This document shows, piece by piece, positions 1 through 64,000 of a stretch of DNA of 64,000 bases. The translations under genes and the position numbers were made by a program. A model generated the notes under the pieces. That model was given only the letters and a program-made list of their open reading frames with translations, was not told the origin of the DNA and ran no database searches. Source of the stretch: Saliniramus fredricksonii (GTDB lineage: Bacteria; Pseudomonadota; Alphaproteobacteria; Rhizobiales; Beijerinckiaceae); contig NZ_FMBM01000001.1 of the NCBI RefSeq assembly GCF_900094735.1, positions 372,001 through 436,000 on the forward strand, written 5' to 3'. Each line of letters starts with the position of its first letter. Within the stretch, counting starts at the first letter, position 1.

Positions 1-219
1 GGCCAGCGCCAGCGCGCTGTCCGGCTCCCCCGCCACCCGCGCGACGGCGACCGCCATCATCAGATAGAGCACACTCCAGATGATCGGAAAGGCGATGTTC
101 GGTGGCGTCCATGACGGCTTGTCGAGACCACGATACCAGGCGCCGGGCTTGAAAAGCACACCCGACGAGGCCGCGACGGCACAGGTGGCGAGAAAGACGA
201 GGAAGACGGCGAGATCCAT
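1..219 (-). CDS. tspO: TspO/MBR family protein (N-terminal part, gene runs off left edge)
   Basis: The reverse strand from the ATG at 219 gives 73 residues before the window edge. Visible are a first hydrophobic helix, then the family signature WYRGLDKPSWTPPN (about residues 32-45) followed by the second membrane helix FPIIWSVLYLMM. TspO/MBR proteins are five-helix membrane proteins that bind porphyrins or related ligands, and in alphaproteobacteria they have been linked to tetrapyrrole-dependent regulation. The C-terminal half lies outside the window, so completeness cannot be judged. The gene is divergent from nadE. Confidence 0.85.
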   Translation of the reverse strand, partial: MDLAVFLVFLATCAVAASSGVLFKPGAWYRGLDKPSWTPPNIAFPIIWSVLYLMMAVAVARVAGEPDSALALA

Positions 220-315
220 CAGATGCTCCCGGAACAGAACGCTGCGCGAGCATAGGCGGCTGATCCGTATGCGGCAATGCTGCCTGTTCCTGCGGGAAGC
301 CCTCCGGCGAGACGC

Positions 316-375
316 ATTCCGGGGACACGCGCTCCGGGGGCACGCTCTCCGGGAACACGCGCTTCGGGGGCAAGC
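316..375. repeat. four tandem 15-bp repeats between tspO and nadE
   Basis: Four consecutive 15-bp units follow the pattern nntccgggggcacgc: 316-330, 331-345, 346-360 and 361-375. They differ from one another at a few positions. They lie in the 235-bp gap between the divergent tspO and nadE starts, 80 bp before the nadE ATG. Apart from these repeats the gap shows no gene or clear terminator. Confidence 0.8.
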
Positions 376-454
376 GTTGCGGCGGCCATGCATATGCACC
401 CTCGAAATCGGCTTTGCCGTTGCGGCGGGGCACGCGGCGCGTTATCTCCCGAAC

Positions 455-2191
455 ATGACCGATACAAACAGCCTCGCCATAGCGCTCGCGCAGCTCAACC
501 CCATCCTTGGAGACGTCTCCGGCAATGCCGGCAAGGTGCGTGCCGCGCGCGCCCGGGCAGCCTCGCAAGGGGCGGATCTCGTCGTCTTCTCCGAGCTCTT
601 CCTGTCCGGGTATCCGCCGGAAGATCTGGTGCTCAAGCCGGCCTTCCAGGATGCCTGCCGCGCAGCACTCGATCAGCTCGCGCGTGAGACCGATGACGGC
701 GGCCCCGCCATGCTCGTCGGCCTGCCCTGGGCCGAGGATGGAAAGGTGTACAATGCCGTCGCCCTGCTCGATGGCGGGCGTATCGCGGCGGTGCGGTTCA
801 AGGTCGACCTGCCCAATTACGGCCCCTTTGACGAAAAGCGCGTCTTCGCTTCCGGCCCGATGCCGGGGCCGATCGTGGTGCGCGGCGTCCGGGTCGGCGT
901 GCCGATCTGCGAGGATATCTGGGGCGAGGAAGTCGTCGAATGCCTGGCCGAGACCGGGGCGGAAATCCTGATCGTGCCCAATGGCTCGCCCTTCTGCCGC
1001 GGCAAGAGCGACGAGCGCTTCAACATCGCCGCCGCCCGCGTCACCGAAAGCGAATTGCCGCTGATCTACCTCAACCAGATCGGCGGCCAGGACGAGCTCG
1101 TCTTCGACGGCGCCTCCTTCGTGCTCCAGGATGATTGCGCGCTGGCCTGCCAGCTTCCCGCTTTCGCCGAGACGGTCGCGCTCACCCGCTGGAGCCGCGA
1201 GGCCGGCATCTGGCGTTGCGTCGAGGCGCCGCGCGAGACGGTGGTCGAAGGCGAGAAGGCCGATTACGCGGCCTGCGTTCTGGGGCTGCGCGATTACGTG
1301 GAAAAGAACGGCTTCCCCGGCGTGGTACTCGGCCTGTCCGGCGGCATCGATTCGGCTTTGTGTGCGGCGATTGCCGTCGATGCGCTGGGGCCCGATCGGG
1401 TGCATTGCGTGATGCTGCCCTATCGCTACACGGCGCAGACCTCCCTTGATGACGCGGCTGCCTGCGCGCGGATGCTGGGCGTGCGCTACGACATCCTGCC
1501 CATCGCCACCGGGGTCGAGGGTGTGGAAGCTGCGCTCGCGCCCCTGTTCCAGGGCACCGAGCCGGGCGTCACCGAGGAGAATATCCAGAGCCGCGTGCGC
1601 GGCACGATTCTGATGTCGATCTCCAACAAGTTCGGCGCCATGGTCGTGACCACCGGCAACAAATCCGAAATGTCGGTGGGTTATGCCACGCTTTATGGCG
1701 ACATGAATGGCGGCTTCAACCCGATCAAGGATCTCTACAAGCTCGAAGTCTACCGGCTGTCGCGGCTGCGCAACGGCTGGAAGCCGGATGGCGCGCATGG
1801 TCCCGACGGCATGGTGATCCCTGAAGACATCATCACCCGCCCGCCAAGCGCGGAGCTGCGCCCCGACCAGACCGACCAGGATTCGCTGCCCCCCTACGAG
1901 GTGCTCGATGCCATCCTCGCAGAGCTCGTCGAGAAGGAGACCCGCGTCGACGAGATTGTCGCCATGGGCCATGACCGCGACACGGTGACCCGGATCGAGC
2001 GGCTGCTCATCCTCGCCGAATACAAGCGCCGGCAGGCCGCGCCGGGGGTGAAGGTGACGGCGAAGAATTTCGGGCGCGACCGACGCTACCCGATCGTCAA
2101 CCGCTATCGCGACAGGGGCGAGCCGGCCTATGCGCCCGATCCCGAGCTCTACAAGCCTTCGGGGTCGCTGCGCGCGGATCTCGATTTCTGA
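455..2191 (+). CDS. nadE: glutamine-dependent NAD+ synthetase
   Basis: The 578-residue protein makes NAD+ from deamido-NAD+ using ATP and ammonia released from glutamine, the last step of NAD biosynthesis. Residues 5-260 form a nitrilase-type amidase domain with the Glu47-Lys116-Cys152 triad ([24 protein letters not shown]). Residues 270-578 form the synthetase domain, with the ATP pyrophosphatase loop GLSGGIDS at 293-300. The reading frame stays open upstream to position 80, but that extension is low-complexity repeat translation. The ATG at 455 begins exactly at the conserved amidase start ([16 protein letters not shown]) and gives the usual family length. No strong ribosome-binding site is visible. 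Confidence 0.95.
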
Positions 2192-2274
2192 CCGGGGCGC
2201 AGGGCCACACCTCGACGCAGGGCACTTGCCGGACCATATTGACGGCAATGGCTCATGCCACCGAGGAGGTGACG

Positions 2275-2946
2275 ATGTTTTCGTTTTTCAAGCGCACCAG
2301 CCTGCCGGGCGCCGGGGAGGCCCTGCCCGGTCGGCCCGATCCGATCCCGACCGCGACGCACCACCATGTCAACGGCGTGCCGCTCGCGGGCCCCTATCCG
2401 GATCATATGCGCAAGGTGGTCTTCGGGCTCGGCTGCTTCTGGGGTGCCGAGCGGCTGTTCTGGCAAATGCCGGGCGTGCATGTGACGGCGGTGGGCTATG
2501 CCGGTGGCACGACGCCCAATCCGTATTACGAGGAAGTCTGTCGCGGCGAGACCGGGCATACCGAGGCGGTACTCGTGGTCTATGATCCGTACGAGGTCTC
2601 CTTCGAGAGCCTGTTGCGCACCTTCTGGGAAGGCCATGATCCCACCCAGGGCATGCGCCAGGGCAATGATGTCGGCACGCAATACCGCTCCGCCATCCAT
2701 GTCTTCGACGATGAACAGATGCAGGCGGCAACCGCAAGCCGGGATGCTTTCGCAGCGGCGCTGAAGCAGCGCGGTTTTCCCGCGATCACGACCGAGATAG
2801 CCGAAGCCGGACCGTTCTATTTCGCCGAAGATTACCACCAGCAATATCTGGCAAAGAATCCCGGCGGTTACTGCGGCCTCGGCGGCACCGGTGTTTCCTG
2901 CCCGCTTCCCGCCACCGCCGCGACGCCTTCCGGCTCCGCAGCCTGA
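2275..2946 (+). CDS. msrA: peptide-methionine (S)-S-oxide reductase MsrA
   Basis: This 223-residue protein reduces methionine-S-sulfoxide in oxidised proteins, with reducing power from thioredoxin. The catalytic motif GCFWGAE holds Cys54. Further family blocks are [16 protein letters not shown] and GHTEAV, and the C-terminal [12 protein letters not shown] carries the resolving cysteines. The ATG at 2275 is chosen because GAGGAGG sits just upstream; an in-frame TTG at 2239 would add 12 residues. The gene follows nadE by 83 bp. Its last 79 bases overlap the end of the convergent MFS gene. Confidence 0.95.
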
Positions 2947-4181
2947 GCCTGAAGACGCGCTCGTCGCTGTGCGGCGAGCGCCACGAGGCCGATGAGGATG
3001 ATGTCGGTCAGGCACAGGGCCACGAGTATCACGAGCAGCAGATCGGGGCCGAACGCATCGATGATCCAGGCTGCAGCCAGCGGTGAGAGCGCGCCAAGAA
3101 GCAGGATCGGCGCAGCCAGCCGCCCCATCATCGTGGCATAGATTCCCGGATCAAACAGCGCGAGCGGCAGGGTGCCGCGCACGATCGAGCGGATCCCGAT
3201 CCCCGCCCCGTAGAGCATGAGCGCGAGCGCGATCAATGGCGCATGGCCGGCAAGCAGGGTGACCCCGGCGAAGATCAGTATGGCGGAGACGGCCGCCGTC
3301 CAGAGCGGATGAAACTTTCGCCCGATCAGCATTTCGAGAATCCGCCCGCCGACCTGGCTCGGCCCGACCAGCGCGCCGAGCCCCACCGCCGCCGCCAGCG
3401 CGATGTCGCGCGCCTGCAGCACGGTGAGCAGATGCACGGAAAGCACCGCAGAGGCGATGCCGCCGATGGTGAGGCCCGTGGCGAGCAACGCGAAGACGAG
3501 CCGATCGCTTTCCGGCAGGGTGATCCGCGCGCCGCTGCTTTCGCGCCCGCGCAGCAACGCGGTCAGGACCTCCCGCCGGGACTGGCGGGGGCGCGCCGGA
3601 TCATCGGGCGCGAAACGCGGCAAGGCGAAGACATGCAGCGGTAGATTGATGAACAGATGAATGCCCGCATAGGTCAGGCAGGCGCCGCGCCAGCCCAGCG
3701 TCTCGACGAGAAAGGCGCTGAGCGGCCAGCACAGGGTGCTGGCAAAGCCGCCATAGAGCGTCAGCGCCGTAATCGCGCCACGCGCATCCTTGCCATAGAG
3801 CCGCCCGAGCGTGGCGAAGGCCGCGTCGTACAGCCCCGCCCCCATGCCGATCCCGAGCAGGACCCAGACGGTGAAATAGAGTGCCGGGTGATCGACGAAG
3901 GCGAGGCCTGCGAGCCCCGTCGCCATGATCAGCGAAGACGCACTCATCACCGGACGCCCGCCCGTGGCCTGGATGGCGTTGCCGACGCGCGGCGAGACCA
4001 CACTCGCCGCGATCAGCCCGAGCGTCAGACCGCCCACCACCATGGTCAGCGGCCAGCCGGTTTCGCGCGCAATGGGTTCGGCCAGAACGGCAAGCAGGTA
4101 ATAGGTGGAGCCCCAGGCCAGGATCTGCGTGATGCCCAGAGCCGAGATCACCACGGCCCGCGGCGGGGTCATCCGCGTCAT
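2868..4181 (-). CDS. MFS transporter, ArsR-linked
   Basis: A 437-residue major facilitator protein with about twelve hydrophobic segments, starting [19 protein letters not shown]. The first half carries small-residue-rich helices such as [21 protein letters not shown]. The substrate cannot be read from sequence. Its ATG overlaps the stop of the upstream arsR-family gene by ATGA, so the two are cotranscribed and the regulator probably controls this transporter. A metal, metalloid or toxic organic export role is an inference from that pairing. The 3' end overlaps convergent msrA by 79 bp (2868-2946), which is long for two apparently intact genes. Confidence 0.88.
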
Positions 4182-4543
4182 GCATCACCATCCGCCACAA
4201 CGGGCGCGACAGGCAGCGCCCGCGTGCAGGAATCCGCGCAGCATTCATCGTTGAGAAAGCCGACAAGCCCGTGCATCGTTTCGAAATCGGCCCGGCAGAT
4301 CAGCGTCGTCGCCTGGCGTTCGCGGCTGACGAGGCCCTGCGCGGTCAGCTTGGCCAAATGATGCGAGAGCGTCGAAGCGGGAATGCCGAGCGCCTCCTGC
4401 AACCGCCCCACGGGGATACCCTCCGGGCCGGCGCGCACCATCAGGCGATAGAGCGCAAGCCGTGTGGGATGGCCGAGCGCTTCGAGCTGCGCGGCCATCG
4501 TGGCGAGATCGACATCGGGAAGCGGCGTCTTCATCTGCATCAT
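4178..4543 (-). CDS. ArsR/SmtB family transcriptional regulator
   Basis: A 121-residue winged-helix repressor. Residues 15-90 carry the family fold, with LEALGHPTRLALYRLMVRAG and the recognition-helix block GIPASTLSHHLAKLTAQGLV. The C-terminus contains CCADSC, a possible metal or metalloid ligand set or redox switch. ArsR proteins usually repress their own operon and release DNA on ligand binding, and here the downstream partner is the MFS gene (ATGA overlap). The ATG at 4543 is chosen because the ArsR fold begins right after it; the frame stays open upstream to 5179, but that extension is antisense to the SDR gene. Confidence 0.92.
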   Translation of the reverse strand: MMQMKTPLPDVDLATMAAQLEALGHPTRLALYRLMVRAGPEGIPVGRLQEALGIPASTLSHHLAKLTAQGLVSRERQATTLICRADFETMHGLVGFLNDECCADSCTRALPVAPVVADGDA

Positions 4544-4584
4544 GGCGCCACAATGCGGGTACCTAAAACCCGCGTCAATCATTA

Positions 4585-4600
4585 TTCGAACCATATCGAA
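4585..4600. promoter_or_regulatory. possible ArsR operator
   Basis: The dyad TTCGA-accata-TCGAA lies 42 bp upstream of the arsR-family start in an AT-richer stretch between divergent genes. ArsR proteins commonly bind short dyads in their own promoters. The arms are only 5 bp, so this could be chance. Confidence 0.35.
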
Positions 4601-4780
4601 ATAGCAGAATTTGCACCATGACCGGGCAGGATTTGCAGGAAATTCGGGCTCCCCTTCCCCAGGGAAATGGGTACATTCGACGGAGGGTGAGGCGCGATTT
4701 CCATCCCCGCTGGGGAGGGCGGTTACGGCGCGCGCTGCATGGAGGGCATGCGCAAAACCAAAAGTTTCGAGAGGTATTCC

Positions 4781-5785
4781 TTGGGCATTCTCATCATCGG
4801 CGGAGCGGGTTTCATCGGGCTCAACCTCGCGGAGCAACTGCTTGCCGCAGGCCGCGCCGTAACCATTCTGGATCGTGCCCCGCCGCCGCGATCGGCCCGT
4901 GACGCCTTTGCCGCCCTGCCGGGCGGGCTTATCGTCGAGACCGGCGATATCGCCGATCATGCGCATCTGTCCACCCTGATCGCGTGCCATCGTGACGGCG
5001 TCATCTATGGTGCGGCGATCACGGCGGGGCCGCAGCGCGAGGCGCGTGACGCGTCGACCATTCTCGCGGTCAATCTTGGCGGGCTCGTCGCCACCCTCGA
5101 AGCCGCGCGCGAAGCGGGGGTGCGCCGGGTGATCAATCTGTCCTCCGCCGCCGCTTGGGGCGCGGCGGGCACCCGGCACGCGCGCCTGATCGAGGATGAA
5201 ACCCCGGAGGATCCGCGCGCGCTTTATCCGATCACGAAATTCGCCGGCGAGCGTTTCTGCGCGCGGCTCGCCGGTTTATGGGGCGCGGATATCCGCTCCG
5301 TGCGACTGTCGGGCGTGTTCGGCCCGTGGGAATACGATACCGGCCTGCGCGACACGCTGAGCCCGCAATGGCAGATCCTGAAGGCGCTCGACGCCGGCGA
5401 TCACGCCATCCTGCCGCGCGCAGGCCATCGCGACTGGCTCTATGCCCGCGACGCCGCCCGCGCCGTGATCGCGCTGCTCGATGCGCCGAAACTCACGCAT
5501 GACCTCTATAACATCGCCCCCGGCGCCCCCACCGCCTTGCTCGACTGGGGCCGGATGGCGGCAAAGGCGCTCGGCCTTCCCGAGACGCGATGCCGCCTTG
5601 CACAAGCCGGCGAAACGGCCACGATCGATCTGCACATGCCGCGTGATCGTGCGCCAATGGACATCACCCGGCTGGTGGCCGATACGGGCTTTGCTCCCGC
5701 CTTCGACGATGCGGCGTCGGTGGCGGATCTGCTCGCATGGCGCGCCGCTATTGCTGCGGGTGCGGCCCCGGAGGAACGAGAATGA
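4781..5785 (+). CDS. NAD(P)-dependent epimerase/dehydratase (extended SDR)
   Basis: A 334-residue extended short-chain dehydrogenase. The Rossmann motif GGAGFIG lies at residues 7-13, and the active-site pair YPITK with an upstream serine segment (INLSSAAAWG) is present. The TTG at 4781 is chosen because GAGAGG lies 6 bp upstream and the Rossmann fold begins at once; ATGs at 4739 and 4748 would add up to 14 residues. The stop overlaps the next start by ATGA, so this enzyme and the flavoprotein form one operon. The sugar or other substrate is unknown. Confidence 0.85.
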   Translation: MGILIIGGAGFIGLNLAEQLLAAGRAVTILDRAPPPRSARDAFAALPGGLIVETGDIADHAHLSTLIACHRDGVIYGAAITAGPQREARDASTILAVNLGGLVATLEAAREAGVRRVINLSSAAAWGAAGTRHARLIEDETPEDPRALYPITKFAGERFCARLAGLWGADIRSVRLSGVFGPWEYDTGLRDTLSPQWQILKALDAGDHAILPRAGHRDWLYARDAARAVIALLDAPKLTHDLYNIAPGAPTALLDWGRMAAKALGLPETRCRLAQAGETATIDLHMPRDRAPMDITRLVADTGFAPAFDDAASVADLLAWRAAIAAGAAPEERE

Positions 5786-7206
5786 GGATGGAAGAGACCG
5801 CTCTCGCGCAGCTCGAAGCGCAGGTTCGCGCTGATCTGGCCAAGATCGCGCATCCGCGCATGCAATGGCTGGAGCCGGTCATCGCCCCGGATGGCCGCCC
5901 GGCCCATGACGTCGTGATCGTCGGCGCCGGCCAGAGTGGCATCGCCACGGCTTTCGGGCTGATGCGCGCGCGGGTCGAGAATATCCGCGTCATCGACAAG
6001 GCGCCGCGCGGGCGGGAAGGGCCATGGCTGACCTATGCCCGCATGCACACCCTGCGCAGCCCGAAGGATTTCAGCGGCCCCGATCTCGACGTACCGAGCC
6101 TGACCTATCAGAGCTGGCACGAGGCGCGTTTTGGCGAGGCCGATTGGGAAGCGCTTGCGCTCATCCCGCGCGAATACTGGGCGGAGTATCTCCTCTGGGT
6201 GCGCGACCGGATCGGCATCCCCGTCGATAACGAGACCGCACTCACCGACATCGCCCCTGCCGGTGAGCTGCTAAGGCTCACGCTGAAGAGCTCTGCGGGC
6301 GAGGAAATCGTCCATACCCGCAAGCTCGTCCTCGCCACGGGCCAGGAGAGCACCGGGCGCTGGTGGATGCCGGAATTCGTCGAGAAACTGCCCGCGCGGC
6401 TTCGCGCGCACACCGCCGACGCCATCGATTTCGAAGCCTTTTCCGGCAAGACCGTGGCCGTGCTTGGCGCCGGCGCATCGAGCCTCGACAATGCGGCGAC
6501 GGCGCTCGAAGCGGGGGCGGAATCCGTGCATCTGTTTTGCCGGCGCGCAAGCCCGCAGGTGGTGCAGCCCTATCGCTGGGTGACCTTCGCCGGCTTCCTG
6601 CGCAATCTCTCCGATCTCGACGATGCCTGGCGCTGGCGCTTCATGCGCCGGGTCCTCTCCCTGCGCGAGGGCTTTCCGCAGGCGACCTGGGATCGCTGCG
6701 CCCGCCACGGAAATTTCCACCTGCATACAGGCGCCGCCTGGCAGGATGCGCGGGTCAACGCCGACGGGCGCGTCGCGCTCACCACGGCGCAGGGCCCCTT
6801 CACCGCCGATTTCCTGATCTGCGGCACCGGCATCGAGAACGATTACGCCGCGCGCCCGGAACTGTCGCGCTTTGCCCACAATATCCTGAGCTGGGGCGAG
6901 GCCTATGATCCGCCGGAAGCCGAGCGCGATGGACGGCTCGGGCGCTTCCCCTATCTCGCGCGCGATTACAGCTTCATGGAGCGTAAGCCCGGCGAGACCC
7001 CGTGGATCCGCCATATCCACCTGTTCTCGATCGCCTCCACCATGAGCTTCGGCGCCTCCGGCTCCTCGATCAACGCCATGACCAGCGCCGTGCCCAAACT
7101 CGTCAACGGCATCACCGGCGGGCTTTTCCGCGACGATGTCGAAAAGCACTGGGCCAATTTCGAGGCCTATGACGTGCCGCAGGCGGTGATTCGGGGGGTG
7201 GAGTGA
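5782..7206 (+). CDS. FAD/NAD(P)-binding oxidoreductase (flavin monooxygenase-like)
   Basis: A 474-residue two-dinucleotide-binding flavoprotein. The FAD motif GAGQSG is at 48-53 and a second Rossmann motif, VAVLGAGASSLDNAA, at about 230. The FATGQE-like segment (VLATGQEST) is also present. The layout matches COG2072-type flavoproteins (flavin-containing and Baeyer-Villiger monooxygenase relatives). The 40-residue N-terminal extension before the FAD motif is unusual for true FMOs. The ATG overlaps the SDR stop, with GGAGG upstream, so the two act together on an unknown substrate. Confidence 0.85.
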   Translation: MRMEETALAQLEAQVRADLAKIAHPRMQWLEPVIAPDGRPAHDVVIVGAGQSGIATAFGLMRARVENIRVIDKAPRGREGPWLTYARMHTLRSPKDFSGPDLDVPSLTYQSWHEARFGEADWEALALIPREYWAEYLLWVRDRIGIPVDNETALTDIAPAGELLRLTLKSSAGEEIVHTRKLVLATGQESTGRWWMPEFVEKLPARLRAHTADAIDFEAFSGKTVAVLGAGASSLDNAATALEAGAESVHLFCRRASPQVVQPYRWVTFAGFLRNLSDLDDAWRWRFMRRVLSLREGFPQATWDRCARHGNFHLHTGAAWQDARVNADGRVALTTAQGPFTADFLICGTGIENDYAARPELSRFAHNILSWGEAYDPPEAERDGRLGRFPYLARDYSFMERKPGETPWIRHIHLFSIASTMSFGASGSSINAMTSAVPKLVNGITGGLFRDDVEKHWANFEAYDVPQAVIRGVE

Positions 7207-7269
7207 GGGGGTGCGGGCTTCGTTATCTGCATGAGATGATCGCGATCCAGGATGGCGAGAAATTACCTC

Positions 7270-7467
7270 ATGACTACGGAAGATAAGCCGTCAGAAAAAA
7301 CGCTGGCCCAAACGGCTTCCGCCGAGCGCCCGGCCTTCGCGCCGACCCGCATCGAGGATGCCTTCGGCTGCCTCGTCTATACCGGCCCCGCGCGCAGCAT
7401 CGCGGAGATGGACGAGGCGGTCTTGCGCAAGGCGGCGCGTCGCTACGCTGCCAGCCGCACCCGTTGA
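7270..7467 (+). CDS. small hypothetical protein with antitoxin-like tail
   Basis: A 65-residue acidic-then-basic protein. Its second half, FGCLVYTGPARSIAEMDEAV, resembles the C-terminal tail of AbrB/MazE-type antitoxins, but no AbrB DNA-binding domain precedes it and no toxin gene follows. I do not recognise a named family. The ATG at 7270 is preferred; another ATG at 7252 adds six residues. It follows the flavoprotein gene by 63 bp in the same direction and precedes the acyl-CoA dehydrogenase, so it may be the tail of the first operon. Confidence 0.55.
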   Translation: MTTEDKPSEKTLAQTASAERPAFAPTRIEDAFGCLVYTGPARSIAEMDEAVLRKAARRYAASRTR

Positions 7468-7558
7468 GCCTCTGCAGCGGGCGCACCAAAGCCGCATATG
7501 ACAGGGCGCGGGGGGCTGCTATAAAGCGGCAAAAGCCATTCGCGGAGGAGACCCTGCC

Positions 7559-8731
7559 ATGATTCCCAATGCTGCGCCCGCCTTCAATTTCGACCTTGGT
7601 GACACCGCCGATGCCATCCGCGAGACGGTCGCCGCCTTCTCGCAGGAGAAGATCGCCCCGCGTGCCGAGGCGATCGACCGGGACAACCAGTTTCCCCGCG
7701 ATCTCTGGCCGCAGATGGGCGAGCTCGGCCTGCACGGCATCACCATCGCGGAGGAGGATGGCGGCACGGGGCTCGGCTATCTCGACCATGTCGTGGCGAT
7801 GGAGGAGGTCTCGCGCGCATCCGCCAGTGTCGGTCTTTCCTACGGCGCGCATTCCAACCTGTGCATCAACCAGATCGGCCGCCATGGCACGGCGGCGCAG
7901 AAGGCGAAATACCTGCCCGGACTGATCAGCGGCGAACATGTCGGCGCGCTCGCCATGTCGGAGCCAGGCTCCGGTTCGGATGTGGTCTCGATGCGCACCA
8001 GGGCCGAAAAGAAAGGCGACCGCTACGTCCTGACCGGCAACAAGATGTGGATCACCAACGGCCCCATCGCCGAGACGCTGGTCGTCTATGCCAAGACCGA
8101 CCCCGATGCCGGCCCGCGCGGCATCACCGCTTTCCTGATCGAGAAGGGCATGAAGGGTTTCTCGACGCATCAGAAGCTCGACAAGCTCGGCATGCGCGGC
8201 TCCGATACCTGCGAGCTCGTCTTCGAGGATTGCGAGGTGCCGGAGGAAAACGTGCTCGGCCAGGTCGGCAAGGGGGTCAACGTGCTGATGTCGGGCCTCG
8301 ATTACGAACGCGCCGTGCTCGCCGCCGGGCCGCTCGGCATCATGCAGGCCTGCATGGATATCGTCATGCCCTATGTGCATGAGCGCAAGCAGTTCGGCCA
8401 GCCGATCGGCACCTTCCAGCTGGTCCAGGGCAAGGTCGCGGACATGTATGTCGGGATGAATGCCTGCAAGGCCTATGTCTATGCCGTCGCCAAGGCCTGC
8501 GATCGCGGCCAGACCACCCGCGAGGACGCCGCCGGCGCCATCCTCTATGCGGCGGAGAAAGCCACGCAGATGGCGCTCGACGCGATCCAGCTGCTCGGCG
8601 GCAACGGCTATATCAATGAATATCCCACGGGTCGCCTCCTGCGCGACGCCAAGCTCTACGAAATCGGCGCCGGCACCAGCGAGATCCGCCGCATGCTGAT
8701 CGGTCGGGAATTGTTCGACAAGACGGCGTGA
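7559..8731 (+). CDS. ivd: isovaleryl-CoA dehydrogenase
   Basis: This 390-residue FAD flavoenzyme oxidises isovaleryl-CoA to 3-methylcrotonyl-CoA in leucine breakdown, passing electrons to ETF. The catalytic base is Glu250 in [13 protein letters not shown], placed as in isovaleryl-CoA dehydrogenases rather than near the C-terminus as in most other acyl-CoA dehydrogenases. Signatures [15 protein letters not shown] and [20 protein letters not shown] are intact. GGAGGAG sits just before the ATG. The usual partners (methylcrotonyl-CoA carboxylase genes) are not next to it; the gene stands alone between a small ORF and a terminator. Confidence 0.92.
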
Positions 8732-8752
8732 GCGTTGCAGACTATGCTCCTC

Positions 8753-8784
8753 GGGCGCGCTCGCATTCGGGCGCGCCCTTTTTA
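8753..8784 (+). terminator. rho-independent terminator after ivd
   Basis: Stem GGGCGCGC (8753-8760) pairs with GCGCGCCC (8771-8778), followed by a run of five T. It lies 22 bp after the ivd stop. Confidence 0.85.
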
Positions 8785-8792
8785 TTGCAGGG

Positions 8793-8821
8793 TTGACTAA
8801 ATTAGTTTTAACTAATATATC
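8793..8821 (+). promoter_or_regulatory. promoter with embedded dyad before the persulfide dioxygenase-like gene
   Basis: TTGACT (8793-8798) and TATATC (8816-8821) are spaced 17 bp and fit a housekeeping promoter. Between them lies the perfect dyad ATTAGTT-TT-AACTAAT (8801-8816), which a repressor could use to block RNA polymerase. In other proteobacteria the Blh-type hydrolase is controlled by the sulfide-sensing ArsR-type repressor BigR at an AT-rich dyad. Whether that applies here is an inference, and no such regulator is adjacent. Confidence 0.5.
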
Positions 8822-8933
8822 GATTGTCAACGCGACCGGGAGGTCGCCCGGGCCGCGCTTTCGCGGGGTTCCGGGGCCTCCGCATGGCCGCATGATGAGA
8901 CACCGATCAGAAATTACAAAGGGAGTTCACCCC

Positions 8934-9848
8934 ATGCAGAATCGTCTCAAGGAGCGCGTCGTCCGCCATTCCCCCTCGCGCGGTCCCGGCAGCCCCGATG
9001 TCTGGGGCATTTACGAGCCCGATACCGGCTCGATCCAGTACATCGCCGCTGATCCGGCAACCCGCAAGGCGGCTGTAATCGATGTGGTCTGGAATTTCGA
9101 TCCCAAGCATTACCGCCTCGATACCGGCTCGATGGACCAGGTGCTCGACATCGTGCGCGAGAACGGCCTCACCGTCGAATGGGTGCTCGACACCCATCCC
9201 CATGCCGACCATCTGATGGCTGCGGCCAATCTCAAGCAGAAGACCGGCGCGCCGATGGCGATCGGCGAAAAGGTGCGGGACATCTCGAAGATCTGGGCGG
9301 AAATCTACAATCTGCCCGATGCATTCGATCCGACCCGCGATTTCGACCATCTGTTCAAGGAGGGCGAGACCTTCAAGATCGGCGAGATCGAGACCCGCGT
9401 CATGCTCTCACCCGGCCACACGCTCGGCTCGATCACCTATGTGGTGGGTGACGCCGCCTTCGTGCACGACACGCTGATGTATCCCGATGCGGGCACCTCG
9501 CGGGCCGATTTCCCCGGCGGCAATGCCTCGGAACTGTGGGACTCGATCCGGGCCATTCTCGATTTGCCCGGCGAGACGCGGCTTTTCGTGGGCCATGATT
9601 ACGGCACCGCCGAGCGCAAGGAGCCGATGTGGGAGGCGACCGTCGCCGAGCATCGCGCCTCCAACATCCACGTCAAGGACGGGGTGACCCGCGAAGCCTG
9701 GATCGACCGCCGCGAGGCCCGCGACAAGACGCTGGCCCTGCCCGACCGCATTCTGGCGGCGCTCCAGATCAATCTGCGCGGCGGGCGTCTGCCGCCGGCG
9801 GAGAATGACGGGCGCCATTATGTGAAGCTGCCGCTCAACCGCTTCTGA
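8934..9848 (+). CDS. MBL-fold hydrolase, persulfide dioxygenase-like (Blh/ETHE1 type)
   Basis: A 304-residue metallo-beta-lactamase-fold protein. The metal motif THPHADH follows WVLDTHPHADHLMAAA; other ligands are in SPGHTLGS, HDTLMYPD and VGHDYG. The sequence resembles the bacterial Blh/persulfide dioxygenase branch, which oxidises glutathione persulfide and so detoxifies sulfide. The ATG at 8934 follows GGGAG; the frame opens at 8793 but that part overlaps the promoter dyad. The gene is alone between its promoter and a strong terminator, suggesting separate inducible control. Confidence 0.85.
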   Translation: MQNRLKERVVRHSPSRGPGSPDVWGIYEPDTGSIQYIAADPATRKAAVIDVVWNFDPKHYRLDTGSMDQVLDIVRENGLTVEWVLDTHPHADHLMAAANLKQKTGAPMAIGEKVRDISKIWAEIYNLPDAFDPTRDFDHLFKEGETFKIGEIETRVMLSPGHTLGSITYVVGDAAFVHDTLMYPDAGTSRADFPGGNASELWDSIRAILDLPGETRLFVGHDYGTAERKEPMWEATVAEHRASNIHVKDGVTREAWIDRREARDKTLALPDRILAALQINLRGGRLPPAENDGRHYVKLPLNRF

Positions 9849-9856
9849 AACGAGAC

Positions 9857-9881
9857 GGGCCGGATCATTGCGATCCGGCCC
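9857..9881. terminator. hairpin terminator between convergent genes
   Basis: GGGCCGGATC (9857-9866) pairs with GATCCGGCCC (9872-9881). Partly complementary flanks (AAACGA before, TTTCGTT after) extend the stem, and the 3' flank is T-rich. It sits 8 bp after the hydrolase stop and may serve convergent leuA as well. Confidence 0.8.
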
Positions 9882-9942
9882 GGTTTCGTTCTGCATGAGG
9901 CGCCCGCCCGACCCGTTTCAGGTTCCTCCGGCGCGCGTTTTC

Positions 9943-11499
9943 TCATTCCGCCGCGTGCTGGGCGTGCAGCCCCTCGCCGCGCGCCATCAGCTTGTTGAGC
10001 GCCGAGAGATAGGCCTTGGCCGAGGCGACGAGCGTATCGGGATCGGCGCCGCGCCCGGTCACCGAGCGCCCATTGGCATGCAGCCGCACCGAGACCTCCG
10101 CCTGCGCATCGGTCCCCTCGGTCACGGCGTGGACCTGATAGAGCTCGAGCACCGCCTCATGCGGGACCAGGGTGCTGATGGCGTTGAACACGGCATCGAC
10201 CGGTCCGTTGCCATCAGCCTCGTCGGCCCGGATATCGCCGCCGATATCGAGCTTGAGCAGCGCCCGCTGCGGTCCGCGCGTGCCGGCGATCACGGTCAGC
10301 GAGACGACGCGGATGCGCTCATGCGCCTCGGCCAGCTTCTCGTCGACCAGCGCCTCGAGATCCTCGTCATAGATGGTCTTCTTGCGGTCGGTCAGCGCCT
10401 TGAAGCGCACGAACACGTCCTGAAACTGGTTGTCGGACAGTTCGTAGCCCATCTCCTCCAGCTTGTTCTTCAGGGCGGCACGGCCGGAATGCTTGCCGAG
10501 CACCAGCGAGGTCTTGGAGACGCCCACCGATTCCGGGGTCATGATCTCGTAGGTCTGGGTATGCTTGAGCATGCCGTCCTGGTGGATGCCGCTCTCATGC
10601 GCAAACGCGTTGCGCCCGACGATGGCCTTGTTGTACTGCACCGGAAAGGAGGTCGCGTGCGCCACCGCTTTGGAGGCCTTGGTCAGCATCTCGGTGACGA
10701 TGCCGGTCTCGTAGGGGAAGGCGTCATTGCGGGTCCTGATCGCCATCACGATCTCTTCAAGCGCCGCATTGCCGGCGCGTTCCCCGATACCGTTGATGGT
10801 GCATTCGATCTGGCGCGCGCCGCCGGCGACGCCGGCCAGGGAATTCGCCACAGCCATCCCGAGATCGTTGTGGCAATGCACCGAGAAGACCGCCTTGTCG
10901 GAATTCGGCACGTTCTCGCGCACCTTGACGAACAGGTCGCGATACTCTTCCGGCGTCGTATAGCCCACCGTATCGGGGATGTTGATCGTGGTGGCGCCGG
11001 CCTTGATCGCGGCCTCGACGCAGCGGCAGAGGAAGTCGAATTCCGTGCGCGTGCCGTCCTCTGCCGACCATTCAACGTCGTCAACATGGTTGCGCGCCCG
11101 GGTGACCGACGAGATCACGTGCTCCAGCACGGCTTCCGGCTCGAGCTGCAGCTTGAACTTCATATGTACCGGCGAGGTGGAGAGAAAGGTATGGATACGC
11201 GGGCGCGCAGCGTGGCGCACCGCTTCCGCCGCCCGGTCGATATCCTTGTGCGCGGCGCGTGAGAGACCCGCCACGGTGGCGTTCTTCACGAGCGATGCGA
11301 TCTTCGAGACCGCCTCGAAATCCCCGATCGAGGCGATCGGGAAACCGGCTTCGATGATGTCGACGCCCATCGTGTCGAGCAATTCGGCGACTTCGAGCTT
11401 TTCGCCCAGCGTCATCGTCGCGCCGGGGCATTGCTCGCCGTCGCGCAGGGTGGTGTCGAAAATCAAGACGCGGTCTTTGGCGGTGTTCTGATCGGCCAT
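9943..11499 (-). CDS. leuA: 2-isopropylmalate synthase
   Basis: This 518-residue enzyme condenses acetyl-CoA with 2-oxoisovalerate, the first committed step of leucine synthesis. The N-terminal HMGL barrel holds the metal and substrate motif [13 protein letters not shown], plus [13 protein letters not shown] and [11 protein letters not shown]. The C-terminal half, from about residue 390, is the LeuA allosteric domain for leucine feedback inhibition. ATG 11499 follows AAGGAA; the frame stays open further but without family similarity. Upstream lies a leucine-rich leader peptide, so expression is probably controlled by attenuation as well. Confidence 0.95.
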
Positions 11500-11610
11500 G
11501 TCATCGTTCCTTGGTCGTATTGCCCGTGATTCTGCTTGTGCGGGCGAAATCCTTCGGTGGCGGAGCATCACCTGTCGCGGGATGCGTCACGTCACGGTGG
11601 CAATCGGTCT

Positions 11611-11652
11611 CCCCTGAAGGCCAAGGCGCAAAGCCCTGCCGGCCCTCAGGGG
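11611..11652 (-). promoter_or_regulatory. strong RNA hairpin overlapping the leuA leader-peptide stop
   Basis: On the leuA-sense strand CCCCTGAGGGCC (11652-11641) pairs with GGCCTTCAGGGG (11622-11611): twelve base pairs with one G-U. The 5' arm contains the stop codon of the leader peptide. A ribosome at that stop would block the stem. There is no U-run after it, so it may act as a pause, a Rho-dependent element or an anti-antiterminator rather than a classical terminator. Confidence 0.6.
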
Positions 11653-11780
11653 CTGATAAGGAGAAGCAGGCCGGGAAGAAGCGCGTCGGCGGCGAGCGGC
11701 GCGCAGGCGGGGGCGCGGACAGGCACTGCAATGCAGGCGCTGCCTTCGATCGTCTCGCGCTGTGAGCCGGCCATCGCCAA
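11646..11780 (-). CDS. leucine-rich leader peptide of leuA
   Basis: A 44-codon ORF starts with TTG at 11780 (GGAGAC just upstream) or ATG at 11774, and ends 146 bp before leuA. Its last residues are ALLPGLLLLISP, six leucines in eight residues. Four of the six leucine codons are CTT, otherwise uncommon in this GC-rich DNA. The stop lies in the 5' arm of a 12-bp hairpin. This is the layout of ribosome-mediated attenuation for leucine biosynthesis, in which scarce leucyl-tRNA stalls the ribosome and changes RNA folding. It is too small for homology alone; position and codon pattern are the evidence. Confidence 0.65.
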   Translation of the reverse strand: MAMAGSQRETIEGSACIAVPVRAPACAPLAADALLPGLLLLISP

Positions 11781-11834
11781 GGCTCGTCTCCCGTTTCTCG
11801 TCGCATCCGGATCATGCCGGAATATTACTGCTCC

Positions 11835-11863
11835 TCTGTAAACCTTTCGTGAGCGCGGCTCAA
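11835..11863 (-). promoter_or_regulatory. possible leuA promoter
   Basis: On the reverse strand TTGAGC (11863-11858) and TACAGA (11840-11835) are spaced 17 bp. Transcription would begin near 11828, about 48 bases before the leader-peptide start. The -10 match is weak. The rest of the gap to 12025 shows no other feature. Confidence 0.35.
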
Positions 11864-12024
11864 GACGCAATTTTGATGCAGGACCCGCCGCTGATGACGA
11901 TAGCGGGTTGCCAAGCGGCGAAATCTCCCCAAAGTTGTCGGATCGACAATGACCGCCACGCTGGCGGGCGTGGCTGGATTGCCACGTCTCGCAGGCGTGC
12001 GCGGAGCTGCCGAACGGGGTCGTC

Positions 12025-12855
12025 ATGAGTGCCGAGGTCAGAAGCTGGTTCGGTCCTGCCGTCGCCAATGTCGCGACCCATCCCGGCGTGCGGGCCCTCG
12101 TCGCAAAATGGCTCCAGATCCGCGCCGAGCGCGAGCCGCTGTTGAGCGACTTCTGGAACAGGGCCGATCAGCAGATGATGGATTCGTCGATGCTGTTCAT
12201 GAAGCTCGACGATGATTACACCTATCTGCATCACGGGCGCTATCTGTGCGAACGGATCGGCTTCTCCATGCAGGGCCTGTCGCTGCGCCATCTGCGCACC
12301 CGGGTGCGCAACCAGCTGATCGCGCTCTATGACCGGGCGACGAGCGAGTTCGATCTCGTCTATTTCCAGTCCTTTGCCGATTTCGCCCAGGACGTCGTGC
12401 TCTGGGGCCGGTTATGCCTGCCCTTGCGCATGAAGGAGGGTGATGATCGCGTCCTGCTGCTGGTCTTCTGCCACATGATCGAGGACAAGGCCTCGCTGTT
12501 CAGGACGCTGTTCACGCATTCGCGTTACGGCATCATCGTCACCTGGCCGATCTACAATGCCAAGCGTCAGATCGACGATGCCTGGATCATCAACCAGAAT
12601 GCGGCGGCCATGCCGATTACCGGGGTTCAGGATCACACCGAGGACGACCTGATGCTGCGGGCCGGGCCGGTTTTCTCCGATGATGCGCTCTGGCGCCATT
12701 TCGCGCGCGGCGTGCAAAACGGCATGGTGTCGGCCGAGATCAGCGTCAGCACCTCCGCAAGCCGCTATATCGCCTCGGGCGAGCTGATCGACGATTACCT
12801 CGTCTTTCATTTCGCCGAACAGAAGCCCTCGGATGAGAGCTTCGTGATCGGGTGA
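12025..12855 (+). CDS. stand-alone PAS-domain protein
   Basis: A 276-residue soluble protein. Residues about 25-180 fit a PAS_5-like pattern (LVAKWLQIRAEREPLLSDFW, then a DDDYTYLHHGRY strand). A second PAS-like segment begins near 190 (DDAWIINQNAAAMPITG). No kinase, GGDEF, EAL or HTH output domain follows, and the protein ends cleanly at FVIG, so any signal must pass to another protein. No upstream partner is visible. The family call is moderate; the function is unknown. Confidence 0.65.
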   Translation: MSAEVRSWFGPAVANVATHPGVRALVAKWLQIRAEREPLLSDFWNRADQQMMDSSMLFMKLDDDYTYLHHGRYLCERIGFSMQGLSLRHLRTRVRNQLIALYDRATSEFDLVYFQSFADFAQDVVLWGRLCLPLRMKEGDDRVLLLVFCHMIEDKASLFRTLFTHSRYGIIVTWPIYNAKRQIDDAWIINQNAAAMPITGVQDHTEDDLMLRAGPVFSDDALWRHFARGVQNGMVSAEISVSTSASRYIASGELIDDYLVFHFAEQKPSDESFVIG

Positions 12856-12929
12856 GCCGGCGCGGCCCAGGCGCTTGACTGTCACGCCCCGATGGTTTCG
12901 GCTGTGATCCGCGATGAGGAGAGCAAACG

Positions 12930-13301
12930 ATGATTCACCATGCCGAAAGCGGTCACAAGCGCGGTTTCATGTGTGCTCTGGGGCTGGCTTGCCTGTTGCT
13001 TGCCGGTTGCAACACGCCCGGCCAGCCGGAATCCGTTGCTGCGAGCATGACGGGTGGCGAGGCCGAGATCGTGGCGGTCGCAGCGCCGCAAACGCCCGAT
13101 ACGGCCTGTGGACGCGCCATCGACGATTTCGCCGGCCTGCTCTCGCGTGATCTCGCCAATGGCATGGTGGCGCAACGGGTCCATGACGAAGCCATGTCGG
13201 ATCTCGAAGTGGCGGCGAGCGCCTGCCGCGCCGGTTCGCAGGATCAGGCCCTGTCCGCCCTGCGCGCGACCCGCATCCGCCACGGCTATCCCGCCGGGTA
13301 G
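12930..13301 (+). CDS. small lipoprotein
   Basis: A 123-residue protein with a basic start, hydrophobic core and lipobox LLAGC (Cys27), so it should be lipidated and held in the cell envelope. Two further cysteines (in TACGRA and ASACRAG) could form a disulfide in the mature part. The start is supported by GAGGAG upstream. No named family is recognised. It lies 74 bp after the PAS gene in the same direction, without evidence of a functional link. Confidence 0.75.
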   Translation: MIHHAESGHKRGFMCALGLACLLLAGCNTPGQPESVAASMTGGEAEIVAVAAPQTPDTACGRAIDDFAGLLSRDLANGMVAQRVHDEAMSDLEVAASACRAGSQDQALSALRATRIRHGYPAG

Positions 13302-13332
13302 ATCCCACCGGCACCCCCCTTCCAATCGGGCG

Positions 13333-14076
13333 TCAGGGCAGCGTCCCGGTGAAGGCGCGGGCGAGATAGGCGCGCATGAAATCCGGCAGGGCGGCGTCCG
13401 TCAGATCATCGCCTTCGCCGATCACTTCGATTCCCGCGAGTTCCGGCTCCGGCATGCTCTTGCGCGCCTCTTCGCCGTGCCGCGCGAGATCCGCCGCCGG
13501 CAGAGCGAGCATGCAGACGCGTATCAGCGCCAGATGGCCGCCACGGCGCAGCATGTGCCAATGCGGATCGAGCACGCTGCGGTCAGGCGCGAGCCCGGTC
13601 TCCTCGGCGAGTTCGCGCAGGGCTGCGGCAGTGAGATCGATGCGCCCGTCATCCGCGACATCCCCGGGATCGGGGGTGCCGGTGGCGAAATAGAGCGCGC
13701 CGGCATTATCCGTATGGCCGCCCATCCGCCCGACGAGGTAGCGCCCGGCCCGGTCACGCGGCGCGATGGCGGGAAAGACGTTGACGGCGAACCCGTCGGG
13801 AAAGCCGGCGGCCTTGAAGGCGCGGAAAGCGCTGTAGCGCACGGGCATGAAATCGAGCGCGAGCACGCCGTCGCACCCCGCCGATGCGGATACGCGATGG
13901 GCGAGCAGCACTTCGCCGTCGAACAGATGCGGATTGCCTGCCCGCGCGGCGCGCCATTCCTGCGCGATCATCGAGGCATTCCGCTCTGCCCAGGGCCAGC
14001 GCGCGGGAACGAGGCGCGCGCGGATGGCGGCAATGCGCGCGATTGAATAGCCAGAATCCTCGCGCGATTCCGTCAC
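13333..14076 (-). CDS. NUDIX hydrolase family protein
   Basis: A 247-residue protein with a NUDIX box near residue 150: the core RELAEETGL is intact, while the upstream glutamate position is occupied by isoleucine (GRIDLTAAAL), so the box is degenerate at one end. Long N- and C-terminal parts resemble the NUDT19/RP2-like branch that handles CoA or acyl-CoA diphosphates, but the substrate is uncertain. The start is a GTG that overlaps the phzF-type stop by GTGA, so the two genes are translationally coupled. Confidence 0.75.
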   Translation of the reverse strand: MTESREDSGYSIARIAAIRARLVPARWPWAERNASMIAQEWRAARAGNPHLFDGEVLLAHRVSASAGCDGVLALDFMPVRYSAFRAFKAAGFPDGFAVNVFPAIAPRDRAGRYLVGRMGGHTDNAGALYFATGTPDPGDVADDGRIDLTAAALRELAEETGLAPDRSVLDPHWHMLRRGGHLALIRVCMLALPAADLARHGEEARKSMPEPELAGIEVIGEGDDLTDAALPDFMRAYLARAFTGTLP

Positions 14077-14990
14077 GGCAAGAGTTCACCGCGTGCCACG
14101 AGCACCGCATCGCCACCGATTTCCGCGCCGACGAGCGCCCCGTTTTCGATAATGAGTTGCAGCCGGATGAGGCTGGGGCGGCCCATCGCATAGCCCTGCT
14201 CGATGACGACATGATGCGTGCCGTCGCCGAGCGGCTCGTATTCCATCAGGGCCCCGGCCAGGGCCGCTGCAGCGGAACCGGTGGCCGGATCTTCGGCAAT
14301 CCCCATGCCCGGCGCGAACATGCGGCTATAGAAGGAATGCGCCGGATCGACCGTGCCGGCACTGTAGAGGTAGACCTCCCCGGCATCGCCATCACGCCCG
14401 AACACCTTGTCGAAATCGGGCCCGGGACGCGCCCGTTCCACCGCGTCCCGCGAAGCGAGCGGTACCAGATCGAAGGGTACGCCGGCGGAATGGCGGCTCG
14501 GCAGATGGCGGTCGAAACCGATATCGGCGGGATCAAGCCCCAGAGCCGCAGCCGCCGCTTCCGGCGCCGGCCCCTCCCCCAGATATTCCGGCAGGCGCGG
14601 CAGCCGGAACCGCGCATGGCCGTGATTCTCGCCCCGCTTCTCCATCACGCATGAAACGATGCCGACACGCTCCTCCAGGCCGAAGGCGTGGGCGGGCACC
14701 TCGTCTGCCGAATCGCTGCCGTCATCCATCAACCCGAGCAGCACGGCGGTCCCCACCGTCGGGTGGCCGGCGAAGGGCAGTTCGCGACCCGGCGTGAAGA
14801 TGCGCAGACGCGCCTTGTGGCGCGGCGATTCGGCGGGCAGCAGAAACACCGTTTCCGAGAGATTGAATTCCCGCGCGATCGCCTGCATCCGGGTCGCGTC
14901 GAGATCATCGGCCTCGTGCACCACGGCGAGCGGGTTGCCGGCGAACGGCGTGTCGGTGAAGACGTCGAGGATGCTGTAGGGGCGGGGCAT
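14073..14990 (-). CDS. PhzF family isomerase/epimerase
   Basis: A 305-residue protein of the diaminopimelate-epimerase-like PhzF fold. The N-terminal FTDTPFAGNPLAVV, the catalytic glutamate Glu46 in FNLSETVFLL, PFAGHPTVGTA and EDPATGSAAAAL are all present and give the two symmetric domains. PhzF relatives isomerise small unsaturated acids; outside phenazine producers the true substrate is usually unknown, and no phenazine genes are nearby. The ATG at 14990 is chosen on similarity, with AAGGAG about ten bases upstream. It is the first gene of a two-gene unit with the NUDIX gene. Confidence 0.88.
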   Translation of the reverse strand: MPRPYSILDVFTDTPFAGNPLAVVHEADDLDATRMQAIAREFNLSETVFLLPAESPRHKARLRIFTPGRELPFAGHPTVGTAVLLGLMDDGSDSADEVPAHAFGLEERVGIVSCVMEKRGENHGHARFRLPRLPEYLGEGPAPEAAAAALGLDPADIGFDRHLPSRHSAGVPFDLVPLASRDAVERARPGPDFDKVFGRDGDAGEVYLYSAGTVDPAHSFYSRMFAPGMGIAEDPATGSAAAALAGALMEYEPLGDGTHHVVIEQGYAMGRPSLIRLQLIIENGALVGAEIGGDAVLVARGELLP

Positions 14991-15048
14991 GAAGGGCTCT
15001 CCTTGGAAAAAGTGAACGGGCGGGAATGTGGCGCAAGCGGTCGGAGCC

Positions 15049-16203
15049 TCAGCCGGGACCCGGGACTGATCCGGCCTGATTGCCACGGCGCGTTTGCGGA
15101 ATGGTGAGACTGACGGCAACCGGGCAATGGTCGCTCGCCTGCGGGCGCAGCCACCCGATACGCGGATAGCGGTCGGCGCGGGTCGAGAGCCAGGCGATCG
15201 AGCGGTCTGGATGGGTCGGGTCGAGGGGCGTGGCATAGCCGAGCCCGCGGCGCACGATCTGCGGCTGCGGATCGGGATTGGCGGCGGCAAGTGCCGGCGA
15301 GATCAGAATATGATCGAGCTGGACATGATGCTCGACCGGCACGCCCTCCGGGCCCTCGCGATCGCGGTGATACAGCGTCCAGCGTTCGATTTCCGGCAGG
15401 CCGGCGGTGACATCGACGGCGAAATCCTCGAAGAGCGGATCGATCCCGGAGGGCAGTGTCGGCTCGATCGCACCGCCCCGTCCGATCGTGAAGCGGTGAT
15501 CGTTGAGGTCGCCCAGCACGATCCAGTTCGCGTCACGCCAGCCATTACCGAAACGCGCCTGGACGATGGCCCGGATCGCGCACGCCTCGGCCCGGCGCAG
15601 GATCCGGGTCTGGTCGCGGCCGTCGGCGGCATAGCCCATGGATTTGAGGTGACAAATGAACAGGGCCAGATCACGATCGCCCAGATCGATGGCGATCTCC
15701 AGGCAATCCCGGTTGAACACCCGGTCATCCGGTCCGATACCGAAATGCGCGAGTGCCGGGTCGTAGACGCCGAGAGAAGCGAAGCTCGCCTGCGCGTACG
15801 ACGTCGCCACGATCGCATGCTCGTCGGCGACGAGGCCCCTGCGGGCAGCAAAGGCGCAGTCGATGCCGCGCGGATCGTTGCCCGACAGAAGCCGCAGATG
15901 GCCGTAGCGGATATCTGAGACCGCATGCACGTAGTGCTTCATGAAAGGCGCGAGCACGCCGATATTCTCGACTTCCTGAAGCGCGAGAATATCGGCTCCC
16001 GTCTCGGCGATGGCGAGCGCCGTAGCCTGGCGGTCGTCATCTTCCAGCGTCATCGCCATCGAGGCCTGGGCCTGCGCGCGCATGGCCGGGTCGGCGAAAT
16101 CGAACATCGCGAGCGCCGGGGCGGTCTGGGGCCGCCGGCGCGGTCCGTAGACGTTGCGCGAGACGAGATTTTCGACATTGAAGGTCGCGATGCGCAGTTT
16201 CAT
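15049..16203 (-). CDS. endonuclease/exonuclease/phosphatase family protein
   Basis: A 384-residue protein with the EEP fold. The metal and catalytic blocks are in order: RIATFNVENL (about 4-13), ILALQEVENI (about 71-80), HLKSMGY (about 185), GDLNDHRFT (about 231) and the terminal ASDHCPVAV (about 359). There is no signal peptide. The substrate could be DNA or a phospho-ester; the sequence does not decide. It lies 66 bp after degP on the same strand, and 58 bp before the phzF-type gene. Confidence 0.82.
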   Translation of the reverse strand: MKLRIATFNVENLVSRNVYGPRRRPQTAPALAMFDFADPAMRAQAQASMAMTLEDDDRQATALAIAETGADILALQEVENIGVLAPFMKHYVHAVSDIRYGHLRLLSGNDPRGIDCAFAARRGLVADEHAIVATSYAQASFASLGVYDPALAHFGIGPDDRVFNRDCLEIAIDLGDRDLALFICHLKSMGYAADGRDQTRILRRAEACAIRAIVQARFGNGWRDANWIVLGDLNDHRFTIGRGGAIEPTLPSGIDPLFEDFAVDVTAGLPEIERWTLYHRDREGPEGVPVEHHVQLDHILISPALAAANPDPQPQIVRRGLGYATPLDPTHPDRSIAWLSTRADRYPRIGWLRPQASDHCPVAVSLTIPQTRRGNQAGSVPGPG

Positions 16204-16269
16204 GGGCCGATCCTGACGCGATCCGCGCGGGATCGCATCAGGAATTTTGCGGCATTCACCGCTGCGGGA

Positions 16270-17820
16270 TCACTCTTCGAGCGAAAGCGCCACGAAACGC
16301 ACCTCGCCCTGCGCATTGGCGATCAGGAACAGCGCCGAACGCCGCCCGTCTTCGCTGATCGCCGCAAGCCGGTCGAGCACCTCGGCGGGGGTCACGACAG
16401 GCTCCTGGCCGACTTCGAGGATGACGTCGCCCGGCTGAATGCGCCGGTCGGCAGCGGCGGAATCCGGGTCTATCTCCGTGACCACGACGCCCTCGACACC
16501 ATCCGCGATGGAGAAGCGCTCACGCAAGGCGTCGCTCATCATCATCATCTCCATACCCAGCGCATCGGCATGCGCTTCGGGTACGTCTGCGGGCGGGCGA
16601 TCGCCGCGCGTGGCCATCTCACCTTCGGCCAGACGTCCGATCTCGACCTGAATGGTGATCTCTTCACCACGGCGAATCACCGCGACATCGACCTCCTTGC
16701 CGATCGGCGTGGAGGCGACGATGCGCGGCAATTCGCGCGAGGATGCGACATCCTCACCATCGAAACGCACGATCACGTCACCGGTCTCGATGCCGGCGTC
16801 ACTGGCCGGCCCTTCCGGATCGACTCCGGCGACGAGGGCGCCGCGCGCCCGCTCGAGGCCGAGCGCTTCCGCCGTGGTCTCGTCGACATTCTGGATGCGC
16901 ACGCCGAGCCAGCCGCGCCGGGTTTCGCCGAATTCACGCAATTGCGTGATGATCGGCTCGGCCAGCGAGGTCGGGATCGAGAAGCCGATCCCCACGGAAC
17001 CACCCGTCGGCGACAGGATGGCGGTGTTGATGCCCACCACCTCGCCATTCATGTTGAACAGCGGCCCGCCGGAATTGCCGCGATTGATGGCGGCATCGGT
17101 CTGGATGTAATTGTCATAGGGACCGGTATCGATATTGCGCGCCCGCGCCGAGACAATACCGGCGGAAACAGAACCGCCGAGACCGAACGGATTGCCGATC
17201 GCCACGACCCAGTCACCGATGCGCAGGTCCTCCGATTCACCGAAGCTCACCGCCACCAGCGGCTCCTCGACCTCGACCTGGAGCACGGCGATGTCGACCT
17301 GCGGATCGCGGCCGATCACCTCGGCCTGGCGCGTCGTGCCGTCGGCCCAGATCACCTCGATCTCGTCCGCCTCGCCGATGACGTGGTTGTTGGTGACGAC
17401 GATGCCTTCCGGATCGATGACGAAACCCGAACCGAGCGAGTTAGACCGACGCTGGCGCGGGGGTGGCGCCTCCTGACCGCGCCGGTTGAAGAATTCCTCG
17501 AACAGATCCTCGAAAGGCGTGCCGGGCGGCAATTGCGGGAAAGTGCGCCCGTCGGCCTGCGTCGTCGTCGCCGCAGAGATGTTGACCACGGCCGGCATCA
17601 CGCGCTCGACCAGATCGGCGAAGGATTCGGGCGCGCCGGGGCGCGGCACGGGAGACAGCACCTGCGCCTGTTGCGCCGGAGGCGTCGCTTCGCTGGTCTG
17701 CGCGAAGCCGGGCACGGGCAATACGGGCATGAGTGCGAGTGCCAGCATGCCGGCGAGCAGCGCACGCGCATGTCGCTGCAGCGGCATCCTGGGATGTGCG
17801 GCTTTGGGTCTCTGGATCAT
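16270..17820 (-). CDS. degP: periplasmic serine protease DegP/HtrA
   Basis: A 516-residue Do-family protease. A signal peptide (cleavage near AQTSEA, residue 40) sends it to the periplasm, where such proteins degrade or hold misfolded envelope proteins. The triad is His146 (TNNHVIG), Asp176 (VDIAVL) and Ser250 (RGNSGGPLF). Two PDZ domains follow, about 285-375 and 410-505. A Met-rich stretch, MEMMMMSD, joins the second PDZ. The start at 17820 has AGAGGG upstream. An EcfG-type promoter about 130 bp upstream suggests general-stress control. Confidence 0.95.
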   Translation of the reverse strand: MIQRPKAAHPRMPLQRHARALLAGMLALALMPVLPVPGFAQTSEATPPAQQAQVLSPVPRPGAPESFADLVERVMPAVVNISAATTTQADGRTFPQLPPGTPFEDLFEEFFNRRGQEAPPPRQRRSNSLGSGFVIDPEGIVVTNNHVIGEADEIEVIWADGTTRQAEVIGRDPQVDIAVLQVEVEEPLVAVSFGESEDLRIGDWVVAIGNPFGLGGSVSAGIVSARARNIDTGPYDNYIQTDAAINRGNSGGPLFNMNGEVVGINTAILSPTGGSVGIGFSIPTSLAEPIITQLREFGETRRGWLGVRIQNVDETTAEALGLERARGALVAGVDPEGPASDAGIETGDVIVRFDGEDVASSRELPRIVASTPIGKEVDVAVIRRGEEITIQVEIGRLAEGEMATRGDRPPADVPEAHADALGMEMMMMSDALRERFSIADGVEGVVVTEIDPDSAAADRRIQPGDVILEVGQEPVVTPAEVLDRLAAISEDGRRSALFLIANAQGEVRFVALSLEE

Positions 17821-17949
17821 CGAATCCCTCTGTCTCGTTGAGCGGTGAAGGGTTGGCGCAGCCCCGAGGCCGCAGCGGACGCCCCGACAGCGTGAGCGCA
17901 TGGCCTGCATCATTGCACAGATCGGCAGAATAACGGCAACCGTGTCGCA

Positions 17950-17974
17950 AACGTGCAAAAGATTGTTTCGTTCC
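17950..17974 (-). promoter_or_regulatory. EcfG-type general stress promoter of degP
   Basis: On the reverse strand GGAAC (17974-17970) and CGTT (17953-17950) are separated by 16 bp, matching the alphaproteobacterial EcfG (sigma of the PhyR/NepR system) consensus GGAAC-N16/17-CGTT. Its transcript would run into degP, whose start is 130 bp away. Confidence 0.6.
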
Positions 17975-18098
17975 ACATGACGTCCTGTCCGCCGTGCCGT
18001 GCCGATCCGGTTCCACCGGACCTGGTCAGTGTCGAACCTGTGTCCACCGGGAACGGATTGCAAGCACCCATCGATCCGCGTGATCAATTGCGACACCC

Positions 18099-18127
18099 TT
18101 GTCAGGGGCCCTCATAACTGCCATATC
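18099..18127 (+). promoter_or_regulatory. promoter of ffs
   Basis: TTGTCA (18099-18104) and CATATC (18122-18127) are spaced 17 bp. A start seven bases later falls on 18134, the first base of the predicted 4.5S RNA closing stem. Confidence 0.55.
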
Positions 18128-18133
18128 GCGATC

Positions 18134-18227
18134 GGGAGGTTGGCGAGGGACGTTTCACTCGCCAACCGGGTCAGGTCCGGAAGGAAGCAGCCCTAACGAG
18201 ACCGAGCGGGTTCTCGTCCAACCTCCC
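18134..18227 (+). ncRNA. ffs: 4.5S RNA, small bacterial signal recognition particle RNA
   Basis: The universally conserved SRP tip loop GGTCAGGTCCGGAAGGAAGC is followed by AGCCCTAA. The ends close as a perfect 10-bp stem, GGGAGGTTGG (18134-18143) with CCAACCTCCC (18218-18227). The RNA binds Ffh to deliver membrane and secreted proteins to SecYEG. It lies directly before dnaX, a common alphaproteobacterial order. Confidence 0.95.
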
Positions 18228-18304
18228 ACCTGTTTCCCCGGCGGATTCGGTGGCCGAAACGGTTTCGGCTTGAGCCCGGGCCTCGCCTCGTGTCCAATAG
18301 GCGC

Positions 18305-20422
18305 ATGAACGAATTCGAGCCCGGCGCGACAGATCCTTCCGGCGAAGCCGAGCCGGCACTCGCCGGCCTCGCGCCGCCGCGCCGCGGCGAGGCTGCTGGC
18401 TACCGCGTCCTCGCCCGCAAATACCGCCCGCGCGATTTTGACGATCTCATCGGCCAGGAAGCCATGGTGCGCACGCTCTCGAACGCGTTTCGCACCGGGC
18501 GCATCCCCCAGGCCTGGATGCTCACCGGCGTGCGCGGTGTGGGCAAGACCACGACGGCGCGCATTCTCGCGCGCGGCCTGAATTATCAGCGCCCTGGCCA
18601 TGCGGACGGCCCGACCATCGATCTGGCCGAGCCCGGCGAGCATTGCGAGGCGATCATCGAGGGCCGCCATATCGATGTGATGGAGATCGACGCCGCCTCG
18701 AACAACAGCGTCGAGAATGTCCGGCAGATCAACGATGCCGTGCGCTATTCGCCGGTCTCGGCGCGCTACAAGGTCTATATCATCGACGAGGTGCACATGC
18801 TCTCGGGGGGCGCCTTCAACGCCTTCCTGAAGACGCTGGAAGAGCCTCCGCCGCATGCGAAATTCGTCTTCGCCACGACGGATATCCACAAGGTTCCCGT
18901 CACCATCCTGTCGCGCTGCCAGCGTTTCGACCTGCGCCGGGTGGGCGCCGACCGGCTGGTGGCGCATCTCACCCGGATCTGCGGGCTGGAAGGGGTCACC
19001 GCCGATCCCGAGGCGCTGACCGCGATCGCCCGCGCCGCCGAGGGCTCGGTCCGCGATGCGCTGTCGCTGCTCGATCAGGCGATTTCCCACGGCGCCGGCA
19101 CGATCACGCCCGATACCGTGCGCGACATGCTCGGCCTCGCCGATCGCGCCAGGGTGATCGATCTGTTCGAAGCGGTGATGCGCGGCGATATCGTGCAGAG
19201 CTTCGCGCTTCTGGCCGATCAATACGGCGCCGGCGCCGATCCCGCCGCGATCCTGCGCGAACTCGCCGGTTTCACGCATCTGGTGACGCGGCTCAAGCTG
19301 GTGCCGGACGCCGCCTCCGACCCGGCCCTGACCGAGGCCGAGCGCAAGCGCGGAGCCGAGCTCGCGCAGGATCTCTCGGTGCGGGTGCTGTCGCGCAACT
19401 GGCAGATGCTGCTCAAAGGCGTCGCCGAGGTTGAATCGGCGAGCCGCCCGATCGCCGCCGCCGAGATGGTGCTGGTCCGCCTGGCCCATGTCGCCGATCT
19501 CCCCACGCCCGACGAAGCTTTGCGCATGCTGCGCGAGGATGCCGCCGGCGCGCCGGCTGGCGGTGGCGGCAGGCCTTCGGGCGCGCCACCGGGAAGCAGC
19601 GGATCGCAAGAAAGCGGGTCGCAAAAAAGCGGGTCGCAAGAAAGCGGATCACAGGGGGGCGAAATGCATGGCGGCGGAATGCATGGCGGCGGCGCGCATG
19701 CCGGTTCGTCATCGGGCACGCCCGCTCCCGTTTCTACGCCCTCCGCTGCGGACGATCCCGGCGCGGCCCGCATGCTCGCGGGCGATGCCGGCACCGCGCC
19801 GTCACCGGCTCGGCCTCACCCGCAGCCGCAGCCGCAGGCCGATGATGCGGTAACCCAACCCCGCCCCGCGCTCAGCGCCGTCCCGGCCTCGTCGCCTGCG
19901 CAGCGCGATGCCGCTGCCCGTGCCGCAGCGGGGCGTGCCGGCACTGCCCCCGCCGCCGGGCTGCATCTCGCGCGGTTCGAGGATCTCGTCGCCCTCGCCG
20001 AAGAGAAACGCGACATCGTCATCAAGGCGGCGCTGGAGCGCGATGTGCGGCTGGTGCATTTCGAGGACGGGCAGATCGAATTCGCCCTCGCCGAGGGGGC
20101 CCGCCGCGACCTCGCCCCGGAACTGATGCGCAAGCTCGCGGACTGGACCGGTCGGCGCTGGGTCGTGGCGCTTTCCTCACAGCCGGGCGCGCCGAGCCTG
20201 CGCGAGCAGGCCGAGGCGGCGGAGCGCGAACGCAAACGCGGCGCGGCGGATCATCCGCTGGTGCGCTCGGTGCTCGACAATTTCCCCGGCGCCCGCATCG
20301 TCGATGTGCGCGCCCGTCCCGGCGCCGATGCCGACCTTGAAACGGCAGAAACGGGCCTCGCGGAAACCGCCCCTCCCCCGCCGGAGGACGATGATGACGA
20401 GGACGGCGCTGCGCTTTTATAG
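18305..20422 (+). CDS. dnaX: DNA polymerase III subunit gamma/tau
   Basis: The 705-residue clamp-loader ATPase. Walker A is GVRGVGKTT (about 75-83), Walker B VYIIDEVHML, and sensor motifs ILSRCQRFD and EGSVRDALSLLDQ are present. The four-cysteine zinc module of E. coli is reduced to one cysteine (Cys114). After the ATPase core (to about 400) comes a low-complexity linker with 15-bp tandem repeats, then the tau-specific C-terminal domain (about 560-705) with an acidic end. The ATG at 18305 is favoured; a GTG at 18290 is in frame. The usual neighbours ybaB and recR do not follow. Confidence 0.95.
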   Translation: MNEFEPGATDPSGEAEPALAGLAPPRRGEAAGYRVLARKYRPRDFDDLIGQEAMVRTLSNAFRTGRIPQAWMLTGVRGVGKTTTARILARGLNYQRPGHADGPTIDLAEPGEHCEAIIEGRHIDVMEIDAASNNSVENVRQINDAVRYSPVSARYKVYIIDEVHMLSGGAFNAFLKTLEEPPPHAKFVFATTDIHKVPVTILSRCQRFDLRRVGADRLVAHLTRICGLEGVTADPEALTAIARAAEGSVRDALSLLDQAISHGAGTITPDTVRDMLGLADRARVIDLFEAVMRGDIVQSFALLADQYGAGADPAAILRELAGFTHLVTRLKLVPDAASDPALTEAERKRGAELAQDLSVRVLSRNWQMLLKGVAEVESASRPIAAAEMVLVRLAHVADLPTPDEALRMLREDAAGAPAGGGGRPSGAPPGSSGSQESGSQKSGSQESGSQGGEMHGGGMHGGGAHAGSSSGTPAPVSTPSAADDPGAARMLAGDAGTAPSPARPHPQPQPQADDAVTQPRPALSAVPASSPAQRDAAARAAAGRAGTAPAAGLHLARFEDLVALAEEKRDIVIKAALERDVRLVHFEDGQIEFALAEGARRDLAPELMRKLADWTGRRWVVALSSQPGAPSLREQAEAAERERKRGAADHPLVRSVLDNFPGARIVDVRARPGADADLETAETGLAETAPPPPEDDDDEDGAALL
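19601..19660 (+). repeat. 15-bp tandem repeats in the dnaX linker
   Basis: Four in-frame units (19601-19615, 19616-19630, 19631-19645, 19646-19660) encode GSQES, GSQKS, GSQES and GSQGG. The second unit contains a run of six A (19623-19628). A further repeat encoding EMHGGGMHGGG follows. The run lies near codon 441, close to where the gamma form of E. coli ends. Confidence 0.85.
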
Positions 20423-20445
20423 AACGGGCGCGCCCCGCGCCCCGC

Positions 20446-20952
20446 TCAATCGAAGCGATAGGCGATCTTGGTCAGGCGGGTACCGGCCACGGTTTCGCTG
20501 CGGCTCGCGATGCGCTGTCCGCCCATGGCCTCATAGAAACCACAGGCGCGCGCGTTTTCCGCAAGCGACCAGACGAGCACCGGGCCCGCATGGCGGTTGC
20601 GCAGATCGGCGCGGATCGAGCCGAACAGGCGGCGCCCGAAACCGAGGCCCTGATATTCCGGGCGCAGATAGAATTCGTCGATCTCACCGGCGGCGGCAAT
20701 GGAGCTGTCGCGGCAGCGGCCATAGCAGGCATAGCCGGCAATCTGCTTGCGGATCTCCAGCACGGCGACCGGACGGGGGCGCTGGAGCGTCCGGCGCCAC
20801 CAGAGCGGCCCGCGCCGCTGCACCAGGCGTTCGAGCTGAATCCCGGGTATCACCCCGCGATAGGCTTCCCGCCAGGCCTGATCAAAGGTCTGGGAGATGC
20901 CGCGACAATCGGCGGGGCCGGCAATGCGGATGGCGGTGACGAGTTCGCTCAT
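20446..20952 (-). CDS. GNAT family N-acetyltransferase
   Basis: A 168-residue acetyltransferase. The acetyl-CoA binding block YLRPEYQGLGFGRRLFGSI (about 95-113) matches the Q/RxxGxG/A motif, and the segment ENARACGFYEAMGGQ is typical of the C-terminal helix. The acceptor substrate is unknown. It is convergent with dnaX, 23 bp between stops, and stands alone. Confidence 0.85.
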   Translation of the reverse strand: MSELVTAIRIAGPADCRGISQTFDQAWREAYRGVIPGIQLERLVQRRGPLWWRRTLQRPRPVAVLEIRKQIAGYACYGRCRDSSIAAAGEIDEFYLRPEYQGLGFGRRLFGSIRADLRNRHAGPVLVWSLAENARACGFYEAMGGQRIASRSETVAGTRLTKIAYRFD

Positions 20953-21063
20953 GGCAACAGATTAAGCCGGCACAAGCTTGTGCGAAAGCGGATTCTGTGT
21001 GCAGAAGCCGGATTGCGGCGCCGGTCACGCCCCCTGGTCGTGACCGGCACCGGCTCACCACGC

Positions 21064-22074
21064 TCAGGCCGGCTTTACCGCCTTGGCCAGCATGGTCATT
21101 TCCGGGATCATGGTCTCGACCGAGGCGTCCCTGAAGCCGTGACGCTCCATGGATTCGACCAGCCAGGCATCATCGACGGAGCGGGCCTGCGGCGTGAACG
21201 CCGTGTGCTGCAACTGCCACAGGGCGGCGAGTTTGGGCCCGGTGCGATCAGCGCAGACGATGAAATCATGGATCAGCAGCGTACCGCCGGGCGCCAGATG
21301 ATCATAGGCGCGCTTGATCAGTCCCTCATGGGTCTCACCGGGTATGCCGGAAAGCAGATACGACATCAGGATCACATCCTGATTGCGCGGCCAGTCGGCC
21401 TTGAGACCGTCAGCCTCGATGTAATGGATGCGGTCACCCAGACCCGCCTTGTCGACGAATTCACGCCCGATCGCAGCCACGTTGGGGAAGTCGACCACCG
21501 TTGCGCCGAGTTCGGGAAAAGCCTTGCAGAAGGTGATCGCGAAGGCGCCGGTACCACCGCCCACATCGAGCATGCGCTTTGCACCCGACAGATCGAGCGC
21601 CTTGACCAGTTGGCGCGCGGGCCCGAGCGAGCCGGCATGCTGGCTCTCGGAATAGAGGCGTGCTTCCGCCGGATCGGAAAACCATTCGGCATAGGAGCCC
21701 GTCGCCTCCGCCGGGAGATTGCCGCTCAGGGCGTCTTCGACCTGATCGAGCAGGCCGTACATCTGCTGACCGACCTGGCGGCGCAGGTAATCACCGAAAT
21801 CGTATTTCGCACCCTTGACCAGAAAGGCCTCGGAAGCGGGTGCATTGGAGAACTTTCCGTCATCCACCGCGACGAGACCGAGTCCGGCGAGTGCGGTCAA
21901 AAGGGTTTCGGCACGATCCGGATGCAAACCGGCAGCCTTGCCGAGTTCGGCGGCAGTCTTGGGCCCATCGTTCAGATGCGTGAACAGGTCGAAATGCAGC
22001 GCGGAAAACAGCGCCTTCGACGCCATGAAACCAAAAGCAATTTCCGAAATTTCATCGGCACGGGTGCGAAGCAT
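21064..22074 (-). CDS. O-methyltransferase family 2 (acetylserotonin-O-MT-like)
   Basis: A 336-residue SAM-dependent methyltransferase. The N-terminal winged-helix dimerisation domain (about 1-90: FGFMASKALFSALHFDLF, KTAAELGKAAGLHPDRAE) precedes a Rossmann domain with the SAM motif MLDVGGGTGAFAI (about 173-185). This architecture is shared by plant-type O-methyltransferases, CrtF and BchU. No pigment or secondary-metabolite genes are nearby, so the substrate is open. The ATG at 22074 is preceded by GAGGAG. Confidence 0.85.
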   Translation of the reverse strand: MLRTRADEISEIAFGFMASKALFSALHFDLFTHLNDGPKTAAELGKAAGLHPDRAETLLTALAGLGLVAVDDGKFSNAPASEAFLVKGAKYDFGDYLRRQVGQQMYGLLDQVEDALSGNLPAEATGSYAEWFSDPAEARLYSESQHAGSLGPARQLVKALDLSGAKRMLDVGGGTGAFAITFCKAFPELGATVVDFPNVAAIGREFVDKAGLGDRIHYIEADGLKADWPRNQDVILMSYLLSGIPGETHEGLIKRAYDHLAPGGTLLIHDFIVCADRTGPKLAALWQLQHTAFTPQARSVDDAWLVESMERHGFRDASVETMIPEMTMLAKAVKPA

Positions 22075-22265
22075 CCCTCCATCTCCTCGATTGTTGCTGA
22101 TGCCGCATGGTAGTGCGCTGCGACAAAAAATACCAGCAAGCATTTCGGGAAAACATACAACCGCCTTTGCGGTTGCATTTCCAATGCAATCACAACAATA
22201 TGAAATCCCCCCGCCACCATGCCGGGGCGGTAGAGATGCTTGTGAGGCAAGGCGTCGGACGAATC

Positions 22266-22772
22266 TCAGGCGCGCGCCACGACCAGTTCGGGCATGCAGG
22301 TCAATGTCTGGAAGACGACGCAGCGCGCACGGGTGGCGGCGATCAACGCGTCAAGAGTCGCATCATCGGCGTCGCTGGCGATCCGAAAGACCAGCCGGAT
22401 CGCCGAGAAGCCGACCGGGGCATCATCGGCGATGCCGAGCGTGCCGCGAAAATCGAGAACCCCCTCCGCCTCAATCTGCGCATCATCGAGGACAATCCCC
22501 TCCCTGGCCGCAATCGCCTTCAGAGTCACGCCGGCACAGCCGACCAGCGCTTCCAGGAGCATGTCCTCCGCTGCCCGATCGGCACCGGTCCCGCCCGTGG
22601 CGCGATGCAGGCCCGTGACGGTGATGCCGTGTCCGGTTTCAACCCGGCAGGCCACGCCTTCGGGATCGACGCGCCCGCGCGAGCGGAAAACGACCTGTGC
22701 CGAAGCCGGATTCGCGCTGTACTTGCGCTCCAGCGGCCTGCACCGCGCCAGCAGATCGGAGGCTTCCATCAT
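22266..22772 (-). CDS. OsmC family protein
   Basis: A 168-residue OsmC-like protein. The two redox cysteines are Cys79 in EALVGCAGVT and Cys151 in RARCVVFQTL, at the usual family positions. OsmC/Ohr proteins reduce organic or fatty-acid hydroperoxides as dimers in the cytoplasm. It shares direction with the peroxiredoxin upstream (about 200 bp gap), so two peroxide-handling genes sit together, but a large palindrome between them suggests separate transcripts. Confidence 0.88.
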   Translation of the reverse strand: MMEASDLLARCRPLERKYSANPASAQVVFRSRGRVDPEGVACRVETGHGITVTGLHRATGGTGADRAAEDMLLEALVGCAGVTLKAIAAREGIVLDDAQIEAEGVLDFRGTLGIADDAPVGFSAIRLVFRIASDADDATLDALIAATRARCVVFQTLTCMPELVVARA

Positions 22773-22920
22773 CAGGGCCCTTCAGCAACCAGAAATATTA
22801 ATGTTTCAAAATTTGAGACCAGCCTCGCCGATCCGTCCAGCGGAATTCATGCAGGGCGCGCAAAGGCATATGCGCATGGAATTGTCCGGACAACCCTGTT
22901 TCAGCGGACCAGACATGCAA

Positions 22921-22946
22921 GCGTGCGTGCATCACTGCACGCACGC
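22921..22946. terminator. perfect palindrome between prx and osmC genes
   Basis: GCGTGCGTGCA (22921-22931) and TGCACGCACGC (22936-22946) form an 11-bp perfect stem with a 4-base loop, 24 bp after the peroxiredoxin stop. It could end that transcript, but no T-run follows. Confidence 0.5.
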
Positions 22947-22969
22947 ATTGCAGAATCATGCATTCCTGA

Positions 22970-23455
22970 TCAGAGCTGGCCGAGCACCACGTCGGCACTG
23001 GTGGCATCCGCCTGGCCCGGCGCCGGCTCGACCGCCATCCAGGTGACGGTGCCGTCCTCGACGATCATGGCATAGCGCTTCGAACGGATGCCGAGCCCGC
23101 CGCCGGTCGCATCGAGTTCGAGACCGGTCGCCTTGGCAAATTCGGCGCTGCCATCGGCGAGAAATTCGATCTTGCCTTCACCGCCGGACGATTTCGCCCA
23201 CGCATCCATGACGAACACGTCATTGACGGCCGTCACCGCCACGGCATCAACGCCCTTGTCGCGGATGGCGTCGAGATGGCTGATGAAGCCCGGCAAGTGG
23301 TTCTTGTGGCAGGTCGGCGTGAATGCGCCGGGGACGGCGAAGAGCACGACCTTGCGGCCCTTGAAGACCTCTTCGGTCGTCTTCGGCGCCGGTCCTTCGG
23401 CGGTCATGGTGCGGAATGTCGCGGCGGGGAGCTTGTCGCCAACCTGGATGCTCAT
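22970..23455 (-). CDS. peroxiredoxin (Prx5 type)
   Basis: A 161-residue thiol peroxidase. The peroxidatic motif PGAFTPTC ends at Cys49 and is followed by HKNHLPGF, typical of the Prx5/PMP20 subgroup. There is no second cysteine at the resolving position, so it probably works as a one-Cys enzyme with glutathione or glutaredoxin. The ATG at 23455 starts MSIQVGDKLP, the usual family beginning, although the frame opens 13 codons earlier. Confidence 0.93.
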   Translation of the reverse strand: MSIQVGDKLPAATFRTMTAEGPAPKTTEEVFKGRKVVLFAVPGAFTPTCHKNHLPGFISHLDAIRDKGVDAVAVTAVNDVFVMDAWAKSSGGEGKIEFLADGSAEFAKATGLELDATGGGLGIRSKRYAMIVEDGTVTWMAVEPAPGQADATSADVVLGQL

Positions 23456-23581
23456 GAATCTCTCCGTGATCTGCTCGCGCAGGCATGATCGCATACGCGC
23501 AATCGCTTACAGGAATCTACGTAATCATTTTCATGCCGGGTGGAAACCCCGCAATCAGCTGATGCGCATGCGCGTCGGCGC

Positions 23582-26500
23582 TCAGCCGCCATCGACCGCG
23601 TCGGCGTCCCTGTCTCGTGGCGGCGGCGCTACGCCACGCGGATGGCGCAGCAGCCGCTGGTAGAGCAGGCCGACCCCCATCAGCACCAGCCCGAGTGCGA
23701 TGAAGGATGCCGCACGGATCGGCCCGCCGAGCCCCGAGAGATCAACGAAGAAGACCTTGGCCGCAGCAAGCGCGAGATAGGCAGCGGCAATAAGTCGCAG
23801 CCAGGGCAGATTGCGCCACAGACCGAAGGCGAGCGCACTGATTCCGACGATGAGCAACATGGCGGAATAGGCCCACAATTCCGCCTCTCCCGTCGCGCGG
23901 AACAGACCGATGCGCGGCCCCTGGAATGCCATCCTTATCGCCGCGATGCTCCATATCGCCTGGAGCAGGAAGGCGAGAACCGCCATCGCGAGCGCCTGCA
24001 ATTCCATCAGGCGCCTTGCGCCGGGACCACGCGCGCCCTGCTCTGGCCCTGTATCGGCCGCTGCCTTTGCCCGGGCGCCGCGGCGCAGCAGCACCGCGAT
24101 GGTCCCCGCCACGAGAGCGGGAAGCAGATAGGCCGGCAGAAGCGCGTTGATGAAACGCCCGCCAGCCACGGGCGCATCGATGATCAGCGGATTGACGATG
24201 AAAACCAGTCCCGTGCCGGAGATGAAGAGTGCGATCAGCCCGAAGATCCGCGCGCCGATCCGGGTGACGGGATCGGGGCGCCCGGAATCGATTCGCAGCA
24301 GGATCAGCGCGGCGCACAGGACAGTGAGCACCGCGAGACCGGCATCGAGCAAAGCATCGAAACCCACCGGCGGCATGCCGCCATACAGGGCATGGCGCAG
24401 CTGGAAGAAGACCAGCAGCACGGCAAAGACGATGCCGAGCGCCTCCGAAAGCCGCGCCGTCGCATCGCGCGCGTCACGGCTGAGCCAATGCGCAGCGGCG
24501 AGGAAAGAGGCTGCCGGCACGCCGTAGCCCCAGAGCAGCCAGTTGAAGAAGATAGTCCGCCCGGGATCCCCGGAGACGATGCCGGGATCCCAGAGCAGGC
24601 GCAGGCCCACCAGGACCGCCAGCGCCCCCACCGCGTATCGCAGCATGCCGATCCCGGTGCGATGCGCCACGAAGGCTGTTCCGGCGCCGGTGAGCGCGAG
24701 AGCCACGGTGAGCATGCCGCGATCGAGCCAGAATGTGAGCGCCAGGGCGAGATTGCCCAGCGCCGCAACAGCCGACAGGCTGCAGATCAGCATCATGGCT
24801 GGAGCGTCGTGGGGCGCGGCACCATCATGCGCGGTATGGCCGTCGCGGCTGTGCGCCGCCCGCCCGTGATGGCGCGTCGCAAGCGCGGCATAGGCGCTTG
24901 CCAGGAGCGCTGCCGCAACGGCAAAAGCGGGTTCGGCGACCCCCGTCATGAGGTTGATGGCGCCGGTCATCCGCCAATTGACGGCGATCAGCACCACGAC
25001 CGGCGCGGCAGCGAAGACCAGAGCGTAATCAGCGATGATCGCGCCCGGCATCCCGGCCGTCCGGCGCAGACGCCAGTAGCCGAGTGCAGCCGCAGCTGCC
25101 GTCGCCGTTGCCGCAAAGGCGACAAAGGACCGCAAGGCCTCCGGCCAGGGCAGATTCCCCGCCGGCCCGGGCAGGACCCGTATCGGCCCGCCGAGCGCCT
25201 CGCCCGCCAGGGGCCAATCCAGCAGCGTCACGATCAGCGCGGCGACGGCCATGACGCAGACGCTGGACAAGGCCGGCACGGCGCCGGCAAGCAGCATGAG
25301 GACGATCATCAGCCCCGGAAAATACAGCGCCGGCGCCCCTCCCGGCAAAAAGCTCGTGGCCAGGACGAAGACCGCCAGAATGCCCAGAAACACGGCCCGC
25401 CCGCCCGTATCGACCCGCTGCGCGGAGAGCGGCATCGCATGATACGGCAAGTAGGCGAAGACGAAGACGGCCAGTGCCGTCTGGACCAGGAGATGCAAGC
25501 GGGCCGGCACGGGCGGGCCGTCGAGCATCAGCATCGTCCAGAAAACGGCGAGCACCGTCGCCGCGATCGCCAACCGGCGCCAGCCGCGCAACCATGCCAG
25601 CGCCTGCGCTGCGGCTGTGACGACGAAGAAATACGGCACCAGCGGCCAGGTCTGCCCGCTCTCCCCGCCGGTCAGGATCGGAACGGCGAAGGCGCCGATC
25701 AGCCCCATCGCGGCCAGCAATTGCCCGTGCAGGGCTGCGGCCAGCATGGTCGCGAGCCCGACGGCACCCAGCAGCAGGAAGGCGGAGCCCGGGGCGAGAA
25801 ATCCGTAGAGTGCGAAGGCCGCATATACGGTTGCGAAGGCGCTGGCGGCGCCGGCGGCGGTCAGGGCAGCAGGCACGTGTCCGGGGCCGATACCGGGCAG
25901 GGCGAGGGCGTCACCACGCCGGCGCAGGATTTCACCGCCGATCAACAGGGCCAGCGTGAAGGCCGTCGCGAGCCCGATCCGCGCCGCCGGCCCGAGCAGC
26001 CCCTGCTCGATCGAGAAGCGCACCAGAAAGGCGCCGCCGAGCCCGAGCGCGAGCGCACCAATCCAGACGGCCCAGCGCGTCCCGAGACGTTCCTCGAGGC
26101 TCGCCTCCTGCCGAGAAGGAGGCTCTGCCGCAGCAGGCGGTGCGGATGCGGGGGAAGCCGGCGGGGCTGGCGGTGGCGGTGGCGGTGCAGCCTGCTTGTC
26201 CTGCCCGGTCACGTCGTCAAACGGCTCGGCCTCGGCGGCTTCTTCGTGAAGCGGTTGCTCGGATGCGGGTTCTTCCGGCGTGTCTGCTTTCTGCGGCCCT
26301 TCTTCCTGCGCTTCCTGTTCGGGAGCCGCCTCTTCCGGCGCGGCCTGCTTCGGCGCCGCCTGCTCGGATGCCGCTCCTTCGGGCGCCGCCTCGCCCGACG
26401 CCTCGCCCGTTTCCGGCGCCACATCCCGATATCGGGTCCGCAAGAGCCATTCGATGCGCGCGATTCGGCCCTGCAATCCAGCGACGTCCCGGACGGCGCG

Positions 26501-26611
26501 GCGCGCCGTCAGGAGCCCCGCCAGCGCGATGATGGGAACAGCGATCGAAACCAGCGCGGAAATGATCAGAATGAAGGTCAAAGCGGCCAATACCTCAACT
26601 CCGGAATGCAC
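23582..26611 (-). CDS. DUF2339 multi-spanning membrane protein
   Basis: A 1,009-residue inner-membrane protein. One N-terminal helix (about 8-35) is followed by a short coiled coil (LQGRIARIEWLLR). A low-complexity Ala/Glu/Pro linker spans about 65-170, and then more than twenty hydrophobic segments begin at RWAVWIGALALGLGGAFLVR. This is the DUF2339 layout, whose biochemical function is unknown. The GTG at 26611 gives the full length; a TTG at 26590 with GGAG upstream is a good alternative. A small paralogue of its N-terminus lies just upstream. Confidence 0.85.
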   Translation of the reverse strand: MHSGVEVLAALTFILIISALVSIAVPIIALAGLLTARRAVRDVAGLQGRIARIEWLLRTRYRDVAPETGEASGEAAPEGAASEQAAPKQAAPEEAAPEQEAQEEGPQKADTPEEPASEQPLHEEAAEAEPFDDVTGQDKQAAPPPPPPAPPASPASAPPAAAEPPSRQEASLEERLGTRWAVWIGALALGLGGAFLVRFSIEQGLLGPAARIGLATAFTLALLIGGEILRRRGDALALPGIGPGHVPAALTAAGAASAFATVYAAFALYGFLAPGSAFLLLGAVGLATMLAAALHGQLLAAMGLIGAFAVPILTGGESGQTWPLVPYFFVVTAAAQALAWLRGWRRLAIAATVLAVFWTMLMLDGPPVPARLHLLVQTALAVFVFAYLPYHAMPLSAQRVDTGGRAVFLGILAVFVLATSFLPGGAPALYFPGLMIVLMLLAGAVPALSSVCVMAVAALIVTLLDWPLAGEALGGPIRVLPGPAGNLPWPEALRSFVAFAATATAAAAALGYWRLRRTAGMPGAIIADYALVFAAAPVVVLIAVNWRMTGAINLMTGVAEPAFAVAAALLASAYAALATRHHGRAAHSRDGHTAHDGAAPHDAPAMMLICSLSAVAALGNLALALTFWLDRGMLTVALALTGAGTAFVAHRTGIGMLRYAVGALAVLVGLRLLWDPGIVSGDPGRTIFFNWLLWGYGVPAASFLAAAHWLSRDARDATARLSEALGIVFAVLLVFFQLRHALYGGMPPVGFDALLDAGLAVLTVLCAALILLRIDSGRPDPVTRIGARIFGLIALFISGTGLVFIVNPLIIDAPVAGGRFINALLPAYLLPALVAGTIAVLLRRGARAKAAADTGPEQGARGPGARRLMELQALAMAVLAFLLQAIWSIAAIRMAFQGPRIGLFRATGEAELWAYSAMLLIVGISALAFGLWRNLPWLRLIAAAYLALAAAKVFFVDLSGLGGPIRAASFIALGLVLMGVGLLYQRLLRHPRGVAPPPRDRDADAVDGG

Positions 26612-26691
26612 CCCTCGGATCGGTCACACCGGCATGGTTGCCGAACCTCGGGAGGAGCGTGCCAGCAGGCGCACGTCAGCGCCGTCATGCC

Positions 26692-26952
26692 TCACGGCCT
26701 TGGACCCGGGGGGTCTTTGCGCGCACGATCGTTTTCTGCGGATGCCGCACCGGATTTCCCGGCGGCAGCATCCTCCGGGTCATACAACAGCGCCTTACGG
26801 TCATTGATCCTGACCGAAAACCGATCGATCCGGGCCTGCAATTGCGCCACGAGGCTCGCAAGCTCGCGCACTTTCACGAGCGCGATGATGGCGATGACCG
26901 GCGCGGCCAGGAAGAGCGCCGTTGCCATGAACATCAGGAAGAAATAAGCCAT
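26692..26952 (-). CDS. small membrane protein resembling a DUF2339 N-terminus
   Basis: An 86-residue protein with one membrane helix (about 4-26), a heptad-like segment (VRELASLVAQLQARIDRF) and a polar, charged tail. Helix plus short coil matches residues 10-60 of the DUF2339 protein encoded 80 bp downstream on the same strand, so it may be a partial duplication or a helper that pairs with it. The ATG at 26952 precedes the helix; the frame opens 54 codons earlier without support. Confidence 0.65.
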   Translation of the reverse strand: MAYFFLMFMATALFLAAPVIAIIALVKVRELASLVAQLQARIDRFSVRINDRKALLYDPEDAAAGKSGAASAENDRARKDPPGPRP

Positions 26953-27050
26953 CAAACGCCCGCTCCGGATTCTCGTTTCGCTATCTTCTATAGGAGAGAT
27001 TACGGAAATGCCACCATCGCCTGATCCGTTTCGCCGTGCGATGGCGCGCC

Positions 27051-27581
27051 TCACGCGGCAATCTGCCGGCCCGGCACGCGCAGCGCGAAGGACACGCCGG
27101 TCGAAACCTCGCACCCGCGCCCGATTCCTTCGATCGCAGCGCGCATGCGCCCGTCACGCGCGAGGAGATCATCGGCGAGCGCCACCAGACGCGCATTCGG
27201 CGTCGCAAAGGGTGCCTGTTCGCGCAGATGCGCGGCAATCATCGCCTCATCCACCTCGGGCGCGAGCGCACAGGCGGCGATAAAGGCAGCGGCGGGGGAG
27301 CGGCTCACGCCAAACCAGCAATGCATCACAAGCGGGCGCAGGCCCGGCCAGCCCGCCACGAATGCGACGAGCCGTGCGACATCCGGTTCCTGTGCAAGCA
27401 CATACCCTTCCCGTGGCGCGGTGATGTCATTGATGCCGAGGCGCAAATATTGCGTGCCGGCAATGGAACGACCTGCGATCTCCGGCATTGACGGGGAAAC
27501 GAGGCTGACGACATGCGAGGGCTGCTGCGCGCCCACGACATCATCAAGTTCAGCGAGCGGGCAGACATGAATGACAGGCAT
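27051..27581 (-). CDS. protein-tyrosine-phosphatase-like protein
   Basis: A 176-residue protein with the cysteine-phosphatase loop HCWFGVSRSP (His87, Cys88, Arg94: HC-x5-R). The rest (VSLVSPSMPEI, LGINDITAP) matches the compact phosphatase-like proteins common in Rhizobiales. It may dephosphorylate protein tyrosines or a small molecule. An alternative ATG at 27617 would add twelve residues. The following AT-rich gap to 27897 is about 280 bp and holds a small hairpin at 27784-27801 and presumably the promoter of the barrel gene. Confidence 0.78.
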   Translation of the reverse strand: MPVIHVCPLAELDDVVGAQQPSHVVSLVSPSMPEIAGRSIAGTQYLRLGINDITAPREGYVLAQEPDVARLVAFVAGWPGLRPLVMHCWFGVSRSPAAAFIAACALAPEVDEAMIAAHLREQAPFATPNARLVALADDLLARDGRMRAAIEGIGRGCEVSTGVSFALRVPGRQIAA

Positions 27582-27897
27582 GATTCGTCTTATCTGCGAC
27601 GGCTCTTTGCCAGTCAAGCGGCGCTCTGGAGCTCAAATAACCGTGCCGCCTGGAGCGTCTTTGGAGAAATATACGAGGACAGGAATACCCGCTCACGAAA
27701 TCGTCAACTTCCAACAGCCAAGTCACAATCGTGCCACAATTCCGCCACTGCTTTGAACCTCCTTATGGTTAATCAGTTATGAACGTTGCTTCTTTGCAAC
27801 GAATGCTTTGAAATACGGAAAATTTACGCTTTTCCCACTTCTCGGATCCATCATGCTGCGTTAGCTTGCAGCGAACTCGAAACAAAGGATGTTCCCA

Positions 27898-28662
27898 ATG
27901 AAGCGTACTCTCCTTGCTTCCACCGCCCTGGCGTTTCTCGCCGTCCCCGCCTTCGCAGCTGACCTTCCGTCAAGCGAGCCGGCTCCGGCACCGCAGACCT
28001 ACACCGCCCCGCCGGTCTTCACCTGGACGGGCTTCTATGCCGGTGTGAATGTCGGCTGGAACCAGAACGAGATGGATGTGCGCAACCGTGGCTTTACCGG
28101 GACAACTGGAAGCTACAACCCGTTCTCGGAGAAGAAGAACGGCTTCATCGGCGGCTTCCAGGTCGGCTATAACCAGCAATTCGACATGTTCGTCGCTGGT
28201 GTCGAGGCTGATCTGAGCTATCTCGGCAATCGCCGTGCGAGGGCTTCTACCGGCGTGACTAATCCTGCGGGTGTCACCGGCGTTCAGGGCACCAGCCGCC
28301 TCGACTGGCTTGGCACGTTGCGCGCCCGCGCCGGCGTCGCGATGGATAACGTGTTCGTCTACGGCACCGGTGGTCTCGCCTTCGGTACCCCGGATCAGCG
28401 CCTGACCCTGACCAATGCTGGCGGCACCGTCACGCATTCCGGCACGAAGGACGATACGCGCTTTGGCTGGACAATCGGTGCGGGCGCCGAGATCGCCGTG
28501 ATGGACAACCTGTCCTTCAAGGCGGAATATCTTTACTACGATCTCGGGCGCAACACGGTCCGGGCAAATGCGACCGCTGCGGGGCCTGCCGGCACCGCAA
28601 ACTCCGCCCGTTTCGAGAACAACGGACACATCGTTCGCGCCGGCATGAACTACCGCTTCTGA
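27898..28662 (+). CDS. Omp25/Omp31-type outer membrane beta-barrel protein
   Basis: A 254-residue exported protein: signal peptide about 1-20 (ending VPAFA), a Pro-rich linker, then an eight-strand barrel starting FTWTGFYAGVNVGW and ending with the aromatic terminus GMNYRF. This is the porin-family/Omp25 pattern of Rhizobiales, a structural outer-membrane protein. The second ATG at 27898 is used because AAAGGA lies 8 bp upstream. A strong terminator follows, so the gene is monocistronic. Confidence 0.92.
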   Translation: MKRTLLASTALAFLAVPAFAADLPSSEPAPAPQTYTAPPVFTWTGFYAGVNVGWNQNEMDVRNRGFTGTTGSYNPFSEKKNGFIGGFQVGYNQQFDMFVAGVEADLSYLGNRRARASTGVTNPAGVTGVQGTSRLDWLGTLRARAGVAMDNVFVYGTGGLAFGTPDQRLTLTNAGGTVTHSGTKDDTRFGWTIGAGAEIAVMDNLSFKAEYLYYDLGRNTVRANATAAGPAGTANSARFENNGHIVRAGMNYRF

Positions 28663-28684
28663 GCGATCTGAAAACCCGATACGA

Positions 28685-28716
28685 AAAGGCCCGGAGTGAT
28701 CCGGGCCTTTTTTCGT
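28685..28716 (+). terminator. rho-independent terminator after the barrel gene
   Basis: AAAGGCCCGG (28685-28694) pairs with CCGGGCCTTT, followed by a T-run, within 30 bp of the stop. Confidence 0.92.
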
Positions 28717-28738
28717 TTGCGCCATCTCGTTTCACTGC

Positions 28739-30103
28739 TCAGGCGCTCATGCGCCGCTGGCCCGGATCGGGAACCGTGACGCCGGCGGAGCTGTATTCGT
28801 TGAGCTTGTTGCGCAGGGTGCGGATCGAGATGCCCAGGATCTTCGCCGCATGGGTGCGGTTGCCGACGCAGTGATCGAGGGTGTCGAGAATCAGATCCTG
28901 CTCGACCTCCGCCACCGTGCGCCCGACCAGCGAACGCGTCACCGCTTCCGCCGTGCGCGCCGCGCGCGCGGCGGAATCGTCGGGCGCCGTCTCGAGCCCC
29001 TCGCCATCGGGGCTGCGCAGGGCATCGGCCTCGATCTCGGCCCCGCTCGACAGAAGCACCGCGCGATGGATCGCGTTTTCGAGCTCGCGCACATTGCCGC
29101 GCCAGGGTGCCGCGACGGCGAGATCGCGCGCCTGCGCCGAGAGCGGGCGCAGGGGAAGTCCGTTCTGCTCGGCATATTTCTCGGCGAAGAACGCGGCCAG
29201 CGCGAGCACGTCTTCCGGCCGCTCGCGCAGGGCCGGCAGCTTCAGATGCACGACGTTGAGCCGGTAGAACAGATCCTCGCGGAACGAGCCGTCCTTCACC
29301 GCCTCCGCGAGATTGCGGTTGGAGGTGGCGATGATGCGGATATCGACGGGGACGGGTTTCGAACCGCCGACCCGGTCGATCACCCGCTCCTGCAGGGCGC
29401 GCAGCAGCTTGGCCTGGAGGCGCGGATCCATCTCGGAGATCTCGTCGAGCAGCAGGGTGCCGCCGCTGGCTTCCTCGAACTTGCCGATCCGCCGCGCCGT
29501 GGCGCCGGTAAAGGCGCCCTTCTCATGACCGAACAGCTCCGATTCCAGCAGATTATCGGGGATCGCCGCGCAATTGAGCGAGATGAAGGGCTTGTTGCGC
29601 CGGCCCGAGCGCTGGTGCACATGGCGCGCGAGCACTTCCTTGCCGGTACCGCTCTCGCCGGTGATCAGGATCGAGGCCTCCGAGCCCGCCACCTGTTCGG
29701 CGAGCTTCACCACCTTCTCCATGGCCGGGTCGCGCCAGATAAAGGAGCGGTTATCGGCAGCCACCGCCTCGATCACGGCGGCGATCATGTCGGCATCGGG
29801 AGGCAGCGGGATGTATTCCTTCGCCCCCGCCTGGATCGCGGCGACGGCGGCGCGCGCATCGGTCCCCGTCCCGCAGGCCACGACGGGCAGACGCATGCGC
29901 TCGCGGGCAAGCGTCTCGACGAGTTCGGCGACGGGCAGGGAGACGTCGATCATGACGAGATCGGCACCCTTGGCGCGCAGGACGTTCATCCCCTGATCGA
30001 GCGCCTCGGCATGGGTGACCGCGGCACCGCGATTCATCGCGATGCGCGAGGCGTTGATCAGTTCGCCATTGAGCGTGCCGATGATCAGGAGGCGCATGGA
30101 CAT
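28739..30103 (-). CDS. flbD: sigma-54-dependent flagellar regulator FlbD
   Basis: A 454-residue NtrC-family activator. The receiver-like domain (1-115) keeps MIDVS but lacks the N-terminal acidic pair, so phosphorylation control is doubtful, as known for FlbD. The AAA+ domain has Walker A GESGTGKE, the sigma-54 contact GAFTGA and Walker B TLLLDEIS. A Fis-type HTH ends the protein (THAAKILGISIRTLRNKL). It activates late flagellar promoters. It is last in fliF-fliH-fliN-flbD, 31 bp after fliN. Confidence 0.93.
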   Translation of the reverse strand: MSMRLLIIGTLNGELINASRIAMNRGAAVTHAEALDQGMNVLRAKGADLVMIDVSLPVAELVETLARERMRLPVVACGTGTDARAAVAAIQAGAKEYIPLPPDADMIAAVIEAVAADNRSFIWRDPAMEKVVKLAEQVAGSEASILITGESGTGKEVLARHVHQRSGRRNKPFISLNCAAIPDNLLESELFGHEKGAFTGATARRIGKFEEASGGTLLLDEISEMDPRLQAKLLRALQERVIDRVGGSKPVPVDIRIIATSNRNLAEAVKDGSFREDLFYRLNVVHLKLPALRERPEDVLALAAFFAEKYAEQNGLPLRPLSAQARDLAVAAPWRGNVRELENAIHRAVLLSSGAEIEADALRSPDGEGLETAPDDSAARAARTAEAVTRSLVGRTVAEVEQDLILDTLDHCVGNRTHAAKILGISIRTLRNKLNEYSSAGVTVPDPGQRRMSA

Positions 30104-30134
30104 GTCGTTTCGATCCCTTGTCTTTCCCAGCGAC

Positions 30135-30485
30135 TCAGCTGTCGTTCTTGATGATTTCGGTCATGGTCACGCCCAGCCGGTCCTCGACGAGCACCACCTC
30201 GCCGCGCGCCACCAGGCGATTGTTGACGAAGATGTCGATCGCCTCACCGACCTTGCGGTCGAGATCGAGCACGGCGCCGGGGCCGAGCTGCAACAGGTCC
30301 CCCACCGGCATGCGCGACGAACCGAGGATCGCCGAGACGGTGACCGGCACGTCGAAGATCTGCTCGAGATCCGCAGCCGAGCGCTGCGATACCGGCGCAT
30401 CGCGGGTGGAGAGCGGCGCATTGGCATCGGCATCGAAATCGATATCCGAATTGTTCAACTGCGGCAGGTCGAATTCGTCGCTCAT
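30135..30485 (-). CDS. fliN: flagellar motor switch protein FliN
   Basis: A 116-residue C-ring subunit that binds CheY-P signals and FliH. The SpoA domain covers residues 40-116 (IFDVPVTVSAILGSSRMPV, LLQLGPGAVLDLDR, VNNRLVARGEVVLVEDRLGV). The first 38 residues are acidic and variable, as usual. It lies in the fliF-to-flbD unit, 90 bp after fliH. fliM is not in the window. Confidence 0.93.
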   Translation of the reverse strand: MSDEFDLPQLNNSDIDFDADANAPLSTRDAPVSQRSAADLEQIFDVPVTVSAILGSSRMPVGDLLQLGPGAVLDLDRKVGEAIDIFVNNRLVARGEVVLVEDRLGVTMTEIIKNDS

Positions 30486-30574
30486 TCTCTTCGCCTTCTG
30501 GTTTGCGGCACCACCTTAGCGGCGCCGTGATGACAATCTGCCCCGTCAGGGCATTCTTCCCTCCCGCCCCGCCT

Positions 30575-31195
30575 TCAGGCGGGACGGATGGCATCGGCAA
30601 CCGATGCTCCGATCTTCGCGCCTTCGCGCACGATGCCGCCATCGGCCCATTCGAGCCGTGCATCCCCCGGCTCGATTTCGGGCTCGCCCATGATCACGAG
30701 GCGTCCCTCGAAACCACGCTCACGCGCGATCTTCTGCATCAGCGTCTCGGTCTTCTCGACGAGCGCCTCGTTCACGCGCACCACGAGATGCGGCACGCCA
30801 CGCAGGTGTTCGAAGGATTTGCGCGCCAGCTGGCCGATCGCATCCATCGGGTAATGCGCCAGCGCGTCGCCGGCGAGTTTTTCAGCGAGCGCCGTGGCGA
30901 AGGCGACGGCTTCGTCCTCGAAGGCAGCGCGGTCCGCATCGGCGCGCGCGAGCAGGGCAGCAACATCCTCGGCGATGCGCGCGAGCATCTGCTGCATCTG
31001 CGCATCGGCCTCGACGCGCGCCTGTGCCTGCCCCTCGGCAAATCCGGCTTCACGCCCGCGCTTCTCGGCCTCGGCCAGGGCCTCGCGCCCCCTGGGCGTC
31101 TGCTCACCCGCCGGAGCCGCGAAATCCCGCTGGAACAGGAACTTGCGCGCCTCGGGCGGCTTGCCGCCGGATCCGGTTTTCTCATCCGCGCTCAT
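30575..31195 (-). CDS. fliH: flagellar assembly protein FliH
   Basis: A 206-residue protein of the export-ATPase stator. Features are an N-terminal KFLFQRDFAAP motif, a Glu/Ala/Gln-rich helix (about 35-90, GREAGFAEGQAQARVEADAQ) and the C-terminal FliH/VATPase-E type domain (about 100-206) ending LEWADGGIVREG. It tethers FliI to FliN and the export gate. Its start overlaps the fliF stop by 14 bp, which supports coupling. Confidence 0.85.
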   Translation of the reverse strand: MSADEKTGSGGKPPEARKFLFQRDFAAPAGEQTPRGREALAEAEKRGREAGFAEGQAQARVEADAQMQQMLARIAEDVAALLARADADRAAFEDEAVAFATALAEKLAGDALAHYPMDAIGQLARKSFEHLRGVPHLVVRVNEALVEKTETLMQKIARERGFEGRLVIMGEPEIEPGDARLEWADGGIVREGAKIGASVADAIRPA

Positions 31196-32795
31196 GGATC
31201 CACTGCCTCAGGACGGAAACGGTTTCCGTGGGACTCTGCTGGACGAGATCACCGACGCGATCCAGCGATTGCTGCTGCACCTCGCCGTTGACCTTGGCCA
31301 TTTCGATCATTTTCGAGGCCGGATTCTCGCGTTGCTGCAAGGCGGGATAATCGCTCTCGTCAGACGACCCGCCATCCGTGACGGCCTTGCGCTTCTGCGG
31401 CGCCTCGTTCGCGAGGATCTGGCGCACGAGCGGGCGCACCACCGTGAACAGCACGATCAGAACCAGCAGCGCGATCACGGCGAGCTCGATGATGTAGAGA
31501 ATGTCGGCGGGCGTCGGGTTCAACAGGTTCTCGACCAGGCCGGGCTCCTCGAAGGCGACGGGAGCCGGCGTTTCGGCGAATTGCAGATTGACCACCTCGA
31601 CCTGGTCGCCACGATCGGCATCGAAACCGATCGCCGTGCGCACCAGCGTCGCGATCTGTTCCAGCTCCTCCTGCGGGCGGGGCTCATAGACCATTTCGCC
31701 GTTCTCGTCCGGCACATAGCGGCCATCGACCAGCACCGCCACCGAGACCCGCGACAGACGCCCGCCCTCGATGGTCTCCACCCGGGTGGTGCTCGAGATC
31801 TCGTAATTGATGATCTCCTCGTTGACGGCCTGCTCGTCGCGCTGGCCGGCATCGGCGTCCTGCTCGTCGGCGCCGGGCAATTCGTTGCCGACGGTCACCT
31901 GGCCGTCATTGCTCGCGCTCGTCGCGGTCTCATTGCGCGACTGGGTCGAGCGGATGACGCGGCCATCCGGATCGAAGGTCTCCGAGCGGCTCTCGACGCG
32001 ATTATGGTCGAACTCCGCCGCGACCTGCACCCGCGCGCGCTGCTGCCCGACGACACCGGCGACGATATCCTCGATCTGACGCTGCAGGCGTCGTTCCGTG
32101 GCGGTGCGGCGTTCATCGGCGGCGAGCCCTCCGGCCATGCCGTCGGCATCACCCGCGCCATCGGCGAGCAGGCGCCCGCGCTCGTCGACGATCGAAACCC
32201 GATCGGGATTCATGCCCTCGACGGCAGAGGCGACGAGATGACGAATGGCGCGGACGTGGCTCGCTTCGAGATCGCCACGCAGCTTGAGCACGATCGAGGC
32301 GCGCGGCTGTTCGCGATCACGCTCGAACAGACGGCGCTCCGGCAGGGCGAGATGGACCCGCGCCGCCTCGACGCGCTGCAGCGAACCGATTGTGCGCGAC
32401 AACTCGCCTTCGAGCGCACGCAGGTGGTTGATGTTCTGCACGAAACTCGTGGCGGAGAAGGTGTCCCCCTCATCGAAGATCTCATAACCCACGCCGCTAC
32501 CGACCGGGATGCCCTGTCCGGCGAGGTCCATGCGAAGGCGCGCCAGGTCACTGCGCGGGGCCAGGATCGTCTGGCCGTCGCCGCGTGTCTCATACGCGAT
32601 GCCGCGGGTTTCGAGCTCGCGCACGACCGCACCGGCATCCTGCAGGGAGAGATCGGAATAGAGCACGCCCATGGCCGGCTCGCTCATCCGCATCATCACG
32701 AAGGCGAAGAAGATCACCATCGCCAGCGTCACCGCACCCATGGCGGCGATGCGCTGGGGTCCAAATCGTCCAACGAGTTCGATGGCCTGGTTCAC
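31182..32795 (-). CDS. fliF: flagellar MS-ring protein FliF
   Basis: A 537-residue inner-membrane ring protein. Helix 1 is about 20-38 and helix 2 about 430-452 (ILYIIELAVIALLVLIVLF); the periplasmic ring-building motifs lie between, including AGQGIPVGSGVGYEIFD and ARVHLALPERRLF. The C-terminus SPTETVSVLRQWIHERG is the FliG-binding tail. The GTG at 32795 (AGGA upstream) is preferred to an ATG 17 codons earlier, because the family begins VNQ...LGP. fliG, the usual neighbour, is absent here. Confidence 0.95.
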   Translation of the reverse strand: MNQAIELVGRFGPQRIAAMGAVTLAMVIFFAFVMMRMSEPAMGVLYSDLSLQDAGAVVRELETRGIAYETRGDGQTILAPRSDLARLRMDLAGQGIPVGSGVGYEIFDEGDTFSATSFVQNINHLRALEGELSRTIGSLQRVEAARVHLALPERRLFERDREQPRASIVLKLRGDLEASHVRAIRHLVASAVEGMNPDRVSIVDERGRLLADGAGDADGMAGGLAADERRTATERRLQRQIEDIVAGVVGQQRARVQVAAEFDHNRVESRSETFDPDGRVIRSTQSRNETATSASNDGQVTVGNELPGADEQDADAGQRDEQAVNEEIINYEISSTTRVETIEGGRLSRVSVAVLVDGRYVPDENGEMVYEPRPQEELEQIATLVRTAIGFDADRGDQVEVVNLQFAETPAPVAFEEPGLVENLLNPTPADILYIIELAVIALLVLIVLFTVVRPLVRQILANEAPQKRKAVTDGGSSDESDYPALQQRENPASKMIEMAKVNGEVQQQSLDRVGDLVQQSPTETVSVLRQWIHERG

Positions 32796-32871
32796 GCTGC
32801 GAAATCCTGCCTGTACGACCGATGCCGGGCAATGTCGCCCGGCCACTAGGCAAGAATTTCCCAGCCCATGG

Positions 32872-32886
32872 TTAGCAGGAAGTTAA
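32872..32886. promoter_or_regulatory. CtrA-binding box upstream of fliF
   Basis: TTAG-N7-TTAA followed by C, against the CtrA consensus TTAA-N7-TTAAC. It lies 77 bp before the fliF start, a usual place for CtrA control of class II flagellar operons. Confidence 0.6.
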
Positions 32887-32983
32887 CGCGCGCAAAGATC
32901 GGCGTGTGAGCGTGCTCAGACAACGAAAAGAGCGCCGCCCGAAACGGGAGACGCTCTCGTCTTTCCACCCTGACGGCGGAGAA

Positions 32984-33259
32984 TCAGTTGCGATAATGCT
33001 GGATTCGCGTCGTGCGCAGACCGGCAAGACCATGCTGATCAATCGATTGCTGCCAGGCCAGAAACTCCTCTGTGGTCAGCGTGTAGCGCTGACAGGCCTC
33101 CTCGAGACTCAAGAGCCCCCCGCGTACCGCGGCAACGACTTCCGCCTTGCGACGGATCACCCACCGGCGGGTATTCGTCGGCGGCAGATCCGCGACCGTC
33201 AGCGGGCTGCCATCCGGTCCGATTACATATTTCGCCCTCGGGCGATTAAGCTCGGTCAT
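32984..33259 (-). CDS. sciP: CtrA inhibitor SciP (DUF1153)
   Basis: A 91-residue DNA-binding protein nearly identical in pattern to known SciP: MTELNRPRAKYVIGPDGSPL, then NTRRWVIRRKAEVVAAVRGG, and the helix-turn-helix LSLEEACQRYTLTTEEFLAW. SciP binds CtrA-regulated promoters in G1 and blocks CtrA-driven transcription. The ATG at 33259 begins exactly at the family start. It is flanked by flagellar genes, and two CtrA-like boxes lie in its upstream gap, consistent with a CtrA-SciP loop. Confidence 0.95.
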   Translation of the reverse strand: MTELNRPRAKYVIGPDGSPLTVADLPPTNTRRWVIRRKAEVVAAVRGGLLSLEEACQRYTLTTEEFLAWQQSIDQHGLAGLRTTRIQHYRN

Positions 33260-33314
33260 GATACTCTCACACACTCGACTGACCAACGTCTGTGAGAACA
33301 CTACCCCCTTTCTT

Positions 33315-33329
33315 TTAAGAATTGCCTAA
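33315..33329. promoter_or_regulatory. CtrA-like box 1 upstream of sciP
   Basis: TTAA-N7-CTAA, seven of eight consensus positions, 56 bp before the sciP start in an AT-rich gap. Confidence 0.5.
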
Positions 33330-33346
33330 ATGGACGGCGACGGATT

Positions 33347-33361
33347 TTAGGCATTTGTTAA
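33347..33361. promoter_or_regulatory. CtrA-like box 2 upstream of sciP
   Basis: TTAG-N7-TTAA, seven of eight consensus positions, 88 bp before the sciP start. Together with box 1 it makes a pair of sites centred about 32 bp apart. Confidence 0.5.
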
Positions 33362-33400
33362 TCGAATTTTCGCGGTCGCTGCCATCGACTGAACGCGTCA

Positions 33401-34084
33401 TCATCGCATCGCGCCCTTGATCTGCGAGAGCGGCACCCGTTGTTCGCCGATCAGGAGAACCGGCTCCTGGCCTTCCAGATCGAGCGCATCGACAACGCCT
33501 TCGACTTCCGTCTTCACCGATATCGGTTGCCCGGAACCGTCCTGCGCATTGATGTCGACCGTATAGCGGCCGGGTTCGGCAAACTGACCGGAGGAGGTCA
33601 TCCCGTCCCATGTAAAGATCTGACGCCCGGCGGAGAGCGCCCCGGAGCGTGTGGCGACGACATTGCCGGCCTGATCACGGATCTCGATCGTCGTACGCGC
33701 GGCGTTGACCGGCACATCGAGGGTCCATTCCGCCTTGCCGTCGGCGAGCTGCGCTTCCTTGCCGTCGGCGCGCACCGACATCCCGACGAAGCTTGCTGCC
33801 GTGGCGACGTTCTGGGCCCGGGACGTCGTCAACAGCGCCTCGAGCGACTCGTTCGACTTGATCTGCTGCTCGACCGACGCGAACTGCACCAGTTGCTGGG
33901 TGAACTGGTTGGTATCCAGCGGATCGAGCGGGCTCTGGTTCTGCAACTGCGTTGTCAGAAGTGTCAGAAACGCATCGAAATTGTCGGCGATACCGCCGCC
34001 TGCTGCGGCGGCGGCCTCCTTGCGGGCATCGGCCTTCTGGGCGCCGCCCTGTCCGGCGATAATGTTTTCGATACCTGCTGCCAT
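33401..34084 (-). CDS. flgD: flagellar hook assembly protein FlgD
   Basis: A 227-residue hook-cap protein that promotes FlgE polymerisation. The conserved N-terminal segment FDAFLTLLTTQLQNQSPLDPLDTNQFTQQ is split by no gap and spans about 36-64. The C-terminal FlgD Ig-like and tudor-like part includes GRQIFTWDGMTSSGQ. It lies 25 bp after fliK and is probably cotranscribed from the sigma-54 promoter upstream of fliK. Confidence 0.93.
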   Translation of the reverse strand: MAAGIENIIAGQGGAQKADARKEAAAAAGGGIADNFDAFLTLLTTQLQNQSPLDPLDTNQFTQQLVQFASVEQQIKSNESLEALLTTSRAQNVATAASFVGMSVRADGKEAQLADGKAEWTLDVPVNAARTTIEIRDQAGNVVATRSGALSAGRQIFTWDGMTSSGQFAEPGRYTVDINAQDGSGQPISVKTEVEGVVDALDLEGQEPVLLIGEQRVPLSQIKGAMR

Positions 34085-34109
34085 GACGGCCTCACTTCCC
34101 GATCCTGTT

Positions 34110-35900
34110 TCAAATGCTCAGATCGACGCCGCCGAGCGCGCGCCGCAGCGCCTGGCGGGCCAGCAGAGTCTCGCGGGCGAGTGCCCGGATCTCCGCTGCC
34201 GCCAGACCTTTTTCACTCTCGTCACCGTCGCGACCATGCCCGTCACCGGGCATGCGGCTCCGATCTGCCTCGGCATCACCCCAGTCCCCGCCGGCATGCC
34301 GGTCGCCGTCATCGCGCAGCGACAGATCGATCCCGTCTTCCGACGGCTTGAGACCGGCCTGCTCGAAAGCCCGCTCCAATGTGCGCGCATCGCGCTGCAG
34401 GAGTTGCAGCGTCTCGACCCGGTCCACCACGAGCCGCGCCTTGACGGTGCCCTCGTCGTCGATGTCGAGACTCACCGCGATGCGTCCGAGTTCAGCCGGG
34501 TCAAGACGGATGTCGAAGCGGCTCGCCCCGCCCATCGCCTTCATCCCGAGCGTCACCGGCACGGCGGAGAGCGGTGTGTTGATCAGCACCGAGCCGTTCG
34601 TCTGCGTTGCCGCAGCGCCGGCCTGACCGGTCGTATTGGCCTGACCGCTCGCCGTCGTGCTCGCTTCCGCCGCGGCCTGGGCCGCCCCTTGCGACGCCCC
34701 CTGGATCTGCATCGGGGAGCCTTCGGCGCCGACCTGCATCATGCGCGCTATCTGTTCGCCGGTCCGGCTTGCCGTCTGCGCAGCATCTCCCGATGCCGGG
34801 CCGGCACGATCGACCCCCGCCTCACTGCCGAGCGCCCGACGCAGCGCCTCCAGCGCAACGCCCGAGCGGTTCTCGGCGCCGGCTTCACCCTCACCCTGGC
34901 CACCGCCCTGACCCCCATCCTGCCCACCATTCTGCCCCCTTGCATCCGGGTTCGAACCGGCGGCGGCTGTATCACCGGTCGCGGCGATCTGCGCGGTGCC
35001 GGACGCCGCTGCCGCATTGCCTTGCGGCGCACGCGGAGCATCACCGGTGACCGGGCTCGCCGCAACCGGACCGCCGTCACGGCGCGCAGGCTGCGAGGCT
35101 TGGTCAGCGCCAGTCAGCTGCGCGGGAATGGCCGCTGTGGCCTGCTGCGATTCGTCACCTTCCTGCGTATCGGACTGCCCCTCCTCCGACGCGTCATCCT
35201 GCACGTCGTCCGGCGCCCCGCCGGAAATGGCCTCGATCAGCCTCTGCCCGACCTCTTGCGCTTCACCTTCGGTCCGGTCGCCGCCGGCTTCGGCGACGGC
35301 GATCGCCTCATCCGCGTCGGCCGCGACATCCGCATCGCCGGCCTCCATGTCTTCTTCCGCCTCGGCATCGGCTTGCGCGGCGTGTTCGGTTTGCGCAGCG
35401 AGTACGGCCCGAATTCCCGAGGGCGTGCCGTCGGCGGCTTCGCCCGCCTCGGCGACAATGCCCTTCTCGGCCTTACCATCCGCGCCGCCATCCGGCTCCG
35501 CTTCGCCGGCAAGCGCATTCAGGATGGCGGCAAGACTATCGGGGGACAAGGATTTGCCGGCGCCCTCGACCGTCTCGCCCCGGCCCTGCATCAGCGCCGC
35601 CGGTGAGGTCCCCGATCGCGCATCCCGTGCACGCGCCGCGTCTTCCTGCGCCGCACTCGCGCCGGCACCGCTGCGGGCGGCTCCGCGCGCCCGCTCAGGG
35701 CGATCCGCTGCTGGCGCAAGCGTGAAGCGCGGGCGCGCGTCATCACTGCGTGACCCGCCGCTGTCGGCCGCGTCCCGGTTGGAGGCGCCCGGGTTTGACA
35801 TGTCGCGCGCACGCGTCGCGTCGCGCGCGGATCGGGCACCGGAATCACCGGCCGGGTCGCGACGCGCAGGCGCAAGATAATCCGTCAGGTCATTACGCAT
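34110..35900 (-). CDS. fliK: flagellar hook-length control protein FliK
   Basis: A 596-residue protein. The first 440 residues are low-complexity (Ala, Gly, Asp, Gln-rich, including GQNGGQDGGQGGGQGEGEA), as expected for the variable ruler part. The conserved Flg_hook domain spans about 455-535 (GASRFDIRLDPAELGRIAV, LLQRDARTLERAFEQAGL). It measures the hook and switches export to filament proteins. The ATG at 35900 is preferred because AGGA lies 9 bp upstream; a GTG at 35906 is in frame. Confidence 0.88.
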   Translation of the reverse strand: MRNDLTDYLAPARRDPAGDSGARSARDATRARDMSNPGASNRDAADSGGSRSDDARPRFTLAPAADRPERARGAARSGAGASAAQEDAARARDARSGTSPAALMQGRGETVEGAGKSLSPDSLAAILNALAGEAEPDGGADGKAEKGIVAEAGEAADGTPSGIRAVLAAQTEHAAQADAEAEEDMEAGDADVAADADEAIAVAEAGGDRTEGEAQEVGQRLIEAISGGAPDDVQDDASEEGQSDTQEGDESQQATAAIPAQLTGADQASQPARRDGGPVAASPVTGDAPRAPQGNAAAASGTAQIAATGDTAAAGSNPDARGQNGGQDGGQGGGQGEGEAGAENRSGVALEALRRALGSEAGVDRAGPASGDAAQTASRTGEQIARMMQVGAEGSPMQIQGASQGAAQAAAEASTTASGQANTTGQAGAAATQTNGSVLINTPLSAVPVTLGMKAMGGASRFDIRLDPAELGRIAVSLDIDDEGTVKARLVVDRVETLQLLQRDARTLERAFEQAGLKPSEDGIDLSLRDDGDRHAGGDWGDAEADRSRMPGDGHGRDGDESEKGLAAAEIRALARETLLARQALRRALGGVDLSI

Positions 35901-35960
35901 GGTCACTCATCCTGTCACGGAGCCGGAACAAGCAACAAAACCCGGCTGCGCGGGATTTTT

Positions 35961-35977
35961 TGCAAGAGTCGGGCCAG
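35961..35977 (-). promoter_or_regulatory. sigma-54 promoter of fliK-flgD
   Basis: On the reverse strand CTGGCCCGACTCTTGCA matches the sigma-54 consensus YTGGCACGRNNNTTGCW at all defined positions but one. The GG (-24) and GC (-12) doublets are intact. It lies 60 bp before the fliK start. Confidence 0.7.
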
Positions 35978-36159
35978 AAACCGGGCCGGATGCATGTCCC
36001 GGATCCGGATGTGCGAAAGCGCGGCTACTACGGAATTAATACATCGAAATCAGAACCTTATCTGGAGGCCGCCGCTCCCCTCGCCTCATCCCGCGCGAGC
36101 TGCTTACGATCACGGGCGGCAGGAATTGACAGGGCAACCCCGGCAGGACGGCAGATTCT

Positions 36160-36198
36160 GCCGGGCGCAACAGCCGGGCGCGACAGCCGGGCGCAACA
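36160..36198. repeat. three tandem 13-bp repeats upstream of the glycine riboswitch
   Basis: Units GCCGGGCGCAACA, GCCGGGCGCGACA and GCCGGGCGCAACA follow a small hairpin CGGCAG-att-CTGCCG (36149-36163). They lie just before the gcv promoter. The rest of the 35978-36159 gap shows nothing else I can name. Confidence 0.75.
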
Positions 36199-36223
36199 GC
36201 ATTGTGTAAACCGGTTCTCACCG

Positions 36224-36251
36224 TTGACTTCACGGCATATCTCACTACGAT
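36224..36251 (+). promoter_or_regulatory. promoter of the gcv operon
   Basis: TTGACT (36224-36229) and TACGAT (36246-36251), 16-bp spacing. Transcription would start near 36258, about 12 bases before the riboswitch. Confidence 0.55.
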
Positions 36252-36269
36252 GTTCGATGGCTCATGATC

Positions 36270-36466
36270 CTCGCGGGAGAGATCGGTCCGTCCGACGCCG
36301 AAGGCGCAACCGCCCCGGAAACGCTCAGGCAAAAGGACCGCGAGGAGCTGGCACTCTGGAAAGAGGCAGGTCGAGACAGGCCTGCCCACCGAAGGGCGTA
36401 ACTCGGCAGTTTCGAAACCTGGTTTCGAGGGTTCCGAGGAAATCTCTCAGGTTACGGGACAGAGGG
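36270..36466 (+). promoter_or_regulatory. tandem glycine riboswitch
   Basis: Two glycine aptamers in series. Aptamer 1 (about 36272-36342) carries GGGAGAG, GCCGAAGGCGCAA and CTCAGGCAAAAGGACCG. Aptamer 2 (about 36353-36466) carries CTCTGGAAAGAGGC, ACCGAAGGGCGTAA and CTCAGGTTACGGGACAGAG. These are the standard conserved blocks of the class. Such switches turn on gcv genes when glycine is abundant. gcvT begins 67 bases after the second aptamer. Confidence 0.95.
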
Positions 36467-36532
36467 GGCGCATGTGATGTCGGCGAAAGCCGGCGCCGCA
36501 CGCCCCGCGACACCGAATCTGACGAGGACGCC

Positions 36533-37666
36533 ATGGCCGTATCCGGCGCAACGCTTCTGAAGACGCCGCTCCACGCCCGGCACGTCGCCGCCGGCGCGCG
36601 CATGGTGCCTTTCGCCGGCTACGACATGCCGGTGCAATATCCCCTCGGCATCCTGAAAGAGCATCAATGGACCCGCGAGAAGGCGGGTCTGTTCGACGTG
36701 TCGCATATGGGCCAGGCCTGGCTCATCGGCCCCGATCACGCGACGACGGCGAAGGCGCTGGAGACACTCGTCCCCGCCGACATGCTCAATCTCGCGCCCG
36801 GCCAGCAGCGCTATACCCAGCTCCTCACCGAGGAAGGCGGCATCATCGACGATCTGATGGTGGTGCGCCCCGGCGATCCCGCTCATGACGGACGCCTCTT
36901 CCTGGTGGTCAATGCCGGCACCAAGGAAGGCGACTATGCCCATATGGCGGCGCGTCTTCCTGCGGATGTGCGTCTCGAGCGGCTCGATGATCGCGCGCTC
37001 GTCGCGCTGCAGGGCCCGCAGGCCGTGGCCGTGCTTTCCGGCCTCGCTCCCGAGGTCGCCGAGATGACCTTCATGACCGCACGCTACGTCGATCTCGACG
37101 GGATCAGTGCCCATGTCACCCGCTCCGGCTATACCGGCGAGGACGGCTACGAAATCTCGGTTGCAGCAACCGATGCCGAGGCCCTGTGGGACAAGCTCAC
37201 CGCGCATGAGGCGGTGGAGCCGATCGGGCTGGGGGCGCGCGATTCGCTGCGGCTCGAGGCCGGCTATTGCCTTTATGGCCATGATATCGACACGCAGACC
37301 TCCCCGATCGAGGCGGCGCTGAACTGGTCGATCCAGAAGCGCCGCCGCGAGGAAGGCGGCTTCCCCGGCCATGCGCGCATCATCCGCGAAATCAGCGAGG
37401 GCCCGGCCCGGCGCCGCGTCGGCATCCTGCCCGAAGGCCGTGCGCCGGCCCGCGAGGGCACGGTGATCGCGACGCCCGGCGGCACCGAGATCGGCATCGT
37501 CACCTCGGGCGGTTTCGGACCCAGCGTCGGCGGCCCCGTCGCCATGGGCTATGTCGCGACGCCGCATGCCGAACCCGGCACCGCCCTTCATCTGATCGTG
37601 CGCAGCAAGGCCCAGCCGGCCAAAGTCGCGAAACTCCCCTTCACGCAACACCGCTACAAGCGCTGA
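36533..37666 (+). CDS. gcvT: glycine cleavage system T protein (aminomethyltransferase)
   Basis: A 377-residue tetrahydrofolate-dependent enzyme that releases ammonia from the aminomethyl-lipoyl arm of GcvH and makes methylene-THF. Family blocks: MVPFAGYDMPVQYP, KAGLFDVSHMGQ, RSGYTGEDGYEIS and LGARDSLRLEAGYCLYGHD, with the THF-binding acidic residue in the last block. The ATG at 36533 is the family start; the frame stays open upstream through the riboswitch. First gene of gcvT-gcvH-gcvPA-gcvPB. Confidence 0.96.
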   Translation: MAVSGATLLKTPLHARHVAAGARMVPFAGYDMPVQYPLGILKEHQWTREKAGLFDVSHMGQAWLIGPDHATTAKALETLVPADMLNLAPGQQRYTQLLTEEGGIIDDLMVVRPGDPAHDGRLFLVVNAGTKEGDYAHMAARLPADVRLERLDDRALVALQGPQAVAVLSGLAPEVAEMTFMTARYVDLDGISAHVTRSGYTGEDGYEISVAATDAEALWDKLTAHEAVEPIGLGARDSLRLEAGYCLYGHDIDTQTSPIEAALNWSIQKRRREEGGFPGHARIIREISEGPARRRVGILPEGRAPAREGTVIATPGGTEIGIVTSGGFGPSVGGPVAMGYVATPHAEPGTALHLIVRSKAQPAKVAKLPFTQHRYKR

Positions 37667-37694
37667 CCAGACCACGCCGCAGGAGGCTCGACCC

Positions 37695-38072
37695 ATGTCC
37701 ACGACCCGCTACACCAAGGACCACGAATATATCCGCATTGATGGCGATACCGGTATTGTCGGCATCACCGATTACGCCCAGAGCCAGCTCGGCGATGTGG
37801 TCTATGTGGAGCTTCCCGAAGCCGGCAAGGCACTCGAGAAGGGGGGCGAGGCGGCCGTGGTCGAGAGTGTGAAGGCGGCGAGTGAAGTCTATGCGCCGGT
37901 CTCGGGCGAAGTCCTCGAAGTCAATGGCGATCTCGAAGCCGCGCCCGGCACCATCAACGAGGATCCTGCCGGCGCCGGCTGGTTCCTGAAGCTGAAGATC
38001 GCCGATACCTCCGAGCTCGACGAGCTGATGAGCGAGGAAGACTATCAGGCCTATGTGAAGTCGATTTCCTGA
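37695..38072 (+). CDS. gcvH: glycine cleavage system H protein
   Basis: A 125-residue lipoyl carrier that shuttles the aminomethyl group between the P, T and L proteins. The lipoylated lysine is Lys60 in VVESVKAASEVYAP. N-terminal KDHEYIRIDGDTGIVGITDYA and C-terminal SEEDYQAYV complete the hammerhead fold. AGGAGG precedes the ATG, 28 bp after gcvT. Confidence 0.97.
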   Translation: MSTTRYTKDHEYIRIDGDTGIVGITDYAQSQLGDVVYVELPEAGKALEKGGEAAVVESVKAASEVYAPVSGEVLEVNGDLEAAPGTINEDPAGAGWFLKLKIADTSELDELMSEEDYQAYVKSIS

Positions 38073-38208
38073 TCGGCGGACACTGAGCCCTGATCCGTCG
38101 CGGGCAATCATCGCACTTGACCCTGCGGCGGGCTACGACATCTGACCGTGCGAGCGGCCCTTGCGCCAGACGGCGCAGACGAGACCTCCATATCGGAGAG
38201 GAGACACC

Positions 38209-39552
38209 ATGCGTTATCTGCCCCTGTCCCCTGATGATCGCAGCGAGATGCTCGCGAAGATCGGCGTGGATGCGATCGACGATCTGTTCGCCGATGTCCC
38301 GGCGGACAAGCTCCTGACCGAACCGCTGGACCTGCCGCGCCGCAAGGGCGAGATGGAGGTCGAGCGCATTCTGGGCCGGATGGCCGGACGCAACGTGACG
38401 GCGAGTTCCGTGCCCTTCTTCGTGGGGGCCGGTGCCTACAAGCACCATGTGCCCGCGACCGTTGACCACGTCATCCAGCGCTCGGAATTCCTCACGAGCT
38501 ACACCCCCTACCAGCCGGAAATCGCGCAGGGCACGCTGCAATACCTGTTCGAATTCCAGACCCAGGTGGCGGCGCTGACCGGCATGGATGTGGCCAACGC
38601 CTCCATGTATGACGGCTCCACTGCCGCCGGCGAGGCCGTGCTGATGGCGCACCGCGTTACACGGCGCGGCAAGGCGGTGCTCTCGGGCGGGCTGCATCCC
38701 CATTATGCCGATGTGATCGAGACCCTCTCGCACATGTCGGGCGACAGGGTCGTCTCGCTGCCCGCCGATCCGCGCGCCGACGAGGACATCATCGCCGCCA
38801 TCGACGACGAGACCTCCTGCGTCGTGGTACAGACGCCGGATGTGTTCGGCAATCTGCGTGATCTGACGAAGATCGCCGAGAAGGCGCATGCCCATGGCGC
38901 GCTGCTCATCGCCGCCTTCACCGAGGTGATGTCGCTCGGCCTGATCAAGCCGCCCGGCGCGATGGGCGCCGATATCGTCGTCGGCGAAGGCCAGTCGATC
39001 GGCAACAGCCTGAATTTCGGCGGCCCCTATGTCGGGCTCTTCGCCGCGCGCCAGAAATTCGTGCGCCAGATGCCCGGTCGCCTGTGCGGCGAGACGGTGG
39101 ATGCCGAGGGCAAGCGCGGTTTCGTGCTGACGCTCTCCACCCGCGAACAGCATATCCGCCGCGACAAGGCGACGTCGAATATCTGCACCAATTCCGGCCT
39201 GTGCTGCCTCGCCTTCACCATCCACATGACCCTGCTCGGCCAGACCGGTCTGCAGCGGCTCGCGCGCGTCAACCACGCCAATGCCGTGGCGCTCGCCGAT
39301 GCGCTCGCCGGCGTGCCGGGCGTGGAGGTGATCACCGGTGCGTTCTTCAACGAGTTCACGCTGAAGCTGCCTAAAGACGCGGCGGCCGTGGTCGAGGCGC
39401 TGGCCGACAAGGGCGTTCTGGGCGGCGTGCCCTATTCCCGCCTCGCCCCGGATGCCGATTGCGACGACCTGCTGCTGGTCGCCTCCACCGAGGTCAATAC
39501 CGACGACGACCGCGCGGCATTCGTGGCGGCGCTGAAGGAGGTGCTGGGGTGA
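38209..39552 (+). CDS. gcvPA: glycine dehydrogenase (decarboxylating) subunit 1
   Basis: A 447-residue N-terminal half-type P protein. Typical segments: [26 protein letters not shown]-like [35 protein letters not shown] and [14 protein letters not shown]. It pairs with subunit 2, which carries the PLP lysine, to decarboxylate glycine. GGAGAGGAG precedes the ATG at 38209. It lies between gcvH and gcvPB in one operon. Confidence 0.96.
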
Positions 39553-39613
39553 TCGACGCGACCGGTACTCTGCCAATCACGACCATTCCTCCCTCCACCC
39601 ACGGAGACACATC

Positions 39614-41185
39614 ATGCTGAACCGCCAGGGACGCCCCACTTCGGCCGGCGACGGCGCGATCACCGCCGATACCGGAACCTTCACCGGCAACCGCGCCCTC
39701 TTGCAGGAAGAGGCGCTGATCTTCGAATCCGGGCGCTACGAGACCACCGGCGTCGATTTCGACGAACCGGAGAATTTCTCCCCGCGTCTGGGCGGGCTCG
39801 CCCGCGAAGGCGATATCGGCCTGCCGGGGCTCTCGGAGCCCGAGACGATGCGCCATTTCGTGCGCCTGTCGCAGAAGAATTACGGCATCGATACCGGGCT
39901 CTTCCCGCTGGGCTCCTGCACCATGAAGCACAATGCCCGGCTGAACGAGCGCATGGCGCGGCTCCCCGGCTTCGCCGACGTGCATCCGCTGCAGCCGGTC
40001 TCCAGCGTGCAGGGCGCGCTCGAACTGATGGACGAACTCTCGCGCTATCTCGTCACGCTCACCGGCATGACCAGCGTGGCGCTCTCGCCCAAGGCCGGCG
40101 CGCATGGCGAATTGTGCGGCATGATGGCGATCAAGGCCGCGATCGACGCCAAGGGTGAAGGCGAGACCCGGCGCACGGTGCTGGTGCCGGAATCCGCGCA
40201 TGGCACCAACCCGGCCACGGCGGCGCTGATCGGCTTCAAGGTCAGGACCGTGCCTGCCGATACGGATGGCACCGTGCGCGTGCAGGCGGTGAAGGATCTG
40301 ATCGGGCCGGATACGGCGGCGATCATGCTCACCAATCCCAATACCTGCGGCCTGTTCGAGCCGGAAATCGTCGAGATCGCCAGGGCCCTGCATGATGCGG
40401 GGGCGTATTTCTATTGCGACGGGGCGAATTTCAACGCCATCGTCGGCAAGGCGCGGCCCGGCGATCTCGGGGTCGATGCCATGCATATCAACCTGCACAA
40501 GACCTTCTCGACGCCCCATGGCGGCGGTGGTCCGGGCTCTGGCCCTGTGGTGCTGTCACAGCGCCTTGCGCCGTTTGCGCCGGTGCCCTTCGTCACGCCG
40601 GGCGCAGAGGGCCTCATCCTCGTCGAGCACGAGAAGGACGCCGACGAGAAGCCCTTCGGGCGCATCACCGCCTTCCACGGCCAGATGGGCATGTATGTGC
40701 GCGCGCTCGCCTACATGCTCTCGCACGGCTCCGACGGCATGAAGCAGGCCTCCGAGGATGCGGTGCTCAACGCCAATTACATCCGCGCCGGCCTGCGCGA
40801 CCTGATGAGCCAGCCCTTCGGCGACAAGCCCTGCATGCACGAGGCGCTGTTCGACGACAGCTGGCTCAAGGATACCGGCGTCTCCACCCTCGATTTCGCC
40901 AAGGCGATGATCGACGAGGGCTATCATCCGATGACGGTGTATTTCCCCCTCGTGGCGCACGGCGCCATGCTGGTCGAGCCCACCGAATCGGAATCGAAAT
41001 CGTCGCTCGATCTGTTCATCGCCTCCATGCGCGATCTCGCCCAGGCGGCAAAGCGCGGCGAGAGCGAACGCTTTGCACAAGCGCCCTTCCACGCACCCCG
41101 CCGGCGTCTCGACGAGACCCGCGCCGCGCGCCAGCCGATCCTGAAATGGACGCCGCCGGAGCCGATGCGCGAGGCGGCAGAGTAA
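39614..41185 (+). CDS. gcvPB: glycine dehydrogenase (decarboxylating) subunit 2
   Basis: A 523-residue PLP-binding half of the split P protein. The PLP lysine is Lys296 in DAMHINLHKTFSTPHGGGG. Other blocks: PLGSCTMKHNARLNER, AGAHGELCGM and ESAHGTNPATAA. Together with subunit 1 it decarboxylates glycine and loads GcvH. Last gene of the operon, 61 bp after gcvPA. The L protein gene is not in the window, as is usual. Confidence 0.96.
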   Translation: MLNRQGRPTSAGDGAITADTGTFTGNRALLQEEALIFESGRYETTGVDFDEPENFSPRLGGLAREGDIGLPGLSEPETMRHFVRLSQKNYGIDTGLFPLGSCTMKHNARLNERMARLPGFADVHPLQPVSSVQGALELMDELSRYLVTLTGMTSVALSPKAGAHGELCGMMAIKAAIDAKGEGETRRTVLVPESAHGTNPATAALIGFKVRTVPADTDGTVRVQAVKDLIGPDTAAIMLTNPNTCGLFEPEIVEIARALHDAGAYFYCDGANFNAIVGKARPGDLGVDAMHINLHKTFSTPHGGGGPGSGPVVLSQRLAPFAPVPFVTPGAEGLILVEHEKDADEKPFGRITAFHGQMGMYVRALAYMLSHGSDGMKQASEDAVLNANYIRAGLRDLMSQPFGDKPCMHEALFDDSWLKDTGVSTLDFAKAMIDEGYHPMTVYFPLVAHGAMLVEPTESESKSSLDLFIASMRDLAQAAKRGESERFAQAPFHAPRRRLDETRAARQPILKWTPPEPMREAAE

Positions 41186-41223
41186 GGCACGGGCGCAGTG
41201 TCTGTCGCGTCATCGTGATGGAC

Positions 41224-41249
41224 ACGGGCGGGCCTCGCGGTCCGCCCGT
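41224..41249 (+). terminator. hairpin after gcvPB
   Basis: ACGGGCGG (41224-41231) pairs with CCGCCCGT (41242-41249), 38 bp after the operon stop. Only a short T-pair follows, so efficiency is uncertain. The stretch 41250-41345 shows no gene. Confidence 0.6.
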
Positions 41250-41345
41250 TCGCGTATGAGGCGTATCACCGGGGCAGGACCGGGGCAGAACGCCGCCACG
41301 GTCGCACCTGCCGCGCCTTCTGCACGCCTGATCCCGCCGATATTG

Positions 41346-41350
41346 CATGA
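41346..41350. repeat. target site duplication, left copy (CATGA)
   Basis: CATGA directly borders the left inverted end of the insertion sequence and recurs as 43259-43263 on the right. Confidence 0.8.
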
Positions 41351-41368
41351 CCCAAGTTGAACAGTTGA
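41351..41368 (+). repeat. left terminal inverted repeat of the IS
   Basis: Eighteen bases beginning CCCAA, inverted at 43241-43258 with four mismatches. Confidence 0.8.
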
Positions 41369-41513
41369 ATTGGACGAAGCGGGAACATTTTTCCGTAAGC
41401 CATTGATGTTATTGAGGTGGGGTCGGTGGGCGTCAGTTTGTGTGGTGCTAAATAATGTAAGAATAGGCGTTTCATTGCTTGACGAATGGAGGTTTCTGAG
41501 ATGCTAATTCGGC

Positions 41514-43163
41514 ATGTTCGTGCGCGAGAAGACCATCAATGGCTACACCTACATCTACCTTGTGGAGAATGTCCGCGAGGGTGGCCGCACGAAGCAGCGC
41601 ATCATCCGCAATCTCGGACGCAAGGAAACGGTTCTCGCCAGCAAGGATCTCGATCGCCTGGCCGCCTCGGTCGGACGGTTCACGGAACGGGCCATGGTCC
41701 TGGATGCCATCAACAACGGTGATGTGGCGCGATACGAAGCTCGTCGCATCGGCGGGCCGCTGCTCTTCGGGCGCCTGTGGCAGCAACTCGGCATCGATCA
41801 GGTGATCGCTGATCAGCTTGGGGAACGCGGCTTCGAATTCCCGGTGGAGCGGGCCGTGTTCACCGCGACGCTGCACCGTCTGTTCGTCTCCGGCTCGGAT
41901 CGCGACTGCGCGTCCTGGATGCAGGATTACGACATTCCCGGTGCCGACGATCTGTCGCTGCACCATTTCTATCGGGCCATGGCCTGGCTCGGAGAAGATC
42001 TGCCAAAGGACGAGCAGAAGGATGCGACGCCCTTTTCGCCGCGTACCGTCAAGGACGTGATCGAGGAGGCGCTGTTTGCGCGCCGGCGCGACCTGTTTAC
42101 CGATCTCTCCATCGTCTTCATGGACACGACCTCCCTGTCCTTCCACGGCGAAGGCGGCGAGACGCTGGGGGCACGGGGCTATTCCAAGGACCATCGCCCT
42201 GATCTCAACCAGATGATCCTCGCCGTCATCGTCGATGCCGATGGCCGCCCGGTCTGCACCGAGATGATGCCAGGTAACACCGCCGATGTCGCCATCCTGC
42301 TGCCGATCGTGCAGCGGCTGCGCAGCCGTTTCGGTATCACCCGAGCCTGCATCGTGGCGGATCGGGGCATGATCTCGCAGGCCACGATCACGGCGCTAGA
42401 GGAACAGGGTCTGGAATATGTGTTGGGTGTGCGCGAGCGCACCGACGCACGCATGCGCCGGGTTCTCGACGATCCGCAACCCCTCACGCCGCTCCTCGTC
42501 GAGCGCAGCCAGGGCGAGACGCAGCTCTTCGCCAAGGAGGTCGTCGTCGACGGGGTCCGCTACATCGTCTGCCGCAACGAGGCGCAGGCCGAGAAGGACC
42601 GCGAGGACCGCCAGGCCATCATCGCTGCCCTCGATACGCAGTTGAAGAAGGGCGACAAGGCCCTCGTCGGCAACTCCGCCTACAGGCGTTATCTCAACAC
42701 CACGACGCGTGATGCCTTCGAGATCGATGCCGGCAAGATCGCCGAGGAAGCCCGCTATGACGGGATCTTCGTCCTGCGCACCAACGCGAGGATTTCTCCG
42801 CTTCAGGCGATGCTGCGCTACCGGGACCTGCTCACCGTCGAGACGCTGTTTCGTGTCGCCAAGGCGACGCTCTCGACACGTCCGATCTTCCATTCATCCG
42901 ATGCCGCCATCCGCGGCCACGTCTTCTGCTCCTTCCTCGCCCTGATGCTGCACAAGGAGCTGTTCGACCGCTGCACCGAAGCCGGGATCAAACCCGAGTG
43001 GCGCCCGCTCCTGCGTGATCTCGACCGCCTGCAGAGCGGCAAAATCGAAAAGGACGGACGCAGCATTGCCATCCGTACCCCGGTAAGCGGTCAGGTCGGG
43101 CCGGTATTCCGCGCCGTCGGCGTGGCGCTGCCGCCGAACATCGCCGAAACCGAAGCTGCTTGA
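41514..43163 (+). CDS. IS1634-like transposase
   Basis: A 549-residue DDE transposase. The N-terminal MFVREKTINGYTYIYLVENV and RIIRNLGRKE are the usual IS1634-group start. The first catalytic Asp lies in IVFMDTTSLSFHG, the second in ACIVADRGMISQ, and the Glu of the YREXXK-like region lies in VETLFRVAKATLSTRP. All look intact. A distal block HVFCSFLALMLHKELF is also typical. The gene fills most of the element. Confidence 0.9.
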   Translation: MFVREKTINGYTYIYLVENVREGGRTKQRIIRNLGRKETVLASKDLDRLAASVGRFTERAMVLDAINNGDVARYEARRIGGPLLFGRLWQQLGIDQVIADQLGERGFEFPVERAVFTATLHRLFVSGSDRDCASWMQDYDIPGADDLSLHHFYRAMAWLGEDLPKDEQKDATPFSPRTVKDVIEEALFARRRDLFTDLSIVFMDTTSLSFHGEGGETLGARGYSKDHRPDLNQMILAVIVDADGRPVCTEMMPGNTADVAILLPIVQRLRSRFGITRACIVADRGMISQATITALEEQGLEYVLGVRERTDARMRRVLDDPQPLTPLLVERSQGETQLFAKEVVVDGVRYIVCRNEAQAEKDREDRQAIIAALDTQLKKGDKALVGNSAYRRYLNTTTRDAFEIDAGKIAEEARYDGIFVLRTNARISPLQAMLRYRDLLTVETLFRVAKATLSTRPIFHSSDAAIRGHVFCSFLALMLHKELFDRCTEAGIKPEWRPLLRDLDRLQSGKIEKDGRSIAIRTPVSGQVGPVFRAVGVALPPNIAETEAA

Positions 43164-43240
43164 CCGCACGACCCTCCGACCGTGGTGCTAAAAGCGCGAA
43201 GGCGCCCCCTATCCCATTGAAAATCCATAATTATCGGAAA

Positions 43241-43258
43241 TCAGGTGTTTAAGTTGGG
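43241..43258 (-). repeat. right terminal inverted repeat of the IS
   Basis: Eighteen bases ending TTGGG, inverse of 41351-41368 with four mismatches, followed at once by the right CATGA copy. Confidence 0.8.
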
Positions 43259-43263
43259 CATGA
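43259..43263. repeat. target site duplication, right copy (CATGA)
   Basis: Identical to 41346-41350 and directly outside the right inverted end. Confidence 0.8.
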
Positions 43264-43345
43264 GAAAGGGCTCCCCCCGCCTTTTCCTCGCCTGCGGATC
43301 GGCCTAGACTTCCGGACTCTGCTGCATCACCCTGGAAAGCCGTTC

Positions 43346-44137
43346 ATGACACCCGCCTCGCCCCTGCAATCCGCGTCTTCGCAAAATGCCGCCCTGCATG
43401 AACCGCAATACGCGTTGCACGTGGAGGATCTCACCGTCGCCTATACCGAGGCCCCGGTTCTGTGGGACATCGATATCGACATTCCCCCCGGCGTGATGGC
43501 GGCGATCGTGGGGCCCAACGGCTCGGGCAAGTCGACGCTGATCAAGGCCAGCCTCGGCCTCGTCACTCCGGTAGCCGGGCATGTGCGCTTCTTCGGCCTG
43601 CCGCATCGGGCCGTGCGCCGGCGCATCGGCTACGTGCCGCAACGCTCCAGCGTCGACTGGGACTTCCCCACCGATGCCCGCGACGTGGTGACAATGGGGC
43701 TCTATGGCGGGCTCGGCTGGTTCCGTCGGCCCGGTGCGGCGGAGCGTGAGCGCGCCATGGCAGCGCTGGAACAGGTCGGCATGCAGGATTATGCCGATCG
43801 CCAGATCGCCGAACTCTCCGGCGGCCAGCAGCAGCGTGTGTTCATCGCCCGCGCGCTCGCCCAGGACGCCGATCTTTATTTTCTCGACGAGCCCATGGCC
43901 GGCGTCGACGCCACCACCGAGCGGGTGATTGTCGATGTGCTGCAGGGGCTGCGCAATGCCGGCAAGACGGTCATCGTCGTGCATCACGACCTGCAGAGTG
44001 TGGCGCGGTATTTCGACTGGCTGATCATGCTCAACACCCGCGTCATCGCGCAGGGGCGCGTTGGCGAGGTCTACACGGCGGAGAACCTGCGCGCGACTTA
44101 TGGTGGCCAGATCGCATTGATCGAGACGGGCGGCTGA
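43346..44137 (+). CDS. manganese/zinc-type ABC transporter ATP-binding protein
   Basis: A 263-residue ABC ATPase. Walker A GPNGSGKST, signature LSGGQQQR, Walker B LYFLDEP and switch VHHDL are all intact. The segment RRRIGYVPQRSSVDWDFP with VTMGLYG is characteristic of MntB/SitB/TroB ATPases that import Mn2+, Zn2+ or Fe2+. No permease or substrate-binding protein gene is adjacent, which is unusual since these normally form an operon. An IS element lies directly upstream and may affect its expression. Confidence 0.88.
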   Translation: MTPASPLQSASSQNAALHEPQYALHVEDLTVAYTEAPVLWDIDIDIPPGVMAAIVGPNGSGKSTLIKASLGLVTPVAGHVRFFGLPHRAVRRRIGYVPQRSSVDWDFPTDARDVVTMGLYGGLGWFRRPGAAERERAMAALEQVGMQDYADRQIAELSGGQQQRVFIARALAQDADLYFLDEPMAGVDATTERVIVDVLQGLRNAGKTVIVVHHDLQSVARYFDWLIMLNTRVIAQGRVGEVYTAENLRATYGGQIALIETGG

Positions 44138-44247
44138 TCCGGGCAAAGCGCTCAGATGGAGGATGAAGGCGCTCACACGGCGTCTGCTTGCGCGGTTGCG
44201 CGGGCGGACATAGGCTCGCGGCGCCACCAGAGACCCGAAAGCGCCCC

Positions 44248-45666
44248 ATGTCCACGATCCGATCCGCCATCGACGACACCCTGCATGCCGCCCTCATGCA
44301 AAAGCTCGGGAGCGACCGGCTGCGCCTCGGCAACGACATTCCCGAAAGCCATGCGGCGGATGCGGCGGGGATGGCGCCCTGCCCGCCTGGCCTGCTGATC
44401 CTGCCCCGCGACACGCAGGAGGTCTCGCAGGCACTCGCGATCTGCCATGCCCATGGCGCGCGGATCGTGGTGCAGGGCGGCATGACCGGGCTTACCGGCG
44501 GCGCGCATCCGCAAGCCGGCGAAGTCGCCCTGTCGCTGGAGCGCCTTGCGGGGATCGAGGAAATCGACACGCTCGCGGGCACGCTGACGGCGCGCGCGGG
44601 CACGAAGCTCCAGGAGATCCAGGAAGCGGCGCAGGCGAAAGGCTTCTTCTGCGGCATCGATCTGGGTGCGCGCGGTTCCTGCACGATCGGCGGCAACATC
44701 GCCACCAATGCCGGCGGCAACCAGGTCCTGCGCTACGGCATGGCGCGGCGCAACGTCCTCGGCCTCGAGGCCGTGCTCGCCGACGGGACCGTCGTGACCA
44801 GCCTGAACAAGATGCTCAAGAACAATGCCGGCTATGACTGGACGCAGCTCTTCATCGGCTCGGAAGGCACGCTCGGGATCGTCACCCGGGTGGTGCTCGG
44901 CCTGCATCCGGCCCCGCGCGGCGTGCGCTCGGCATTGCTTGCCTTCTCGCGTTTCGAGGACGTGCTCACCGTGCTGCGCCGTTTCGACGCTGCCCTGCCG
45001 GGGCGGATGATCGTTTTCGAGGCCATGTGGCGCGAATATCTCGACACCGCGACCGGCCCCGGCGGGCTCGTACCGCCCTTCGGGACGATGCCGGAAATCG
45101 CCATTCTGATCGAGGCGGCCATGGGAGAGTCCATGGGGGAAGAATCCGGCGCCGATCCGTTCACCGATACGCTCGCGGGTTTCCTTGAGGAAGGCCTCAT
45201 CGACGATGCCCTGGTGGCGCAATCGGAGGCCGACCGGGCGCGGTTCTGGAGCTATCGCGAGGCGGTCTACGAATTCCGCCGCATCATCGATGCGGGCACG
45301 AATTTCGACGTCTCGATCCCCATCGCCCGGCTCGACGAGGCGGTGGCGCGCCTGCGCGCGGGGGCGCGCGCTTTCGGCGAGGAGACGCGGCTTCTGGTCT
45401 TCGGCCATGTCGCCGACAGCAACATCCACATCTCCGTGAGCCATCCCGACCATGATGCACCGATGAGCGAGGCCATCCAGGCCATGGTCTACGATATCGT
45501 TGCGGCCCTGTCGGGATCGGTCTCCGCCGAACACGGGATCGGCATGCTCAAACGCGGCTATCTGCACAAATCGCGCAGCGATGCGGAAATTGCGCTGATG
45601 CGGCGGATCAAGCAGGCGCTCGATCCGCACAACATGCTCAATCCGGGCCGCGTTCTGGCCGGATGA
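44248..45666 (+). CDS. FAD-linked oxidase, D-2-hydroxyacid dehydrogenase type
   Basis: A 472-residue flavoprotein of the GlcD/D-2-hydroxyglutarate dehydrogenase/D-lactate group. The FAD-binding domain (about 50-225) has VQGGMTGLTGGAHP, IGGNIATNAGGNQVLRYG and GSEGTLGIVT. The C-terminal domain has the metal-site histidines in FGHVADSNIH and the terminal SAEHGIGMLK and LDPHNMLNPG. It probably oxidises a D-2-hydroxyacid to the ketoacid. The exact acid cannot be told. ATG 44248 is chosen from similarity. Confidence 0.88.
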   Translation: MSTIRSAIDDTLHAALMQKLGSDRLRLGNDIPESHAADAAGMAPCPPGLLILPRDTQEVSQALAICHAHGARIVVQGGMTGLTGGAHPQAGEVALSLERLAGIEEIDTLAGTLTARAGTKLQEIQEAAQAKGFFCGIDLGARGSCTIGGNIATNAGGNQVLRYGMARRNVLGLEAVLADGTVVTSLNKMLKNNAGYDWTQLFIGSEGTLGIVTRVVLGLHPAPRGVRSALLAFSRFEDVLTVLRRFDAALPGRMIVFEAMWREYLDTATGPGGLVPPFGTMPEIAILIEAAMGESMGEESGADPFTDTLAGFLEEGLIDDALVAQSEADRARFWSYREAVYEFRRIIDAGTNFDVSIPIARLDEAVARLRAGARAFGEETRLLVFGHVADSNIHISVSHPDHDAPMSEAIQAMVYDIVAALSGSVSAEHGIGMLKRGYLHKSRSDAEIALMRRIKQALDPHNMLNPGRVLAG

Positions 45667-45672
45667 GGCTCC

Positions 45673-47905
<2,233 letters not shown>

Positions 47906-48058
47906 GACGCTTCGGTAAACGAGGCGCAAACTCCGTTCAAGCGGTTTTCACGCCGGCAAACGGTTCAGAACGCGACAGCCGTCGGTGCGGCGTGTTACCG
48001 AAATCTTCAGGTTTGCAAAGCCTTAATGTTGCCCAGTTTCGCGCGCGTGTCAGTCGCC

Positions 48059-48745
48059 ATGGCCATCCTCCATCATTATCCGCTCTGCCCCCATTCCCGT
48101 TTCATCCGTCTCGTCTGTGCCGAGCTGGGGGTTGCGCTCGACTTCGTCGAGGAGCGACCCTGGGAACGGCGCGAAAGCTTTCTGGCGCTCGATCCGGCAG
48201 GCAATACCCCGGTTTTCGTCGCCGCTGATGGGCTGATCGTACCCGGTGCCGGCACCATCGCGGAGTATCTCGACGAGACGCGCGAGCCGGGTATGGAACG
48301 CCTGATGCCGGGCGATCCCGCCGGACGGGTGGAGGTGCGCCGCCTCATGGCCTGGTTCTCGGAAAAATTCTTCGCCGAGGTGACGGGCTATCTCGTGCAT
48401 GAGAAGGTCTACAAGCGCTTCGTGCCGGCCAGCGCCGGTGGCGGACCGCCCGACATGCCGGCGATCCGTGCAGCGCGCGCGAATGTGCGTTACCATCTGC
48501 GCTATCTGGGTTACCTGATCAACCAGCGCAAATGGCTGGCCGGCGACGCACTGACCTATGCCGATCTCGCAGCGGCAGCCCACCTTTCCTGCGTCGATTA
48601 TCTGGGCGATGCACCATGGAACGAGGACGAAACGGCGAGAGACTGGTACGCGCGAATGAAGAGCCGTCCGGCCTTTCGCGCGCTCCTGGCCGATCGGGTG
48701 CCGGGAATGGCGCCGCCGGATCACTACGCCAATCCCGACTTCTGA
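48059..48745 (+). CDS. fzlA: glutathione S-transferase-like protein, probable FzlA (FtsZ-binding)
   Basis: A 228-residue GST fold. The thioredoxin-like domain starts MAILHHYPLCPHSRFIRLV; the helical domain has NQRKWLAGDALTYADLAAA. The extended C-terminus, DYLGDAPWNEDETARDWYAR to PPDHYANPDF, resembles my recollection of Caulobacter FzlA, a GST-like dimer that binds FtsZ and needs its C-terminal tail for constriction. I could not align the two. A plain GST is the alternative. The ATG at 48059 is chosen on similarity; an ATG at 48026 is in frame. Confidence 0.7.
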   Translation: MAILHHYPLCPHSRFIRLVCAELGVALDFVEERPWERRESFLALDPAGNTPVFVAADGLIVPGAGTIAEYLDETREPGMERLMPGDPAGRVEVRRLMAWFSEKFFAEVTGYLVHEKVYKRFVPASAGGGPPDMPAIRAARANVRYHLRYLGYLINQRKWLAGDALTYADLAAAAHLSCVDYLGDAPWNEDETARDWYARMKSRPAFRALLADRVPGMAPPDHYANPDF

Positions 48746-49860
48746 GCGCCCTGCGCGAGCGCGCGCACGGGCTCGGCTTCGATGGGCTCAATGTCACCAC
48801 CCCCGATGCGATCCCCCAGGCCGGGGCCGACCTTGCCGCCTGGCTGGAGCGCGGCTACCAGGCGGATATGGACTGGATGGCGGAGACCGCGCCGCGCCGC
48901 GCCGATCCGAAAACCCTCTGGCCGGAGGTGCGCTCGATCATTCTGCTGGGCATGAATTACGGCCCGGATTGCGACCCGCTTGAAGATCTCGACAAGCGCG
49001 ACCGCGCCACCATCTCGGTCTATGCCCGCAACCGCGATTATCACGACGTGATCAAGGGCAGGCTCAAGGAGCTCGCGGGTTTTCTCGTGGCGCGGGCGGG
49101 CGGGGACGTGAAGGTCTTCGTCGATACCGCCCCCGTGATGGAAAAGCCTTTGGCCGAGGCCGCCGGTCTCGGCTGGCAGGGCAAGCATACGGTGCTGGTC
49201 TCGCGCGAATTCGGCTCCTGGCTGTTTCTGGGTGCGATCTTCACGACCGCAGAGCTGCCTCCGGATGCGCCCGAGAGCGACCATTGTGGCTCCTGCCGGC
49301 GCTGCCTCGATATCTGCCCGACCAACGCCTTTCCCGCGCCCTATCAGCTCGATGCGCGGCGCTGCATCTCCTATCTGACCATTGAGCACAAGGGCCATAT
49401 CGATCGCGACCTGCGCCCGGGTATCGGCAACCGCATCTTCGGCTGTGACGATTGTCTGGCCGTGTGTCCGTGGAACAAGTTCGCGCAGGATGCGCGTGAG
49501 GCGAAGCTGCGCCAGCGCGAGGATCTCGCTCGGCTGCCGCTGGCCGAGCTCGCATCCCTCGACGATACCGCCTTCCGCGCGCGCTTTGCGGGGACGCCGA
49601 TCAAGCGTACCGGGCGCGATCGCTTCCTGCGCAATGTGCTGATCGCGATCGGCAATTCCGGCATGCCGGCTCTGGCGCAGCCGGCGCGGGAACGACTCGG
49701 CGATGATTCGCCGCTGGTGCGGGCCATGGCAATCTGGGCGCTGTCGCGGCTTTTGCCGCGCGCGGATTTCATCGCGCTCGCGGCGCGCTATATCGATGGC
49801 GAGTCCGATGCGGCTGTCCAGGCCGAATGGCGAATGGGTTGCGAGGAGAAGACGGTTTGA
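48616..49860 (+). CDS. queG: tRNA epoxyqueuosine reductase QueG
   Basis: This cobalamin- and iron-sulfur enzyme makes queuosine from epoxyqueuosine in tRNA. Two 4Fe-4S sets are seen, CGSCRRCLDICP and CDDCLAVCP, with the catalytic block VFVDTAPVMEKPLAEAAGL. Family similarity starts at SALRERAHGLGFDGLN, encoded just past the fzlA-type stop. No ATG, GTG or TTG lies there: the nearest canonical start is ATG 48616, inside the upstream gene, adding 42 residues. A CTG at 48742 overlapping the stop (CTGA) would give 372 residues, the normal family length. Confidence 0.88.
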   Translation: MERGRNGERLVRANEEPSGLSRAPGRSGAGNGAAGSLRQSRLLSALRERAHGLGFDGLNVTTPDAIPQAGADLAAWLERGYQADMDWMAETAPRRADPKTLWPEVRSIILLGMNYGPDCDPLEDLDKRDRATISVYARNRDYHDVIKGRLKELAGFLVARAGGDVKVFVDTAPVMEKPLAEAAGLGWQGKHTVLVSREFGSWLFLGAIFTTAELPPDAPESDHCGSCRRCLDICPTNAFPAPYQLDARRCISYLTIEHKGHIDRDLRPGIGNRIFGCDDCLAVCPWNKFAQDAREAKLRQREDLARLPLAELASLDDTAFRARFAGTPIKRTGRDRFLRNVLIAIGNSGMPALAQPARERLGDDSPLVRAMAIWALSRLLPRADFIALAARYIDGESDAAVQAEWRMGCEEKTV

Positions 49861-50741
49861 TCGATCTGTTCTGTTTCGGCTACGGCTATTGCGCCCGCCA
49901 TCTCGTCGCGCAGGACCGGGCAGCCGGTGATGACGCAATGTTTGCCCGGGTCACCGGCACGACCCGCGATCCCGGCAAGGCGGCGGCGCTCGAGCGTGAG
50001 GGCATCGTCGCGCGTATCTTCGACGGCGCCGGCGGGGACCCGCCGATCCCCGATGATCTGGGCGCATCAGATGCGCTGCTTACCTCCATCGCCCCCGATC
50101 AGGACGGCGATCCGGTCCTGCGCCATTATGAACGCGCCATCACCGATGCGCCGCGCCTGTCCTGGATCGGCTATCTGTCCACCATCGGCGTCTATGGCGA
50201 TACCGGCGGCGAATGGATCGACGAGGAGACCGAATTCGAGGCGGTTTCCGCCCGCGCGAAGGCGCGTCGCGCCGCCGAGGAGGCCTGGCTCGCCCTTGGT
50301 GAACGCACCGGCAAGGCAGTACAGATCTTCCGGCTCGGCGGGATCTACGGGCCCGGACGCTCGGCCATCACCCAGTTGCGTGCCGGCAAGGCACGGCGCA
50401 TCGTCAAGCCGGGTCAGGTCTTCAACCGCATCCATGTGGCGGATATCGCCGCCGTTTTGCGCGCCTCGCTGGCAAAGCCCGATCCGGGCCGGATCTACAA
50501 TCTCGTCGACGACCACCCTGCCCCGCCCCAGGACGTGATCGCCCATGCGGCGGAACTGATCGGCATGGAGCCGCCGCCCGAAATCCCCTTCGCGGAGGCC
50601 GAAATGTCGCCCATGGCACGCGCATTTTACGCCGATTGCAAACGCGTGCGCAGCCGCCGCATCCGCGAGGAGCTCGGCGTCACCCTGCAATATCCCGATT
50701 ACCGGGCGGGGCTCGCGGCGCTGGCGGCACAGGAGGAGTGA
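49857..50741 (+). CDS. NAD(P)-dependent epimerase-like SDR (YeeZ group)
   Basis: A 294-residue SDR-fold protein. The N-terminal nucleotide motif is CFGYGYCARHL rather than GxxGxxG with a final Gly, as usual for the YeeZ group. Further blocks: YLSTIGVYGDTGGEWIDE, RLGGIYGPGRSA and FNRIHVADIAAV. The TTG at 49857 overlaps the queG stop (TTGA) and has GAGGAG 8 bp upstream, so it is translated coupled to queG. The substrate is unknown. Confidence 0.82.
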   Translation: MIDLFCFGYGYCARHLVAQDRAAGDDAMFARVTGTTRDPGKAAALEREGIVARIFDGAGGDPPIPDDLGASDALLTSIAPDQDGDPVLRHYERAITDAPRLSWIGYLSTIGVYGDTGGEWIDEETEFEAVSARAKARRAAEEAWLALGERTGKAVQIFRLGGIYGPGRSAITQLRAGKARRIVKPGQVFNRIHVADIAAVLRASLAKPDPGRIYNLVDDHPAPPQDVIAHAAELIGMEPPPEIPFAEAEMSPMARAFYADCKRVRSRRIREELGVTLQYPDYRAGLAALAAQEE

Positions 50742-50788
50742 ACCCGCATCGTCGTTACCCTGACGCCCAATCCCCGATGGAGGCCGCA

Positions 50789-51262
50789 ATGACCGAACTG
50801 CCCCGCGAGAATGTCCAATCCTATCCGCGCCCGCCGGCGCTGGAGCCCGTCGCGCTGCCCATCACGATCAGGCTCGGCGGCGCGCCCGTCGCACAGAGCA
50901 ACGCGGCCTACCGCGTTCTCGAAACCCATCACGCGCCGACCTATTACATTCCGCCGCAGGATGTGCAGGCCACGCTGCGTCCGGCATCGGGGTCGAGCTA
51001 TTGCGAATGGAAAGGCGCGGCGCGCTATTTCGATGTGGTGGTGGATGGCGCGGTCGCGCAGCGCGCGGCCTGGTGCTACGACGCGCCGACGGAGCATTTT
51101 GCGCCGCTGGCCGGTTATCTCGCCTTCTATGCCGGCCAGATGGATGAATGCCGCGTCGGCGACACCGCAGTGATCCCCCAGCCCGGCGATTTCTATGGTG
51201 GCTGGGTCACGCCCAATCTCGATGGCATCGTCAAGGGTGGGCCGGGAACGCGGGGGTGGTGA
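50789..51262 (+). CDS. DUF427 domain protein
   Basis: A 157-residue protein matching the DUF427 beta-sandwich pattern: AYRVLETHHAPTYYIPPQDV, SYCEWKGAARYFDV and AFYAGQMDECRV (about 40-130). The function is unknown. A C-terminal extension (PQPGDFYGGWVTPNLDGIVKG) is seen in many alphaproteobacterial members. The second ATG, 5 bp after GGAGG, is chosen; ATG 50777 is in frame. Confidence 0.85.
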   Translation: MTELPRENVQSYPRPPALEPVALPITIRLGGAPVAQSNAAYRVLETHHAPTYYIPPQDVQATLRPASGSSYCEWKGAARYFDVVVDGAVAQRAAWCYDAPTEHFAPLAGYLAFYAGQMDECRVGDTAVIPQPGDFYGGWVTPNLDGIVKGGPGTRGW

Positions 51263-51280
51263 GGCCGTACGGCGCGCCAC

Positions 51281-51605
51281 TCACGGCGCCGCAAGCACCC
51301 GCACAGGCTCTCCCGCCTGCCAGGCCCGTATCGCCTCGACCGTGTCGCGATAGAAGAGCGCGAAGGGTTCGATCTGCGCAATGAGGGCGCCTTCGTCCCT
51401 GAGAGCGCGTTCCGACCTGACGGAGTCAGGCCGGGCGCCCCAGGTCATTGTTTGGCGCATCATTTTCTTCGTCAGCCGGTATCCACCTGACGGCATGATG
51501 CTCTGGCGTATCGCGAAACACGCTGATCGCGCCCAGTCCCGACCAGCCGGCGCGTTGCATCGCCACGCCGGCATGATCGTCGAGAATCGCGATCGTTATC
51601 GGCAT
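51281..51605 (-). pseudogene. remnant of a D-2-hydroxyacid dehydrogenase
   Basis: From ATG 51605 the frame reads MPITIAILDDHAGVAMQ to ISVFRDT, the start of phosphoglycerate/hydroxyacid dehydrogenase-like proteins. It then enters a palindromic repeat and stops at 51426. In another frame downstream, DEGALIAQIEPF (part of the N-terminal domain) joins directly to LFYRDTVEAIRAW and PVRVLAAP, the family C-terminus. The whole Rossmann core is therefore gone, and the rest is shifted. It cannot make an enzyme. Confidence 0.7.
51416..51501. repeat. rhizobial-type palindromic intergenic repeat inside the broken gene
   Basis: Two hairpins: CCTGAC-gga-GTCAGG (51416-51430), and a larger one (51457-51501) with outer arms GCATCAT/ATGATGC and inner arms CGTCAG/CTGACG. 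The second resembles the widespread AGAGCATGAT...ATCATGCTC palindromes of Rhizobiales, as I recall them. It sits exactly where the dehydrogenase frame is lost. Confidence 0.65.
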
Positions 51606-51618
51606 CTCGTCTCCCACC

Positions 51619-52710
51619 TCACTTGAATCGCCAATCCGGCCGCATTTCGCGCACCATGACCATTTCCCCGATATTCTCCGATGTGAGCAATCCGACGAGG
51701 TGGCCCGCACGGTCGAGCACGAAGAGCGCCGGGGCGCGGGTTTCCATCAGCCGCTTCATGCCGTCATCGAGGGGGGCATGCGCGCTGATCGTGGGGACCT
51801 CGCGCATCATCACGCTCTCGACCGGCTCGTGGGAACTGCCCTTCGCAAGAGCCGGGATCAGGATGTCGCGCGTCATCAGGCCGTGCGGATAGCCGGCATG
51901 ATCGACCACGGGGAACTCCTTCTGGGCCGTGCGCACCAGCGCTTCGACCGCATCGGCGAGCGTCGCACCCGGCGGCAGGGTCTCGATCACGGTGACCATC
52001 GCATGCTCGACGCGAATCCCCTGCGCCACATCCTTCACCGCCGTCTGCTCCACCTCCGCCGAGGCGGCGAGATAGACGAAGACCGCGATGATGATCAGGA
52101 TCGGGTTCCAGAACAGGCCGATGATCGCGAAGGCGAAGGCCGCCGCCTGGCCGATCCGCCCGGCGATCCGCGTGGCCTTGGGCGCCGGCATGCGCATGGC
52201 GAGCAGCGCCCGCAGCACCCGCCCGCCATCCATCGGAAAGGCGGGGATCATGTTGAACACGACGAGGATGATATTGACCGCCATCAGCCGCGCCGCGAGC
52301 CCGATCGCAGGATTCTCGATCTGCAGGATATCCTCGAAATCGATGGTGGCGCGCAGGATGAAGAAGAGAACGATCGCGATCACCACGTTCACCGCCGGCC
52401 CGGCGAGCGCCACGATCAGTTCCTCGCGCGGCTTGTCGGGCATGCGCTCGAGATTGGCAATGCCGCCGATCGGCGAGAGGATCACCTCTGGCGTACGGAT
52501 GCCATATCGCCGCGCGGCGAAGATATGGCCGAATTCGTGGGCGACCACGCAGGCGAAGATCAGCACGATCAGGATGACGAGATCGAGCGCGGCCTCGAAA
52601 CCGGCCATGGTCCATTGCATGCCCGCCAGCCAGACGAGGAAGAGAATGAAGGTGATGTGCAGCTTCACCACCGTCCCGGCGATCACGCCGATCGGTATCG
52701 ACCAGAACAT
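51619..52710 (-). CDS. site-2 protease (M50) with CBS domains
   Basis: A 363-residue membrane metalloprotease. About six membrane helices come first. The zinc motif HEFGH is at 58-62, and the second site NMIPAFPMDGGRVLRALL about 155-172 supplies the Asp ligand. Two CBS domains (about 235-355) follow. Such rhomboid-independent S2P enzymes cleave membrane substrates, and CBS domains bind adenine nucleotides. The substrate is unknown. Confidence 0.9.
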   Translation of the reverse strand: MFWSIPIGVIAGTVVKLHITFILFLVWLAGMQWTMAGFEAALDLVILIVLIFACVVAHEFGHIFAARRYGIRTPEVILSPIGGIANLERMPDKPREELIVALAGPAVNVVIAIVLFFILRATIDFEDILQIENPAIGLAARLMAVNIILVVFNMIPAFPMDGGRVLRALLAMRMPAPKATRIAGRIGQAAAFAFAIIGLFWNPILIIIAVFVYLAASAEVEQTAVKDVAQGIRVEHAMVTVIETLPPGATLADAVEALVRTAQKEFPVVDHAGYPHGLMTRDILIPALAKGSSHEPVESVMMREVPTISAHAPLDDGMKRLMETRAPALFVLDRAGHLVGLLTSENIGEMVMVREMRPDWRFK

Positions 52711-52817
52711 GCGCTCAAACCCCGCGCGTTGCGCTTGTGTATTGCCTTATCCGCAGATGGGGCGCCGGCAGCCATACGCAAGGTTACGCAGCAATATGGC
52801 CAAAGCGCCGTGGCATC

Positions 52818-53741
52818 TCACCCGCGCGTTGTCCGCGCCCGGCTGGCCATGCGCACGATCACGACGACGAGCGCCGCGACGATCCAGGTCACGGCATCGA
52901 TCTGCTCTCCATTGAGGAAGGCCGCGATGATCAGCGTCACGAAAATCTGCAGCAGCTGCACCTGGCTGACACGGGAGACGCCGCCCATGGCGAGGCCCGC
53001 ATTCCAGGCGAAGAAGGCGAGATACTGGCTCATCAACGTCACATAGGCAAAGCCCCACCAGCTCGCTTCCGGCACCATCGCCATATCGGCCGGCCAGAGC
53101 GCGATTGCGGCAGGCACCGCGATCGGCAAGGCCAGAACGAGCGCCCAGGAAATCACCTCCCAGCCCGGCATCGTGCGCGCCAGCTGTCCCGAGAGCGCAT
53201 AGCCCAGCGCACCGCTGACGATCGTCCCCGCGAGCCAGAGCTCGCCGAAACCAACGCCGCTGATGCCGTCGCGCAGGGCAAATCCCGTGACGATCGTCGC
53301 GCCCGCGATTGCCGCGATCCAGAAGGCGGGCGCCGGGCGCTCGCCTGCCACACGGATCGCGATCACGGCGGTGACAAGCGGCAGGATGCCGAGCACCACC
53401 CCGCCATGCGAGGCCTCGACCCGCGTCATCGCGAGCGCGGAGAAGGCAGGAAAGCCGGCGACGAGACAGAGGGAGATCAGCGCAAGGATGCGCAGGCTGC
53501 GCGCATCGGGCAGGCGACGGCGCGTGGCCAGCAGCACCAGGGCCGCGAGAACGCCCGCGATCGCCGCACGCCCCACCGTCACGAACCAGGGATCGAGCCC
53601 CGCCACGGCGAGCCGGGTGAAGGGCAGCGTTCCGCCGAAGATGACGACACCCACCGCCCCGAGCATCAGCCCGAGCCCGATCCGTTCGACCCGCTCTGCC
53701 ACCTCACGCCCCCCGATATTCGTTGACGGCAAGCAGAACAT
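52818..53741 (-). CDS. EamA/DMT family transporter
   Basis: A 307-residue membrane protein with ten predicted helices as two EamA repeats (about 22-150 and 165-300). Repeat 1 begins GLGLMLGAVGVVIFGGTLPFTR-like; repeat 2 ends with helix AVTWIVAALVVVIVRM. These carriers export amino acids or other metabolites. The ATG at 53741 is used; the frame opens twelve codons earlier. A GTG further in could also serve. Confidence 0.85.
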   Translation of the reverse strand: MFCLPSTNIGGREVAERVERIGLGLMLGAVGVVIFGGTLPFTRLAVAGLDPWFVTVGRAAIAGVLAALVLLATRRRLPDARSLRILALISLCLVAGFPAFSALAMTRVEASHGGVVLGILPLVTAVIAIRVAGERPAPAFWIAAIAGATIVTGFALRDGISGVGFGELWLAGTIVSGALGYALSGQLARTMPGWEVISWALVLALPIAVPAAIALWPADMAMVPEASWWGFAYVTLMSQYLAFFAWNAGLAMGGVSRVSQVQLLQIFVTLIIAAFLNGEQIDAVTWIVAALVVVIVRMASRARTTRG

Positions 53742-53906
53742 GTCGGCCAGCCCCGGACCAGAGGCCGCAAAGGCCAAAGCGGATGCGTTCGCGCGCGCCG
53801 CCGGTGCCGACCCTCACGCTTTCGTGAGGCCGCGAAGGATTGCCGGAGAGCGTGTATGGGCCAGTTTGTCGCAGACCAGCACGCGTTCACAACAAGGGAC
53901 ACGACA

Positions 53907-54647
53907 ATGATGACGGGACGTCTTTTGCTCGCAGGGTCGCTCGCGGCTCTGATCGCAGGAAGCGCGGCAGCGCAGGATGTGACTTACGAGGTAGGCGGTG
54001 AGAGCTTTGAGGGTTACTTCGCCGCTGCCGAAGAATCGCGCGGTCTGGTTCTGATCGTGCATGATTGGGACGGGCTCGACGATTACGAGCGCCGTCGCGC
54101 CGACATGGTCGCCGAGCTCGGCTTCGATGCCTTCGCCGTCGACGTCTATGGCGCCGGCAACCGACCCGAGACGACGGAAGCGCGCATTGCCGCGACCCGC
54201 ACGGTCCTCGGCGATGCCGAACGCATGCAGGCGCTCATGCTGGGCGGGCTGGAAGAAGCCCGACGGCACAGCGACGCGACCGATGTCATCGTCATGGGCT
54301 ATTGCTTCGGCGGCACCGTCACTCTCGCCATGGCGCGCACCGGCGAGATCGAAGACAGTGTCGGTTATGCCAGCTTCCATGGCAATTTCCCCGACGGCCC
54401 CGCCTGGCCGGCGGATACGGCGCCGCTCCTGATCATGCATGGCGGCGTCGACCAGAATCCGAGCATGAGCGACCTCGCCGAATTCGTCGCGGAAGCCGAA
54501 GAAGCCGGCCTCACCTATGATGTCGAGATCTATGCCGGCGCGGACCATGCCTTTACGGTCTTTGGCGGCGGTCGCTACCAGGAACGCGCCGATACCCGCT
54601 CATGGGCGGCATTCGGGCGCTTCCTCGACGCGCGTTCCGGCAGTTGA
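53907..54647 (+). CDS. secreted dienelactone hydrolase family protein
   Basis: A 246-residue alpha/beta hydrolase with a signal peptide (about 1-22, ending GSAAAQ). The nucleophile elbow GYCFGG has cysteine, as in dienelactone hydrolases. The acid lies in HGGVDQNP and the base in GADHAFTV. A periplasmic location is unusual for classic dienelactone hydrolases but known in the wider family. ATG 53907 follows AAGGGA. It is divergent from the EamA gene. The substrate is unknown. Confidence 0.87.
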   Translation: MMTGRLLLAGSLAALIAGSAAAQDVTYEVGGESFEGYFAAAEESRGLVLIVHDWDGLDDYERRRADMVAELGFDAFAVDVYGAGNRPETTEARIAATRTVLGDAERMQALMLGGLEEARRHSDATDVIVMGYCFGGTVTLAMARTGEIEDSVGYASFHGNFPDGPAWPADTAPLLIMHGGVDQNPSMSDLAEFVAEAEEAGLTYDVEIYAGADHAFTVFGGGRYQERADTRSWAAFGRFLDARSGS

Positions 54648-54668
54648 GACGGACTGCGTGACAGGCCG

Positions 54669-55598
54669 TCAGTTGCGGCGCGCCACTGTGAAATGCGCCG
54701 CATCGCAAAGCGTCTGCGCCTTCGCGCCGAAAGGTGCGAGGGCGGCTTCGGCCTCGGAGACGAGACGCGCACATTCGCGCCGGGCACCGTCGATGCCCAG
54801 CGCATCGACGAGCGTGCCCTTGCCGGCCGCCGCATCCTTGCCGACGGCCTTGCCCATCGCCTGCGCATCAGCCTCGCGGTCGAGCATGTCGTCGGCGATC
54901 TGGAAGGCCGCACCCAGCGCCTTGCCATAGGCGACGAGGCGCGCACGATCCGTCGCATCGGCGCCGGCGACGATCGCCCCGGCTTCGGCGGCGAAGGTGA
55001 GGAGCGCGCCGGTCTTCATGGCCTGAAGCGTGCGGATGTCGTCCTGTGCGAGCACGCCGGTTTCTCCGTAGCGCCCTTCCGCTGCGAGATCGAGCATCTG
55101 CCCGCCGACCATGCCGCCGAGCCCGGCGGCGCGGGCGAGGCCGAGGGTGAGTTCCCCGCGGATCGCCGGATCAGGATGGGTCTGCGGCGCGGCCATGACC
55201 TCGAAGGCCAGGGTGAGCAGGGCATCACCGGCGAGGATGGCCGTGGCCTCGTCGAAAGCCTTGTGCACGGTGGGCCTGCCGCGCCGCAGATCGTCATCGT
55301 CCATCGCCGGGAGATCGTCATGGACGAGCGAATAGCAATGCACCAGCTCGATTGCCGCGCCGGCCCGCAGAGGTGCTTCGCCCGCGATGCCGAAGAGCCG
55401 CGCCGCCGCTGCGGTCAGAAACGGTCGCAACCGCTTGCCACCACCCAGCGCACCATGGCGCATCGCTGCGATCAGACGCGGCGGACGCCCGATCTCGCCC
55501 GACTGCACATCCGGTCCGAGCAGCCCTTCGAGACAGCCCTCGACGGCTTCGGCATGACGCAGCAACTGATCGACGAAACTGGACGTATCCGTGCTCAT
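54669..55598 (-). CDS. ispA: polyprenyl (farnesyl/geranylgeranyl) diphosphate synthase
   Basis: A 309-residue trans-prenyltransferase. The first aspartate-rich motif is HDDLPAMDDDDLRRGRP (from about 93), the second FQIADDMLD (about 230), and GGKRLRP binds IPP (about 53-59). The residues before the first motif, ELVHCYSLVHDD, suit a C15-C20 product. It makes FPP or GGPP for quinones, undecaprenyl and other isoprenoids. The usual dxs neighbour is absent. Confidence 0.92.
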   Translation of the reverse strand: MSTDTSSFVDQLLRHAEAVEGCLEGLLGPDVQSGEIGRPPRLIAAMRHGALGGGKRLRPFLTAAAARLFGIAGEAPLRAGAAIELVHCYSLVHDDLPAMDDDDLRRGRPTVHKAFDEATAILAGDALLTLAFEVMAAPQTHPDPAIRGELTLGLARAAGLGGMVGGQMLDLAAEGRYGETGVLAQDDIRTLQAMKTGALLTFAAEAGAIVAGADATDRARLVAYGKALGAAFQIADDMLDREADAQAMGKAVGKDAAAGKGTLVDALGIDGARRECARLVSEAEAALAPFGAKAQTLCDAAHFTVARRN

Positions 55599-55720
55599 AT
55601 CCGATCTTCCTTTATGGATACGGGTTGCAGCAAAGCGCGCTTCGGGTCAAGTGAGGGCCTGCCTGGATGAGACAAGCACAAAGCGAGCGGCCCATCGCGG
55701 GCCGGTGACGGATGGAGGCG

Positions 55721-56452
55721 ATGGCGCGACGCAGGAAAAGGGATCTCTCGACGGAAGAAAAGCGCCTGTGGGAGCATGTCGCGCGCCATGTGACGCCGCT
55801 GCCCGGGCGCGGCGCCGATCGCTCGCGCGCTTCCGGTGACGGCGATGACGGCCTGATGCATTCGACGGCTTCGTTTACGGCGCATGGCACGTTGCCGGAC
55901 GTTGCGGCGGTGCCGCGCTCCGGCAAAGGGCAGGTGCGCGGCGAGAGGCAGTCGCTGGGCAAGATAGAAACGCACGGCAAGGGCGGGATGCGTGCCGAAG
56001 GTGATGGCCCCGCCCCGAAATCCGACCAGCCCATCCCGGCCCGGCCCACGCTTCCCGCCTATATTCCCCCGGTCTCACGCAAGGGCGAGACGCTCGCGGC
56101 CGGGTCCGGCGGGCTCGATCGCAAGGAGAGACGCTCCCTGCGCCGGCGCGTGCGCGATGTCGACGACCGCCTTGATCTGCACGGCATGCGCCAGGAAGAA
56201 GCGCATCGCGCGCTGATCCGTTTCCTGCAATCGGCCAGCGGGCGCGATTGCGCCATCGTGCTCGTGGTGACCGGCAAGGGTGGCGTCGGTGGGCCCGGCT
56301 ATGGCGACGAGCGCGGGGTCTTGCGCCGGATCACGCCGCATTGGTTGCGTGCGCCGGAACTGAAGCCCTTCGTCGTCGGTTTCGAGGAAGCCGCAGCTCA
56401 TCATGGTGGCGCCGGGGCACTCTATGTTCGATTACGCAGGCGGGGCCGATGA
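55721..56452 (+). CDS. Smr domain protein
   Basis: A 243-residue protein with a basic start (MARRRKRDLSTEEKRLWEHV), a disordered middle (about 25-140) and a C-terminal Smr domain (about 150-240: DLHGMRQEEAHRALIRFL, VTGKGGVGGP, RGVLRRITPHWL). Smr domains are MutS2-type nucleases or nucleic-acid binders. An ATG at 55712 is in frame. The stop overlaps the XRE gene by ATGA. Confidence 0.9.
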   Translation: MARRRKRDLSTEEKRLWEHVARHVTPLPGRGADRSRASGDGDDGLMHSTASFTAHGTLPDVAAVPRSGKGQVRGERQSLGKIETHGKGGMRAEGDGPAPKSDQPIPARPTLPAYIPPVSRKGETLAAGSGGLDRKERRSLRRRVRDVDDRLDLHGMRQEEAHRALIRFLQSASGRDCAIVLVVTGKGGVGGPGYGDERGVLRRITPHWLRAPELKPFVVGFEEAAAHHGGAGALYVRLRRRGR

Positions 56453-56895
56453 AGCAGACAACCGGGACCGATAAAGACGAGACCGATCCGGTGATCGACC
56501 CCGCCCTGACGCCCTTCGGCGCACGGGTGCGGGCGCTGCGGCGTGAGCGCAATCTGCAGCTCAAGCACATGGCCGCCTCGCTCGGCGTCTCCAGCGCCTA
56601 TCTCTCGGCGCTCGAGCGCGGCGAGCGCGGGCGCCCGACCTGGGCGCTGATCCAGGCCACGATCCATTATTTCGGGGTCATCTGGGACGAGGCGGACGAC
56701 CTGCAGCATCTCGCCGAAATGTCGGAGCCGCGACCCCAGATCGACGCGCGCGGCACGGGCCCGCAGGGCATCTATCTCGCCAACCGCCTCGCCCGCGATT
56801 TCGCCGCGCTCGACCCGGAAGATCATCAGGCGATCCTCGCCATTCTCGAGCGCCGCAAACCCGGTCGGGTTGACCCCGAGCGCCTTTCGGGGTGA
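56449..56895 (+). CDS. XRE-family helix-turn-helix regulator
   Basis: A 148-residue protein. An HTH of XRE/Cro type spans about 22-80: FGARVRALRRERNLQLKHMA, GVSSAYLSALERGERGRPTW. The rest has no named domain. It is cotranscribed and coupled with the Smr gene (ATGA). Smr plus XRE pairs occur in other Rhizobiales, as I recall; the target genes are unknown. Confidence 0.88.
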   Translation: MKQTTGTDKDETDPVIDPALTPFGARVRALRRERNLQLKHMAASLGVSSAYLSALERGERGRPTWALIQATIHYFGVIWDEADDLQHLAEMSEPRPQIDARGTGPQGIYLANRLARDFAALDPEDHQAILAILERRKPGRVDPERLSG

Positions 56896-56943
56896 CAAGA
56901 CCCCTCCTTTCGACATGTTTCACCACACACAAGGAGCAGTGAT

Positions 56944-57954
56944 TTGTCTTCCAGCCTCGATCTTCTCGCCCTCGGCAATGCCATCGTGGACGTCATAGCG
57001 CATACCGAAGATGATTTTCTTGTCGCACGCAACCTGCACAAGGGCTCGATGAATCTGATCAACGAGGAAACCGCGCTTGAACTCTACGAAGCCATGGGTC
57101 CGGCGACGATCATTTCTGGCGGCTCGGCTGCGAATACGATTGCGGGCGCGGCCTCGCTCGGGCTGAAGACCGGCTTCATCGGCAAGGTTCGCGATGACGG
57201 CGCCGGCGATCATTATCGCCACGACATGCGCGCCATGGGCACCGCCTTCGACACCCCCGCCGCCACCGACGGCCCCGCCACGGCGCGCAGCTTCATCCTC
57301 GTCACGCCGGATGGCGAGCGCCCCATGAACACCTATCTCGGCGCTTGCCAGGGCCTGTCCACCGCCGATGTCGAGGCCGAGAAGGTCCGTGCGGCGGCGA
57401 TCACCTATCTCGAAGGTTATCTGTGGGACCCGCAGGACGCCAAGGACGCCTTCCGCAAGGCCGTCGAGCTCGCCCATGGCGCAGGCAACCGCGTGGCGCT
57501 GACGCTTTCCGATTCCTTCTGCGTCGACCGTTTCCGCGACGAGTTCCTCGGCCTGATGCGCGAAGGCCATATCGACATTCTCTTCGCCAATATCCATGAG
57601 CTCAAGGCGCTCTATCAGACCGCCGACGACGATACGGCGCTCGCCGCCCTGCGCGACGAGAACCTGCCGCATGACCATTTCATCGGCGCGATCACGCGCT
57701 CCGAGGAAGGCGCGCTCGTGGTGACGCGGCAATCGACCCAGAGCGTCAAGGCGCATCCGGTCGATCGCGTCGTCGACACCACCGGCGCCGGCGACCTGTT
57801 CGCTGCTGGCTTCCTCTCGGGCCTGACCAAGGGGCTCGACCACGTCACCTGCGCGCGGCTGGGCGGCATGGCGGCTGCCGAGATCATCTCGCATCTCGGC
57901 GCCCGCCCGGAAGCCGATCTCGCCGACATGGCACGCCAGAACGGCCTGATCTGA
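56944..57954 (+). CDS. PfkB-family sugar/adenosine kinase
   Basis: A 336-residue ribokinase-fold enzyme. N-terminal ALGNAIVDVIAHTEDDFL and GGSAANT mark the substrate side; the PfkB C-terminal signature DTTGAGDLFAAGFLSGL (about 278-294) holds the catalytic Asp. The pattern is that of adenosine-kinase-like proteins of alphaproteobacteria. The start is a TTG with AAGGAG seven bases upstream. The last gene before the terminator and toxin-antitoxin cassette. Confidence 0.9.
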   Translation: MSSSLDLLALGNAIVDVIAHTEDDFLVARNLHKGSMNLINEETALELYEAMGPATIISGGSAANTIAGAASLGLKTGFIGKVRDDGAGDHYRHDMRAMGTAFDTPAATDGPATARSFILVTPDGERPMNTYLGACQGLSTADVEAEKVRAAAITYLEGYLWDPQDAKDAFRKAVELAHGAGNRVALTLSDSFCVDRFRDEFLGLMREGHIDILFANIHELKALYQTADDDTALAALRDENLPHDHFIGAITRSEEGALVVTRQSTQSVKAHPVDRVVDTTGAGDLFAAGFLSGLTKGLDHVTCARLGGMAAAEIISHLGARPEADLADMARQNGLI

Positions 57955-57985
57955 AGGCGGGATCAGCACTGGATGTGAATCTGCG

Positions 57986-58015
57986 AAGGGCGGCGTCTCG
58001 CGAGGCGCCGCCCTT
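57986..58015 (+). terminator. rho-independent terminator after the PfkB kinase
   Basis: AAGGGCGGCG (57986-57995) pairs perfectly with CGCCGCCCTT (58006-58015). Its 3' arm lies in the left copy of the direct repeat flanking the toxin-antitoxin cassette. Confidence 0.85.
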
Positions 58016-58048
58016 TCTGCTTCACGACCGCAGACGCCAGCCGGTGCG
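58008..58048 (+). repeat. 41-bp direct repeat, left copy
   Basis: Identical to 59086-59126 at 40 of 41 positions (only 58020 differs). This copy ends 55 bp before the antitoxin start and duplicates the 3' end of the ABC permease gene, including its stop codon. Confidence 0.9.
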
Positions 58049-58068
58049 AATCCGCTTGATTTGAGGGT

Positions 58069-58089
58069 CGCGAAATGCCACCTTTCGCG
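58069..58089. promoter_or_regulatory. dyad upstream of the antitoxin, possible autoregulation operator
   Basis: CGCGAAA-tgccacc-TTTCGCG, a perfect 7-bp dyad ending 14 bp before the antitoxin ATG and just ahead of its AGGAGG. Antitoxins of this kind often bind such sites. Confidence 0.5.
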
Positions 58090-58103
58090 TCAGGAGGCGC
58101 GCA

Positions 58104-58463
58104 ATGTCCAGATCCGTGAAATTCGCCGATGACGCGCTGATCGAAGACGCGCGCGCCATGGCCGAGATCCAGAGCCGGTCGCTGGCCGGCCAGATAACGC
58201 ATTGGGCACGGATCGGGCGTGCCATTGAGCGCTCCGGCTGCCTCGACCACGCGAAACTCGCGCGGGTGCTGGCAGGCGAACTGGAAACGACCGCCCTCAC
58301 AGCCGAGGAAAAGGCGCTCTGGTCGGACCGGTTTGCGGCAAAGATGGCCGAGCCCGGACCGGATGAGGAAGCGTTCTTCGCGCGGATGCGCAAGAGTGGC
58401 CGGGCAGTCGGCCTCGACGCCGGCGGAAGGATCGTGCACGCCGACACCCAGCATGAAGAATGA
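58104..58463 (+). CDS. ParD-like antitoxin
   Basis: A 119-residue protein. Its first half, SRSVKFADDALIEDARAMAE then QSRSLAGQITHWARIGRAIE, matches the ParD-like antitoxin family with a ribbon-helix-helix-type DNA-binding start. The C-terminal half (about 65-119) would bind the toxin. AGGAGG precedes the ATG. The stop overlaps the toxin start by ATGA, a classic antitoxin-first operon. The family call is from recall of the pattern. Confidence 0.82.
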   Translation: MSRSVKFADDALIEDARAMAEIQSRSLAGQITHWARIGRAIERSGCLDHAKLARVLAGELETTALTAEEKALWSDRFAAKMAEPGPDEEAFFARMRKSGRAVGLDAGGRIVHADTQHEE

Positions 58464-59056
58464 GCCCCACGCTGATCCTGATTGCCGGCCCGAACGGTGC
58501 CGGAAAGTCGACGCTTTATGAAACGCGTGTGGCACCGGCTTTTGCCGGCCCGTTCATCAATGCGGACGTCATTCAGCGTGAAGAGCTCCGTGATGCCAGT
58601 CCCGAGGCCGCCTACGAAGCGGCGGCGATTGCGACCAGGCGACGGACCGAGGCGCTCTCCATGGGCCGCGATTTCGTCACGGAGACGGTTTTCTCACACC
58701 CTTCCAAACTCACGCTGGTGAATGAAGCACGGGCGTTGGGCTTCAGCGTATGGGTTCTGCATGTTGGTGTGGACAGCCCGGATCTGTCGGTGGCGCGTGT
58801 TGCCTACCGGGTCGAGACCGGTGGGCACCCTGTTCCAGAGTTGAAGATACGAGAGCGCTACGAACGATCAGGCCCACTTGTCCGCGAAGCCGTGAGGCTC
58901 GCCGATACAGGCCTCGTCTACGACAACTCCGTCGCGGGACATCCGCCGAAACTGGTTCTGACCTTCGATCGTGGCTCTCTGACCAAGGCAAGACCCGCGC
59001 CTCCGGCATGGATCAGACGCGCTTATGCAGAAGAGCTGGAACAATGGGCGGGGTGA
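58460..59056 (+). CDS. zeta-like toxin, P-loop kinase
   Basis: A 198-residue P-loop protein of the zeta-toxin group. Walker A GPNGAGKST is at residues 10-18; INADVIQRE follows as the substrate-side Asp motif, and TETVFSHPSK as another family block. Zeta toxins phosphorylate UDP-N-acetylglucosamine and so block cell-wall synthesis, but some relatives act on other nucleotides. It is coupled to the antitoxin by ATGA. A harmless kinase of unknown role is the alternative. Confidence 0.82.
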   Translation: MSPTLILIAGPNGAGKSTLYETRVAPAFAGPFINADVIQREELRDASPEAAYEAAAIATRRRTEALSMGRDFVTETVFSHPSKLTLVNEARALGFSVWVLHVGVDSPDLSVARVAYRVETGGHPVPELKIRERYERSGPLVREAVRLADTGLVYDNSVAGHPPKLVLTFDRGSLTKARPAPPAWIRRAYAEELEQWAG

Positions 59057-59085
59057 ATTGCAGGTGATCCTTCCGCGCCCCGTTC

Positions 59086-59126
59086 CCGCCCTTTCTGATT
59101 CACGACCGCAGACGCCAGCCGGTGCG
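59086..59126 (+). repeat. 41-bp direct repeat, right copy (3' end of the ABC permease gene)
   Basis: Matches 58008-58048 with one mismatch. It spans the permease stop and its last nine codons, so the gene end exists twice. Confidence 0.9.
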
Positions 59127-59870
59127 GAATATCCACCAGATCGCGGCGAGGCAGATCACGGTGAAGACGGCGATGGCGAAGAGGCTGAGCGCGATGGGAA
59201 CGTCGGCCTGTTCGAAGAACGACCAGCGAAAGCCCGAAATCAGGTAATGCATGGGATTGAGCAAGGTCAGCCCCTGCCAGAAGGGCGGCAGCATCGTCGT
59301 CGAATAGAAGGTGCCACCCAGGAAGACGAGCGGTGTGATCACCAGCAGCGGAATCAGCTGGAGCTGCTCGAAATTCGCCGCCCAGATCCCGATGATGAAG
59401 CCCAGCAGCGCGAAACTCGTGCAGGTGAGCAGCAGGAAGAGGATCATCGCGAAGGGCCGCGCGATCGACAGATCGATGAACAGATGCGCCGTGGCCAGAA
59501 TGATCAGACCGACCATGAAGGCCTTGGTCGCGGCTGCGCCGACATAACCGATGACAATCTCGAACGCGTTCACCGGCGCCGAGAGCACCTCGTAGATCGA
59601 TCCGAGGAATTTGGGGAAGAAGATACCGATCGAGGCGTTCGAGGTCGCCTGCGTCGTCACGGTCAGCATGATCAGGCCGGGCACGATGAAGGCGCCATAG
59701 GCAACGCCCTCGACCTGGTCGATCCGCCCGCCGATGGCGGCGCCGAACACCACGAAATAGAGCGAGGCGGAGATCACCGGGGCGAGCATGGATTGCAGGA
59801 TGGTGCGGAAGAAGCGGCCCATCTCGTAGAGATAGATCGCGCGGATGGCTTGCAGATTGGGCCGTGACAT
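59100..59870 (-). CDS. ABC-2 type transporter permease
   Basis: A 256-residue inner-membrane permease with six helices, of the YadH/ABC-2 type. Conserved segments: GRFFRTILQSMLAPVISASLY-like start, GIFFPKFLGSIYEVLSAPV and the family motif NPMHYLISGFRWSFF. It pairs with the ATPase whose stop it overlaps by one base (TGATG). Substrates of such exporters are lipids, drugs or polysaccharides; unknown here. The gene end, TGWRLRS, is repeated left of the toxin-antitoxin cassette. Confidence 0.9.
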   Translation of the reverse strand: MSRPNLQAIRAIYLYEMGRFFRTILQSMLAPVISASLYFVVFGAAIGGRIDQVEGVAYGAFIVPGLIMLTVTTQATSNASIGIFFPKFLGSIYEVLSAPVNAFEIVIGYVGAAATKAFMVGLIILATAHLFIDLSIARPFAMILFLLLTCTSFALLGFIIGIWAANFEQLQLIPLLVITPLVFLGGTFYSTTMLPPFWQGLTLLNPMHYLISGFRWSFFEQADVPIALSLFAIAVFTVICLAAIWWIFRTGWRLRS

Positions 59871-60796
59871 CAGTTCTCGTCCTTGACCAGCCCGACGAAG
59901 ATCTCTTCGAGGCTGCTTTGCCGTGTGCGGATATCGGCGATGGGAAGGCCGGCGGCCTGGATATCGGCCATGAGCGCGCCGACACCGGTGCTCTGCGCCC
60001 GCCCGTCATAGCCGTAGACGAGCCCGCGCCCGTCGGCAGACAGGGTCAGCGCATGCGCCGAGAGGGATTCGGGAACCGCATTGAGCGGCGCCTCCAGCAT
60101 GATCTCGAGTTCCTTGCGCCCCATTCGCGCCATCAGATCACCGGTCTTCTCGACAAGCAGGATCTCGCCGCGATTGATCACCGCGATGCGGTCGGCGATC
60201 GCCTCGGCTTCCTCGATGTAATGGGTCGTGAGGATGATGGTGACGCCGTCGCGGCGCAGCTCCTTCACCACATCCCACATCTCGCGGCGCAATTCGACAT
60301 CCACACCCGCCGTCGGCTCGTCGAGGAAGAGCACGCGCGGCTCGTGCGAGAGCGCCTTGGCGATCATGACGCGGCGTTTCATGCCGCCGGATAGCTCGCG
60401 GTTGCGCGCGTTCTTCTTCTCCGACAGGCTGAGTGCCGCGAGCAGGCGATCGATCCGCGCCTCGTCGGGCGGTTGCCCGAACAGGCCGCGCGAGAAACGC
60501 ACCGTATTGGCGATCGTCTCGAAGGGCTCCAGGCTGATCTCCTGGGGCACCAGGCCGATCATGGCGCGCGCGGCGCGATAATCACTGTGAATGTCATGGC
60601 CACCGACACTGACGCTGCCGGCGGTGGAGCGGGTAATGCCGCAGATGGTGGAGATCAGTGTGGTCTTGCCGGCGCCGTTCGGCCCCAGAAGCGCGATGAT
60701 CTCCCCTTCCTCGATATCGAGATCGACGCCCTTCAGGGCCTCGAACCCGCTGTCATACGCTTTGCGCAGGCCGCGCACGGCGATGATGCTGGTCAT
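59870..60796 (-). CDS. ABC-2 type transporter ATP-binding protein
   Basis: A 308-residue ABC ATPase. Walker A GPNGAGKTT, signature LSGGMKRR, Walker B VLFLDEP and switch TTHYIEEAE are intact. The C-terminal 80 residues form the extra domain of the YadG/CcmA group. AAGGAA sits before ATG 60796. The frame stays open upstream to 62464, but that part is antisense to the amidohydrolase. Works with the permease as an exporter. Confidence 0.92.
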   Translation of the reverse strand: MTSIIAVRGLRKAYDSGFEALKGVDLDIEEGEIIALLGPNGAGKTTLISTICGITRSTAGSVSVGGHDIHSDYRAARAMIGLVPQEISLEPFETIANTVRFSRGLFGQPPDEARIDRLLAALSLSEKKNARNRELSGGMKRRVMIAKALSHEPRVLFLDEPTAGVDVELRREMWDVVKELRRDGVTIILTTHYIEEAEAIADRIAVINRGEILLVEKTGDLMARMGRKELEIMLEAPLNAVPESLSAHALTLSADGRGLVYGYDGRAQSTGVGALMADIQAAGLPIADIRTRQSSLEEIFVGLVKDEN

Positions 60797-61018
60797 GCTT
60801 GTTCCTTCTTGTCGCAGCCTAACTAGTGCGCCGTCGCTGCGATGTGAACCGGGAATGCCGCAAGCCGGCGCTTGCGTGCGGTTTCTCCAACGGGCGTTTG
60901 GGCCGTTCTTCGCATCCGATCCACCCGGCAGCCCGTCATCGCGCTTGACCGGATAGACCCTGATCGCCGTTACTGGCAATCCAAGCCGGCTGGCAGCGAA
61001 GGGAGAGTAGCGGGGATC

Positions 61019-62650
61019 ATGCGCATCGCAGCCGATATCGTTCTCACCAACGGGCGCGTCTGGCGCGGCCTCGGTCACGGCTTTGCCGAGGCGATCGCCC
61101 TGTGGGGCGGCAAGGTGCTCGCAACCGGCCCGGCGCATGAGATCGCGGATCTGATCGGACCACAGACGCAAGTGATCGATCTCGCCGGGCGCCTCGCCAC
61201 GCCGGGCCTCAACGATGCGCATATGCATCTCCTGCCCCATGGCGCGGCCATGGAGGAGGTCGATCTGCGCCCGCGCGCCGCGCCGACCCTCGAAGCCCTG
61301 CTCGATGCGCTGCGTGCCCGCGCCCGCGAGACGCCGCCCGGCGAATGGGTGATCGGGCGCGGCTACGATCATTTCCGCCTCGATACCGGGCGTCATCCCA
61401 CACGCGACGAGCTCGATGCCGCATTGCCCGATCATCCGGTCTGGATCGTGCGCACGGACGGGCATCTCGCCGTGGCGAATACGATGGCGCTCGCGCGGGC
61501 GGGCATCGACGAGAACACCCCCTCCCCGCCAGGCGGGCTGATCGAAAAGCGCGACGGGCGCCTCACCGGGCTGCTTGCCGAGACCGCGCGCGCGCCCGTT
61601 CTGGCGGTTCTGCCGCGTGCGGATAGCGAGGCGCTGATCGGGTTCATCGAACGCGGCGGGCGCGATCTGCTGACCCATGGCATCACCTCCTGCATGGAGG
61701 CGGCGGTCGGGATCCGCGACGGCTGGCTCGAAATGCAGGCCTATCAGAAGGCGCATCGCGAGAACCGGTTGCCGCTGCGCGTCTATGCCTGTCTGATGGG
61801 CGACGTCACCCGCAATCTCCTGCCCGAGGCGGAGGCGGCAGGGATGTGCACCGGGGGCGGCGATGCGCGGCTGCGGACCGGCCCGGTCAAGATCTTCACC
61901 GATGGCAGCGCCGGCGGGCGCACGGCGGCGATGACAAAGCCCTATCTGGGTGGCGGACCGGACGACAAGGGCATCCTCTGCCTGTCCTCGGATCAGCTCA
62001 CGCAGATGGTCCATGACGCCCACCACGCCGGCTGGCAGATGGCGATCCACGCCATCGGCGATGCGGCGATCGACCAGGTGCTCGACGCTTACGAAGCCGC
62101 GCTCACCGCCCTGCCCGACCCGCAGCGGCGCCATCGGATCGAGCATTGCGGCTGGCTGCGGCCCGACCAGATGGCGCGGATGCGGCAGATGCACATCCTG
62201 CCCGCTCCGCAACCCGCCTTCATGTACTGGTTCGGCGATCTCTACCTGACCCTCGCCGAGCCCGAGCGCGTCGCCGCCTCGCATCCGATGCGCACCTGGA
62301 TCGAGAACGGGCTCGAGCCCTCCGCCTCGACCGATTGTCCGGTGGTGGAGATCGACCCCTTCGCCAATCTCTACACGATGATCACCCGCAAGACCGCTTC
62401 CGGCACCGTTCTCGGTGCGGATCAGGCGCTCTCCCTCGAGGAAGCCCTGCACGCCTATACCCATGCGGGCGCCTATGCCGCCCGCGAGGAGGCGATCAAG
62501 GGCCGCCTCGTCCCCGGCCAGCTTGCCGATATCGCCGTGTTCGACCGTGATTTCTTCACCGTGTCGCCGGAAGAGATCCGTACCGGGGCCTGTGACATCA
62601 CCATTCTCGACGGGCGGATCGTGTACCGCCGGGAGGAGGCCGCCGGATGA
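61019..62650 (+). CDS. amidohydrolase family protein (YtcJ-like)
   Basis: A 543-residue member of the amidohydrolase 3 group. Metal-site motifs: DAHMHLLPHG (about 60-70, HxH), the lysine-or-glutamate strand GPVKIFTDGSAGG, AIHAIGDAA, EHCGW and the terminal STDCPVVEIDPF. These hydrolyse amide or similar bonds in small molecules. The ATG at 61019 matches the family start; the frame opens 49 codons earlier. The gap 60797-61018 shows no other feature. Confidence 0.88.
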   Translation: MRIAADIVLTNGRVWRGLGHGFAEAIALWGGKVLATGPAHEIADLIGPQTQVIDLAGRLATPGLNDAHMHLLPHGAAMEEVDLRPRAAPTLEALLDALRARARETPPGEWVIGRGYDHFRLDTGRHPTRDELDAALPDHPVWIVRTDGHLAVANTMALARAGIDENTPSPPGGLIEKRDGRLTGLLAETARAPVLAVLPRADSEALIGFIERGGRDLLTHGITSCMEAAVGIRDGWLEMQAYQKAHRENRLPLRVYACLMGDVTRNLLPEAEAAGMCTGGGDARLRTGPVKIFTDGSAGGRTAAMTKPYLGGGPDDKGILCLSSDQLTQMVHDAHHAGWQMAIHAIGDAAIDQVLDAYEAALTALPDPQRRHRIEHCGWLRPDQMARMRQMHILPAPQPAFMYWFGDLYLTLAEPERVAASHPMRTWIENGLEPSASTDCPVVEIDPFANLYTMITRKTASGTVLGADQALSLEEALHAYTHAGAYAAREEAIKGRLVPGQLADIAVFDRDFFTVSPEEIRTGACDITILDGRIVYRREEAAG

Positions 62651-62702
62651 GCCCGCCCGCTTCCTCGCGATTCCAAACCAGCAATCCGGAGACGATCATC
62701 CC

Positions 62703-64000
62703 ATGCCGCGCACCACCCTGATCAGGAACGCCTCCTTCCTCGTCGCCTATGACGCAGCAACGGACAGCCACAGCTATCGCCGGGATTGCGACATCGTCTT
62801 CACCGATGACCGGATCGTTCATATCGGCCCCGGCTTCACCGGTCATGTCGACGAAACCATTGACGCTTCGCGCCTGATGGTGATGCCCGGCCTCGTCGAC
62901 ATCCATTCGCATCCGGCCTCCGAGCCCCTCAACAAGGGCTGGAACGACGAGCTCGGCTCGGCGAAGCTCTGGGGCTCCTCGCTCTATGAATTCATGCCGC
63001 TGTTTCGCCCGGATGCACAGGGGATCCCGGCCTGCGCGAGCGTGGCCTATTGCGAATTGCTGATGTCGGGGGTAACGACGCTCGTCGACATGTCCGGCGC
63101 CTGGGAGGGCTGGCTCGATCTGTTCGCGCAAAGCGGGCTGCGCGGCGTCGTCTCGCCGATGTATCGCTCTGCGCGCTGGTACACGAAGGACGGCCATGTG
63201 GTCGAATACGAATGGGACGCCGCCGGCGGCGAGAAGGCCATGGCGCAGGCCATGGAGGTGGTCGATGCCGCCGCGCGCCACCCTTCCGGGCGCCTGTCGG
63301 GCATGGTCGCGCCCTCGCAGATCGATACCTGCACGCCGGAGCTGATCAGGGAGAGCTTCGCGGAAGCCGAGCGGCGCGACCTGCCCTTCCAGATCCATGC
63401 GGCACAAAGCGTCGTCGAATTCCACGAGATGACCCGGCGCCACGGCATGACGCCGATCGAATGGCTGGAATCGCTCGGCGTGCTCTCACCGCGCGCGATC
63501 ATCGGGCACGGCATCTTTCTCGACCACCATTCCTCGGCTCTGAACTGGCCCAGGCGCGACGATCTCGCTTCCATCATCAACAGCGGTACCACGGTGGCGC
63601 ATTGCCCGGTGGTCTTCCAGCGGCGCGGCATCGCCATCCAGTCGGTGGGCGGCTATCTGCGCCGGGGCGTGAAAATGGCGATCGGCACCGACACCTTCCC
63701 CCACAACATGCTGGAGGAGCTGCGCGCGGTGGGGATCGGCTCGCGCATGGTCTCGGAAGACGTCTGGGACCTGCGCCTGTCGCAGATCCTCGATTGCGCC
63801 ACCCTGGGCGGGGCACGCGCGCTCATGCGCGATGATATCGGGCGGCTCGCCGTCGGGGCGAAGGCGGATATCGTCATGGTCGATCTCGACCATCCGATGA
63901 TGCGCCCGGTCCGCGACCCGCTGCGCAGTCTCGTCTATGCGGCGGCGGAACGGGCGGTGAAGACCGTCTTCGTCGATGGCGCCAAAGTGGTCGATGACGG
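62703..64000 (+). CDS. AtzA/TrzA-type amidohydrolase (runs off right edge)
   Basis: The ATG at 62703 opens a frame of 432 codons without a stop before the window ends. Motifs of metal-dependent deaminases/chlorohydrolases are present: PGLVDIHSHPASEPLN (HxH), QIHAAQS, GHGIFLDHH and AIGTDTFPHN. The sequence then runs through the C-terminal beta domain (GRLAVGAKADIVMVDLDHP). It lies 52 bp after the YtcJ-like gene on the same strand, so the two may degrade related compounds. The stop lies outside the window. Confidence 0.88.
   Translation, partial: MPRTTLIRNASFLVAYDAATDSHSYRRDCDIVFTDDRIVHIGPGFTGHVDETIDASRLMVMPGLVDIHSHPASEPLNKGWNDELGSAKLWGSSLYEFMPLFRPDAQGIPACASVAYCELLMSGVTTLVDMSGAWEGWLDLFAQSGLRGVVSPMYRSARWYTKDGHVVEYEWDAAGGEKAMAQAMEVVDAAARHPSGRLSGMVAPSQIDTCTPELIRESFAEAERRDLPFQIHAAQSVVEFHEMTRRHGMTPIEWLESLGVLSPRAIIGHGIFLDHHSSALNWPRRDDLASIINSGTTVAHCPVVFQRRGIAIQSVGGYLRRGVKMAIGTDTFPHNMLEELRAVGIGSRMVSEDVWDLRLSQILDCATLGGARALMRDDIGRLAVGAKADIVMVDLDHPMMRPVRDPLRSLVYAAAERAVKTVFVDGAKVVDD

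Follow-up and report, generated by a model that had tools for sequence, protein, structure and literature searches.

The window analysed here is a 64,000-nt stretch of the Saliniramus fredricksonii genome in which leuA, the putative controlled gene, occupies positions 9943 to 11499 of the minus strand and encodes a bacterial-type 2-isopropylmalate synthase (NF002087, 867 bits against a cut-off of 729; TIGR00973, 706 bits; LeuA_dimer domain). This enzyme catalyzes the first step committed to leucine synthesis. Upstream of leuA and on the same strand, a leader ORF (11646 to 11780) ends in ALLPGLLLLISP followed by a UGA stop codon (11648-11646), as claimed in an earlier note made from the letters of this DNA, and the 146 bp that the note gave between this stop and the leuA ATG at 11499 was right. 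Its 5' limit of 11863 was without support. The most likely leader start is the TTG at 11780, located 7 nt after a putative Shine-Dalgarno (SD) sequence, GGGAG (11788 to 11792, minus strand), that is conserved in an alignment of close relatives; the ATG at 11774 is the alternative. An N-terminal A-G-S-[QH] is common to the aligned close relatives, and a C-terminal LLLLxxP-stop to relatives. The SD of leuA itself, AAGGA (11508 to 11512, minus strand), lies 8 nt before its ATG. Among other features of the window, a 276-aa ORF divergent from leuA (12025-12855, plus strand) had no Pfam or NCBIfam match, and an ordinary small SRP RNA gene (18134-18230, plus strand, 62.9 bits) and an ordinary tandem glycine riboswitch (36264-36466, plus strand, 76.9 and 35.9 bits), the latter before a gcvT-like gene near 36500, were also found.

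leuA loci were gathered from relatives and from named genomes, the nearest named one being Salinarimonas rosea. A leader consisting of a Leu run, two residues, Pro (Leu in some loci) and a stop codon was present at 78 of 110 loci, no pairing being required for this count, and loci without such a leader were mostly SAR11. Clustered Leu codons in a candidate leader ORF were kept upstream of leuA in 50 of 51 LeuA-bearing relatives. Across 60 relatives, the element and this type of LeuA occurred together in 50, neither occurred in nine, this LeuA occurred alone in one (a 1.4-Mb genome) and the element never occurred alone; each of the 50 genomes had a single strong match to the element, always on the leuA strand and 59 to 355 nt before the point at which the leuA match begins. 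Searched with a covariance model of the element, the window genome gave one strong match (1.1e-15, the next being 2.5); at the level of the order 171 of 199 genomes matched, and at that of the class 98 of 289 did so under strict filters, the strong class-wide matches sitting before leuA. When genomes sampled from the phylum were searched, 92 of 95 matches fell inside Alphaproteobacteria; those outside the class (G373, G383 and G655) were marginal (E 0.005-0.009), lacked an adjoining leuA and were rejected, as was a weak in-class match (G246) that also lacked an adjoining leuA and was considered a false positive.

The element also preceded a distantly related, yeast-type LeuA in three genomes (L258, 101-167; L259, 1718-1784 on the minus strand; L260, 101-167), two of these enzymes being confirmed as NF002991. 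They are approximately 25% identical to the window LeuA, and, as judged from these sequences, the leader appears to be retained in front of two very different LeuA enzymes. One sampled family (f24), probably Rhizobiaceae, was without the element; a single f24 genome was present in the LeuA sample, and it had only distant LeuA types.

The conserved core of the element is a 42-nt hairpin (11611 to 11652, minus strand) that holds the leader UGA in its 5' arm. Its predicted fold of -30.9 kcal/mol (z -3.3) was equalled in stability by none of 200 shuffles, and it comprises an inner helix besides the 12-bp stem noticed earlier, which was confirmed as CCCCUGAGGGCC/GGCCUUCAGGGG (11652-11641 with 11622-11611). 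In an alignment of 69 sequences, 10 of 14 hairpin pairs had pairing-preserving changes on both sides and the covariation score was 0.290 vs. 0.148 in shuffles; because the sequences had been selected for seven paired arm positions, the result is partly circular for those seven pairs of the lower stem, and the inner pairs and the set found by peptide alone are not touched by this circularity. In that peptide-only set, 75 of 78 loci satisfied the seven-pair rule and the remaining three nearly did so. The stop codon itself covaried with the opposite arm (UGA/UCA, UAG/CUA-type and UAA/UUG), as in the arm pairs CCCCTGA/TCAGGGG, CCCCTAG/CTAGGGG and CCTCTGA/TCAGAGG, and in CCCTTAA/TTGAGGG before one of the yeast-type enzymes (L260). 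The earlier note had proposed comparing the upstream regions of relatives, and in that comparison both the Leu cluster and the two hairpin arms were conserved. The AGGGGA of the hairpin was considered as a second SD and rejected, since no conserved start codon follows it.

Immediately upstream of the hairpin lies the Leu-codon run, CTT CTT CCC GGC CTG CTT CTC CTT (11658 to 11681, minus strand), a candidate leucine sensor and, by complementarity, a candidate anti-SD. Four of its six Leu codons are CTT, in agreement with the initial count. Among 98 nonredundant loci, the last Leu codon was CTT in 96 and CTA in two, and the Leu codons before it varied mainly at the third base. CTT accounted for 54% of Leu codons in the last nine codons of the leader (43% once the fixed last Leu codon was excluded) vs. 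4% in leuA, and for 12 of 255 Leu codons in window genes; TTG made up 11% of Leu codons in leuA vs. 0.2% in the leader. Such a bias would be expected of a sensor decoded by a minor Leu tRNA, and it also suits an anti-SD role, because CUU pairs with AAG. At 18 of the 98 loci, Rhodospirillales-like ones such as L074, L107, L129 and L143, the codon preceding the last CTT was CGA (Arg), giving a conserved CGACTTA; downstream pairing was rejected as its cause, there being in general no cis partner. A +1 frameshift at CTTA was likewise rejected by inspection, since the variable loop length leaves no conserved second frame.

Two other readings were considered. A Leu-rich nascent chain ending in LxxP-stop might arrest in the ribosome and sense leucine or a related metabolite there, rather than tRNA charging, and the fixed length of the L-x-x-P-stop end in nearly all loci would fit such a peptide. 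However, the two x positions are occupied by a wide range of residues (S/I/T/R at the first, R/C/S/G at the second), and Rhodobacterales have Leu (CTC) in place of Pro, a substitution mirrored in the opposite hairpin arm; RNA pairing therefore accounts for the conservation of L-x-x-P-stop, and we consider arrest of this kind very unlikely. Alternatively, the RNA might bind a protein or ligand, leaving the leader ORF without a regulatory role, a scheme that has been put forward for the LEU element of Actinobacteria. In keeping with this idea, CTTANNNGCCCCTGA is conserved beyond the needs of the peptide, yet the strong CTT bias and the third-base changes among the remaining Leu codons point to decoding, and a binding RNA is, if anything, slightly the more improbable of the two. 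Two positions within CTTANNNGCCCC (window positions 11652-11660, minus strand) hardly change across all loci, namely the A that follows the last CTT and the G that precedes CCCC; the hairpin does not explain them and the amino acids encoded there vary.

We compared pairing energies of cognate and swapped partners. The Leu run (32 nt) paired with its own leuA SD region at -15.18 kcal/mol, compared with -13.48 kcal/mol for GC-matched swaps (z -6.3), a result replicated in 84 loci fetched afterwards (-15.37 vs. -13.45; z -6.4). As controls, pairing of the Leu run with coding sequence gave z -1.1 in the first set and z -0.6 in the 84 held-out loci, and pairing of the hairpin arms with the SD gave z 1.2 and -1.3. 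The Leu run also beat swaps against the first 28 nt past the hairpin (z -3.2; held-out z -3.5), and its complementarity signal is therefore not exclusive to the SD; the two target regions overlap because the linkers are short. Across 180 loci, uninterrupted helices of at least 8 bp that included the GG of the SD occurred in 26.7% of cognate vs. 12.2% of swapped pairs, the swapped-pair maximum being 17.8% in 300 permutations. These helices fell mainly in two registers of the Leu run, and approximately three quarters of loci had no uninterrupted helix of this length at the SD. Compensated pairs of Leu run and SD include CUCCUUAGCC/GGCUAAGGA, CUUCUUAGCA/UGCUAAGGAA and UCCUUAUCC/GGAUAAGGA.

A stem between the Leu-codon run and the leuA SD, which is a feature of the actinobacterial LEU element, was found at the level of the family, and it was weak in the window species. 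There, the leuA SD and start codon (AAGGAACGAUGACAUGGCC; 11494 to 11512, minus strand) have a predicted bulged pairing with GGCCUGCUUCUCCUU (11672-11658), which appears in both the minimum free energy (MFE) and centroid structures of the window leader and likewise in a sister species; in S. rosea the pairing is also bulged (CUGCUCCUUAUCGG/CCGAUAGGAAGCAG). The longest uninterrupted helix of this kind in the window species has 5 bp, and pairing in this species was weaker than with shuffled flanks (z +1.7). The window's own case for SD pairing depends on the bulged MFE helix. With a ribosome placed on the last Leu codon, predicted accessibility of the window SD rose from 0.33 to 0.74. Across 98 loci, stalling raised the mean predicted accessibility modestly, from 0.40 to 0.48-0.52, and seven of these loci moved the opposite way by more than 0.1.

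We also considered mechanisms acting on transcription. No U-run or terminator-like site was detected in the window leader, which bears out the earlier observation that a U-run is absent after the hairpin, and TTTTT occurred in only 5 of 98 linkers. A classical transcription attenuator would pass through alternative helices to a terminator, as in the leu and trp operons of Escherichia coli, which this leader resembles in its ORF, in the clustering of regulatory codons and in a hairpin that holds the stop codon. A duplex between the inner hairpin and the linker was slightly better than with swapped partners (p 0.002), a point in favor of alternative helices. In contrast, antiterminator pairing between the 3' hairpin arm and the linker was rejected, as cognate partners paired no better than swapped ones (p 0.20), U-runs are absent from the window leader and few in relatives, and the window element had no Rfam match, either at gathering thresholds or at E values up to 10, including to the Leu leader RF00512. 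Classical attenuation is accordingly very improbable here.

Rho-dependent termination is the main rival to translational attenuation. When leucine is plentiful, the ribosome would leave the leader, an untranslated C-rich stretch downstream of the leader would recruit Rho, and transcription would end before leuA; stalling of a ribosome at the Leu codons would block Rho or its loading. The lack of an intrinsic terminator suits this scheme, and for other leaders that lack terminators, Rho-dependent control of the Tna type has been suggested (PMC1262725). Linkers average 30% C, 27% G and 15% T, and the window linker has 36 C in 111 nt, although C barely exceeds G overall. Some linkers are only 41-45 nt, which is short for both Rho loading and termination before leuA, and Rho action gives no reason for the Leu run of each species to match its own leuA SD region. 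We consider Rho-dependent control unlikely, though less so than the other alternatives discussed above.

Comparison and computation show the leader ORF, the Leu run, its codon bias, the hairpin, the linkage to leuA and the excess of cognate complementarity. Together they make it probable that the element controls leuA by translational attenuation in response to leucine, and that this control is common in Alphaproteobacteria. In such an attenuator, leuA would most likely be switched on at low leucine by freeing of its ribosome-binding site, not through the ending of transcription. Ribosomes would translate the short leader ORF, which ends in Leu codons that are mostly the rare CUU. When charged tRNA-Leu is plentiful, they would finish and leave, the stop-codon hairpin would re-form, and the exposed pyrimidine-rich Leu run would pair with the leuA SD region, repressing leuA translation. 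Under a shortage of charged tRNA-Leu, a ribosome would stall within the Leu run and cover it, leaving the SD free and leuA to be made. We infer the stalling, the repression, the direction of the response and the task of the hairpin.

The hairpin is probably a compact spacer. It starts 5 nt after the last CUU and may perhaps act as a brake at the last Leu codons, which is conceivable because, with the last CUU in the A site, the hairpin base would lie near the mRNA entrance of the ribosome. Against translational attenuation, the model does not require conservation as strong as that seen for the hairpin, for the A following the last CTT and for the G preceding CCCC. The earlier proposal of ribosome-mediated control by leucine supply fits the conserved Leu run, the rare-codon bias, the hairpin and the position before leuA, and stands as a prediction. 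Its suggestion that the output might act through a second structure was supported in part, in that the apparent structure is the helix between Leu run and SD, which would act on translation initiation, and the stop-codon hairpin is not terminator-like. On a more speculative reading, which we regard as doubtful, a single codon run would serve as leucine sensor and anti-SD at once, set at a constant 5 nt from a downstream stop-codon hairpin that acts as a mechanical brake and sharpens sensing at the last CUU, in an element that is portable across distant LeuA types and belongs to a family absent from Rfam.

Among known systems, the nearest in design is the LEU element found before leuA in Actinobacteria (Seliverstov et al. 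2005, PMC1262725), which likewise has a Leu-codon leader before leuA, a run that pairs with the leuA SD, no terminator and a compact structure enclosed by the stem of Leu run and SD. The LEU element contains a conserved pseudoknot; the conserved core found in the alphaproteobacterial element is a single stop-codon hairpin, with the slight excess pairing of inner hairpin and linker noted above, and this element occurs in another phylum and mostly before another LeuA type. The same study doubts the action of the LEU Leu codons, citing Streptomyces mutation data (PMC1262725). The Enterobacteria Leu operon leader (RF00512) and classical attenuators share a leader peptide with clustered Leu before leucine biosynthesis genes, but here there is no U-run terminator and no Rfam match, and the output is probably translation. 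In erm-type translational attenuators, a ribosome stalled on the leader ORF uncovers the SD of the next gene. Such release of the SD by a stalled ribosome is described in PMC5118997. The erm signal is a drug-dependent arrest, whereas that of the leuA leader is probably a shortage of charged tRNA-Leu, with the codons themselves forming the anti-SD. Attenuators in alphaproteobacterial ilv leaders were reportedly described by Vitreschak and colleagues in 2004. The Caulobacter ilv leader is described as a transcription attenuator with Ile and Val codons (PMC4117421). Leaders of this type belong to the same bacterial class and also precede genes for branched-chain amino acids, but differ from the leuA leader in the gene concerned and in using transcription attenuation with Ile/Val codons.

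No description of an alphaproteobacterial leuA leader was found in the literature searched, and Lopatovskaya et al. 2010 may contain an earlier prediction. leuA is not mentioned by Corbino et al. 2005, a silence that fits their Agrobacterium-centred search because family f24 is without the element. The leader described here is likely a leucine-synthesis switch for a large and much-studied class, including Bradyrhizobium, Methylobacterium and Rhodobacterales. Its occurrence suggests that a second phylum evolved or retained the design based on Leu codons and the SD that was proposed in 2005 for Actinobacteria. If so, the doubtful mechanism of the LEU element would become testable in easier hosts.
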